From: Pegea sp. RAD2-039
Lineage: Eukaryota; Chordata; Thaliacea; Salpida; Salpidae
NCBI GenBank assembly: GCA_034620365.1
Contig: JAQGEQ010000213.1
Location: 744,001-808,000, forward strand
Direction: 5' to 3'
DNA length: 64,000 nucleotides
This document shows, in pieces, positions 1 through 64,000 of this stretch. Made by a program: the position numbers and the translations under genes. A model generated the notes under the pieces. The model was not told the DNA's origin, ran no database searches, and saw only the letters and a list, made by a program, of their open reading frames with translations. Position 1 is the stretch's first letter. Every line of letters begins with the position of its first letter.

Positions 1-3000
1 ATGAATGTGAACAAAAGACTTATATTTGTGATAACAATGCTAACTGCTTGAACACGAATGGTAGTTACGAATGTAGCTGTAAGATCGGATTTTCTGAAAA
101 TGGTACAGTTTGTTCAGGTAAAAAAATGAATTAATTTAGTGTTTACGAGTTTTAATTTACTTTTTTTATTCTACAAACGTTCAACTCTGCTTTCTTATAG
201 ATATTAATGAATGTCTTGAAGGGACCTACGCTTGTAATTCTTCTATAACAGAGTGTATTAATTCTGAAGGCTCCTACTACTGTAAATGTGTAGATGGCTA
301 CTTCAGTGATCAAGAAAAATGCATAAGCACGTTTTATTTATTTTACATCATCGTCAGAATCTCATAAGCAAATAAGCAATATATTTAAAAGCAAAAATAG
401 AGCAATTAAAAAAGTTTGTCAAAAACTTTTAGACATAAGTTAATGATCTCACGAACAAGCTTGGTTTAAACTTGCAATAATTTTCGTTTATTATCATTAG
501 ATACAAATGAATGCTTGGGTGGTACCAGCGGATGTGATGTAAATGCAGCTTGTGTAGATACAGAAGGAAGTTATAAGTGTTATTGTCTTGAAGGCTATAC
601 AGGAAATGGTTTTGAGTGTACTGGTAAATTTGCTGTTAATTTTTACCTATTTCATTAACTACATTTTGTCACTATTTGGTAAATTTTCCGTGATACATAT
701 AAATAATATATATTTTGATAGATACCAATGAATGTGAGTTGGATCCAAACATCTGTGGACTTGGTGGTGAATGCTTTAACACTTTAGGATCTTACAACTG
801 CAAATGTTTGACTGGTTTTGAAGGCAGTGGGAAAAACTGTACAAGTAAATTACAATGATCTTGCAATTGCTGAAGTTCTAGATATTTACACAGTTTTTTG
901 TATAAAGCTATTTTCAGATATTAATTGCTACATTATTTCGAAAAAGAACATAATTTGTTTTACAGATATTAACGAATGTAAAGTGGAATATGGACTGTGC
1001 AGTTCTAAAGCAGATTGCATAGATACTATAGGGAGCTTTCAATGTACCTGTAAAAGTGGATTTAGAGGGAATGAAACTAACTGTACAGGTAAAAACATTT
1101 TGACACTTAACGAATTTTCTACAAACAAAGCTTTGATAGACATCAACGAGTGTGAAGAGAATATACATAAATGTGCAATCAATTCTAAGTGTTCAAATAA
1201 TGAAGGTTCATACAGATGCACGTGTTTACCAGGATTTTTCAAAACTGGAAAAACATGTTCAGGTTAACTTAGAACTTTACATTGAAATCTTTCAGGATGC
1301 GGAAATTAAAAAAGTCAAATAAATTGTTTTGAAGTGGTTTTATATTTATAAGGCATTTATTGAGTATGCTTTTACAGATATTGATGAGTGTTGTTCCTTT
1401 TTACACAACTGCCACTCTCTTGCAACTTGTGTAAATACTGAAGGAAGTTACCAATGTCGCTGCTTCAGTGGTTATTATGGAAATGGGACTCATTGTGAAG
1501 GTTTTGAGTTTTTTAATGATTCAGAGTACTTCGTAAAAAGGTTTTATATCTTATCAAAAAATATATGCAACAGAAATTGATGTTCTTGCTGATGGACAAA
1601 TAATGTGTCATCCTAATGCTTATAAAGTTAAAACTAATGGTTCTCAAACTTGTGTGTGTCAAAATGGTTATGAAGGAAACGGCATCAACTGTACAGGTTC
1701 TCAAGATAACTTATGTTTGTTTTCATAGTGCATGCGTAACTTCTATCTACAGTCCAAGATTTTATAAAATAATAAGAATTCCTAAAATCATAATAACTAG
1801 TAGTATATATAAATAGTAGTATTAGAAGTATATTTATTATTAAAAAATAATATTTTATTGCATATTTTTGTAAAAAAGATGTCAACGAGTGCGATGATGA
1901 TCCTTGTGATGTAAACTCCAAATGTTATAACTCAATTGGCAGTTTCCAGTGTGTATGTACCACTGGATTTTATGGAAATGGAATAGTTTGTCGGGGTAAA
2001 ATGCTCAGTCTTTTTAAACTCTCAACCATCTCATATTATGTTATAATCTAAAGCAAACCAAAACTCAACAACTATACATAGACTACTACTATCAAAGTTA
2101 ATAGAAAAAATAGTGTTTTTTAAATTATACTTTGTTTAGATATCAATGAATGTTTGTATGATGATTATGCTGGTAAGTGTCATAAAGATAGCAATTGTGA
2201 AAACAATCCTGGGAGTTATAACTGTAAATGTTTTACTGGATTTAGAGGAAACGGATTTAGTTGTTCAAGTAACTCCAACTTTCAACACTGTTACTGAGTT
2301 TTCTTCAAAGTTTTATTTTTGTTTCTAGACATAGATGAATGTGATGAAGGAAGTGACTCTTGTGATCAACATGCTGATTGCAGCGATACATTTGGTGGCT
2401 ATGAGTGCACTTGTCAAAGTGGTTATGAGGGAAATGGTTTTAACTGCACTGGTAAAATATAAATATTTTTAGAAATTAATCTATAGTAGATGCGATATTT
2501 AAGTTTTTCGTTTCTCTTCTAGATATAGACGAATGTGCATCAAATACTACCAATAACTGTCATGCTGCTGCAAAATGTATCAACATTGAAAAATCTTATT
2601 CATGTGAATGTAACTCTGGCTATTACGGAAATGGCTTTAGTTGCACAAGTTAGTTTTAGTTTCTTTGCTGACTAATCAACAATTATTTCGCTTTCTTCTA
2701 TTTAATCTTTTTTATTTGAATACTTCCCACAGATATAGATGAGTGCAAAAGCTCTACTCTCATTAGTGGTTGTGATATCAATGCTTACTGCCATGACCTT
2801 CCTGGTAGTTTCGAGTGTACTTGCAAGTCTGGTTACCAAGGAAACGGATATGACTGCTCAGGTAAAACGATAAGTTTCTGATAGAAACAACAAAGTCTGT
2901 CTGTGAATACATATCAAGATTTGATTTTTAAACTAACATTTAATTTACAGATATTGATGAGTGCGAAGCAGAAATTCATGATTGTCCATTGAATTCAGTT

Positions 3001-3870
3001 TGTGTCAATAAGCCAGCATCTTATCTGTGTGATTGCTTACCTGGTTTTTATACAAATGGAAAGACTTGCGATGGTAAATCTTATCTGAAGATGTTTCATC
3101 CACATTATTGAAATATTTATCATCAGACATCGATGAATGTTGTTCTCATCTTCACGAATGTAATCCTTGGGCTGATTGCATCAATACTCCAGGAAGTCAT
3201 AAGTGTGTTTGTCAAGATGGGTTTATTGGAGACGGAAGAGTTTGTGAAAGTAAAAATATCTCAATTAAAATCTAATCTTTGATGAAAAGATTCTGTCAAT
3301 TGACTTCAAAGAATTTAGCATTTTTATAATTTGATATATGATCTTTTATTTTTAAAGATCAATACAAATGTACTTCTGGAGACTTATGTGATTTGAATGC
3401 GCAATGTTTTGACAAAAATGGAACTGAGGAATGTACTTGTGTACGAGGCTTTGAAGGAAACGGAAATTCTTGCTCAGGTTTGGAAAATATTTACTCTTCA
3501 CATATCATTTTTTTAGAAATGTGCACTTACAGATGTGGATGAATGTGAAACAACACCTTGCCACCAGCATGCAACTTGCCTTAATTTAGAAGGAAGTTAC
3601 GATTGTTTTTGTCAGCTTGGTTACACTGGAAATGGCTTACTCTGTTTTGGTAAGTAACAATTTGATAGCAAACAATTATTGAAAATTCTATAATATCAGT
3701 AATACATTTATATAAAGACTTATTTGACATGTGATATTTGTTTGAAGATGTTGACGAATGCTTGTTGGGAACAGCAAATTGTCACAAGAACGCTAAATGC
3801 ACTAATTTGGAAGGTGGATTTAGATGTACTTGTAAAGTTGGTTATACTGGTGATGGTTTCGACTGTTCAG
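1..3870 (+). CDS. Tandem calcium-binding EGF-module protein, partial (18 modules in window)
   Basis: This looks like part of a large extracellular matrix or receptor protein built from EGF modules; the exact orthologue is not recognised. Each module is one phase 1-1 exon: 1-117 (cut by the window edge), 201-326, 501-623, 722-844, 966-1088, 1140-1262, 1378-1500, 1574-1696, 1879-1995, 2140-2268, 2329-2451, 2523-2648, 2733-2861, 2951-3073, 3127-3249, 3358-3477, 3533-3649 and 3748-3870. Sixteen modules start with the calcium-binding signature D-x-[DN]-E-C and carry the C-x-[DN]-x4-[FY]-x-C-x-C pattern linked to Asp/Asn hydroxylation. Modules 8 (1574-1696) and 16 (3358-3477) lack the calcium signature. 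Most modules end G-N-G-x-x-C. The 5' end lies outside the window, so no signal peptide is visible. After the last module the frame either splices on or reads through to a TAA at 3894-3896; no further module was seen before CRNKL1. Fibrillin-, fibulin- or stabilin-like proteins are all possible. That it is a tandem EGF gene is very likely; its identity is unknown. Confidence 0.9.
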
Positions 3871-5738
3871 GTAAATATAGTTTAGTTTTAAAGTAATGAA
3901 TTTATAAAACTACATCAAAATTTAGAGTAATTGGATTTTGATACTTTGTAGCAATAATCGCTAATAATATAACCATAAATGTTTATTTAAATAATTTACA
4001 GTTTTGAATGAAAATCATTTTATTAGTTTTTATTTTCATACTTGCATAAAATCCATAAATATACAGTTATAAGTTTTGTAAGAATTTTATTTTTGTAAGA
4101 TTCTCAGACAGTTTTTATTTATTCTTAGTTCAAATCACTTCTCTTTCTAATTTTATCTATAATATCCGCATTTGTGGCAGAACAGTTTTTGGTAATCTTT
4201 TTTAAGCTTATTTTTATGGGTTTTATTTTTTTTGCTTTTTCGATTTTTAATCAATCTTTTGTTTCTTAACGTTCCACTACTAATTACATTTAATTCTTTT
4301 AAATGATTTTTCTAACTTTCATTTTAAGTTTCAGGCTAGAAATTCTCAGATACTTTCCTGAAGACAAGCTTGAAATTTAAAAAGCTTCTTTCATAAAATT
4401 TTATCAATATATTTCTTCTTACGTATATGGGTTACTATGAAGAACTTCAAATATTTTATCTATATAATTAGAAATTAAAGCTTAAATCGTTTTAACATCA
4501 CGTTGGTATCTTTTTAGTTTCAATTTTATTGTTGATTACGGTTCGAAATATTGTTTTATCATACTATACTTTAGTTGAAAACTTTGTATGTATTAGGTAG
4601 CAGTTGAATAACAGAACAAGGAACTGAATTAAGTAAACCTGAGCATATAAAATACCATAAATAATTAAAATTTTAATTAAAATTGATGATAATCTACAAA
4701 CAATTTAAAACCAGTTATAATTTAAATGTATAAAAAAGCTTTAAAATATATACTCTTTAAATGTTAGCTGAACGACAATTATACTTTGATAAACTTCTGT
4801 AGATAAAAAGACTTACAATAAAATAACTTTTGTTAAAGTATTCTCATTTTTAATGATTCTGCATACATCTTTGAAGTTTAATATTTTAGCAATTACTGTT
4901 TAGTTTTATTACTTTTTACTAAAACCACAACTGATGCTTTTGATAAAAATATCTCAAAGCTGAAAGCATTTAACTTTTGAAAGTTATTCGACATTTTTTG
5001 TATAGTAATTTCAAGATATTTCGTTTATTTAATTATATTCAATCACATGTTTTAATAAATCAAGACATCTTATATCACAGCTGCACAATATAACAAATCA
5101 AAATATTTTTAATTTGATTGAAGATATGGAAATAAAGGTTAATATTTCTTTAGTACTTATAAATTTAGATTTAAGCCCAAAAGACTAAATGAGTTTCTTG
5201 TTTAAAATTTTGCTTATTAAATTAAAGTTTCTTTCACAGATAAAATAATTAACAGCTTGCCAAATTATTAGTAAAAGTTAGTTTAAGATGCATAAGTCAC
5301 TTTCACCGTATAAGCTTAAAATCATTACTTATTAATTTTCCTACTAACAGCTTTAACAATTACTTTTGATAATAAATATTAAAGATATTTATAACATTAT
5401 CTATAGTCTAAAGTTTGTTTCAGTCATTAACTAATTTTTTTTGAAAGATTGTTAACTTTTGTAAAACTCCTATAGATTCTGCTCAATTGAAATACCAAAA
5501 ATTTTATCTAATTCTGTTTTTTTTATATAAACATTGTGATTTACGGATCAGTTTTAGGAAACATCAAATTGTTTCATTAAAAAATAGCTGAAAAGTTATC
5601 AATTATAAAACTGAAGTGACTTGTAACAACTAGCAAGTGATAATCAAAAAGATTCTTCATCTTAGACTTTTAAGAGGGACTAGTTGTTGTAATATGTGAA
5701 AACTTTATCTCATATGATTGATATCAATAGTTATATCT
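3871..5738. other. Gene-free A/T-rich stretch
   Basis: This interval lies between the last visible EGF exon and the 3' end of CRNKL1 on the opposite strand. No ORF above background, no EGF-type cysteine pattern and no RNA gene was recognised. It may hold the 3' untranslated region of the EGF gene or a longer intron of it. Confidence 0.6.
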
Positions 5739-8700
5739 TTAATCATTATCTTCATCACTACTGTCATCAGAAGAAGAGGAATCATTTGCTCCAGATGTCT
5801 TCCATTGTTTAGCCAGTGATAAAAGTTTAAGGGTTGGTTGAGAGCTTTCATCCTCAGGAAATATGTAATCTGTGAATTCCTCCCAACCAGCATCCGTCTA
5901 AAAAAATGATTACAAAGTAAGCAGCTGAAAAAGGTGAACAGAAACAGCAGAACAAATTTGCACAACTATCTCGAGAACAAACTTACTCCATCTTCTGTAA
6001 TTACTTTTCTTCTCTTTTTGATTTGTTTAGGTAATTGCTTGGTGACTTGTTGTAGCGAATCACTATCTCCATAATCACTCTGTTGCATATCATTTTAAAT
6101 ACTTTTTCGATTTTGATTTAACATTTATCAACTACTTAGAACAACTTTTGCTTAAATAAATAACAGAAAATTAAATACTTCAAAACTTTGCCATTCTTTC
6201 AACAAGCAAATTCTGTCCTCTTTAGAGTCTCTTTCGCGCAGATTATGATTTGCTTTCTGATATATTTTTCTGGTAAATTTGAAGCAATACGTTGTTAAGA
6301 GAGAGTTAATTGGTTTAAATATGAAAGTGATATTTTAGAAATACACACAAATCAAAATAATATCACCATTTTATATTATAGAAAAACAAAGTTATATGTG
6401 AAACTACCTTGTCCGTTCAAAACCTTCTTTAGTACCAAAAGAAGCTTCGAAATTTGCATAACTCAACCAAACTTTTATGTGTTCCGTTCGTTCTAGTAAT
6501 CGTCGATATAAATCTCTCACCTTACCAAATTCTTTTTGGTCTTTTTCAAACTGAATATAAGATTTCCAAAGGTTCTGAACAAAATATTATATTAAGGTTT
6601 AAGCAAGTAAAAAAAGTTTGAAAGATTTACTTCAGGCATATCAAGTCGATTTTGTTTAACAGCTATCTCATATATACCGCGAGCCCGTTCAATGTCACCA
6701 AGCATACTTTCAAGCTCGGCAAAATGGCACCAAGTGTTGCAATTATCAGGAGAATATTCTAAGAAACGACCATACAGAGTTCGACAGCGGTCAAATTCAC
6801 GCAATTCTAATTCCATCTCGATATAGGATTTAAACAGTTTGTCTTTAGGACACTTTCCAATAGAAACCCCCTGTAAATAAAGCAGTTATAGCTCGCTGAC
6901 TTGACACTACAACACGATAAGCCTACCATGATTTTTCTGGCTTTTTGTACATCTTTTTGTCGTAGTTCAAATCTACTAAACATAATCCATAATTTTGCAA
7001 AAGTGAATTTTTTATGAGGTATAGTATCTAAACAAACTTTATAAATCTCTCTGGTTCTATCAATATCCTGTGAAATGATAAATATGTAAAGTGATTGGTA
7101 ATAATTAGAATAACAACATTTATAGAATCAAAATCATAGAATCAAATTTACTGAGCTTATTAGTTACCAAATCTAACAACAAATAAATTATTAAAAAAGT
7201 AATTCTTTTGTAAAACTAAGTAAATGTTTAAATACTTTTGTAACTAATTCTTCAAAAACTGCATAATAAATCCAAAGATAAACATATCGTCTCCAGTAAC
7301 GTTTTTCTTCTGTAGGAGGAATGTTTGCAATTGCTCTTTCATAAACCTCTCTTGTAGATTCCACATTTCCTTCTTCTTCAGATAATCGTAAATAACCGAA
7401 CCAAGCATCATAATTCAGCGGATTTTTCTAAGAATTAACAAGAAATAAGAAACATTCAACAGAAACATTATCTTAGATCACCTGAACTTCGTTCTCGTAT
7501 TGTTTTTTTCTTTTATTTACGATCACATCTTCGATACTTGTACGGGTCCCGAACTTTTTCTCAAATACAGTATAAGCTTTGCGTAATTCTTCGTCTTCAA
7601 CCTTTTCAATCGCGTATTTGTAGATCACTCTTGCTCTATCATGCTACGAAAAAAAAAAGAAATAGAAAGTTTGAAGATGAGCTTCTGATGATGAGCAGAT
7701 GATCAGAGCTGAAGATGTAGCTAACCTCTTTTTGACGCTCTTCAAATTTCCCAAATGAAATAAAGAGTGTAGGAGATAGAAGGTCATCACCGTAAAACTC
7801 TACAGCACGTTCGAAAATTTCTCTAGCTTTGCCAGCAAAATGAAACCGTTCTTCGAACTTAGCATATTTCACCCAATTCTTTACTTCAGGATGAACAATA
7901 ATAAACGACTCGTAGATGTTTCGCGCACGTTCGATTTCCTTGCATCTTATTTCAAAGTTGATGTAAGAATGCCAGGCTTGTTCATCAGGTTCCCATTTCA
8001 TCCAACGTTCGAACACCTGTCTACAAGCTCCTATATTCTCCAAAACTTCTTCCATATACACGTACTTGTACCTTTTACAATTTTTCAACAATTATTAAAA
8101 TCTAATCAGCGAATTTCGATTTCTTTTGTAGTAGAAACTCACCACAGCTGGTTTGCACGAGGTAAAATAGTCACACCTCGATCCCAAATATTACGAGCAT
8201 GATTGACTTGTGCGTTTTTCATTTCCATTTCAGCATATTTCAACCACAATGGTATGCTTTTATATGATACGTCAAGAGCTCTTTCATATACAGAACGTGC
8301 TCTGAAAGATATAGAGGTCAGTAAAAAGTTGTGTCTTTACTAGAAATATTGCTTCTACCTTGGCCATTCTTTCATCTTATCTTCAAATGCAGCATATCTT
8401 AGCCAACTTTGTAATGAAGATCTATTCTTTCGGATCATGTCCTCAAAATACTAATTGTATAAAAATGTTATTAGATACAAGAGTAAAAAACAGAGTGAAC
8501 ATTAAAAAATACCTTTCTCTGTTTCAATTTATATTCTTGTAATTCTTCTTTGTCAGTTATCTTCCTTTTCGGAGGCTAAAAATTATTGGTAAGATGTATT
8601 AAAATTGCTAAAAGTTTTAAAGTACTTACAAAACTAAAATGTTATTTGATCAAGCTAGTTGGTATGAATAAACAAATATTAGATCAAAAAGTTTAAACAT

Positions 8701-9569
8701 ATAAATTATATTGCTTAAAAATTAAATTAATTTTTTAAATATGTCAACAAGTATTATAAGAATAAATTATACATACAATTCTTGAATATAAAATTATACA
8801 AATGTTATCTAAACAATTAACTTAAGAATGTAAAAATATATCTAAAATAAATTAAATTTAAACTAAAAGCTTACTTGAGCAACGATTTCAAGTTTTCGTT
8901 CATTTGCTTCCCTCAGAAGTTGCTCAGCAGTTATTTGAACTAAAGCAGGTGCTTTGTTTTGTACCTATAAAAGAAAATAAAAAATTATTAAGAAAAGATT
9001 AGTTAAAGACTAGTTAATATAATGTTAGTTACACCTTTTCATCAAGACAAAATGACATAATCAAGTATATTTATATACGATTTTTATCAAATAATTATGT
9101 AAGAATAGATTCTTCATTTATGAAACCATAAAAATATATATTTAAGTATGTATATTTTAATCATTAATTTTCAAATTCGAGGTTTAGCTTTTAATATAGA
9201 TTAATAATAATATATTAAATTTTAATACTTTCATAGATTAATTAATTTTTTGTAACAAGTGTTTCAAGATTTTCAAACAAAATTTTAAAAAGTTTCACAT
9301 AAAAACAAAGATTATAAAAATTTTAAAATACATAAATAATGAAATAGAAAACAATAAAAATTTATTAAAATTTAGAAAACTCAATCAAAATTATCTTATA
9401 AAGAATATTTTACTAAAAATCATAAAGATTTTAGTAAATAATTTAAACCAAATAAAATTGTAATACATATAGAAATATTTGAAAAAATCTTAATTCGATG
9501 ACTTTGAAGAATCATTTTTACCTTTGCAACTTTAGGAGTTTTTTGTTTGCCTCCCATTGTTGTTTCCAT
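5739..9569 (-). CDS. CRNKL1: Crooked neck-like protein 1 (spliceosomal HAT-repeat protein)
   Basis: CRNKL1/Clf1/Syf3 is a nuclear scaffold of the Prp19-associated (NTC) part of the spliceosome. Exons in transcript order are 9522-9569, 8875-8964, 8513-8575, 8359-8450, 8143-8301, 7726-8071, 7482-7643, 7236-7427, 6927-7067, 6631-6870, 6408-6574, 6179-6269, 5987-6079 and 5739-5897. All junctions are GT-AG and the phases agree, giving about 680 residues, close to the human protein (about 690). The start is [16 protein letters not shown], matching the family N-terminus around GKQ-x-PKVAK. Next comes [12 protein letters not shown], then a long run of half-TPR (HAT) repeats: W-x-x-YA, RAR-x-I(Y/W)-R, QVFERWM[14 protein letters not shown] and RAVEF(Y/F)GD are all clear. 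The C-terminus has KKRRKV, DAGWEE, DYIFPED and an acidic Ser/Asp tail. It is divergent from RRP7A, with 1.45 kb between the start codons. An ATTAAA on the minus strand overlaps the stop codon. The longest introns are 8965-9521 and 8576-8874. No broken domain was seen. Confidence 0.97.
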
Positions 9570-11017
9570 GATTATTAGATGAAAATTTCAAAAACCTATC
9601 TACAAATTATTATCAATCTGACTGGATAATCATAAAAGTGACATTAAAAATGATCAAAAGTAAACCAAATGGTTCTTATAGCAAATAAATTAAACTAATA
9701 AATCATTTCTTAATATATTTTCTTTTTAATTTATTAACAAAAAATTACTAATAATTTAAAAACTAAAATATAAAATACTTCTAAATTAAGAAATTACTTA
9801 TAATATAATTACAATATTAATATGGATATTACTAACAATGGCTTAGATAGACACAAATTTCTTCCTTGGATACAAAAAAAAATTCATTGAAAGAAGAATA
9901 TTTTAAAATACCTAAACATATTATAATTCTAAGAAAACTATGACATTCTACTGATTATAAACAAGTTTTTACTGGTTAGCACAAATATAAACTAAAAAAT
10001 TTAATCAACAAATTTCTTAGAGATATAAAATTTGGAATGAATAAAAAAGTATCAATACAACTTGTTTCAAAAACTATTTAGTAAATTAAAAGTATAATTA
10101 TCTCTCCTGAAATAGACTTGAAAATTCCCATCCAAACTTTGTGTCAATATAAAACCGAAGTTGTGGTAAAATTGATATCTTAAGCCTTTTTTGTCCTAAT
10201 AAAAAAAATATTCTGAAAATTTAAATAATATAACTTACGTTGTAAGAACTTTTAAAAAAGGAAACCAATAATCTTAAATTACAAATTTCGTTTATATATA
10301 ATATAAAAATATAATATGAAATTCTTTCAGTTTGGAATAGCAAGATTAACTAAAATAATCTAGAAATCAATTAAATTACTGTAGTTAATAGATATTACAA
10401 CAATTTATTTGTAGATGATAGTTTCAGTGTTAGATCGATACTAAAAGCTTTGTAAGACTTACATACGAAGATCACTTTAAAAAAGACTTCTTATGCTAAT
10501 GTAAAATTATAACAGCTTCTAAAAACTGTCATAGACAAAATTATAAATTATCAGTTTGCAATATTATATTCATACTAAAGATATATCTAGAGTTTAATTA
10601 TCTAGCTACAACCTAGTTATTAAATTGCATTAATTAGAAAAATATAAGAAAATTAGAAAAATACATTAAAGCTCTACACTATTTTAAGTTGAGGACTTCA
10701 AGTTATAAAAAAACTATATTCAAGATATTAAAGCCTTACCAATAAATCTTAAGAAAATGGTAACATATTTAATTATTAGAATTATTTACTGTAAATTGAG
10801 TTTTTTAAATTAAAGCCAAAAGTCTAAATAATTATTAAATGACTATTTCGCAGCTTTTTACTTTTAAAAAAAGTTTTATAAATTGACTATTTTGAATACC
10901 GAGTCTGTAAATTTAGCTTTTTGTTACAACTCTCACGTTGTTTAACCAGTAGCAAGATTAGTTGTAAAACTTTTATTGATCATTAGTGAATACAGGCATC
11001 TCTGGTTAATTAATAAA
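9570..11017. promoter_or_regulatory. Shared upstream region of CRNKL1 (-) and RRP7A (+)
   Basis: This 1.45-kb interval separates two divergent housekeeping genes, so it should hold both promoters. It is uniformly A/T-rich; no TATA box, CpG-rich block or other element stands out from the base composition. The assignment rests only on gene order. Confidence 0.5.
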
Positions 11018-13225
11018 ATGTCAAAGAAAGAAAAATTTCATGGTAATTATACTTTCTATTTTTTACGTTTAAATTATTCTGATATTGCTTATTATGTTAA
11101 ATTTATTATTTTATGTATTTTTAGAAATTTACTTCATGTAATTTTTTTGTCATAAAATTCTATCAAGAAATAAATTAAAGTGCTTAAATGGTTGATGAAA
11201 TTATTTTTAAGCAATAACTAGCTATTATAAACATTGTAAGGTATTGCTTAGATAAATTTTAAAAATAGATAATTTAATTGTATCTTTTATTATTAAATCT
11301 GAATTGAGATTTTGATTTTAAGTAGAAAGTTTGTTAGCATTTTTCAATTATAATTTATTTAGTTTCATTATGATTCTGGCATGATTCATTACTTAGTTAT
11401 AATTTATGGTTTAATTATATTTTAATTTTATATGGGCCTGCGAAGAACAGGCATATAGTTTAGTATCAATGTTCTTTAGTTAATATTAATAATGAATTAT
11501 ATAATTAAATTGATGATTCTGTTTTATTTGTTTACCTGAATAGCTATATTTTTGATATTTTTATTCCCATTTAATACTCATTAAGTTATTGAAAACTTTT
11601 AAATTGCTGTAACTCAAAATTATATAGATAAAATTCAATTTTTGAATATTGCAGAAATTTCTGTTTTCTTTGATTCAAAATCTCAATTTGGTCATGTGTT
11701 GTTTATTAAGCAACATAAAACTCGAAATTCTTCAACTGAATCTCCAACTTTATTGATTCTTAATGTTCCTCCTTACTGTGACAAGGTAATTGACAAGGCT
11801 TTTTAATAATTAATATTTTTTATTATGTGATTTTGCTTTTATGTAGCTAAATTAAATGTTTAAAATTTTGCTGTGGTAGAAAAATTAGTTAAAATTTTAA
11901 TAGTTCTGGTTAATAACATGAAGGACTATAAATAATTTTGCATAAAATTTATTTTATTCATATGACATCTGTTCTAAAATAATTTTGAAAAATATTGGTT
12001 TTGTTGATTTAAACTGTTTATTTTTTTATAATTAGGAATGTCTACAAATGGTTTTCAAGAAATATGGAAAGATTTCAAAGATACATGAACAGGATAAAGC
12101 AGGAAATATAGAAGAAACAAATGCTTCAAATTCTTCAAAGTTCTTTAATAAAAAATCTGTTTCTAACTTTCATGTGGTATATATTGAATTTGAAAAATTA
12201 GAAGCAGTTGAAAGAGCTTTGAAATTTGTTCAATCAACTGAAAGAATCGTTATTTCTGATTATATTAACACATCTTTTGGGATTACAGGTTAGTTTAGAT
12301 TTATAAAAATATTTGATTAACTATTTTATCAATTTTTGGTTCATCAGCTTTTTGTACTGATTATGTGAAAAACTTGTGTGATGCAAAGATTTTGCAAAAA
12401 GATGTTGACTCTTACATGGAAGAGTATGATAAGAAAAAGTTGAAGGTGACTTTACCTTATTTCAATATATTCAAAATTTTGTAGTTGAGTTTCACCCTGA
12501 ATAAAGTGGGGATTTTTTATATTTATTTCTATAGAATCTTTGTTTTTCTAATTATCAATTTCAAACCAAGCTTATACTTTTCATTATTTATTGATTATAT
12601 GCTTAATTGAAAGGTCACATTTGTCACATCTTATAAACTAGGTTTTATGTTACTTTAAAGTTAGAAATCTGTTGTCCTAATTAAAAAGAAGACTTGTTCA
12701 GCCCTATATCATGTTCTTAAATTATTGGTGTAGCCCGCATTCAAATAAAGTATTTTTATCTTTTTATACACTATATTTGTCACAGGAAGAAACCAAAGCA
12801 AAAGAAACGGAAGGTGTTCCTGATGAAGACGGATGGATCACAGTCACCGCCGGAGGGCGCAATCCCGGAATACCTCGAACTGAAGCTAACACAAAAGCAA
12901 AACTAGAAGCAAGAAAAAAACGGAAACGGAAAAATCAAGTAAGTTAAAAAAACTTTCAAGCTAATCTTGAGTTAGAGAATTAAGTTTTAATTATTCTTTC
13001 GTTTTTGTAGGATCTGTTTCTTTATGAATATCAAATTCGTGAATCTAAACGTGAAAGTAAGTTTTAATTTTTCCAATTTTTCTTCTTCAGTTTTTAATCA
13101 TCTGATTATTTACTAATATCGTCCTTAAAAAATCTTCAGAAATTGCCGAGTTGCGCAAGAAGTTTGAGGACGACAAATTGAAGATAGCTGCTTTAAGAAA
13201 AGCAAGAAAGTTTAAACCTTTCTAA
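11018..13225 (+). CDS. RRP7A: Ribosomal RNA-processing protein 7 homolog A
   Basis: RRP7 proteins act in the nucleolus in early pre-rRNA processing within the small-subunit processome. Exons are 11018-11042, 11655-11785, 12036-12288, 12348-12445, 12786-12938, 13011-13056 and 13140-13225. All junctions are GT-AG with matching phases, giving 263 residues (human about 280). The N-terminal half is an RRM-like fold with the family signature LLILNVPPYC at the end of exon 2. A charged insert leads into VVYIEFEK, and a central helix ends in SYMEEYDKK. The C-terminal RRP7 region has EGVPDEDGWITVT-AGGR, a basic KKRKRK stretch, RKKFE-DD and ends RKFKPF, which matches the conserved family tail. The initiator ATG follows AATAAA-A-T and is the only ATG in the first exon. 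Introns 1 (612 bp) and 4 (340 bp) are long for this window. AATAAA lies 22 bp after the stop. Identification is secure. Confidence 0.95.
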
Positions 13226-13246
13226 GCTAATATTGATGAAAATTCA

Positions 13247-13252
13247 AATAAA
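13247..13252 (+). terminator. Poly(A) signal of RRP7A
   Basis: A canonical AATAAA lies 22 bp after the RRP7A stop codon; another AATAAA-like stretch follows near 13304. It is placed by consensus only. Confidence 0.6.
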
Positions 13253-14215
13253 AATGTTCTTCTCTTTAAATTGATTTTTAGGAAGTTGTTTTAAAGCTTT
13301 TTGTTTAAATAAATACGAAACAAGTTTGTCAATCAGTTACAAGCTTAAGAAAGTTTTATTGAATAAATTTATATATTTTTACCTATTTAATAAACAGCTG
13401 ACATAATACACAAAATTTATTGAAGTTCAGATTGAAATAAGAGTTGTAATCTCTACATTTAAAAACTCGTCAAGTTTCATTTAAGACTCAGAACACAGAA
13501 TTTTTATTTTGTCAGCTAAGGTTCAGCTAGTTGCTTTCAATGAAATAGTTTAGTGTAGATTTTAAGCTAGTGAACATAATAACAATTAAATTACTACATG
13601 GAATTGAGATATCAGAAGGAAGAGATTGAAAAGACTTGAATAGCATTTTTTGTCACAAGAAGAACCAGGACAAGTTTTCATGTTCATTTTGAAATCATCT
13701 TTAGGTTTCAATGACTTGGTATTCATAAATCTTACTGAAAAAGTATTACCAAACTTGATTGGTATATCTTTCGAGTCATTTGGTTAAATGAACACTTTTT
13801 CTGTAGTCAATACATTTCTGTAGTTTCCATTCAGCAGAAGGTATGCTTCTTCACGAGTTAGAAAGCGAAGAATAACTTCGACAGAAGAGTTGAAAGGTTC
13901 AGGTTACGATGAAGGAGAAAGTAGCAACAAATCGCAACTAGAGAGTTGAGTATTTTTCTGGTAACAAGCTAGTAAATTTAGTGAAAGTCGTAGCAGGCAC
14001 GGCATGTTGCGATACGACGAAAAGACTCCGTTAGCGAAGTGAGCTTCACACGGTGATGGTGAGAGCCTAGACGTCCGTACAACTGATAACAACTATAGGG
14101 CATGTTTTTACAGCTAACGTAACCAGCAACAAAGAGAAAAGAAGCCCGGGATACTAGCACTTTATTCTGAGTAAACGCGAGATTTTATTCCTATCTTTCA
14201 CATATTTTTATCTTC

Positions 14216-14506
14216 GTTACTTTGATAAAGTAGTCCAACTGAATAAGAGCCACGTTTTGTTCACTGATTTAACCCTCCAATCTACACTTCGGGAATGATT
14301 AATTTCTCTGTATATAAAGATCGTATATTGAAGGATCTAGCCAAACACCCAAGTCAACTTGTTACTTTGATAAAGTAGTCCAACTGAATAAGAGCCACGT
14401 TTTGTTCACTGATTTAACCCTCCAATCTACACTTCGGGAATGATTAATTTCTCTGTATATAAAGATCGTATATTGAAGGATCTAGCCAAACACCCAAGTC
14501 AACTTG
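14216..14506. repeat. Perfect tandem duplication of 145 bp
   Basis: Copy 1 runs 14216-14360 and copy 2 runs 14361-14505, with no mismatch seen by eye. Each copy begins GTTACTTTGATAAAG and ends AAGTCAACTT. It is non-coding. Complete identity points to a recent duplication or an assembly duplication. Confidence 0.93.
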
Positions 14507-16564
14507 CCTGTTTCAACAAATGAAGTCATTGATCATCCAGAAGACATTGATGGAAAAGGAAGAGGATGTAGAGTTGGTTGAATATAATATTAGAAAATAG
14601 TGGATGAACTATATTCCTTTATTCTATTCAACGTATCAAAGTCAAGCATTATTGTTTTAGAAACAATATTAATACTGCAAAGGCATAAGTAAAATACAAA
14701 CTGTGAATCAAAAACACAAAAATAAGGAGATAATTGGAAAAAAATGAAGAAACTGGCAGCATTATATGCCACTTGACAATACAATTATAGTTGAAAAGTA
14801 TACAAAAAAGATCTAAAAAAGTTTTCATTGTCAGTAATCTTTGAGCAAATGATGTATCATATCTTTTTCCAAGAGAACTTTACAAGGATGGGTTGAACGA
14901 TTGGGACGGATGTATATATTAAAAAGTCTCAACAGTGTCTAAATATTTCTTTGATGATTTTGGTATGAAGTAGATGATTAATTCTGATTACATAATATAC
15001 GAAGTGAAAACGTCAAGATGATAGAATCCTTCTTAAAGTTTGATTTCTTCACCACTTTAACAATGATATTTTAAAAATCGTTGTCTTTAGTGAAGACCTT
15101 TTGAAAGCTTAGGTTGAAAAGTTCAGCTTTTTTAAGATTACTAAGACTTTTGTTCATCATTAAAGATTATTTAGAATGTGCGAATTTAATTTGGTTTTAA
15201 CAAAATTGTAGAATTTACGTGATAAGCCGCTGTCTCAAATTTCGATTTTTCTGTAATCGCATCACTTAGCTTGTTTTTTGCTTTAAAATATCTTTGACTT
15301 TATAAGAGATCGTATTTATTGTGACTACTGGATTAAAGGATTGTTTGAAATTTGAAAGGACGATGCTTCTATATAAAGTATACAGTAGGCCATATTGTTT
15401 TTTGCAAAACAAAAAAACCGTTTGCTTACATTTAAAAACTTTCTGACTTTAGATTTTAAGTTAAAAAGGTCAAAACAAATGACTTTAACACTATGTTTGA
15501 AAATGCTAAATAATCAAAACTTTCATGAACCTATTAAAATTTTAAGTCACTTTCATAGAAAAAGCAAACGATACCTCCTTTAGTGTCATTTCGATCATGT
15601 CTAATAATAGCATTTATTACAATTAGAACACCGATAAAGACCAGGTAAAAAACTTTATTATTTTGATTGACTTAATTCATTATCACATCGTAAAAAAATG
15701 TCAAAAATTGTTTATACTCATTGTTTTATCATTTCGACTGAATTTTAGATTGCAAAATATATTTAAAATTCTAACTTTATGTTTTCATTAACATATATTT
15801 ATCATCACGATCTTTTTGATTTTATGGTACAACGAAATTAGCTACTAAAGTTATAAGTACATTTGATATTTATTTATAAAAATAAAAACTTTATAAACAC
15901 TTCTTTATGTTTTTAAAATATTTAATCATTAAAAGAAAAATCCTTAATACTTAAAAAGAAATTCAAATATTACAATTTTTGATATGTAAACACTGGATAA
16001 AGCGGGTTATTCATAAACTAGTTATGGTTTCTCTATTATTAATCTTACATTATTGGTTAGTTTTGTTATTAATAATTCCCTGCCTCTTCTGGTTTTTTAA
16101 ATTTCACAAATATGCCTTAAGTTCTAAAGCTTAAACTTAATAAGTATGGAGTTTTCAATTTATAATGCTAAGAAATTATTAATATTTATTTATTATTAAT
16201 CCTTTTAAGAAATATAAAGTATTAGCAGGATATTTTATAAGAATATTATTATGCTGTTTTTTATGATATTTTTAACACAAAAGCTCTTGCATTTATTTTG
16301 ATTTACAGTTTTTGTAAATTTCCATAAAAGTTGTTTATAATTTTTTTCAATGTTTAGTTATGTAAAATTCTATAGTATAATTTTATTGTGATCTGCCAAT
16401 TTCAAATAATTTTTTTACTTAAAAATATTTATTTAATTTCATCATCATATTTATTTGTTGGTTTTATATTTTTTAGTTTGCCAGTTTTTTTCTGTATATT
16501 TTAGATGAAAATCTGTCTAAATTATATTTAAATATATAGATAATAATTTTTTATCAAACTGAAA

Positions 16565-19500
16565 ATGAATGCCGAAAGTTGGGAGAGTAAAAAAGAAAAT
16601 GTTGAGCCACTCCGTTCTGGAAGGAGTGCTAAATCATTATCTGCTGCCTTAGAAGTTAGTTTTTCAAATCAGTTTTATCCTTAAATTTCTCAGCCTCATT
16701 TCAACTGATTTATTTGTAAATATTTGTAGCTAACAGAAGAAAATAGAGAAAAATTAAAAAAAGAGAAAGAAATATTTGAAGAAGAAATTCTTGCTGATAG
16801 TAACAAAAAAGACCCTCTACTTGTTTGGTGCAGGTTTGTTGAGCATGTACTCATTTAGCATCTAATAAAAAGATAATGACTTCAATTCATATTTTAATTT
16901 CATAACCAGAAAAATCAAAAAGATGGTTGATAAAAACCTTCTTGATAGGCATCTGACAAACAAATACCTTTTCAGTTTGATAGTTATAGGGTGATAAGGT
17001 CTTTAAAGGATTTTTTGCTTGTTTTAAACTTGCAAATGATTTAATTCAATTTTATACTGAACAATCTATTTCTTAATATGTTATAAAAACCTAATTTAAT
17101 GGAGGAAAATATAGATTACTTCTTTTAATTCATATCTTTTAGATCCTTTTTTTTTCTAGTAAATTATGTATTACTTTACAGATATGTAAAATGGTCTTTA
17201 AAAAATTTCCCTTCTGGTGGTAACATAAATTCTATGATAGAATTACTACTAAGAGTGGTGAAGCAGTTTTGGAACTGTGATATGTATAAGTGAGTAAATC
17301 AATTAAAAAACTAGATATAAAGTAAAATGTGGTTTTAATTGACAGGAACGATAATCGTTACATACAATTATGTTTGTTATACCAATATAACATTGCAAAA
17401 ATTGATCATGAAAGAAGCATGCAGATATTTTCTCAGATGAAAGCCAAAAATATTGGGACTAAAGCTGTTGACTTTTATATTACTTGGGCTGAGGCTTTAG
17501 AAAAACAGGATCAGCTGTTAGAGGCAAAAAAAGTTTTTGATCTCGCTGAAGAAAGTAAAGCTCAGCCGGTGAATAAATTGAAGAAAATGCGAAAGTTAGT
17601 TGGGTTATTTCAGTATTAAATTATATTGTTTCTTTTATAATATGTTTTACTTTAAGAAAGCTCTTTAATGTCTACGAGTTATAAGCTACAACTTATTTGC
17701 AGAGCTTTTGATATGAGGTCAGCTCGTTCAATCTTTAAAAAAATGAATGATGGAGAAACCACCAATAAAACTCCTTCAATAAAAGATGTGTAAGTTCTTC
17801 ATTTGATGTGAAGAAAAGATCAATAAAAAATTGGTTGTTTATAGGGAACGCAAACCTTTAGGAGGTCTGAAAACAAAAGGACCTGAAAAGAAAGTTGGAA
17901 TAAAACGCCCCGCAGAAATTAGTAAGATCTACAGCTGTGATTTCAGTAGGTTTATTCCAATTTCCATTTCAGCTCCAGTCAAAATACGGCAACAAGCAAA
18001 AACTTCTAGCAGTACTCCAAGAAACAACAAGGGGCTAGAGATATTTGTCGAAAAAAAAGATTGTATGATAAAAGCTACTCCAAACGCTGCAGACATCCAA
18101 CTTGCTGGTCCAGGACAAGAAAATTTTGGTGATAATCCATCTCAGTGGAAGGGAAAGCGAGCCAAGCAGTCTTTTATTTTGAGCAGTCCATCAGAAGTTG
18201 CTCCAATCATTAAAAAATCTTCTTCTTTTGTCATCTATTCAGAATGTAATCAAGAAGGTATTTTCAACGTTGAGGTGTTTGAAATGATGTTGATGTTTAT
18301 CTTTGTTGATAGATAAAAACAAAGCTGCTTCACCTCTTGATAAGGTTCAAGCGGAAAAGGTGGTAGCCCCCGAGAAAAGTATTAACAAAGCACCTGAAGT
18401 TGATAAAAGTGCCAACAAAGAGAGAAGTGTAAGTTTATTGCGAATATTCCAATAACAGTAATGAGAAAGTTGTGAAACCATTTATAGAAAAGTATGTACC
18501 CGTTGGACCTTATTTACGTTGGCTCTGATGAGTTTCAAATGGAGGAACACAGAGCTATGATTTACAAGATGATGAAGATGAATGAAGATGACATGAAAAA
18601 AGACAACGAAGATTTACAGAGAGAACTTCAACGGCTTCGGTTAGAAAATGAAGAACAAAAAAGTATAATAGAACAAAAAACATCAAATGAATGCTTGCTA
18701 AAAAAGGTTAGATTTTCTACCGTTAACCTTAAGTACATCAACTCTTCTCTTTTAAAGAAAATCGAAGATCTTTTAAATGAACAAGCTACTACTATAAACG
18801 TCCAGAACGAAGCTACTACGATAAACGTCCAGAGCGAAGCTACCACTTTGACTGAAAGCCAAATTCTCCGTAAGTTGTGGTAGTCAAGTTAATCTAATCG
18901 AGTTTCAACTAACTAAATAATTGCAGAAACATCTTTTACTGCTGAAGAATTTATGGAAGATACTTTTGTGGAATCATCGGTTATTAAACATTTAATTTCA
19001 GTTTCAAAAAAAGATGACATCTTTGAATTACAAGTTGTCGTCTGAATGACATGTAGCTCATCAATTTAAGATTTAATTATAGATAGGCAACTTTTACTAA
19101 CTTCTACCCAACCCACTGTTGATGATTTCAATCTTGTTTTACAGCTTTCCAAAACAACTGACGGTTTCTGCAGCAAATTAGACCAATCTATTTTTTCAAC
19201 TGGAATTAATGATAGTATCAATTATAAAAGTATTAATAAGGGTTATGGAGATGAAGATACTGTTGGTTTACTTGATTTGTTAGTCATTCCAACAAAACCC
19301 GCAGTTCAAGATGAATGTTCAAACATTTCAAACAAACAAGATTTGATATTTACTGAGAAGATTGAATCTGTAGATGTAGAAGACCAACATTTGATAAATT
19401 CTTCAACAAACAAATTAGACCTCTCTAGTTTTCATGATTCAATGATGTCAGCTGAGAAGAAGATTGGATCTGTTGATGTAGAAGGTCAAAATTTAATAAA

Positions 19501-22500
19501 GTCTTCAACAAAGAAACAAGGACTCTCTATTTTTCATGATTCAATGATGTCAGCTGAGAAGAAGGTTGGATCTGTTGATGTAGAAGATCAAAATTTGATA
19601 AAATCTTCAACAAAGAAACAAGACCTCTCTAGTTTTCATGATTCAATGATGTCAGCTGAGAAGAAGATTGGATCTGTTGATGTAGAAGGTCAAAATTTAA
19701 TAAAGTCTTCAGCAAAGAAACAAGGACTCTCTATTTTTCATGATTCAATGATGTCAGCTGAGAAGAAGGTTGGATCTGTTGATGTAGAAGATCAAAATTT
19801 AATAAAATCTTCAGCAAAGAAACAAGGACTCTCTATTTTTCATGATTCAATGATGTCAACTGAGAAGAAGATTGGATCTGTTGATGTAGAAGATCAAAAT
19901 TTGATAAAATCTTCAACAAAGAAACAAGGACTCTCTATTTTTCATGATTCAATGATGTCAACTGAGAAGAAGATTGGATCTGTTGATGTAGAAGATCAAA
20001 ATTTGATAAAATCTTCAACAAAGAAACAAGGACTCTCTATTTTTCATGATTCAATGATGTCAACTGAGAAGAAGATTGGATCTGTTGATGTAGAAGATCA
20101 AAATTTGATAAAATCTTCAGCAAAGAAACAAGGACTCTCTATTTTTCATGATTCAATGATGTCAACTGAGAAGAAGATTGGATCTGTTGATGTAGAAGAT
20201 CAAAATTTGATAAAATCTTCAGCAAAGAAACAAGGACTCTCTATTTTTCATGATTCAATGATGTCAACTGAGAAGAAGATTGGATCTGTTGATGTAGAAG
20301 ATCAAAATTTGATAAAATCTTCAACAAAGAAACAAGGACTTTCTATTTTTCATGATTCAATGATGTCAGCTGAGAAGAAGATTGGATCTGTTGATGTAGA
20401 AGATCGAAATTTGATAAAATCTTCAACAAAGAAACAAGGACTCTCTATTTTTCATGATTCAATGATGTCAACTGAGAAGAAGATTGGATCTGTTGATGTA
20501 GAAGATCAAAATTTGATAAAATCTTCAGCAAAGAAACAAGGACTCTCTATTTTTCATGATTCAATGATGTCAACTGAGAAGAAGATTGGATCTGTTGATG
20601 TAGAAGATCAAAATTTGATAAAATCTTCAACAAAGAAACAAGGACTCTCTATTTTTCATGATTCAATGATGTCAACTGAGAAGAAGATTGGATCTGTTGA
20701 TGTAGAAGATCAAAATTTGATAAAATCTTCAGCAAAGAAACAAGGACTCTCTATTTTTCATGATTCAATGATGTCAACTGAGAAGAAGATTGGATCTGTT
20801 GATGTAGAAGATCAAAATTTGATAAAATCTTCAACAAAGAAACAAGGACTCTCTATTTTTCATGATTCAATGATGTCAGCTGAGAAGAAGATTGGATCTG
20901 TTGATGTAGAAGATCAAAATTTGATAAAATCTTCAGCAAAGAAACAAGGACTCTCTATTTTTCATGATTCAATGATGTCAACTGAGAAGAAGATTGGATC
21001 TGTTGATGTAGAAGATCAAAATTTGATAAAATCTTCAGCAAAGAAACAAGGACTCTCTATTTTTCATGATTCAATGATGTCAACTGAGAAGAAGATTGGA
21101 TCTGTTGATGTAGAAGATCAAAATTTGATAAAATCTTCAACAAAGAAACAAGATCTCTCTATTTTTCATGATTCAATGATGTCAACTGAGAAGAAGATTG
21201 GATCTGTTGATGTAGAAGATCAAAATTTGATAAAATCTTCAACAAAGAAACAAGATCTCTCTAGTTTTTTAGAAGTATGTGATAATTTTCGGAGCTCTCT
21301 ATTTTTCATGATTCAATGATGTCGTTGGATCTGTTGATGTAGAAGATCAAAATTTGATAAAGAGAAATGATTCAATGATGTCAAATGAAATAGATAAAAT
21401 CTTCAACAAAGAAACAAGATCTCTCTAGTTTTTTAGAAGTATGTGATAATTTTCGGAGCTCGAACGTGGCATGTAACGATAAAGAGAAAGATCAAGCAAA
21501 TGAAATAGATCATTACGACTCAGATGCTGAAAATAGGTTTAAATTTTTGATAATTTGCTTACAAACTGAACCCGACTCCTACAACAATTAGCTTGTTTTT
21601 AGACCGCCTGTCGGTTATTCAACTGAAAAAAGAACTCGAAAAATCTCTGGAATCCTGAAACCAGCAATTGGATTTCAACTTGAAAGTGATGAGGAAGAAG
21701 ATGAGGATGGACATCAAGTAATGATTTACTTTACAACTTTTATCCAACATAATTTTGATATTTCAGCTCAATGTTGAAACAGCTTTCGAAGGAGTCACCC
21801 CTTTTACTGAAGTTAAAACGCAACCACAAGGTTATTAGTCTTTTTATCACATCATTCAACAATCATCTATACTTGGTTTTTCTAGATCTTTTTGAAGATG
21901 CTTTGATTGGTCAAGCTCCTGAATTTACTCGTTGTATTGCTGATATACCTTCAGATGAATTCAATCTGCAAGGTATAAATGCGGAAAGCACTTCTTTTTT
22001 TCCATTACAAGTCGCTGCCGATCCTCAACCTCCATCTACCTCGAAAGCTTATAAGCGTGATCACAAGATAGTTTCCTTTTTTCATGAAAAAACTCAATGG
22101 TTAGTTTAACTTGGATTTGTAATCAACTAACTTCTGATTTCTTTACTAGCAGTCCAATCATTGAAGCCAATGAATGTTCATCTAAAAGCACGCTGCACTC
22201 AGCTCTTTCAAATCCTGATGAGAAAACTCCAGCTCTTAAATCTAACGCTGATTTAAATTCGTCAGGTTTCTATATCAACTTTTTTCAACTTTCACATATA
22301 CACAATTTGATTTTACCAGTATACCTCACTTCATTTGTAAAAAATCAAGTGAGCGATGACTTTACCTTTATTATCAAACAAGCTGCTGAGGATTCTTACA
22401 CTCAACTAAATGACACTACTGACAGTCGCTTGTTTGTCGGTCTAACTGCATACGACGAAACAATCTGTAACTTCTTATTAACACAACTGCCCTCATCTAT

Positions 22501-23828
22501 TATCAATTGTTTATTCTCAGTGGATGCAGCTAATATAACTCTTGATCATGGCATCAACATTGAACAAAATCCATGGGGTCAACATTCGGTAGCAAGCAGT
22601 AAGTTCGCGGAAACTAAACCTTCCAATGTCCGTATGTACGATACCAATGCGCCCTTAATCAGAAAAAATGGGACCATCACCTTTGGTTTGTAGCCTTCGG
22701 TGCAGACCAGGCAACGTTGTAATCATCTTCATCTGGCAGGTGATGACTTTTGTTTAAATGTGATCGAGAAGATAGCAGAAGGTGGTTGCGCTAAGATTTA
22801 CTTGTCATCATTTCATGGAAACTCGAAAAATAAGCTTGTCATCAAGGTAACGACTTGCGCGTGTTATTTGATGTCATCAGAGGTTGATTTTAGGAAGAGC
22901 AAACATCTTCAGTGAGGGAAGCAAATATGGTGAGCGCTGCTCGATGTCGTTTACTACAATCAGATGAGTTGAAGAACTTCACTGAAATCATTCTTAATTT
23001 CCACTTATGCGCGCAATTCATCAATAAAACTCTCACTGTATACGACTACCACCCCAAAGGCACTCTTCTGGTACAAACTTTCCTTGTATCCCCTACACGC
23101 CCCATTTTCATCTCTTCCTTTGTAGGATTGGGTCAATGCTTGCAGGTTAAGAAAAGTGGACTTCAATCGTCAATTGGTTTGTAAACAGCTGATGGAAGTT
23201 GTTCACGCGCTTCATTGTGTTTCTATCTTGCACGCTGACATCAAACCCGACAATTTGCTGGTAGTAGCAGAAACCAGGTGACGTCATCCCAGTTTCTCGT
23301 GTTACACGCCACTAATTTACATCATAGTGACCACCGTGGGTGTCGTGTTGCCCAGTTGAAACTGATCGACTTTGGACGCGCGATCGACCTCACCTGTTAC
23401 CCTGACAACACAGTCTTTTTAGCGCGATCTCACACCAGCAGTTTTGAATGTATTCAAATGCTTAAAAATAAACCTTGGAATTATCATGTACGTTGCTGCT
23501 GATGATTATCAGCTGATGAAGATACAAATTTGATCTTTGCAGATCGACTTCTTCGGAATTGCTGCAACTTGCTACCAGCTCATTTATCCTCAGTACTTGA
23601 AGCCGAAAAAACTTGGAGATGGCCGATGGGGTACCCCAGAAGGTCGAAAGCAGTAAGTTGACATCTCAATCACTTCTTGCTCTTCATTAAACTGATTTCT
23701 TTTTCAGTTCTCCCTGGGACTCATTTTTTGATGAGCTCCTTAACTTTCCAACTCCAACAAATCAGTCTGTTCCTACTCTGCGACATTCCCCGCTTCCTAA
23801 GCTCATCAAAATGTTCACTCTTTCTTGA
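16565..23828 (+). CDS. BUB1: MadBub-type spindle-checkpoint kinase (BUB1/BUBR1) with amplified ABBA-like repeats
   Basis: This is a kinetochore protein of the spindle assembly checkpoint that binds BUB3 and Cdc20. Exons: 16565-16654, 16730-16833, 17182-17289, 17346-17594, 17703-17789, 17845-17921, 17973-18257, 18313-18428, 18488-18869 (perhaps minus a 51-nt intron 18707-18757), 18927-19033, 19145-21274, 21394-21536, 21603-21717, 21767-21830, 21886-22099, 22150-22265, 22320-22685, 22740-22846, 22894-23070, 23126-23277, 23328-23487, 23543-23652, 23708-23828. Phases agree throughout, giving about 1,840-1,860 residues against about 1,050 in human BUBR1. In order: KEN box (KKENVEPL, residues 10-12), Mad3/BUB1 TPR region to about 160, RKPL D-box-like (215), LEIFVE (260), QEN (287), FVIYSE (324), GLEBS motif around DEFQMEEHRA (375-400), coiled coil, repeat array, SPIIE, then the kinase. 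The kinase keeps VIK, HADIKPDN, DFG, and TSSFE plus KPWNYHIDFFG, as in BUB1. Having both KEN box and intact kinase means an unduplicated MadBub. AATAAA follows at 23906. Uncertain spots are the donor at 19033/19036/19039 and the 21275-21393 intron. Confidence 0.92.
18785..18838 (+). repeat. Two 27-bp coding repeats (EATTINVQ-like)
   Basis: Two adjacent 27-bp units encode ATTINVQNE and ATTINVQSE, followed by a partial third unit (ATTLTES). They lie in the linker after the GLEBS motif and coiled coil of the MadBub protein, just upstream of the large array. They show that this linker has expanded by tandem duplication more than once. Confidence 0.85.
19358..21274 (+). repeat. 102-bp coding tandem array, about 17 full units, with ABBA-like motif
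   Basis: A diverged 99-bp unit (19358-19456) is followed by 17 full 102-bp units (19457-21190) and a partial unit from 21191. Each full unit encodes 34 residues, starting K-K-[IV]-G-S-V-D-V-E and ending [IS]-F-H-D-S-M-M-S-[AT]-E. Sixteen of the 17 have L-S-I-F-H-D-S; unit 2 and the diverged leading unit have L-S-S-F-H-D-S instead. L-S-I-F-H-D-S fits the ABBA-type degenerate consensus [FILV]-x-[ILV]-[FHY]-x-[DE] with a nearby acidic or Ser/Thr residue. Variation between units is almost limited to a few codons (ACA/GCA for T/A, GGT/GAT, ATT/GTT), so the array is strongly homogenised. The array lies inside one long exon and stays in frame. Confidence 0.97.
21275..21460 (+). repeat. Degenerate repeat tail with out-of-phase duplication
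   Basis: Directly after the array, the coding frame meets a TGA at 21317-21319. The following bases are scrambled pieces of the 102-bp unit. A block of about 41 bp ending TTTTCGGAGCTC occurs twice (about 21259-21299 and 21420-21460). The first copy offers a good donor, GAA|GTATGT at 21275. The second copy reads on in frame into the next conserved exon if splicing resumes after the AG at 21392-21393. This makes 21275-21393 a probable intron made from repeat DNA; a frameshift or assembly fault is the alternative. Confidence 0.6.
22740..23828 (+). other. BUB1-type protein kinase domain (C-terminal six exons)
   Basis: This marks the catalytic part of the MadBub protein. The glycine-rich loop is E-G-G-C-A-K-I-Y, the beta-3 lysine is in VIK at the end of exon 22740-22846, and the catalytic loop is HADIKPDN in exon 23126-23277. 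The metal-binding DFG is in LIDFGRAIDL, exon 23328-23487. The activation segment keeps the BUB1-specific pattern TVFLA-x4-TSSFEC-x-QML, then KPWNYH and IDFFGIAATCY. All residues normally needed for phosphotransfer are present, unlike the decayed kinase domains of vertebrate BUBR1. An active kinase is inferred. Confidence 0.9.
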
Positions 23829-26444
23829 AGTCTTGTAGTGATAATCTTGATGTTTATTTTTGTAGTCCCTTTCACAACACTTCCTTCAGTTTTTTGTTTA
23901 TCGAATAAAGAAATATTTGAAAATGTGAAGTTTTTTGACGCTTTCAAATGTGATGCAGCTTTTTCACCTTTTTCACATTTGAGGACTTTTCTAAAATAGA
24001 TTTAAACTCCTCGATAATAGATTAATTTTCAATAAAAAGTTTTCACCTTTCTAAAAAGCTACATCCTTGATAGATAGTCGATGAATCCATAAGCGAGTTA
24101 TATGGTTTTATAAAAATGGTCTCATTGAAAAACTAATGATTTTTAGTTCCAGTTTTCGATACAAGCAAGTTTATAAAATCTAACGATAATTACTACTTTT
24201 TATAAAATGTTTAAATCCAAGCTTGAACGATTGAAGCTGATACAATGAGTTGAATGCTTCCGGAATTTTGTTGATAGGATGTTTTTTTGATTAATTATTT
24301 AATGATGGATTTAAAATAATTTGGAGTATTTTTATTATTTGAAAATTGTTGAATTTAGAACTTTCCTTTATTCAGTTTATCTTTTTCGATATAACAAAGT
24401 CATAAACTGTTTACACTACTTTCATGAAACATGTATTTATTATTATTATAAACGCAATGGAGGGTGCCTGAAGAGAGCACCTGTCGCTAATACACATTCT
24501 CACAAATAATACCTATTATATATGTTAGACCTATTATTACTTGGAAATATAGAAACTAAAAGATGTAGCACATGGCATTTCAGTAGTCCTCAAAACATAT
24601 AACAGTGAACATTTACATAGAATGTTAATAATATAAAAAAGGGGAAATGAATCACAGTTTATAAATGGCAATGTTAGCAAGATTATAACGGTTCAACTTC
24701 TACTTGAACAGCACAAGTGATTCTGACATGACAATGTCTGATGGCAGCTGGTTCTAAGTACTAAGTGTGCGGAATGAGAATAAAATCGCTCTGATTAAAA
24801 TATTCGCTCATTTTAATTTGAAAACATCTTAAGTAACCTTGATTTAATAAATTTTTAAACCTTTTTTTAACTAAATTGTTAAGCTGTGGTAGATACTGGC
24901 AATCATTCTTCTTTATTTGAACAAACTTTTCTATTACAAACATAAATTCATGAAATGATATATTTATATTGATTTTTTAATGTATCATATCACAGATATT
25001 TTCTTTCCTTACATGAGTTTATCTATGATCAATCTTTGAACCTTCAATGATTCCTACAATTAACTATATAGTTATGATAAAATCATAAATGTACATAAAA
25101 TTTTGCAAAAAGTGATAACATCATACAGACAAATTAAATTTTATTAAATATCATTTTGCTTGCAACTTCGAAGTCTTTGCTGTCATCTTGATAAATACAC
25201 TTCATTTTTTGTAGGTTCTTTGTAGTAAACTTTTAATTTTTTTATTATTCTAACCAATCTTAAAGTATTGGATAATCTTAGTAATTCAAGATGTATAAAT
25301 GATCTCATATGGATTTTCTTAAACCTATTCACCAACAACAACCTAACAAAGTTTTGTAATAAACAAAAATGTTTAATTTGTAAATTAATCGTTCATTCTA
25401 TATTTACAATGTTTGATATTATTTAAAGACTAGATTAATACTTGTATGTATAGTAATCTGCTCAAATTTGAATAGAAATCTACGTATGAGCAAGTAATTT
25501 GAACTTTAAATGTAAAAATATAAGAAATGTTCGTTTAACAAATACTTCCGTTTGTCTGACAATTTGTTTGTTTTTGCAATTGATCCACAACTATCAAATA
25601 GCTTAATAACGACAAAACCTAAAAATAAAGCTATTCTCACAAATCAAACCAACAAGTATTAAATTATATACCTGGAAAAAGGTGATTGCTTAGAGATGTA
25701 ATCCAAGGTCCCAAAACTACTTTGACAGACAAGATTTGTATTACAGATTTCTATCAAGTTTGGAAATCAGATTAAAATAGAATTATAAATGTTATTTAAG
25801 AATGATTTTGCTACTAAGGTTAGTATGCATGAGAAAAAAGTAGTAATAAATCAGACAAAACCACAACTAATGTTTCTATGATCAGAGAAACTATGTAGAA
25901 ATAAAAAAGTTCTAAATGTTTGTTAAAAAAATTAGATTATTCATTTTTAAAATATAATGTGATATTTATTAGACTTGTTGAAAATAAAGTTTTATATTTA
26001 TTACGAGTTGTTTCGATTAACTTTACAATTTTGATAGTTTAAGTGAATGAGGCTTTGCAAGTTTTGTATATATTGTAGTGTTAATTATATTATTGGAATA
26101 TAGCATGAAACTCAATATTATTTCATCCATTTTAATGCAGAAATATTTTATGATTATTTTATTAATTTTGAGCCAAAGAATGGTGTTTTCCAAAAGTTGA
26201 TTTCTAAATTTAAAATAGTTTGTATCTGATTATTTTCTAATCTATAGAGTAGTTGTGACAAATATAAAAGAACAATTTTAACTGAAGTTCTGAAAAATGT
26301 CAACTGATTTTAGTGAAGAATTTTTCTTTAGAATTTTTTCAAACTATTGAATGCTTTTAGTAACTATAAAAGATTCAGAAAGTTATTTTTTCAAATCTTT
26401 TATTTTTCAAGATTTATTATAACCGTTGGTTTATAAATTTAAAA
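23829..26444. other. Gene-free interval
   Basis: Apart from the 3' untranslated region of the MadBub gene there is A/T-rich DNA without supported exons. A short imperfect inverted repeat (GGTGC ... GCACC) lies near 24459-24480. The last few hundred bases should carry the promoter of the receptor gene. Confidence 0.55.
23906..23911 (+). terminator. Poly(A) signal of the MadBub gene
   Basis: AATAAA lies 77 bp after the TGA stop codon, in a T-rich context. It is placed by consensus. Confidence 0.6.
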
Positions 26445-27398
26445 ATGAATATTTCGTCGGCAAGAATTGGAAACAACACAAGCCAATTTAAGATTAACAT
26501 TTTTCCATTACAAATCACTACAGTTCTGTTAATGTTTGGTTGCATTTGGTTATTCATTTCTTTCCTTAAATACGGAGAAAAACAGAAAGTTTGGAAGCAA
26601 AAGATTAAGAATTCAAAATTGCTGACTTTTGCAGTTATTATTCCTGTTTTTACTTTGATTCGACTAATCTTCACTCAATCACTTATAACATTTGGACATT
26701 TTGGTTCAAAACAAGACTATTCTAACTTGGTTTGTATGATTCTCACTTCAACAAACACTTGCTTGTACGCAGCAGTTTTGATGCTAGTATATAGTTTCCT
26801 TTGGCTCCGACAAAGGACTTTGTATTCAGACCCAACTCTTAAACATTTAAATACAAAAATAATAAACTACATCAGTATTTTCTCTCTACCTTTAGTTTTT
26901 ATTGGCTTACTTTCAATTTGTACATTCTTTTTGTTATCAACCCATAAACAAACTGATAATGGTTGTGTATTTGTTGTTCTTGGCCAAATAGGAACCACTG
27001 CTTTATATTTGTTGAACGGATTTACTTGCTTGTCACAAATTATCCTTTTTCTACTCTTTTTTTACCCTCTTCGCCGTTACATCTTTCTAAGATCAAACCG
27101 AACTAATCAATCAAGTAGTATCAGTCGTCGCCTGAGCTCGCTAATTCGTCAATCATCTTTTTGTCTCATCTGCTGCATCATCTCTGACGTGATTTCAATG
27201 TTCTCTGCGCGTGAAGTAGGGTTATTGTATGGTTACGTAACAGCTCTGTCGACAACAATTTATAATGTGAATCTTTTTGTAAACATTTTGTCGATTATGT
27301 TTTGCTTTGAAGCTTATAAGGATATTTCATTACAAGCATTTATTTATTTTTTAAAAAATAATAACTCACAGATGGAACATGCCACTAGTTTTCTTTAA
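26445..27398 (+). CDS. Orphan seven-transmembrane receptor-like protein, single exon
   Basis: This 317-residue intronless protein has seven hydrophobic segments, at about residues 21-40, 57-78, 94-117, 141-165, 174-207, 236-256 and 264-290, and a short cytosolic tail. The extracellular N-terminus has two potential N-glycosylation sites (N-I-S at 2, N-N-T-S near 10). Cysteines before TM3 (near 96) and before TM5 (near 173) could form the usual GPCR disulfide. The end of TM3 reads L-W-L-R-Q-R instead of the class A D-R-Y, and TM7 lacks N-P-x-x-Y. The third intracellular loop is short, Ser/Arg-rich (SSSISRRLSSLIRQSS) and a likely phosphorylation site. No specific family or ligand is recognised; a lineage-specific GPCR is most likely. 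AATAAA lies 90 bp after the stop (27488). Confidence 0.75.
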   Translation: MNISSARIGNNTSQFKINIFPLQITTVLLMFGCIWLFISFLKYGEKQKVWKQKIKNSKLLTFAVIIPVFTLIRLIFTQSLITFGHFGSKQDYSNLVCMILTSTNTCLYAAVLMLVYSFLWLRQRTLYSDPTLKHLNTKIINYISIFSLPLVFIGLLSICTFFLLSTHKQTDNGCVFVVLGQIGTTALYLLNGFTCLSQIILFLLFFYPLRRYIFLRSNRTNQSSSISRRLSSLIRQSSFCLICCIISDVISMFSAREVGLLYGYVTALSTTIYNVNLFVNILSIMFCFEAYKDISLQAFIYFLKNNNSQMEHATSFL

Positions 27399-28690
27399 TT
27401 GAGCCATATGAATCCTAAATGTACGTGATAATGTTTAAATATTTTGATGATAACAACTTGTCAACTAAAAAGTTCTATTATTAAAATAATAAAACCATTT
27501 TAGAGGTAGATATTTACAACTTACATTAGATACTTTTCTGCTTTTCTTAAAACTGAATCATTTTATTGGAGGCAAATTTATCTTGCTACTTTTATGCTTG
27601 CTAACTTTCATAATTATGCAATATAAAATGTTAACATTCTACCCAACTTTATTTTATTACTACATATGTGATGTTTACATTTATGAAAAACAAGTTTGTA
27701 TAAAATGATTTAATCGGTTTTTGATAAGGTTGATGTACAAATTTTTATATTTTTGATTTGTCTTTTAAAAACCTATCATCACTTTAGCTTATAATTGGCT
27801 GCTCAAGTAAACCACGTACTCTATAAAATTGTTTTAATGTTAGATATAGAAAATATGCTTCTTGAGTAATTTCAAGTTTGAGCCTTATATAAATATAAAT
27901 TGAGCAGAACTGCTAATAACTTGAAAATTTAACTTGTTTGTCTGTCACTGATGTTTGTCACCTTAATTGTGAGTGACTGAAGTTACAAAAATCTTTAATG
28001 CAGTGCGGTCTTGTTGGGCGCCTATGATGACGAGCATACTTTGCTGTCATTTAAAATTTTGCAAGTATGCCAAATTGATCTGAGATGTTAGTTTTGTTCA
28101 ACAACTAATATTTTTCGTTTAAACAAAACTGAAATTCTTAATAAAGCTGAAAAAAAAGCTTTTTCTAATAATAATAACTTTTTACAAAATATATGAAATA
28201 TTAGAAAAAAATTGCAGAAAAAAAACAATACAGGTTATCTTTAGTAATGTGAGTTTCTAAGGACATACTTATGCAATAACTGGATATAAATAAAATGTTT
28301 TTAGAAAGTTTTCATTTTTTCTTTGGTAGTGATAAGGCAAAACAAGTTTATGTTAAGCTGGAACTTTATTATTTATATAACAAAGAAACCATGCTTACAT
28401 TATTTTGCGTTTAGATGAAAAAAGAATAATTTATTGACAAAGAATAGCATGTTCAAAGTAAATCATTGTGAGTATAAGTTGCTAAACAATAGATTTTTCC
28501 TAAATATTCTAAGGATAAATAAAAGTTAGTATCTTAAACTAAACTTCCTAAGCGCGATAAAAATTTTGTTGTTTGAGTAATGTATAAGAAAAGAAAATAA
28601 TTCAAACTCAAAAGTTTACTTTGTATCAAAAATTAATTAACTTTTTAAAGAAAAATTAATTTTAAGGTTATTTAGTTGAGCTTATAATAA
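27399..28690. other. Gene-free interval
   Basis: No exon is supported. Immediately before the next ORF there is TTATTTAG followed by TTGAGC and 16 bp later the ATG, a possible 3' splice site for a 5' untranslated exon or a spliced leader. Confidence 0.5.
27488..27493 (+). terminator. Poly(A) signal of the orphan receptor gene
   Basis: AATAAA lies 90 bp downstream of the receptor stop codon. It is placed by consensus. Confidence 0.5.
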
Positions 28691-29167
28691 ATGTCAAACA
28701 AAGATCTAAGTGTTCATTCTGAACAAGATGATAAAAGCTTACCTGAAAACATTGAGCTACAAGATATGAAACGAGGAGTTTCATCTTTAGTACTAAGCCG
28801 TGAATTGAAAAATGCTGTCAAAGAAAAACAAACGGAAAAAAACGTGTGGGAAAAAGAAAGAAAAATAAACTTTCATAACCCAGAACAAGTTTTGATATCT
28901 ACGGTAGTTAAAATAAGATTAAAAGCGATTAAGAAAGAGATAGAATTATTATTAAAGACTCATTGCATAAAGTCCTTGCACCATGGATCACACGGATTTC
29001 TTTGTACTAGTGATTTGAAAGGAGTAAGAATATATTGGTATATTGATTTTTCATCAGTAAATGATGCAACAAAAATCATTTTCTCCACCCAGGGAACAAC
29101 ATATGAACTATTTTATGAAATATTATTACCTTTATTCGAATTTTTTGACAAGAATCTATATGTTTAA
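28691..29167 (+). CDS. Orphan 158-residue protein
   Basis: This single open frame is not recognised. The first 60 residues are polar and rich in Lys/Glu, probably disordered, ending in a helical basic stretch (KEKQTEKNVWEKERK). The last 90 residues look folded: a helix RLKAIKKEIELLLKTH, then alternating hydrophobic and polar segments with several aromatic residues (GVRIYWYIDF, YELFYEILLPLFEFF). No signal peptide or membrane helix is seen. An AATAAA lies 20 bp after the stop (29187), which supports a real transcript. The length above the local ORF background and the non-biased composition also support it, but nothing here shows conservation. The ATG follows TTTAGTTGAGC, resembling the TTTAGTTGAAT before TYW3. 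Confidence 0.5.
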   Translation: MSNKDLSVHSEQDDKSLPENIELQDMKRGVSSLVLSRELKNAVKEKQTEKNVWEKERKINFHNPEQVLISTVVKIRLKAIKKEIELLLKTHCIKSLHHGSHGFLCTSDLKGVRIYWYIDFSSVNDATKIIFSTQGTTYELFYEILLPLFEFFDKNLYV

Positions 29168-31078
29168 ATGTGTCAATAACTATGTAAATAAATTAATTTT
29201 TTTGCGTAAAATGCTGAGAAAATTTAAATAAAAAGTATTGAAAAATAAGTTACTAAAATTGAAAATTGCCTATTACTTTTCATCGATCCCGGATTTCTAA
29301 TACTCCTGGCTTACATCTTACATAAAATGCGATAGTCTTATAAAAAGTTAGTTTGACCAATTTACATAGCTAACAAAACTTGTCATTAAGCCAGATTCTG
29401 GACTTAGTTATTTTTATGTTAATTTATTTTGGTCCTAAAATATATATTTTTATATTGCATAGCAAAAAGCTAAAACAATGGCAGTTCTTATGTCTATGAA
29501 TATAAAGACCTTCTTTCCAACTAATGCAACATTTTAGCAGGAATCTTATACGGAACCCATAGCTGATACAAAATTGTTCAGCTTTGACAGATTAAACAAA
29601 AAATCTAAATCCATGATAAATTAAATCATGAGCTCAGTTTTCAAGCTCTTAGCTATAACTATAAATACTATATAGTATAACAATTAATTTTGAAAACAAA
29701 TACTTTTTTCAATGTTTTTGAGTTAATTGAACATTTCTAAAGAGCTAGTAGAATAAAATCTTATTGACGTGAAAGTTATTTGTTATTAAAATAAAAATAT
29801 AAAACGGTCAAAATGTATGTTGCACAATCTATAGAAGCTTGCAAATTTAAAAGTGGCTGGTTTATACCCAGTAGTTGATATTAGTTATTATTACAGGAAG
29901 AATATAAATTCTATTGTTCATATAGTTGCATTTAATAATGATATTTGTATAAAATTTTATGAATTCTTTATTTTTCTTTTAAATGATTGAACAAATTAAG
30001 TTTTATTTAATTGATGAATTATAACTTTTTAAGTTCCTAAACTATTATTTTGCCTTAAAAGTTTTTATATGTATTAAAAATAAAGTTCTTTTTAATTATT
30101 ACAATTGTTTATAAATTAGTTGTCTGATTAATTAATTTATTAACTAGTGAAACTATTTAGAAATGTAAAATTGTAAATATGAATATGGTATTTAAAAATT
30201 TGTTGACTAACTTAAAAATTATTTTTCTAAATAGAAGATATAACTTTCTAAATGTATATTTAGCTTTTTTTTTAGCTTTGTTTCTCTAATCTACAATAAA
30301 CTCTGATAAAAATTTATCTAGAAAGAAATTGAGAAAAAATTGAGAAAAATTATTATAAATAAAGGTTTATACATAATTCTATGTAAAAATTATAAAATCT
30401 ATGATAAAGTAAAATTGCTGATTGTTTATTTATTTTCTTCTATTCTAATTTGCTGTTTTATGATACATTTCTTAGATTTGAGTAGCTTTTATCAAATTAA
30501 ACTAGATTTTAAATATATTTTTGAAATTAAAGTTAGTCTTTGGATTTTTTTCTGTACTTTACCAAATTGTATTTTTCTTATTTTTTTTTTTACTAAAAAC
30601 ACTTACTTTTTACTTAAATGTTTAATTTTATGAAAGTTTAGTAATAAACTTTTTAATTTTCCTTTGTCAAAATTAACTGTTAATAATCAATTTTTTTTAT
30701 CAGGATTTTTATAACTTATTCAATTTTGATTATTGGCTGAATAAGTTAATGCCAGCAATTTATCAAAATTTCCTAAAACACTTGTCACTACCTTTGTTTT
30801 TATAGATTTTTTTATTGATTTATTATTTATTGATTTATAATAATAATAACTATTCTATCTTATAATCTTTTAAGACATATTCTAAAATTGAAGCTTTTCT
30901 ATTATTATTTTTTTAATATTATTTAATTTTACTTTAATATTTTCTGTATTTAATTTGAAATTTACTTTATGTTGATGTTTTATAGAGATAAGTTTCTTAC
31001 CAAGTAGTACATCACAATTTTTATTTGGTCTAATATTCTTTGCGTTTAATTTTCTAAATATTTAGTTGAATATAATTT
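29168..31078. other. Gene-free interval
   Basis: The DNA is very A/T-rich and shows no convincing exon. The 97-codon open frame at 30340-30633 is dominated by Phe, Leu, Ile and Lys codons as expected of A/T-rich noise. The last bases, ATATTTAG followed by TTGAATATAATTT and the ATG, resemble a 3' splice site. Confidence 0.5.
29187..29192 (+). terminator. Poly(A) signal after the orphan 158-residue ORF
   Basis: AATAAA lies 20 bp after the stop codon. In A/T-rich DNA this can arise by chance. Confidence 0.4.
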
Positions 31079-31876
31079 ATGATGGATGCTAAAGCTTTGA
31101 AAGAGTTTATTTTATGGAAGAACAATACCAAAAAGAAGATGGATTTCAGTAAAAAGGGTTCTATTGATAAACCTATTCAAAATTTAATTGAATTTATTAA
31201 TAAACAAGATTGCTTTTATACAACTAGCTCTTGTTCTGGTAGAATAATTATAGTTTCATCTCCCAGTAATCACCAGCCCCAGAAAAAGAATTTAAAGTGG
31301 CTGCTGAACTCTCATGATCTTGTTGATCCTGCTGACATTGTTAAACTGCTTCAGAATGCAGACACTGCTTTTAAATTGAAATATGAACCCTTTATCTTAC
31401 ATGTTAAATGTAAAAATATGGACAACTCTCGCTTAATGCAAACTTCTGCCTTTTCATCAGGCTTTAAAAACTCCGGTCTAACCTTTGGTCATAAAGGAAG
31501 GCAAATGATGTTTTCTGTCAGAGCAACTTCTTCATTGGAGGTTCCTTTAACTGATCAAGATGGAGGCCGACTTACTTCAGATGAGTATATTCAGCATGTT
31601 GTTTCGTTGGCAAATGAAAAAATGAAAGATAATTTTACTAAAATATTGAGGTTTGAAAATACTTTAAAGACACTTTTGAGAAAAAGTAAAGAAATAAAAG
31701 TTAAAAGTAAAACAGAGAATTATTTTGATGATATTGTTGTCTTATCAAATGATGAAAGTCAGACTGAAAAAGTGAAAAAAATATCACAAAAAAACAAACA
31801 AAAATCAAGTTTGGCTGGAGATTATGATGACTGTTTAGATTTTTGTCAAACTATGTTTTCTACTGATGAAATTTAG
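31079..31876 (+). CDS. TYW3: tRNA wybutosine-synthesizing protein 3 homolog
   Basis: TYW3 is the S-adenosylmethionine-dependent methyltransferase that methylates the 4-demethylwyosine intermediate during wybutosine formation at position 37 of tRNA-Phe. It acts in the cytosol. This intronless gene gives 265 residues (human about 259). The family signatures are clear: DFSKKGSID near 22, then FYTTSSCSGRI (45-55), which is the hallmark of the fold. They are followed by KNLKWLLNSHDLV, KYEPFILHVKC, SSGFKNSGLTFG and MMFSVRATSSLEVPL, and the helical EEYI-like segment DEYIQHVVSLANEKM. The C-terminus is a variable Lys/Ser/Asp-rich tail, as in animals. The first of two consecutive ATGs is used. The next gene, SAP30, starts only 213 bp after the stop on the same strand and no AATAAA or ATTAAA lies between. 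Assignment is secure. Confidence 0.95.
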   Translation: MMDAKALKEFILWKNNTKKKMDFSKKGSIDKPIQNLIEFINKQDCFYTTSSCSGRIIIVSSPSNHQPQKKNLKWLLNSHDLVDPADIVKLLQNADTAFKLKYEPFILHVKCKNMDNSRLMQTSAFSSGFKNSGLTFGHKGRQMMFSVRATSSLEVPLTDQDGGRLTSDEYIQHVVSLANEKMKDNFTKILRFENTLKTLLRKSKEIKVKSKTENYFDDIVVLSNDESQTEKVKKISQKNKQKSSLAGDYDDCLDFCQTMFSTDEI

Positions 31877-32089
31877 CTTCGTTTCTTATTATGGGTATTA
31901 CAGATTGTTGCTTATTTCTTATGAATTTTCAGATTGTGTTTATATTACTTTGTCAGCAGTTTGTTAACTAGATATTGACTGATTGTTCATGTAACTAGCT
32001 AATAACATATTTATTTAAAATTTCTGTTTTGGTATCACTTAGAATTATTTAGGAAGTCCATCTACTTTGCTGTAAAAATTAATTTTTCA

Positions 32090-32782
32090 ATGGCTATGAT
32101 ACCAAAAAAGCGCAAACGAAAGCATAGTGAACTAGATAAAGAAGTTTCTTCAAAGTATCCTGAGGTACCTTTAGATCAATTACAGATGACTGCTTTAAGG
32201 TGAGGATTATTATTTATTTCTTCTTCTGAACCAAGTTCTGACATTTATATTAATATTGATAAGTGAAGTAAGTCATTATAAATATTCTAGCAAAAGAAGT
32301 TTTTTTTACTACTATTAAGGTAATTATAAATAGTTATGTTTAACACTTTAATACCTTCATAGCACAAATTGCTTTCACTAAAGCTTGTAAAATATTTTAC
32401 TCATCAGTTTATTAATTTTAATAATTACTTTCATTATAGAATCAAAGTAAAATTGTGTGAAAAATACCAAGAAAAGTATTTGTTTAACTGGTTTTGCTTA
32501 AATACAATTTTTTAATACAATTATGTTTGCAGAAAATATAAAAAATTTTTCAAAATTCAAACTCCACAATGTACCCATAAGCCTCAATTGGCAGAGGTGG
32601 TCCTGACCCATTTTAAAGATATCCCAGTTTGCCAGAAAGAAGTTATCGCTTTCTTCATATACATGGTTAAGATGAACTTGAATTCCTTAGATCAAAAAGA
32701 AATCAATGTTAACAACACGAGCAGTTTGCAGCCTTCAACGTCTATCACTGATAGTAAACCACATATTTTTCGTAAATTATAA
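32090..32782 (+). CDS. SAP30: SAP30/SAP30L family Sin3-HDAC subunit, short form
   Basis: SAP30 proteins bridge SIN3 and histone deacetylase in the nucleus and repress transcription. Two exons, 32090-32199 and 32533-32782, join in phase 2 across a 333-bp GT-AG intron and give about 119 residues. The N-terminal PKKRKRKHSE is a nuclear localisation signal like the NKRKRKTS of SAP30L. After a short acidic stretch comes the SIN3-interacting domain: LDQLQM-x-ALRKYKKFFK, then QLAEVVLTHFKDIPV, then KE-x-IAFFIYMVK and LDQK. These match human SAP30/SAP30L almost step for step. The N-terminal zinc-dependent module of animal SAP30 (Cys/His-rich, about 60 residues) is absent: none is encoded between TYW3 and this ATG. 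Either the short protein is complete, as in fungal SAP30 which also lacks the finger, or an upstream exon is missed. The nearest AATAAA is at 33204, far downstream. Confidence 0.88.
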
Positions 32783-35700
32783 TCACGTCAAATAATTTAC
32801 ATTTTCTGTTAGATCATTGAATAACTTCAATTTACTGTAATTGTTTTGTACATTGTTTTTTCTACTTGTAATGTTTATTAAATCTAACTTAGTCATCAAT
32901 TGGATCACTAATTTTTAGGGACTTTTGTTACATACTAGATTATATTCAGACATGTTAGTGAGGTTTTTTTGATCAGATAATCGAGAATGTTTGCAAATTT
33001 GATGTATATTTTTTATATAAGATGATGAATGTTTATTACTTTTGGTAAACTTTAAACCGCTTATCAGGCTATGTATCAAATGTATTTCTAACTAAATTCA
33101 TCTTTGTGACAGAGTTGTAAATTCAAATTTGTTTTATCGATAAGTTAGCGAGATCTACGTTGAAAATATTTGTTCATCACTTTTAAGTCTTTGATTCAAT
33201 TTCAATAAAAGATTTCTCGATAATGAGAAGAATTTTTGTTTCTTTTTTTCGAGGAAATATTTATAAAAGTTGAATTGGAGACCATTTTTAGAATACTAAT
33301 TTTGTATTTGTTATATTTATAGAATAGAATATTAAGGTACAAGGCGCTAGGAATACTATTTGAGAAGATCTTACTTATCTTAAAAAGCTTTTAATTTATA
33401 AATCAAATGTTTCTATTATTCATCTATAAAACGTTGACTTTTCAATTTGACTTTAAATTTACAAAATTAACTAATTTACCTCACACTTGAGTTTATGATA
33501 CTTTGTTTTTTCATCGAGGCAGTTTTCTATCTACGTTTTTGAGAAGCACCTTTCTTCACCAACAGCAATCTTGCTCTAATATACATTTTCGGTCGAGGAT
33601 TCTTACAGATGAAACAAGTGATGGACTTAACTAGGTTTATATTAAAGTTTGGGGTTACTAGTTTCCGGGTAGAAAATTCATATCGCATTATTACTCTTTC
33701 AATCAATACACGATTTGCTTAAATAAGAAAATAATGAATAAATTATCAACAACTAAAACTTTTGACGACGATATTGATGAAAATTCATTTTAACTCAATA
33801 TGTTTAATTAACTACACCTGTTCTCACTTAAATGTTGCTTAAAACCTATCAATTTTTTGAAAACAAACTTAATCACATTTCAGACATTTAAGTATTAATT
33901 GTATTTAAAAAGTCAGTATTTTATAAATTGTACTTAAACTTGAAGCGTCTGTCTTAAAAACTATGATAAACTATTATAAAAAATATTGATGTAGATACTT
34001 TTGTAATCGTACATAAACTACACAAGTAAAATGTTTAAAATCTCGACTAAATAGGGGAGTGTAAATTGGTAAAGTGATATAGTCATAGAAAACGAATATT
34101 ACATTTAATCTCTAGTTTTTAAAGGTTTGTTTTAAACTGTGTTTCCAATTTTCTTTTTGAAAGGTTTTGATTAAGCTATAATCAATTCTGAAAGTTTAAA
34201 TCACTTAAGCTTAGAGACATTTTAAATTATACCACCCTACAAATACTTCTAGATCTACTAACTTTAAAGAATAATAAAAATAATCCCACAATAATTTATT
34301 TCAAAATCAAATAAAAGTAAAACGAACTAGATTTGTATTTTGTTAGACTTAAAAAGTATTTTATGGAAAAAGTTTAAATTAAAATCATGCTATGAAAGCA
34401 TGTTTTAACTATCTAGGACCGGCTCATCTTGTTGTTGTAGTCTCTCATCCACATGATAATGATAAAGAGCTTAAACAGAAAGACCGCCTACTCCAAATAT
34501 TAATACTTTGTTAAAACTTAGTCAAAGAATTTTGTTAAGTATAAACGTTTAACTTTATTAAAATGCAATTAAACCTTACACACCTTTCAAATTATTTTTT
34601 AGTTATATTTTTATCGGATAAAAGCAACGATATTACAGTAAATAAAAATAGCTTTTGATTAGTTTTTGATAATAACTTACCAGCCTAATACTAATCTAAC
34701 TCTTGTGTCAGTGACGAATTGTAGAATAATCTGCAAAATAAAAAGTTTCCAGCTGCGATTTAGAGATTGTTTCTACAACAAGTAAGAAATTAATATTATA
34801 TCATGACAATACATCATTGATCAATTTCAAGATGTTTATAAAATCATTATGATGTAGAAAATTAAGTATTTTTTCAAGCATTTCTTTATTATGGTACTTA
34901 AAGCAATTTAGTTGTTTTTGAGAGTTAAATTTGAAATATCAACATGAGTTCTTTTGTATAATATAATGATTAAGCTATCATAATCTAGTTATGTAAGATG
35001 CGTGACCCTAATTTTTGTTGTTTTGCTAGTTAAGTTAGATTTTGCAGGATTTTCAATTGTATTAAAGTCATTGTTTAGCTTTGATCTTTCTTTGGCCATC
35101 AATTCATTTTATACGTTTATGCATTTAATATTTTATATTACTATTATAGTCAATATGATGGCAACAATACAAAATTCTATTAAGCTGTTATATCTATTTA
35201 CAACATAGAAATCGTTTCAAAATGTTTAAGTTTAAAGATGTTCTTGGCTTCTAATTAAATAAATTCTTTTTTGTTATTTAAAATAAGAGCTAAAGTTTCT
35301 TTTTTTATAAAGTACTATCGTTTCTAGAAATATGTTTCCTGTTTATATATACCAAATTTCATAAAATATTTGTATTGTATGTCTTAAATTCGTGAATTAT
35401 AAGAACTTCTAGAAGCTTTTTTTCTGCGGTTTCCTGTCTCTGCTAGATGACATTGAAGCTTTTTGGCCTTTTGCATCCAATCAAATTGAAAGTAGCGGTT
35501 GAGCGACAGTTAGTCAGCGTAAGTCTTAACCAAAAATAAATAAGATAAATAAAACAAAGAAAATCAATGATAGCTTAGCAGGAAGATAAATAGATCTTTT
35601 AAATCATCACAGAGCTAAAAGATTTCGTGTCTTTTTTACACAAAAACAAGCCAATGAATTAAATGAAATTTATAAGCGGACATCCAAATAAATGGAAAAA

Positions 35701-37840
35701 GGAAGGGAACTGATTAATTATAGGTGTTAAAACGACACACCTGGAGTTTTAGTAAACCAGTTTGCGGAAACCGTACAAAATGTAAATTAATATTGGCCAC
35801 TTCAAATGGCTGAATAAAGATCTACTGAAGCGCTCCAAAAAGTCTTCTTATTCTAGTAATTCTATGAACTTTCAAGACGTAACCAATATTTAATAAAAAT
35901 GTCAAAAGCTTAGAAGTGATCTGATAAAGATCAGTTTTGTAACTAAACTCCTTTCGACGTTTTTAATTCAAAAGATTTACAAAGAATTCGGCTAGATTGG
36001 TTCGAGTTATCTTTCAAAATAATTTCTTAGACTCTTTAGATAAGTTGTTATAATATATATGCTGCATTGAAAAAATGTGTCATATAAAAGTAAGCTGTAA
36101 AACTTAGAGACAGTCATAGATATAATTAAAGGTTTACTATTTTCTATTTCTTAGAATTTATATATTTTTTGAAACTTCATTAGTATATGTTTTTAAAGAA
36201 ACTTAACAAAAGCACATAAATTATGATGTTATGAAAATATTTATGTTGTTTAAATTAATGATGTCTTTCCACTACCGAAGTTTATTCTACCTCTTCTCTG
36301 TTTATTAGAATCAACTGACAAAAAGGTGTTTTGTCAAATGAATGTTAAGAAGGTTTATTTCTTAAAAGATAAATTCAAAACTGCAGAATCACACAGGACT
36401 AATAAAGTTCAGCATATTCTAAATAACAACTGTAAAGTTAGAGGAAAGTTGAACATTACATAAATATTATATATTTTATCAAAAGTAAGTATGAATCTTA
36501 ATAGTTGTGAAGCTTGTAGAAAATGTCGAACCGGACACGTTTTAATTATATGCTACATTTGTATAAAACAACTCAGTTTTGTTTCATGTTTTTTCTATGT
36601 CCATTACATGTTTCAAATCCCAAGTGCAAATATTTCGGTAGTCGGTCACATCTAAATAAATTAAATTAACACGATTTATTAGTTAAGGATTTTGTCACAG
36701 ATAATCTTCTAAATGAGTTCTAAGAAGATTGTTTTAAAATCAAGGTTAGTAGTTTACATCAATTGTTTCTTTATTTTGCTACTTCAAATGTAATTTATTT
36801 AGTTTATAATTACAACAAAAATATACAGGATTTGAAATTTTGTAAAATTATATCGAAGTGTATTTAGTTAAGAAAAACCCGATACTATCACATTTGCTTT
36901 GTTGTTATACATCATAACGTAGTTTTAACATAACAGTCTACAGTAGCACTATCCGGCGAGGATTTTTGTATAGATTCTTTGTTATGGAAGGTGGGATTGG
37001 TTGAAGAACCATTCTTTGGTTATATCTTTACTGAAAATTTTTAACCTCACGAATATGCTTTTGTCAAAAAATAAAATTTCAAAACCAAAAACAAGAAATG
37101 CTAGAAGAAAATATGGCGAAATATGGGTTGTTGTAAAGCTTGTTATTCGTATGTTCAAATACTTCACTTACTTATCTTAATTATTTTTTTTGCTGTTTTC
37201 AAACAACGCTCAATATTTCCTTAGAGATCCTTTTGTTACACACGGGTTACCGAAATAAGGATGAAAGCGACAGAATCGATTTTAAATGCACTGCAATTCA
37301 TCATCTACGGTAACTTAAGCATTTTATCCTTTGTTATATCCCCATAGGCTTCTTACTACCAGCAAACGTATTCATAGAAATAGTATCGACCTGTTCATGC
37401 ATAAAATAAAACTACGAAAGCAACTTCGATTTGTTCTTTATAACCCCCTTGCAATTTTTCTGAATATCTCAGCATAGAATTTTGCAGAAAAATCAATTAC
37501 TTTAAATTACTCAATAATTAAACTTAAGTTAGATTTTTAATAACGTAAATTTTATTTGTTGCTTATAAAGCAAAAAAGTTCTTATTATTTCAAGCGAAAA
37601 AATGACTATATTTTTTAGTAGATAAAATAGACTCCAGCATTAAATCAATTTTCGACAATAACGTTTCATGTTTTGTTTCAAATCTAAGTTATATTTTTTT
37701 CGATACGTTTTATGTTGTATGTGTACGAAAATAACTACAAGCTAAAACGCACATGATTAAGAATAACTAATAATCATAAATGGGAAAAACGGCAACAAAC
37801 GTTGAACTAGTTTCACGTAGATCAGTTTGAAAGCAAAATT
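32783..37840. other. Gene-free A/T-rich stretch, first part of a large desert
   Basis: No exon is supported. A less A/T-rich patch lies at about 35400-35560. The other open frames are hydrophobic, A/T-biased and short. A possible poly(A) signal for SAP30 is at 33204-33209. Confidence 0.5.
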
Positions 37841-38280
37841 GTTGTAGAGGAGGTGAAAGTTTCGAGACAAGTAGAAAAGACCCTTCTAAGTTTTTACAGT
37901 AGCTCAAGATGGCGAAGAAGTAAATTCGTTTAGGTTCACAAACCCAGATGAAGCTCGTTAATCAACCTTGTTGTGACAGCTACCAACATACGGAGAGGCA
38001 TAAACGTATCTGTGGGGTGCCCACTCAAATTCCTTGAAGTCCAACGAAATGTTGCAACTTTGTGCAACTAGTTGAGGAAGAGTAGCCGACCACTGACAAT
38101 ACAAAACAGTGGGTATTGCCCCTAAAATGCCCGCAACCTTTTCACACGAGAGTCGACTGCTGGTAGGTAACAGCTGGATGCTGCTCACCCTATCGAGAAA
38201 AGCGACTGTAGCAAATTATCTCTGATTTCAAGTATGACGAACCGACAGAAAATATGGGTACTGAGAGGGATTTTTAAATC
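37840..38280. other. Less A/T-rich island with minus-strand open frame
   Basis: This block stands out by base composition. On the minus strand, 38188-37958 is an open frame of 76 codons with balanced amino-acid use, including 5 Cys, 3 Trp-rich or aromatic clusters and SAT-LPQLVAQ. It is preceded by TTTTCTCGATAG, which could be a 3' splice site, and ends in a TAA. No family is recognised and no partner exon was found. It could be a terminal exon, a decayed gene piece or a regulatory island. Confidence 0.3.
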
Positions 38281-41200
38281 AACCTTTCTTCTTGGAATGT
38301 GACATATTGCAGAAAAATATAAAATATAATATTGGTGGTGCAACTGCTCAGTTTAAACTTTTGATGAATTACTTTTTAGTTAAATTACAAAAAAGTCCTT
38401 TTATTAGAGACATCAAACAACATCAAAAATCTTTTCTTTCATGATGTTTATTGTGAGACAGTTAAAGTTAAACATTTCTTTCTGATCATTTGTAAAGGTT
38501 GAACATTTAAAAATCTTTTATAATTATATCAAATAGAAATATTTTTTAAGTAAAATATGTTATGAGATTTTTTTGCAGAAAAATTACTTAAAAAGTAAAG
38601 ATTACCTAAAAAAATACTTCAAAATTATCTCTAAGAAATAACAAAATTTTATTGCTGATTGTGAAACAGTTAAGAGGTATATATTTTAGAATATTACGTT
38701 TTATCAAAGTTCTTGTTTTATTTACTACAAATTACTTGATAATTAAGTTTTAAACATAAATATTATAATAAAAAAATTGTTTCTTACATTTTAGGGTTAT
38801 TCTTGATAAGAGCTTCTGTTCAAAAGCAAAATAAAATTGTGATTAAAATGCAATTAAGTTCAAAAAATATTTTCTTGTAGTAAAAACATTACTAAGCCAA
38901 AAAAATTTCCAGCTCAATCACCACATAAGTGTTTTGGAAATCTATACTTTGTTTTAACAATAAACTTTTTCTAAAAATGCTGTGCTCTCAGCTTAAAATA
39001 TTATTTAGATTTTATTTTGGAAGCAGTTAAAAAGATTTCTTCTATTTTTCGACAATGGTGATTTATTGCTTCCTATTTGAGTTTCCAAGAGTCATCCGTT
39101 TAAAAATTAAATCGAAAGTAATAAAACTTCAAAATTATTCAGAGTATTATTTAAATTTTGCAAATTTATTTTATTTTTATGATTAATAAACATTCTACTT
39201 AAGTTAAAAAGACAACACTAGTTTAAAGCACATTGTTTTGTTTTGACTTTTTTTTGTTCTTTGATTAATTCTATTTGTCGATTTTGAGACTAGAGATTAT
39301 AAATCACTAAATGCCACTAAATGTAAAATAAAAGTGACGGTTTTAGCTTAAAAGGTCTGAAAAAATATAATATTTAATCACAGTTATAGATAGCAAATAT
39401 TATTATTAAATCAAATTGAACGTGATCAAATTTTACTAATGGACTCACTTTCTGTTACTCTCAATTATCATTACTGTCACTGAGTTGTTTTAATGAAAAG
39501 CTAACAAAAAAATTTATTTCACTTCAAAGTTTGTAGAATACTTTTAAAATCAATAATGCTTTCAAAAATAAGTAATTTTAATTTTAGTAATCTTTTAATC
39601 TTTTTTTTTATCTTTGATTGAAAATTATCTATCAGATATAACATCTGTTGTGAGCTAAATTTTCTTATATAAAGTGAAGCTAAATGAATATTGTTTCAAA
39701 CATAAAATGAAAATCCGAAACTCAAACATCAGCTTTGTATAATAAATAAATTAAAAAATGCTTTAACCAAACCTAGCTCTTACTCAAGAATATATTTAAG
39801 GCCTCAATTCTGTTTGTAGGTACAAATATATAAACTTCAAAATAATCAGAATAATAACTATGTTAAAAATCTGCTATGTTTAACTATATAAAGTATAGAA
39901 TAAAATAAATATTTTCAGACCAAACCAAAATTCACTTTGTCAGCTAAATATTGCATTAACATAAATTCAATTGAGATCTAAAAAAAGTTAATTTTAATTA
40001 TTCAATAGCTCTTTATTTAAAAAAAAACAAGTTTAACCTACTGTCAGTAAACTTTGTTGATTATAGTTACAAAAATAATTTAGTCTATGTTTAAGTCACA
40101 ACAAGTAAGTTTATATTTAAAGACTTTAAGTATAGATTAAGCTCTTGAATTTTCGATTTTATGTTTTCAACTAAATCAAATCTAGTTAGAGGTTTCAAGC
40201 CTTAAACCTTCTATCAATCAAGTAAATATTTTTTATTGATTGCATATGATTTTTAGTTGTGTAATATTTAAATGTTTCCAGGTTTTAAAGAGAAATAACT
40301 CACCAGCTCTTTAAAAAAACTTATTTATTTAGTCAAATAGTATTAAAGACTTAATAAAGATTAATCAAGAACATAATTTTGTCTTTAAATTGATACTTTA
40401 AGCTTGATTAAACTTCGTGAATTTTGAAGCTCGTTTGTATCGAAAATATAAATATTTAAAAATTAATTCGTTTAGATTTTCAGTAACTAATATTAGAAAA
40501 TGAAATTGATTATATGATAATTTATCAAATATTTTAAGCTGCATTTAACTTAATTTCTTACAAACTTAATATTAATATTAATGAATGTACTCAAACACTT
40601 ATTAAATACATTTCTAGTAACTTGCTTTTGATTTTAATTTTGTGCAAAATTTTCTGCTTGCTGATTTGCTTTTTAATGATTACTTGCTTGCTAGAAGGAT
40701 AATAAATTTGATAATTTATTCATTTCATTCCATCACCTTTATACCTTTTCTTCTATCTCTTTGTTTTGTTGTATTTTTATTTTTGTTTTATTTCTTTGTA
40801 ATGTATAGTCATCTATGCACTTTCTTCAAAACTCAAAGCACTGCCAATATTAGAATGATTACTAATAAAAATAAAGTTTGTTAAATAAACTCAAAAGCTT
40901 AAAAATTTTCTTCTTATTTTTCGTTGACACACATCATTTCCCGCAGTATCTTCAATTAAATTTTTAGCAAAAATGTGAGATTATATTCGATATTCTTCTA
41001 TAAGAAAATGTAATAAAAAATGATAATAGAACAAAAATATTTCTTAAATTTACAGCTGACTTGACCTGAAAGACATAAGAGTTGTAAACATTGAAAAGCG
41101 CTGCAATTTCTAATGAGAGGTTAAAAATAACAAAAAAAATATTTTAAACTGTTATATCTTTTCAGTTGACATGTTAAACAATAAAATTTGCTATAACTAA

Positions 41201-44200
41201 TCCTAGAAATAATAGAGTTTTTACGTGTTTGTCTTGCTGTCTGATTTAATCATCCTCACCGAGATCAAAGGATTTCGTCAATCTATAATAGTAATCAATT
41301 CTCATAATCTTTCAGGTTTAATTTTTGGTAGCAAAGTTTCATTTTTTTATTTATATGATCGCACTTGAATAAATAATATTCAAAACTTTTGCTGTTATTA
41401 ACCTTTTAATTATTTTCAAATTAAACTATCTGTTAAAATTCCAAAAACTATTGTTCATTAAATAATCAAATTGAGGAAAATCAAATAACACACAAATGAC
41501 TTGTAAAATCGTATCATTGAGTTGTTAATAGAAAAAAGTTGCTCCAAGTTGAAGCAATCAGACAGAATGAGACAAAAGAAGATTGAAAAGATGAAGAATG
41601 AGATTGATGCTTGGCCGAAGTGGGAGTAGATGTACAAAAATGATTTAAGGACGGGATCTTGAAAAGGAAAGAAAAGAATATATTTCACAACGTAGCATAA
41701 CACAACAAGGTTTTGTTGATTTTGCTGCTATTAGCTGACTGAAGTTGACAACTGAGGCGTAGAAGAGATGGCTTTGACAAATGATTTGCTAAATGTGAAC
41801 TAGGAACTGGACAACTTTGTTGGGTGGAAAGAAAGAAGGTGGAAAGTGGAAAGCTTATTTCGTCATGAAACCATTTATGTTGCTGTAAATGATGTCTTAT
41901 TAGATCACAATTTTTAATACATAAGTTTTAGCGTAAGATGTAAAAAATTGTGAAAATTTATGAAAATTTGATAAGCAGAGAAGCAATAAAAACAGATTAA
42001 CTAGTCTAATAAACTTAAAATGAGACAGTAGATATGCCTGCTTGAATGCTGTATAGCCTCTAAGCTTAATTTGATTATCAGTTATTAAAGAAAAGAAGCA
42101 ACTGTCAGGGTCAAGCCTGTGCGATAATAACAAAATGATGTAGAAAACATGTTTATGGCAAAGAGTGTCACATGTGTTTGCATTATTCGTTATAAAATTC
42201 TATTTAAAAATTTAAGATTAAAGAATTGTATTTTTAATTATAAATAGTACATTAAAAAATATAGTAAAATCTCTTAACGTTCAAATTAACTTATACTCGT
42301 GTAGTGAAAACTTAAGCAAAACAGGTAATAAAGCTTAACAAAACTTATAAATTAAAACGTTTATTATATCGATATAAAAATTGATAAAAAATTCATTTAA
42401 AAATGTGAACTTGTTTGACTTTAACATTTGAAACTCGTTGACAGCCTTAAGTCTTTTTTATCAAAACGTAAAGGATTATTAATTTTTTTTACTTTTTGAT
42501 AATCATGTATTAAAACTTGAAAAATCTAGCAACTGTTTTAAAGTTCAACATAAGTTATCAGACATTTGTTGATACTTTTGTATCAGATAAATAAAGTTTG
42601 TCATATTTAATTTATAGTTTATAAATTTCAAGAGCATATCTTTATTTAGAAATCCATTAATTCAATAATTCTACCTTTGTATAGGCATATAAGTTTGACA
42701 CTTTATCTATAAATATGTTTCAGATGATAAAGATAGTGAAAAGGCAGTTGGAAAAAATAGATCGCAATTTTGTTGAAGAAACTAAAACGCAAAGTTGTCT
42801 GGTAGTTAAGTAAGATTGCTTTATAATTTTTTTCTGTTATCGTTTTCCTTTTATTTGATTTGCTTTTGCTTGAAGCCAAATTTTACTGCGTTTTTGTCTA
42901 ACTTTGAAACCCGAATTGGCTTTTAAATATTTGGAATCTTTTTCATTAATGACCTTAATTGGCGATGACCGTTTTAAAATTGAAACCAACTGACTGACTA
43001 GCTGAGGTTGTTGAGCTTTCGACTTTTTTGTATCGATTTTCTAGATTTTGGCGAACAACAAGCTAGATAGTAATGATCTTTGGATGAAAATTTTTATAAT
43101 TGATTATTTTATAACTATTACTTCCGTGATCTTAGTATTTAGATTCGGGCAGATTATCTGTCTGTGTCAATGAATCAAGATCTTGTGTGTTGATTATTGA
43201 AGTATAAGTCAATAAGTAAACCAGGTGCTGCTGTTTTTAGTCGTTGTTGTTGTTCCAAAATGACTGAAAACTGAAAAAAGGTTCTTTCATCAATCAACAT
43301 TTTCCTACAAAGTTCAGTCTTTTAAATGCTGAATAAATTTTGTTATAATTCAAAGTAACAAAGATATAAATCAACAAGGATGATCACTAAGAAGCACAAT
43401 CTAACAGCCAAAATTTAACACTAAAAACTAAAGAGCTTAATGCTTAAATGCAATCTCATTAAAACTGGCCTGATTCATTTAGTATGCTGGAATTGATGCC
43501 CGTAACAACCAATCTCTTCAACACTTTTTAGCAGCTGAACTTCAATGAACTTTCGAGCTTCAATTGAGATTGGTGCGGAGCATACTAGTTGTAAATGAGA
43601 TGTGATATTAGTGAAGGGGTCAATTCATGATGGATTGTTGCTGTATTGTGTATAGATGTCGTTATGGTAGTTGTCACTTTTTGACTCACTTGATTTACTT
43701 TATAGTTTCTACTTCATTTTGTTAGCTGCATGAGAGCAAGAACTGTTCAAAGCTCTCAGCATCAAATTGTTTTTGTAGCAATCTTGAGTTTTTTGTTATT
43801 TTTGCTTTGATTTGCTGAACAGCCTGCATTGTAGGTGTCGTTATAATGAGCAGGATAATTTTAGATGACTTAGAAACTTTAAAAATCTGATAATATACTT
43901 TTTTGTTTTAGATGAAAGACTATTCAGTATTATGAAACAAACTTTTGCGCGTTAGTTTTTAGAAATTGAAATTTCAGAAGAAATATAATATAAAACCTTT
44001 TGTCATATTTAATAGATGAATTTGCTAATTATCATTTTACTTATGAATTGTATGAAAGAGACTTTTATCAACTAATTATGAATAATGGGAACTCATAGAA
44101 ACTAGACATCTATTTTATTGTTCAAGTTTTGAAAACAAAGTTTTCAAATGTGATTTTGTAAGGTTGGTGATGATAACAAACTTTATTTCTCCTTTAGTTA

Positions 44201-47200
44201 AAACTTAATTGAACTTTACTGTGTAAAAAAAATGTTAAAAAATCGTTAGACAATATTGTTTAGTTATATAGAAATAGATGTTTAATTATAGACACGCTAA
44301 ATTTCTGTTTTTACCATTACTTAATTAATCATAGAGTTTCTACGTTAAGAGTTGCTTGCAATTGTTACAATAAAAGATTTAAAATTAAATGTAATACATT
44401 CTTTAAAAAGTAGATTTGAGCAAAACATCTTAAGTAAGATATTAAAAGATTTTTAATATCATTATACTATCTTATATAATCATTAGGATTAAAATAAATG
44501 ACTATTTTCTGCGACTATCTAGTTCACATTAAGGTTTTAAGTTAGTAAAATAAAGAAGTTAGAATAAAAGAAAAGGTAAGTATTTAAACCTTAAAAAAGA
44601 ATTGATTTTACAAAACCAAGATTCAGTAATGAGTTCAAGTTAAAAAAATAAATAATTGCTTCGTGATGTTTCTTTATGTAAAATAAACAAAGTATTCCAT
44701 CAACATATTTCTACTTCATTGGAAATAAATAAAGATCAATTAAATCTGGATTTCACTCAACAACTAATTTTTGGTTTCAGCTCTAATTGAACTTTTGATA
44801 AAAAGAGTTAAAAATACAAAAATCTTCTGGACTCGATCAGTAATCCGATTCACAATATTTACTGCTTCTTTAATAACCTACGTTATTTTCATAGTTACTG
44901 ATTTCACGTTTTTTCTTTTCAAATCGTCTTCCAGAGACTTTATTTGAGACAACAGGGTACTTCCCGATCCAACCATTTGGAAATGATAAATTAGTGGCAA
45001 GTATTGATAGTGATATATTGTTGGTTCACTGAGTGTACATCTCCTCATGTTCAAGAATTAGGGGAAGAGTTGACAATATGTTGCAGTTATTTGCGTCTGC
45101 TTTTCAACCGTAGATGGTTCCTGATTAGCTGATTGGCAGATAGGTGGCATGACGTCATCAAATTACATTTATTTTTATAATTTTTGAATCCAATTTACAA
45201 AATACTTACATGATGAACAAGATTGCAGCAAAATAGTTGTCCAATTTTTGCTCATCATCAAAATACAGTTTTACTAGACTTAGTCATTGCAATGTTGGTT
45301 GTTATAGTAATAACAGCGTCTATTAGTCATCAGACTTTCAGATGTAAGAAGCTCCATCGATTTCACAGCTTTGTATTAAAACCAACAGTTTCCAACTAGC
45401 AGCTTTCACAACGTAGTTTGTCACCATTTCACTAATGAGAGGTCACGTGACAGGCTCTTTCAAAGCTGGCAGCTTTGAAGCCCTTTAACAGATTATTGCG
45501 CATCAATTCATTTAATAAAATTGAATTTAGCCGACAGAGTATTTTTATTAATAGCTTCCTCACTTCAAAGCTTTTGAAACAGATGAAAAACCTGCTGCAG
45601 AATAACAAATTTAATTTTGCTTTCAGATTCCAAAGTGAATAAAAATTAACTGAAAAAGATGAATTTTGAAAATTTTGGCGGCAATTTTCAGGTGACGCTA
45701 GGGGAATAACCCAACTAAAAATACATTCTTCATTAGTAAAAATTGGTGGAGAGGTTAAAACAGCTTTTGAATCTTATTCCTTGTTGGAGAGGCCATTGAT
45801 ACTACCTTTGTACTTTGAATAGGTCAACAAGAGTTTAAGGACTTCTAGGTTAGCAGTCGTGTTTAGATAAGCAAAAACAAGCTCGAAAAGCGAAAGAATT
45901 TTTACGTGGTGACTTCATCTACTTTCCAAATGATCATGTTTGACATCAACAATACCTTCTGTGCAAATCAGTAAGTGGCCATTTTAGACTGAGGTATAAA
46001 TATTTGGTTGTATTTCTTGCTAATGAGCTTAATTTAATTTGACTAGAAATTTTCAAGCGGTTAATTTTAATTTCTGATAATTGTTTAAAGTTCAAAACTT
46101 TGTAACTTAAAATTCTGTTTTGTTTCAATTCAACACGATTCTAGATCAAAGCGATATTTAGTTCAGTTGCATGATTAATCATTTTTGTTTTTACCAGCTA
46201 ATCGTTTGTCCAAAAATTCAAACTGGTTGACGATAGATGAAGATATCTTATCTCAAGCAACTTTTGCAGACCATATCTTAACCAAAAGTCGTAGAAACTC
46301 TATCACCACTCTTGCGGTAACTTTGAAGTTAGTTTCAAGAAATGTTGTTAATGTGTGATCATGTAGAAGTTGAATGTTCACAGGCGATAACACTCTGATG
46401 TAGTGTTCGGAAGAATTAGTATCTGGCTAGCTTCAGTTAAGATCTCGAGAAATTTCATTTGTTTGTCGCTAGCAGCTGGTACTCACTCTCTCTATCTGAA
46501 CAGTTTCTCACACACACTTGTCTTAGAGAATGGTGTATAATGATGGATAACATCGAATATTCCAACAAAAATAAAATAGTTTTTTGGTTTAGAATTAGTT
46601 TGACAGCTAAATTTTTGATAGCAGATGGTCTACAAAAATAATTAACAGTTCTTACAGCAATCTAGAAAGCTAAATTCTTAAAATAATTTAAGAGATAGTT
46701 TGTTGCAAAATTAGTTGAATTACTAGAGATTAAAGCAAATACCTAAGATAAATAAAACAACTGTTGTAAACCGAAAATTGGTTTCAATAAAATCTAAGCT
46801 GTTAGCAAAAATGTAAAGTCTTATAAATTCTTTAACGCTGGCTAAGAAATTAATTAAGATGAATCATAATAACTCGAAGAACAAGTTTAAGTGTGAGACT
46901 AATTGAAAAATAAAAAACGAAATTAGTTAGAAGTTGAGTTTAAACAAATAATAGTTTGATTTAAAGCTTGAGAGAGAAGAAATAGGAAGCTTGGTTTTGA
47001 AATTGATTCGGATAGTAGGTTGTGGTAAACTAAAAAAACATTTTTTAAACGCTGAAATACTGTAATTACACAAAAACAACAATATATATTTGTAATTATA
47101 TATTTGTTTCTCTTCAGACTCAAATTTGTCAAACTGATAGTAAATTATCAAAATTCAAACATCAAAATAAGTTATGTCTTCATTATTCAGCCTTTACAAT

Positions 47201-47890
47201 AAGCTCAGTGAGTTTATTATATTCTGATTGGTCTATAAAGAAATCAAAACTAGTCAGATAGCTTCAAGCAAATATCACCAGCAATTTTTTTGCCGACGGA
47301 AACTAGTATGACAGGAAGTGACGTTACCCACTACTCATCGAACACAAATTCAAGTAGTTTGACTTTACATGTGATATTAGTAATTTTTTGCGTATTTTCT
47401 AATACTTTTTTTACCTTCAAGAGCATGAACCTATGAACTGTGAATGATAAATTTCACAGCTGTGATTATGAAGCACGCTGCTTTTTTCACTGTGAAACGG
47501 TTAGAGATCTAATTAGCTGAGATGAGTTTAGGTTGAAATTTATTCCAAATGTGTTGGAGTTTTCTTTATCAAATATCTTGTCACTGATCATATGAGTAAG
47601 ATTTAAAAGCTGATCTTCTATGTTTAAATTGTTTAATGACTTTCTTGATGTCAACTACTTATTTATTTTACAATTTTTGAAAATAAATTCGCTACTTTTC
47701 TAGAAAATTTTCTATTTTTGTTATTTAAATTGTTTAACTGCGTAGAACAACAAACAGTTTTTCTATCTTCTAAATAATTCAAATCGGCCATTTTGTTTCT
47801 ACTTTTGATTTCTAGCCAGAAATTCTGTTTAAAAATTGATCTGGGTAAACCAACCAGTCTAAAATAACTTAGTAAATTGTGCAAATGCTC
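38281..47890. other. Gene-free stretch with several compositional islands
   Basis: The background is strongly A/T-rich. Patches with visibly more G+C lie near 41560-41860, 43440-43760 and 44880-45480. No coding exon is supported in any of them. One exon-like block, 42724-42809, has TATGTTTCAG before it and GTAAGA after it and stays open for 28 codons, but has no partner exon. The patches are candidates for regulatory elements or untranslated RNA exons. Confidence 0.4.
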
Positions 47891-48750
47891 TCACCTGACG
47901 ATAAAAGTTAAGTTTATTTGAATTCAGGTTATATTAAGGTGAAGTACGTGCTGCCTCAAATGTAAACATAAAAAAATTAAAGCAGCAGTGGCACCTGTGA
48001 TAAAACTATCAATCAATCCACCAATCACAGGTGCTGTCTCATCAGGAAGATAGGGATCAGTTGTTGGAGGCTACTTATACCCAAGAAAAGGATCAGCTTG
48101 ATGCTAACTAGAGTTCATTTCTATTGTCAGAGTTGGCAAAGGACATCTCTTGAAAGCAGCTTGATTTATTTTGAGACAACAGCACACCTGTAGAGGCTGA
48201 TCGTTATTGCCCTGTAGTTGAACTTTTCTTGTATAAACAGTAATGTTGCTGAGAGATTTTCTGCTAGATCTCTTCAGTGTTTATATGAAATCATACACGC
48301 TTAAAAGAGATTAAGGTCTGTTGGCCAGGAAAACTGAACGTAAGACACCAGTTTTGGTTGATCTGACTCAGAGTTGCTTTGAGTTGCCGTAACAATCGCT
48401 GGGAGCTAAAAATAGCAATCACAGAGAAAGCTTTAGTTAGCGTGTGTCACAAAATGAAGTTCATGCTTGATTTGTTTCAACGTAAAATATTTGCTATTCA
48501 GTTTCTTAAAGACAGAGTCTTTGCAAGCGAATGAAAGAAGGATTTTAAACATGTTTTTATGGCCTTTCCACCACCCAAGATTGAATATTCGACGCTTGAA
48601 ATTCCGAAACTACATGAACTTTTAACCCTGCTTTGAGTAGATATCACGGTTGAGTTAATGTCACTTGTTCATGCTTCACTGCTTTCGGTAACTTGATGTC
48701 ATGTTTTGCTACTTTGTAAGACCTTACTGAATCTCTTCTTCTCAATCTCT
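47891..48750. other. Longest less A/T-rich island of the desert
   Basis: About 850 bp has clearly lower A/T content than the flanks and no open frame of note on either strand. It contains a perfect 11-bp inverted repeat (47991-48001 with 48024-48034). A non-coding function such as an enhancer or an untranslated exon is inferred from composition only. Confidence 0.35.
47991..48034. repeat. Perfect 11-bp inverted repeat with paired E-boxes
   Basis: GCACCTGTGAT (47991-48001) and its exact reverse complement ATCACAGGTGC (48024-48034) flank 22 bp. Each arm has an E-box (CACCTG/CAGGTG). The spacer contains CTATCAATCAATCC, whose reverse complement includes TGATTGATAG, a match to the PBX-HOX form TGATNNATNN. 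The inverted repeat is seen directly; any factor binding is inference. Confidence 0.7.
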
Positions 48751-51700
48751 AAGCAATCATGTATCAGTTTGATAATGGCAGGAGTTTAGCTCATTAGTAA
48801 AATAAAAAATTTTACAAAATAGTATTCTTTTAAAATAAATTCATTGAACTTCCTCAAAAGCACTCAGCTTTATTTTTGTAATTCCACAAGAAAATGTCAG
48901 TTAAGCTAGTTAACATATTTGCATTTTCTTAATGTTGTTAATTTATCATCAACTAATTTATATTTTCTGACTTTTCTCAGTAAGGTAGCTCATCTAGTTA
49001 AAGCCGCAACATCAAGCTTAACCATTAGTACCATCAACTTTACTAGTTGGTTGATGCAAAACTAAAAGTTCTACAGCTTTATATTGTACTTAAATTATAC
49101 ATTTAATGATATATCTACAATATAATTATATAAAAAGAAATTTTCATTACTTTTTCAAAATAAGAATTTTGTCTTGTATCTTTTACTTGAATATAAACTG
49201 TATTATTTTATGACTTATTAAAACAAGTGATATAATCTAAAAATGCATTTCAGTCACTGTTAAAAGACAACTCATTAATCTTTATGTACGCTTAGGGTTC
49301 TTCTGAAAATATTTGTTACTTAACCTTACCAAATGGTTTTTTTAAGTATAAAATATTGATTTCACTTACGCTGCTGTACTGACAACTTTATCCTAATTTA
49401 TATATATACTTTATACTATGCTAATTTAAGTCAAGCAAGCTAACTATAATTCTATGCTTACAACGAAACTGCTTTATTTTTATATCAAAGTATAAATATC
49501 ATCAGTTTTGATTTTCATCCTAATAAAGATTATTATAAGGGCTTTTTACTGTATCCGTTTTGTTACAACTATAAGCTGACTATAGTTTAAAATTGTTTAA
49601 TAACCAAATTAAAAAATTCATGTTATGTTGTTTTTGTAGCACTGAAAATAAATTATGACAGATTTTTTTAGCTAAATTGGAATTTAATAAGTGCTTTCAA
49701 ATAAGTTTGATGATAATCAGAAATTATAATAAAGAGGAAGATGAGGAAATTTGCTAAATCAATTCAGCATTTTTATTTCATTAAAAAAATAGATATTTAT
49801 TTGCAGTCTGAACTGTAAAGTGATATTTATAATAAAGATAAGATTACATTTTTTATGGTTTTTGTCCACTAAAGTAATTAATTACACAATTGAACTTGGA
49901 AGCTATCAAAATTAACTTGTGGCTTATTCCAGCAAAGGTTAAATTAGAAATTCAATTTTTGTAAAAAAATTATTTAATCTTCAGTTGAAGTAAACAGAAT
50001 AGAAAATTTAAAAGCAAATCTCTTTTGCCTCATTCGAAATTCTTAAACTTTAATTTTTTCAGATGTAATGCTTCTCAATATTAGCCAACTTTCTAACTAA
50101 TCGAGTCAAGTTGAAAATTGTAAAAGAATTTAAAGCGGAAACTTACATAAGTCATCAAAATCAATTTGACTAAATCATAAGATGAATTACACTGGTCACT
50201 TCTACTGGAAAACACAACAAATTGTCTGCGGCAACCAGTAAGTGAATTAGCAAGTTCCTTTTTGTAATTGATACTGTAAAACTTAATTAATTAATTAAAC
50301 TAGATAGCGTCTGGAAAGTTTGTTTTAAGTACTGTAAAATAACTCTGTCATTGTCTGCTACTTTTCTAAATAAGGATGTACTTCTACATAGATAGTGATA
50401 AATTGTCGGTAGAAGTGTGAATCATTGAGTTTTTCAAAATCTAATATTTCACGTCGAGCCCCGTATTTGAAAATTAAGGTTTGTAGTGAATATTAAACAA
50501 AACCATAAATGTAGATAAGACCAGGGCTAACGTAATTTCGTTAAATCTATAAGAGAAATACAAACATTAATTATTAAGTTGAAATGATGAGTATTTTAGT
50601 GATGAAAATGTAATATTAAGTCATGTAAGGATGATTAGTGGACATAATTAAGCATTAATATATATTTAAGCACTAATGTATAACAGCACTAAATTTTTAA
50701 GACACTTAAGAAATTAATTTATTAGAAAATAATCTACAAAGCTGAAGAATTTTACATGTTCGTAAAACTATGATTATTGGAACTTTTTTAAGTTGAAATT
50801 ATTTTTTAAAAGTTTTATAATTAAATGACAATTAAACAGTTAAATTTTTTACTAGATAACAGATTTGTTTATAAAACAAAAAGACATAATATTATTATAT
50901 CGTTTATACCATATAGTCATAAAAAGATAACGAAAAAGATAATTATATTTTCATTTTAGTTCATTAGGAAATTTCTGAAGGTTATACGTTTGTTTTTTCA
51001 TACATTGTGGCTGTAATATAAAGAATAATCTTAAGCATGTTGAAATATAATCAGTCTTTTGTAAACGAAATCTTTTCACATAGCTTAATCTTACTGTTAC
51101 CTGATATTTGCTTCAACTTTTATGTAGCATTTTTCTTTTTTGTATTATACAAGCGTTGAACTCTGAATCACTCAATCATTCACTGACCTCTTTAAATGTA
51201 TAGAATGACCTCAATATCTTAGATTTGTTACTTGTTTATATTTCCAATTCAACTTATTCAAGTACAAAGTGAATTCAAATGACTACAAAATGTCCTTATT
51301 TATTGGTCCAAATAAAATTTACAACTATAAACTTATCAATAAATTAAGCAACTGACTGTAAAATGAGTTACTTAGAGATGCGTTTGTTTATACAAAAAAG
51401 TTTTTGGTTAATTTAAACAAGCCTGATTTTGAGATGTAAAAATGTTCAGACAATAAGGTTTAGCAATCAACATTAAAGAAAATTTGGCCAGTTTTCAAGA
51501 ACTGTTTTTAAAACAAAAATGCATTTATCTATTGTTTGATCTTATCAGCTACAACTGAGAATTGATGCTTTGTTGAAGAGTCTCCAAAGTTTTTTAAACT
51601 AGTTTAGCTTTTTCGAATTTTCCAGTCAGTTTGTATAAGTAAGTAAAGCAAAATTGTTTTCTCTAATTAGACTCTAAACATTTTTAAGGTCATTAGCCTT

Positions 51701-54700
51701 GATCAAATTTAAGCTACTATAATCTATTTTTATTTATTTAATCAAAAACTCTGCAATGTGTTGAACTAAAAAACAATAAATATAAATGAACATGTATACC
51801 ACTAAATAGATGAATAATCTAACTTGTTTTGTTTATGAATATACTAAAGATATCTTAATATTTGATAAAATTCAGCTGTCAAAACATTTGGGACAAAATA
51901 GATGCACTAAACAAATAGATAAGTTGACTTTGAAAAGTTGATGTAAGAAATGAATCTTTCTTTTAGTTTGAAGAATTTTTTCATTTAGCAACCTAATTAA
52001 AACTTTATTTCTTAAATCTTTTTTTCTTCGTTTTCAAACTTGTTTACAGAACTAAATGGCTTTATTTTTAAGAAATAGTTTTTGATTAACCCTCAGCTTT
52101 TAATAAATACATAAATAACTCAAAATGATAACATATAATTTCATCAAATTTCATTATGTTTATTTTATTAAGTAAGACGCCATTTTATTTTTGTGAAAAT
52201 AAACAGAAATTAAGCATGCCAATTTGTGTAATGAATCTAGTTTTTTTGAAAGAAATTATATTTCATAAAAAAATTCAAACGGAACTGCTTTGGAGAATTA
52301 AAATGAATAATTTTCTTGTTACTGTTCAAATGGATAAATAATAAATCAGTTTTAGAAGCGGTTTAACGTAATTTTTTGTTTAAAAGAAATAAAAACCATT
52401 GCTAATGAAACTATCAAAATTGTTTAAAAGCATTACAAAATGTTATCATGAGTTCAGTATAAGGTATATTAAGGTTTACTACTTAAAAAAAACTGTTTTG
52501 AATAATAAACAAAAAATAAAAAGCTCTTTAATGTGAAGACAGAAATAAAAAGAGTAAAATCAAACCAACAAGCTAACTAGTTGCTAATGATGACCATTTA
52601 TAAGAAATATTTAAGTTTTTTGTCACGTTAAAAATACTACTAGTAAGAAGCATAAAGAGTTGTAAACGAATCTTCCTTTCCAACTAGACTGTTGTACTGA
52701 AATCCCTCGTGGTAGCAACCGGCAATCTTGCCCAAATCTACTTGTTATTACGAGGTAGAGAGATGACGTCCCGGCGGTATTATTTCAGGGTCTCATGCCT
52801 CTAAAGATAAATGGGTAGTATCAGACATAAAAAGAATGAATTGAGGCACGCATAGGTCGTAGGGCCACTAATGTTTTGCGTTACAAGCAAAGGGCAAGGA
52901 AGAAGTGACTTAAATTTTGGCACCCCTACATTTTTAAATGATTGATTATGTTTTTTTCGGCTTCTGTCCGTTCTTCTATATAGATGTATATATAACAGCT
53001 AAAAAGCTTTAAGCAACACACAGCTACATAATGCGCGTGCCAAAAAAGTTTTAAACGACAAGTCATGGTTAGAGAAGAAAAGTAATGTTGTTATTTTAGG
53101 CGAAATCCATTTTTCATTTCTTGTATTTCTTTTTATTGATTTTATGTTATCTTTGAGAATCTTGTTTTATTGAACACTGTTTACAGTATACTTGTAACTT
53201 TCTGCAAATAACTTCCTTTTTCCAACATGATATTTAAACACATAGCAAAGTTAAATCCATCTTATTGCAGTTACTTTACATTTTGTCAACAAAACTATTT
53301 ACTTTTAATGTTTTTCCCTTTTAAACTTAAACAGAGGAAGTATAGATAGTTAGTTTACAGCTTTAAAATTTACCATTTTAATCTAATAAACTAAATGTTG
53401 TCAAACACATCTTATGATTTTACATTTATTTTTATAGGTATATAGCCGAAAATCTCTTCAAAAATAAGTTTTATTTAATCGTTTTCATATTTTTACAAAC
53501 AGAAATAAAAATAGGTCGTTTTACAGGAAGTTCAAGTTGATAACATCATAATTAAGTATTTGTCGATCGCATATTTTGTTTTGTATCAAGATAGTGAATG
53601 ATTACATGCAGTTATCTGGATCAAGATTTATTACTATTGAGAGTTGTTTCACGCATTATCAGATTAGATTGCCTAAAAGCTTTGTTAAACTAAAAAAAAA
53701 TTTTACAAATAAATAACTTTTGTTTAACAATGTAGCATAAAACTTTTCTTCTATTTAATGAATTTCTGCTTACACATTAACTTAAGCTCTTATGAAGAAT
53801 TATATACTTTATCAATCATTCATTTTATATAATGATAAAAGTATCATTCTATATCTATCATTCTTTTCAATAAGAAGATAACTTGTTAATAGTTTGTCAT
53901 GATATTTGTTAAAGTTAATTGAAGCTATAAGGATTAATGATTTGTTTTAAACTTACTTAGATTAACTCTTTAAGCTTTAAAATGACAAAAACAAAACCAT
54001 TCTTTAAACTTACATCATCTCTTAAGCATGTGGTTAGTATAAAAAGGTATTTGTTGCAAATCCTTGCAATGATAAAATTAAATGATTTTTAGGGTTTACT
54101 GATTAATTTTAAAGTAATTTGTTTTCATTCATTTGCATCAATTTAAGTTTAAACTTTTTAGAATACAAAAACTGTTGTAAGATACACATAGATCAAAATA
54201 TCTTTTGTCTTAAATTTATTATTCACCTATCTTAAACGAGTCAAGAGTTGAATCATTCAAAGCAGAGAGTTTGAAATTTTTATTGAACCATCTATTTTTA
54301 CAATATGAACATAAGTTAGAAAGAAAACATTATTTTTAAAATGTCAATTTCTTATGCAGAACCTAATAGGTTTTCGAAAATTAGTGATTAATTATTTTTT
54401 AAATTCCTACTCCAATTCGGGTGTTGTTAAAAGCTTCTTTCTTAAGTGGTTTCGTTCGCAACAATTTAATTTCAAACTAAAAATTTTCTATGTAGGTTTA
54501 TTTCAATTAATTTTGACACTAAATGCGTATATGGTAAATTCCACCAAGTGTAATTATAATATTTCGTCATACATTCTTTCATTAATAAATCGGCTAAACA
54601 TATATTTTACTAAATAGTTTTAACTTATTTGATATAATGAAACATGTTACTTTTTGTAAGTTTTTGAATTGTTTATCATTAGTCATTTAGACTTTTGTAG

Positions 54701-56440
54701 AAGCAAAGCTTTTGAAACATATTTATGCGCATTTAAGTAAATGAGAATTTTGAAAAATGATAAGTAACTGCAATTTAAAAATAAAATACTTTTCAACTTG
54801 ATATTTTGATAATCAGAGCTTTTAATAATAAAAAGTGTTAAATGATTTGATATTAAATGGATAAAATAAATTTTATTTTGAACTGACTTCTACAGTAATT
54901 GCAATATTACAACATATTTGTACAATAACAGTTTTCAATTGTAGCAGCAGCTATTATGCTTCAAACTTTGCTTGGAGTTAACACAAAAAAGAATCTGAGT
55001 CAATACAGCATCATGGTCGGTGGGACTTCTCGACTACTAGTCTGTAGTTGTTTAATATTTTTGGATATACTTTTATCTTTGCCTACTCAGAACTTGTTAA
55101 TCTTAACATTCTTATGCATACAAGTTAAAAATGTATACAAGCTCTCGTTACCCTTACTCTATACTATTAGTCAAACACTTGACCAAAGAAAAATAGTAGT
55201 TTTAAAGTCTTGATTTAATTGATTTACGCAGTCAGTAAATAGTTTGATTGATTTTTTAGTCCTAAACGACAACTAAAGAGCTTTAACTTTTATTGTTTTT
55301 TGATTTTACAAATTAGAAAACTACAGTCAATTAGCATGTAGTTTTATGCGTATTTGGTTTCTATTTTAAATGGTAAACAGTAGATAGACATCTTTTGATA
55401 TATATAATGGTTTTTGTCAACATATAAATTTTTTATATTTCAAATTTCTGATCAAACGGTATAGATATCTTTGACACCAATTTCTGCCATTTATTATCTC
55501 TTAATATATTGCACTTGATTTCATTTAATCTTCCTCTTTTTACATTGCTTCAGCCATAAAAATTAATAAATTTACAAATTGGTTATTTTTTCATCCTTTT
55601 TGTATCAGACTAAATGCAAATGTTTCTCAAAGTAGAAATAAAAACAGTTTATCTCGAGACTAAATTTATTTTTTAAACAAATAAGGATCTTTAAAAAAAA
55701 TAGACTTTAAATGTTAAAATAAAAAGCTTTTTGGAAACTGTTTACTAAAAAGCGTTTATATTCAATCTCTGTTGGCTTGAAGAAAAAAAAATAAACTACG
55801 TTCATTTTGAAAAATAAAACGGCTAGATATTTGAAAAGGCCATGCAAGCCCACATCTGGTACAGCAACTTTATTATGTTTGTAATTTTTCTGTGTAAAGT
55901 TGTTCATAATAGTTGCTTAGAAAATTATTTCTGCTAAAATTATCTGACATATTGTTTTCATAATTTAAATTTACTAACTAATGGTTAAAAAATTAAATCT
56001 TATGATTTTGTAAATTTCTTAATGAAAATTAGTTTGAAGCTAATAGATAATTAGGGTTGTTTTGTGGTTTAAATATTACCACAAAATTATTCGGTTTTGC
56101 GATTTTTTAGATCAGCTTTATCTTCAAGTGTATTTACAGAGACAGACTAAATATGTTAAGAGAAAAATATTTACTTGTATGTGCGTCCAATAGCAGTTTC
56201 ATGTTATATAAAAAGAAATTTAAAAATAAAAGATATAAAATTTAATTTAAAAATAACATTTCCAAAATACTTTAATTATTCCAAAAATGTTATCAAAATC
56301 TCCAGTTTTATTTAGTTTCAGTCTTGATCGCTTACAACTGAAACATAATCGAATTTTATTTGGATCTTAAGTTAAAATATCATTATTGGTTTTCAAATAA
56401 CTAATTCTTGTAGACGCTTTAAAAATGTAAAAATTAGGAG
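48751..56440. other. Gene-free A/T-rich stretch, last part of the desert
   Basis: No exon is supported on either strand. The short open frames at 54354-54617 and 54956-55213 have A/T-driven composition and no recognisable domain. A less A/T-rich patch lies at about 52660-53060. Confidence 0.45.
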
Positions 56441-57155
56441 TTTGATACATTTATCTGTTAAAAGAAGAGCAAACACTTGCGGTAAAAACTGAATAAGGGC
56501 GAATATATCTACTTCCGGCGAAAGTAATAGATTCATCAATATCGTGAAAAATGAAGAAGCTAGTATAAAAAAGATGAGTACTGGACGCAGAAGTCAAAAC
56601 ACGACACCGTTGAGCTAAGTTGAAGTTGTTAAAGGAAAAACTAAATCTTTGAATATTTTGTAGTGGAATGCGAATAAAGAATGACGTGATAAAGGAAAAT
56701 AGTAATATGCGCCAGCAAGCGGTAGTAGCTACAAACCGTGCCTATAGAGTGAGTTGTATCTAGCACAGCAAATGAGGATGTGAGAGAGGAAAAGAGAGAA
56801 GTGGTAACAAACAGCGTTTAGCGTAGACATAAGTCTAAGGCGTGTGCAGTGTGAATGAGCTAGATTGGTGATGGTATAGCTGGGTTAGTTTAAGTTATAA
56901 ATCTTACGGCAAGCAAACGGCAACTAAAATACACTTTCAAAATTTTACTGGCTAACTAAGAAAGATTTTTTTTGTAGTGGAGAAGAGTTGTTAGCGTCAA
57001 ATCATCAGTTAAAGCATTAAGCAGTAAGAAACAAAACAGTAAAAAAAATCTTGATTTAAGTGAGAGAAGAAAGAAAGCAAACAGTAGAACAGCAACAAGA
57101 TTTGTGCCTAGCAGAAGACTTGGAGCGCGAGATATCGCGTTATTTATTCCGATTT
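56441..57155 (+). promoter_or_regulatory. Presumed promoter and 5' untranslated region of the hexapeptide gene
   Basis: This block upstream of the ORF is richer in G and A-G runs than the desert and has no long open frame until 57060. The same frame is open from 57060 to the first in-frame ATG at 57156, with a TAA at 57057. It is assigned by position and composition; no core promoter motif is clear. Confidence 0.35.
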
Positions 57156-57615
57156 ATGTCACCAAATGATCATTTAGATTGTCTATCAAGGACAAACTTC
57201 GTTAGCATTAGTCGAAGACTTACACCAGATCTGAAAGCGAACTCCCTGAGTCAGCAGCATTATTATCGTCAGCAACAGTCGGCAACAGAAGCTGAATCTG
57301 CTTACTCAGAAGATTGTTCTGTTTCCGATCAGTGTTTACGCGAGGACAACTTCAAGATCCCTTCACTTTTTGAAAAACATATTGATTTTAAAAAGACTGA
57401 GCTCAGTGAAGTAAACTTAAGTTTATCGGGACTCACTAGAATGGTCCCCCCGACAAGCAGTAGTAAAAAGCCGGTGATAAATCGAGAAAATGGCGCTGCT
57501 GAGCCAAGCGTGATGTCAGGCGCTACGTCTAACACTCCCCAAGTATTCGCTTGGATGCATGGATCTCGACAAATACAGAAGAAGAACTCTACAAGTGGAA
57601 GCGGAAATGATGAAA
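57156..57615 (+). CDS. Candidate Hox-like first exon with hexapeptide-like motif, no homeodomain in window
   Basis: The exon encodes about 153 residues from the first in-frame ATG and ends GAT-GAA-A before a strong donor GTAAGT at 57616 (phase 1). The composition is unlike the A/T noise around it: Ser, Gln and Asn-rich, with polar low-complexity stretches. Near its end it has TPQVFAWMHGSR. In Hox proteins a PBX-binding hexapeptide of the form [IVF]-[YF]-x-W-M-[KRH] sits just before an intron that separates it from the homeodomain; PQIYPWM of Hox5 proteins (from memory) is similar. Here P is replaced by A (FAWM). No homeodomain (WFQNRR-type) is encoded in the remaining 6.4 kb, so the next exon would lie outside. 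The frame also reads protein-like for 32 codons upstream (57060-57155), so a 5' exon or other start is possible. A coding exon is fairly likely; the Hox-like assignment is tentative. Confidence 0.5.
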
Positions 57616-60600
57616 GTAAGTTACTCGATTATTCTACTTTATTTAATTAAATCAAAATATTGCAGCGATAAGTAGATATAACTGGTTTTGAAATCATTGA
57701 AATTTATCTAACCCTATTTTAGATAAATAAAATGTTACTGTTAAGTCTTGTCAGCTACCCAGCTAGTCAATCATTTTTCTGGTTGTAGATTATTTACTAA
57801 ACATTTATATATTATTATTATTATCGATTATTTACTAAACATTCAACACATTCATCAGCTTTCAAACAATGTATTACTTGAGTGAATTAGCTGACAACAT
57901 AAATAATCATTAAAGAAAATCATAAATAAATTTAAAGAGTCTAGTCTTTTACCTTCAATATGTCAAAGTTTGTTTTAAATATAATTTGAATTTAAAAATA
58001 AAAAAAAGTTGTTTATCGAGTTTTAAGTTTTACTATAAACTCTTTCATGAATAATTTTCAGCCATTTAAAAATTTTATAAATATTTTAGATTTTAAAGAA
58101 ACTATTTTAAAAATTACTTTTGAAAAAAAAATAAAGTATGTTTTTATATACTGAATAGCTTAAATTGTGGGATACTTCCAATTAATGAATTCAAGTTGTA
58201 TTTAAATAACAAAGAATATAAAATTAAAGCAATACTTTAAACTTTTATCTATCATCAAAACTTTGTTGATACTTACAACAATTGCAATGTAAGAGCTTAC
58301 AAGAAAACCTTTTTTATGTGAAACCTGCTGAATAGTTTTGTAGTAAGCAAACGGTTTTTTTTTTTAATTTTTGGATGATAAATTTAAAGCTTAAAATTTA
58401 AAAGTATGTAAAAGTTGGAAACATTTTTCTATAAGCAGGTGCATGTAGAGCACTTAATCACTATGAGCATGATTTTTTAATATAAGTTATCATCTACATT
58501 CGGTTTTTTCACTCTAGTTTAACCTTTTCTCCTACTGTATAATATTTCTTGTACCAAACATAATCAAGTAACGATTTTACGGTTAAATAGCTAAAAATAA
58601 GCACAAGGAAAAGGCAAAAGTTCAGTGCAGATGTTATCAGGTCCAAGGTGAGTTTACAGATGGAGCATTAGAAGAGGTCAGTAAGAAGCAGGATGTAGAA
58701 ATAAATCTTTAAGAAATATTTTAATAAATGCGTCAGATATTATCTTTAAAAATTTCGATGTTTGTTGTGACATCATATTACTTCAAATCATTTATTTCTT
58801 CAAGTCAGCACACGTTTGCTCCTTACAATATATTTTCAACCTTTTTATTTACTTATCAATATGAAATAGTACAAAGCTGCTGAAAGCATAGAGATATATT
58901 ACTTGAAATTTAGATAATCTGTTCTAAATTGATGTTATGATGTGTACTCAAAGTTGATATTAAAAACGTTAAATCCACAATCAAATTTTGAATTTTATAT
59001 ATAACAGCAAATATGATAATTTCAGTTTTACAATTCTTAGTTTTCGTATTTTACAAAAGCTCCATAAAAATTTAATTTAAACGTTTTATACTTAAACTGG
59101 CAAAATAAGTTAAATTTTAATTCATGATATGAATGCGCTTGAACGATTGTAATTTTATCCATTAAAAGTCATTTTAGCACTTTAATTGTAAAAACAGTTA
59201 CAAACCTTTTAAAGTAGCCATACAAATTTAACGTTTTAGTTTTGAGTCTAATATCTACTTTCCGAATGAAAAAAATCTTTATCTTAACCAACCTCTCTTT
59301 ATATGAGTAACCGATCTTTATTTTTTTCTATCTATAAAAGATATAACCCAAAAGTGACATAATTAATTGCTTTACATAACAATACTGAAAACTGGCAACC
59401 TTATAAATTCAATTTTATGATACATCAACAAAACTATAACAAATAATCAAATATACGGCATTTTTTGGGAGTTTACTAAATAACTTCAGCACATATTTGT
59501 TAAAAATTTTCTGCTGTAAGTAAGCCAAAAATATCATTACATATTTTCATAATGATAGTTAGTCAAATAAGTTAAAGTTAAGAAAAGTTTAATATAAAAT
59601 CTCGTTGATGCTTGTTTAATAGTACACGAAGTAAATTAATTCTTGTCAATTTGAGTATTATTAGTGCAGCTGTCGAACTTTAAGATAAATTAAGCCTAAT
59701 TTAATTTTTGATTTGCAGGTTTTAAAGTAATAATTGTAAAAAAGTTAGTAACTGATTTGCGTCACAGCAGTACACATTAATCATTTTGTTTATATCTTTG
59801 AAATAGTTACGTATATCAAGCTATGAATACCCAAGTATTGATTGTTACCGACTAATCTTCAGCCTAAAGCGCTTTTATTGGTTGCTAGTTTATCATTGTT
59901 TATTTGAAGGTTAAAAATAAAAAGCAGATAAGTTCATCTAATGCTAGCTAGGTGGTCCTTATTTGTCGTACAAGTGCCTTTCCTGGTAGGTGTTCATGCT
60001 TGCACTGGATTTATGTTAGCTTGTGATTGCTACAAGTATAATTGATCACATGTATCTGATGGGAAAATATTTAAACTAGTCCTATCATAAACTTACCATA
60101 ACTTCTAACAAATCAAATAATTGTGGGTTAGTTTGACTGAAAAGTTTGTAATCATTTAATTTGATCGAATCATTCAATTTTGACTTACCTCACTTAGAGA
60201 TCTATTAAAAGCATGTAATCGGCACAAGAAGTGTTTTAAGTAATTACTACCGTTTCGAAACGACAAGTTACAATCTTTACGCTTAAAAACTGAATTAACT
60301 GACTTAAAATTAATTAATTTGTTTAGATTTGCACAACTTTCAAGGCAACCTTAAATAGTTTTGAGAAAAACTTCAATGCGATAGATAAAGAGTTCTGAAT
60401 AGATATTTACTCTATTAAACTAAATAAGTGTACTTTCCATTGTCTTCGAATTATATTTGATAATAGAAAGTTTAAAAAGTAGCCATTTTATACTTGATTC
60501 TGTATTTCACAAATCTATTTATGTTTCTTTTGCCTTTACAGTCAAAATTAATCACTAAATAAGTAGTTACTGCTTTTAAGTTGTGTTCAACAGATATTTT

Positions 60601-63600
60601 CGAATATCACTGAGTTAATTATATGATTTTTTAAATTTATTAATTCTTTCAAAAATATTATTTTTTTAAACATTTTAAAATATCTTTATTGTAAACGCTT
60701 GATTTTGTTGAGTAACAAAAGGTTTTTTATGCTCATGTTTTTTATATACAATTAGTCTGTAAAATACTAAAAAGTTTCACTAGACTTTTAAAAAAAATTG
60801 ATTTTGTATACAATGTGAAACTTTATGAGAAGCAATTTCTCAAGATCTAAATCTTTTGTCCAACATTTTTTAATTTATTCCCGCTAGACCATTTGGGAAT
60901 TTTCTTTGTTTTTTTTAATTTAATTTTAATTGTAGCAAAATTGATCTTTTAATTATTCAATTTAACAAATATAACCATCAATCAAAGCAAGTTTTCAACA
61001 TTTTTGAAATAATATATCACCTCAAAATACAAGTTTTTATTCTTTCTTAAGTGTTAAATATCATCAATAGTTAGATATGAAGCTTCGACTATTTATAAAA
61101 CCAATGCTCCTTTTTTATTTGCAGCATAAAACATGTAACTTACAAGCAAAAAGTAGCTTCGAAGTTTGATTAAGCTGAAATATAATAAAATACTTTTTAT
61201 TATTGAATGAGATTTAACGTTACTCTTATTATGTCTTGCCTTAGAAACAAGGTTTTTAACATGGAAACTCCCTCAGCTCTAAAGACTTTATGTGGTATTA
61301 CGTGATTTATAGTTACTAATGTTACATTAAACTATGTAAAGAAAATGTACACTAAAGAAATATTAAATCAAAAAGATTATTATAAACATGTTTATTATAA
61401 ATTTTCAAATATCAGAAGATTTTAACTTTGTAAAAAGTTTCTGTTTGATGACTAAACTGCATATTTTGATAGCATCTTTAAGACCTCTATATTTTTCTAA
61501 CTTTCTAGATTGATTTTTGAGCTGAAAAACTGAATAAATATTTAGAATAAAAAGCTTACTTTTTTAATGCTTATTATTGAAAACTTTGTACAAATTTTTA
61601 TAGCTAAGAAAGTCTGTTGAAAGTTTTAATAGCAAGACACATTTTGATATAAAACATTTTCAATGCAGAAAAAATGAAACAATCTAAAGTCAATGATTTG
61701 ATTCTTATGCTTGTTCAGCTTTATCAATATTTCTTATATTTTCAACTGCAAATCTAACAAATTACAAAGATTGCAAGAATTATTATTGATTTATACAAAA
61801 TATTGCCAATGTTTTTTTTTAATTTTAGAACAATAAAATTAAAGCATGACTATAAAACTATTTATGAAAATATTTTTGCAAAAATTGTATTTAAGAGAAT
61901 GGTTTTTGTAAAGAAGCAAAAAAATTATTGTTTTATTTTCTTTTCACTTTTGAATTTTTTTAGAAAAATCTTTGAAATGATTTCCTTAGACAAAGACACG
62001 AATAAAACTGCTATCAAAAATATCTCACAATTTTAATAATTTAATGATATTATCGAACAAACCATTATCATAGAACGATCACAAAAAAATACATTTTTTT
62101 AAATTAAAAAAAATGTATTTAATTTTTTTGAAAGTTGTTATCAGTCTATGTTTCTATTTATATTCTGCTGATTGTAAATCCTAGTGTACACAGAAGATAA
62201 TTCTCAGCTTTTTAAAATAGTAAATTTATTACATATTTATTCTATTATTTATTATTCTAATAATTGATACACTGTTAAGTATAAAACTATATTTTGTTAT
62301 ACATTTGACACTTGAACTAAAAATCAAACTATTTGACTTAAAGTTTTTCTTTTTTGTGTTTGAAAACTCCTAAAAGTTGTAAAGTTAAATATGATTAACT
62401 GGAGACAAAAACTAAATTAAATGAAATTAGGTACTAATATAAGCCTGATAAGCCACATGTTCAGAACTTAAGTATATTTACAAGCTTAATCATAAGGCAT
62501 TTATTTCAAATTTAAAGTGTAAACATATAATGATAAATTGATATTTGAGGTATCGTAATTGCGTGATAAATAGTTGTTACTATTATAAACATTATAACTT
62601 GTTTAAAAAACAAAGAAGTAATTTTTTTAGTTTTAATTGATTTTACAGTTGAACGTTATATAATCTCTTTCTAAATACTTTTTGAAATTACATCTTATTA
62701 CTGAGTATTTACGTTTTAAATTCTGTGTAACATTCTATTGCAGAACATTTATTAAGGTCAAGCTTAGGTGAATTTCAATTTCATTATCGCTACAATCACC
62801 ACTGACCAAATAGTTTGAAAAATAATTGTGTTAATCTTGTCAGATTCTTTAAACATAGAGTTAAATTCTAAAAGCTATACTGTAGAATTTTGTCTTAAAC
62901 TTAAATTGTTTGGTATATTGATTAATTACTTAGTGACAAGAAACTTTAGATCAAATTAATTAAAAATGTAAGCTGACTTGTTGCGTTTTCAATTGCTTTT
63001 ACCAATTTAATTTAAATCAATTTCAATTTAAAGAAATCAAACTTGGAGACATAGGCAAATGTTATAAAAAATTAATCTAAATTATCTATAAGAAACAAAC
63101 TGTCAGTCCTAACAAAGGAAAAGAAAGCTAAAAGAATTAATATTCACTGTTTTTATCATTACTCAATGATTCTCGTACTATTAATTTCAATTAAATACCT
63201 TATTTTCAATCGTGTTATATTCCATCTGAAAGATATAAATCAGAAGAAGAAATGTTGTGATTACTCTTCTTGATTCCAAGTAAAATTCGACTTCTTTTGA
63301 CATTTTTTAACGTCATTACTACAATGGCACCATTTCTTTGAAGACCAATTGCTAGCTTTTACAAAGTAAGTTTCTTTTTTTTGTTCTCATTTACTTTCAA
63401 TTTGATTATATTTATGTAATTATGCAGTCAAGTATTCAAAATTTATTGCTGTCATTTTATAAGATTTTATTTATAGAATAATAAAAGATATCTAACCAGC
63501 AACAGCAAAACTTATTTCGAATTATTGTCTTTGAAAATTAAGCAGCAGCTTATTTAGAGGAAATAAGTACTTGATGATATCTATTAATTGAGAGTAACTT

Positions 63601-64000
63601 CTTTAACAAATTGCTAAGACACAGACTCTTCGGAAAATAAAAAAACTAAATGGAAGAAATAAGCTCAAAAATAGAAGGAGCGTGAAGCAAAACAGCTATG
63701 AATTAAGTCAGAAAGTCTAAAAATAAATTGTTTTATCTCTGATCAACGAAAATTACACGGTGAAAAAGAAAGCTTTAAAGGGCAAACGCATAGAGGTGAA
63801 ACATAGGCCGCAGGCGTCAAGCCTGCTTGCTTCTACTTCGTGCATGGATTTGAGCATCATTTGAGCTTGAATGTGTATCATCACGAAAGTTTGTAGGTAA
63901 AATACCCGGAGCCTCATTTATTTGTAGCTTTAAATCTAAATTTAGAGATCATATCAGCTGACTATTGATTAAAGTTTAAGCAAAGGACACGGTAGGGATT
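57616..64000. other. Probable intron or flank of the hexapeptide gene; no exon seen
   Basis: The interval is A/T-rich and contains no recognisable homeodomain or other exon. It has an 18-bp direct repeat (57788-57805 and 57826-57843), a long A/T hairpin at 62087-62120 and a less A/T-rich end at about 63640-63900. That end includes a small GCAGGC-loop-GCCTGC palindrome near 63810. Confidence 0.45.
62087..62120. repeat. 14-bp A/T inverted repeat (hairpin)
   Basis: AAATACATTTTTTT (62087-62100) is followed after 6 bp by its exact complement AAAAAAATGTATTT (62107-62120). It is non-coding. It could be the end of a small MITE-like element, but no target-site duplication or second copy was found. 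Confidence 0.6.

Follow-up and report, generated by a model that had tools for sequence, protein, structure and literature searches.

Repeated ABBA motifs are already described in the MadBub family. Tromer et al. 2016 (PMC5204127) place ABBA motifs 'in repeat arrays' in the MAD proteins of moss, basidiomycetes and stramenopiles, and name repeat arrays as one of three ABBA contexts. In human BUBR1, the ABBA3 motif (ABBA528) could be deleted with the checkpoint unimpaired in one study (PMC5204127), and another assigned ABBA528 a minor role only. Here we describe a 34-residue tandem array in the MadBub gene of the salp Pegea sp. RAD2-039, located in a window of 64,000 nucleotides (the whole stretch of DNA analysed). 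A sequence-only reading knew of no described MadBub with such an array; the repeat arrays of Tromer et al. (PMC5204127) show that this is not so, and since they occur in other lineages of the family, the present array looks like a further example of something already seen there.

Gene model and domain architecture of MadBub

The MadBub gene was modelled by hand as 24 exons, with splicing inferred (Table 1). The KEN1 region (SKKENVEP) aligned with the KEN1 regions of human BUBR1 and 4aez_C Mad3, and the joined model generated a hit on Mad3/BUB1 homology region 1, the TPR domain (Pfam Mad3_BUB1_I, E 1.1e-30). A GLEBS segment is present, and the C-terminal BUB1-type kinase carries its catalytic residues, with the VIK, HADIKPDN and DFG motifs all in place (Pfam Pkinase, E 3.7e-15; human BUB1 kinase 5dmz_A, E 5.3e-33). 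The order in the protein is KEN1, TPR, ABBA1-(Q)EN-ABBA2, GLEBS, array, KARD-like segment and intact kinase. The hand-built model thus shows an ancestral-type MadBub; the TPR, KEN1, GLEBS and kinase matches agree with the identity first proposed from the letters alone, as do the GLEBS-like and KARD-like segments flanking the array with its proposed position. An EGF-rich gene lies nearby; introns in this neighbourhood are short, and the proteins are close to human ones.

The probable canonical Cdc20-binding cassette, unmentioned in the sequence-only reading as was the frame problem described below, would consist of ABBA1 LEIFVE (aa 274), a KEN2-like QEN (aa 301; human KEN2 is at 304) and ABBA2 FVIYSE (aa 338). 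Of the two Trp expected around KEN2, only the one after QEN is present. LEIFVE and FVIYSE both fit the loose ABBA pattern, [FILV]x[ILV][FHY]x[DE], where shuffling expects 0.30 matches (P 0.035). The human BUBR1 motifs begin at 272 and 340.

In the genome search, in which the best candidates were scored and the assembly is possibly incomplete, the MadBub TPR gave one match at E <= 0.001. The next kinases were only 32-35% identical and no second MadBub was found among the candidates scored. As far as this search reaches, MadBub is single copy, without a Bub1/BubR1 pair.

Table 1. Features of the MadBub gene and its array (positions in the window)
Feature	Position	Strand	Basis or remark
Exon 1, KEN1 box SWESKKENVEPLRSGR	16565..16654	+	Gene model; aligned with human BUBR1 and 4aez_C Mad3
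Exons 2-5 (16730-16833, 17182-17289, 17346-17594, 17661-17789), TPR domain	16730..17789	+	Pfam Mad3_BUB1_I
Exons 6-7 (17845-17921, 17973-18257), D-box-like RKPL, ABBA1, QEN, ABBA2	17845..18257	+	Gene model
Exon 9, GLEBS-like segment MYPLDLIYVGSDEFQMEEHRAMIYK	18488..18706	+	phmmer alignment to human BUBR1
Exon 12, whole array	19145..21274	+	Both ends inferred; end is one of several options
Full array units, n=18, 102 bp/34 aa	19358..21193	+	LSIFHD in 16, LSSFHD in units 1 and 3
Truncated 19th unit, DLSSFLE at end	21194..21274	+	Unit register
Scrambled patch, candidate 119-bp intron 12	21275..21393	+	Part of frame-shifting duplication of array end, 164 bp offset
Exons 13-16 (21394-21536, 21603-21717, 21767-21830, 21886-22099), acidic linker and GVTPF segment	21394..22099	+	Gene model
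Exon 17, KARD-like CSPIIEANECSSKST	22150..22265	+	Gene model; human KARD counterpart SPIIEDSREATHSS
Exons 18-24, NPW segment and BUB1-type kinase	22320..23828	+	Gene model, Pfam Pkinase

Structure of the tandem array

Tandem Repeats Finder (TRF) reported a period of 102 bp with 18.8 copies, 97% matches and 0% indels (19356-21269), and counting by register gave 18 full, in-frame, indel-free units followed by the truncated 19th. The 34-residue unit length proposed earlier therefore stands, while the count of 17 full units falls one short. LSIFHDS was found in 16 of the 18 units, the number first given, and LSSFHDS in the other two (units 1 and 3), with MMS[AT]EK in all 18. The array lies inside the open frame 19070-21319, in phase with the upstream MadBub exons of the hand-built model, and in each of the 18 units only one of six frames is stop-free, that of the array itself. 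The array is a genuine feature of the sequence.

The mean difference among units 6-18 is 1.4%. We read the array as one 34-residue segment that was amplified in tandem within a single exon and homogenised recently. Of the distinct changes that separate units, 7 are synonymous and 13 are other changes, where 62 and 226 opportunities respectively exist; one of the 13 is an artefact of a two-base codon change being split, and this rough tally carries a weak signal. AlphaFold prediction of units 8-12 from single sequence returned a mean pLDDT of 47.5, with low-confidence helices and none of 170 residues at or above 70; on this model, the segment is probably disordered. Such near-identity is also what would be left by a neutral coding minisatellite, that is, a stretch of disordered linker multiplied by unequal exchange, with an ABBA resemblance of no consequence and only a flexible-spacer role. 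We consider this origin quite possible, and the unit could be a minisatellite with a chance motif; the lack of any indel in 18 units argues against it.

Other identities for the unit were examined. A TPR-like solenoid, suggested by the 34-residue length, was rejected, as Pfam returned no TPR in the array frame. A MafB19-deam match in the same frame reached 43.4 bits against a cut-off of 27, yet no single stretch passes alone, so we attribute the score to many repeats being added together. Matches to DUF722 and NikA-like fell under their cut-offs. Origin from a dispersed repeat was likewise set aside, all 11 DNA matches lying within the array or its edge, an absence elsewhere that is no proof of rarity. 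The consensus unit contains no match to the patterns used for PP1, B56, Polo-box, MELT, KEN and D-box motifs. It does contain VDVED, present in 16 of 18 units (VDVEG in units 2 and 4), a SUMO-interaction-like core through which the array might serve another multivalent partner by recruiting SUMOylated kinetochore proteins; as the pattern is short and degenerate, we consider this very improbable.

Fit of the units to the ABBA pattern

The loose pattern is matched by 16 of 18 units, and by 1.4% of shuffled units in 200,000 trials, a low per-unit chance that weighs against an incidental match. The canonical pattern, Fx[ILV][FHY]x[DE], is matched by none, position 1 being Leu in all 18. The unit is therefore ABBA-like in the sense first proposed, LSIFHD fitting the loose but not the F-first form; non-canonical ABBA motifs able to bind are on record in the literature. 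The outermost copies depart from the full pattern: unit 1 has LSSFHD, the 19th has LSSFLE, and the segment preceding the array reads DLIFTE. Two of the 18 full units, and the 19th as well, have Ser at pattern position 3, so there is no visible sign that the motif is protected. This variability, with outer copies that lack the full motif, favours the neutral explanation.

Alignment of the organism's Cdc20 with the human protein was used to map seven listed pocket residues. Four are kept (the equivalents of L261, W276, V295 and R296) and three are changed (I235 to T, Y240 to H, Y279 to H); in human Cdc20, I235S with Y279E served to disrupt the pocket.

Relation to human ABBA3/ABBA528

The human stretch given in the sequence-only reading, FSIFDEFLLSEKKN, does occur in BUBR1, at 528. 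The same reading derived the array from one ancestral ABBA3 site. When a unit was compared with the human sequence from GLEBS to KARD, its best local match was at 529-541, and 69% of 4000 shuffled units scored as high. With the motif fixed and the flank shuffled, 84% scored as high over the whole human stretch and 4.4% over a 30-residue human window. A PDB-wide search with one unit (E up to 10) returned no BUBR1, just a plant enzyme with SIFHDSM (E 1.1). These comparisons give no support to an origin from an ABBA3 of the human type, the flanks adding nothing save in the 30-residue-window test, and the outermost copies do not carry the full pattern either; both the shuffles and the match in an unrelated plant enzyme count in favour of a neutral minisatellite. 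What the two share is the location between GLEBS and KARD and SIF with an acidic residue, then EKK; the human site is single copy with F at position 1, and homology past the motif is not established.

The 3′ edge of the array

The open frame stops at 21317-21319 unless splicing removes sequence after 21263 or 21274. The array end is duplicated here, and between the copies lie fragments derived from the unit and from the exon downstream. For KARD and the kinase not to be cut off by the frame-shifting patch, either an intron with weak support must be removed or the assembly must be in error. The acceptor of that intron scored -4.0, the lowest among 34 hand-modelled introns compared, which points, with the stop and the duplication, to an allele broken or misassembled at this edge, encoding a protein without KARD and kinase or hiding a different true array end. 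This seems rather unlikely, and would be compatible with any other reading of the array: the donor at 21275 scored 6.2, three donor-acceptor pairs each yield a single open frame through the kinase end, the kinase and the other exons beyond the patch show no damage and their introns keep phase, and the genome search revealed no second MadBub, among the candidates scored, to take over.

Predicted docking of Cdc20 and comparison with known arrays

The best explanation for the array is predicted to be multivalent docking of Cdc20 by its ABBA-class motifs, to which we give an even chance. Each interior unit would offer one short motif, LSIFHD, acting as an extra, individually weak site for the groove between blades 2 and 3 of the Cdc20 WD40 propeller. 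Since the protein also has ABBA1-(Q)EN-ABBA2, these sites would come on top of the probable canonical cassette, and the array could make Cdc20 locally more abundant on MadBub, both at kinetochores that are unattached and within the MCC. The prediction draws on the indel-free array open only in its own frame with LSIFHD in most units, its GLEBS-KARD position (as in human ABBA528), the same L-x-I-F-x-acid form in the protein's own ABBA1, the rarity of the motif in shuffled units, the arrays described in the family, the absence of a confident fold and the four retained pocket residues. Counted against it are the Leu-first unit, the three pocket changes, the variation at position 3, the tally of synonymous and other changes, and the dispensable or minor human ABBA3/ABBA528. 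Additional ABBA motifs reported in this Cdc20-binding family (PMC5204127) argue for docking over a neutral spacer. The array, its open frame, the architecture of the hand-modelled gene and the finding of one copy are seen in the sequence; transcription and splicing of MadBub, disorder of the repeats, Cdc20 binding and the direction of any checkpoint effect are what we infer.

That this is the first copy-number-tunable multivalent Cdc20 trap in an animal, with about 16 live ABBA sites in a sole MadBub, is doubtful. Were it so, the very recent amplification would imply that unit count should vary between individuals, and checkpoint strength or release would be a length-polymorphic trait. If the units bind Cdc20, they would offer a natural test of ABBA valency against checkpoint strength in a protein that still combines the MAD and BUB roles, and a parallel to Spc105/KNL1 MELT arrays, in which motif number is reported to trade strength against responsiveness (PMC7292645); if they do not, the array is a warning against reading short motifs off minisatellites.

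Among described systems, the closest are the MAD (BubR1/Mad3-like) arrays of Physcomitrella, basidiomycetes and stramenopiles, where several ABBA-class motifs are likewise repeated in a MadBub-family protein (PMC5204127); by that description, the present array seems to differ in lying in one kinase-bearing MadBub of an animal, and in its 18 units of 34 aa, nearly identical to one another and placed after GLEBS and before KARD. The ABBA1-KEN2-ABBA2 cassette (PMC5204127; PMC5179498) has the same motif class, here LEIFVE and FVIYSE flanking QEN, but is a fixed pair around KEN2 and no array. KNL1/Spc105 MELT arrays (PMC7292645) also repeat checkpoint motifs, and how many there are and how strong each is determines the strength and responsiveness of the checkpoint; protein, motif and partner are different there.

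Structure of the array and its host gene

The array itself is solid: within exon 12 of the MadBub gene, 18 full units of 102 bp (34 residues) stand in register, followed by a truncated 19th. LSIFHDS occurs in 16 of the 18 units, as counted in the sequence-only reading, and LSSFHDS in units 1 and 3; MMS[AT]EK, also recorded there, is common to all 18. Translated in six frames, each of the 18 units has a single stop-free frame. Departures from the consensus number 12 in unit 1, 3-5 in each of units 2-5 and 0-2 in each of units 6-18; among units 6-18 the mean pairwise difference is 1.4%. Two changes common to units 2 and 4 are absent from all others, and units 3 and 5 have one in common; these point to a dimer having been duplicated close to the array's 5′ edge. 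In a search of the 105.7-Mb genome with a two-unit query, at least 11 matches were obtained and all 11 lay in the array or at its edge, absence elsewhere not establishing rarity.

The exons were assembled manually into a gene model, using GT-AG boundaries that agree in phase. Introns measured 47-66 bp in 19 of 23 cases, the others being intron 1 (75 bp), intron 2 (348 bp), intron 11 (144 bp, with a weak donor and a better-scoring alternative) and intron 12 (119 bp). The model protein generated Pfam hits on Mad3_BUB1_I (E 1.1e-30) and protein kinase (E 3.7e-15). In phmmer, residues 3-482 aligned with human BUBR1 (E 1.2e-26) and the C-terminus with the human BUB1 kinase (E 5.3e-33), and the kinase motifs VIK, HADIKPDN and DFG were present. 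As the protein combines a TPR region with a BUB1-like kinase, one TPR match was found in the genome, and the best kinase matches apart from this gene showed only 32-35% identity, the gene looks like a single-copy MadBub of the ancestral type. Downstream of the array lies a KARD-like stretch, CSPIIEANECSSKST; the human KARD stretch reads SPIIEDSREATHSS. The GVTPFTE segment, aligned by eye, occupies the place of human BUBR1 STPFHE; of the S-T-P motif for Polo binding that is reported in metazoan MadBubs, the Ser is absent.

At the 3′ edge, the array frame meets a stop and the frame is shifted within a scrambled patch, where the array end recurs out of frame at a 164-bp offset; fragments of the unit and the downstream exon separate the two copies. 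Splicing out any one of three segments yields a continuous reading frame that runs through the kinase to its end. This edge reflects one of three things: an unusual intron, a misassembly or truncation of the allele.

Features in the window (positions 744001-808000 of contig C18), and the Cdc20 gene in the coordinates of its retrieved locus, L022
Feature	Position	Strand	Remark
Calcium-binding EGF repeats	812-1267		Pfam
HAT-repeat ORF	7639-8091	-	Pfam
Perfect tandem duplication, 145 bp	14216-14506		100% matches; outside MadBub gene
MadBub gene	16565-23828		hand-built; 24 exons, 1845 residues
KEN2-like QEN	18110-18150		residue 301
Second small repeat (EATTINVQ)	18779-18847		27 bp x 2.6; within MadBub gene
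Alternative donor, intron 11	18980		
Repeat array	19356-21269		TRF; 102-bp period, 18.8 copies, 97% matches, zero indels
Full units	19358-21193		n = 18
Removable segment	21264-21439		acceptor 4.3, donor 3.1
Scrambled patch	21275-21461		
Removable segment	21275-21393		acceptor -4.0, weakest among 34 hand-modelled introns
Removable segment	21275-21411		acceptor -0.1
Stop in array frame	21317-21319		
CAAATGAAATAGAT	21382 and 21497		
GVTPFTE segment	21767-21830		
TYW3 ORF	31076-31876		Pfam
Cdc20 gene (contig C11)	L022 719-3023		joined from 12 exons

ABBA-like motifs inside and outside the array

Upstream of the array, LEIFVE (ABBA1, residue 274) and FVIYSE (ABBA2, residue 338) flank the QEN, beside which only one of two flanking tryptophans was seen; human KEN2 is at 304. 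Two of the human BUBR1 ABBA motifs begin at residues 272 and 340 (PMC5179498, text available in part), and in cyclin A2 a QEN acts as a KEN box (excerpts of PMC6712056). Among 637 residues outside the array and domains, LEIFVE and FVIYSE were the only matches to the loose pattern [FILV]x[ILV][FHY]x[DE] (0.30 expected from shuffling, P 0.035), and a P- or M-tolerant pattern added VTPFTE (0.40 expected, P 0.008).

The LSIFHD of the unit satisfies the loose pattern, not the canonical F-first one, Fx[ILV][FHY]x[DE]; 1.4% of shuffled units fit the former and 2.3% the P- or M-tolerant form (cyclic, 200,000 shuffles). Neither human ABBA272 nor ABBA340 is canonical, Phe being absent from one of them, yet both bind, if less strongly than ABBA528 (accessible part of PMC5179498); a Leu-first motif could therefore still bind. 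Position 3, however, is Ser in 2 of the 18 full units as well as in the truncated one, which counts against the ABBA reading.

The sequence-only reading derived the array from a single internal site, the counterpart of human ABBA3 (ABBA528; BUBR1 528-541, FSIFDEFLLSEKKN). Within the human GLEBS-KARD stretch (without residues 491-527), the unit indeed aligned best, locally, at 529-541, but 69% of 4000 shuffled units did at least as well. With the motif fixed and the flank shuffled, the score was reached by 84% over the whole human stretch and by 4.4% over a 30-residue human window from 528. A one-unit search of PDB gave a sole match, a plant glycosyltransferase with SIFHDSM (E 1.1). DLIFTEK precedes the array and DLSSFLE ends it; units 1 and 3 read DLSSFHD, unit 18 DLSIFHD and the remaining 15 GLSIFHD, so that Asp ahead of the motif, often with Ser at position 3, marks mostly outer copies. 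The ABBA match may be either old or have arisen within the amplified unit.

The proposed partner, Cdc20

The Cdc20 of the organism matched human Cdc20 with E 2.2e-140. At the ABBA-pocket positions listed in the portions available of two papers, L261, W276, V295 and R296 are kept, and I235 is changed to T, Y240 to H and Y279 to H. Arabidopsis L217, W233, V252 and R253 were paired with the human residues by our own alignment. As Arabidopsis CDC20, for which its authors predicted ABBA binding (in the part of the paper available), has both Tyr-to-His changes identically, the pocket is altered but plausible.

Comparison with known checkpoint systems

Multivalent Cdc20 docking by the array is the best single reading, with a chance of about one half; it might act in either sense, by stronger kinetochore recruitment or by slower release. 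In one study of human cells the checkpoint was unimpaired by ABBA3 loss and a silencing role was suggested (PMC5204127, as far as excerpted), Cdc20 recruitment in C. elegans is solely via the Bub1 ABBA motif (review PMC7614552, in extract), and in yeast the number of MELT copies determines how strong and how responsive the checkpoint is (abstract of PMC7292645). Titles, opening lines of abstracts and passages from open-licence papers on MadBub/Mad3, including the available portions of PMC11286163, PMC5579357 and PMC7608062, yielded no animal ABBA array. The earlier claim that no such MadBub had been described falls to Tromer et al. 2016 (PMC5204127), the excerpted text of which states that ABBA motifs also occur 'in repeat arrays', in MAD proteins of moss, basidiomycetes and stramenopiles. 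The kind of array is already known; new, within the open-licence literature searched, is its apparently animal, single-copy, kinase-bearing setting together with the near identity of its units.
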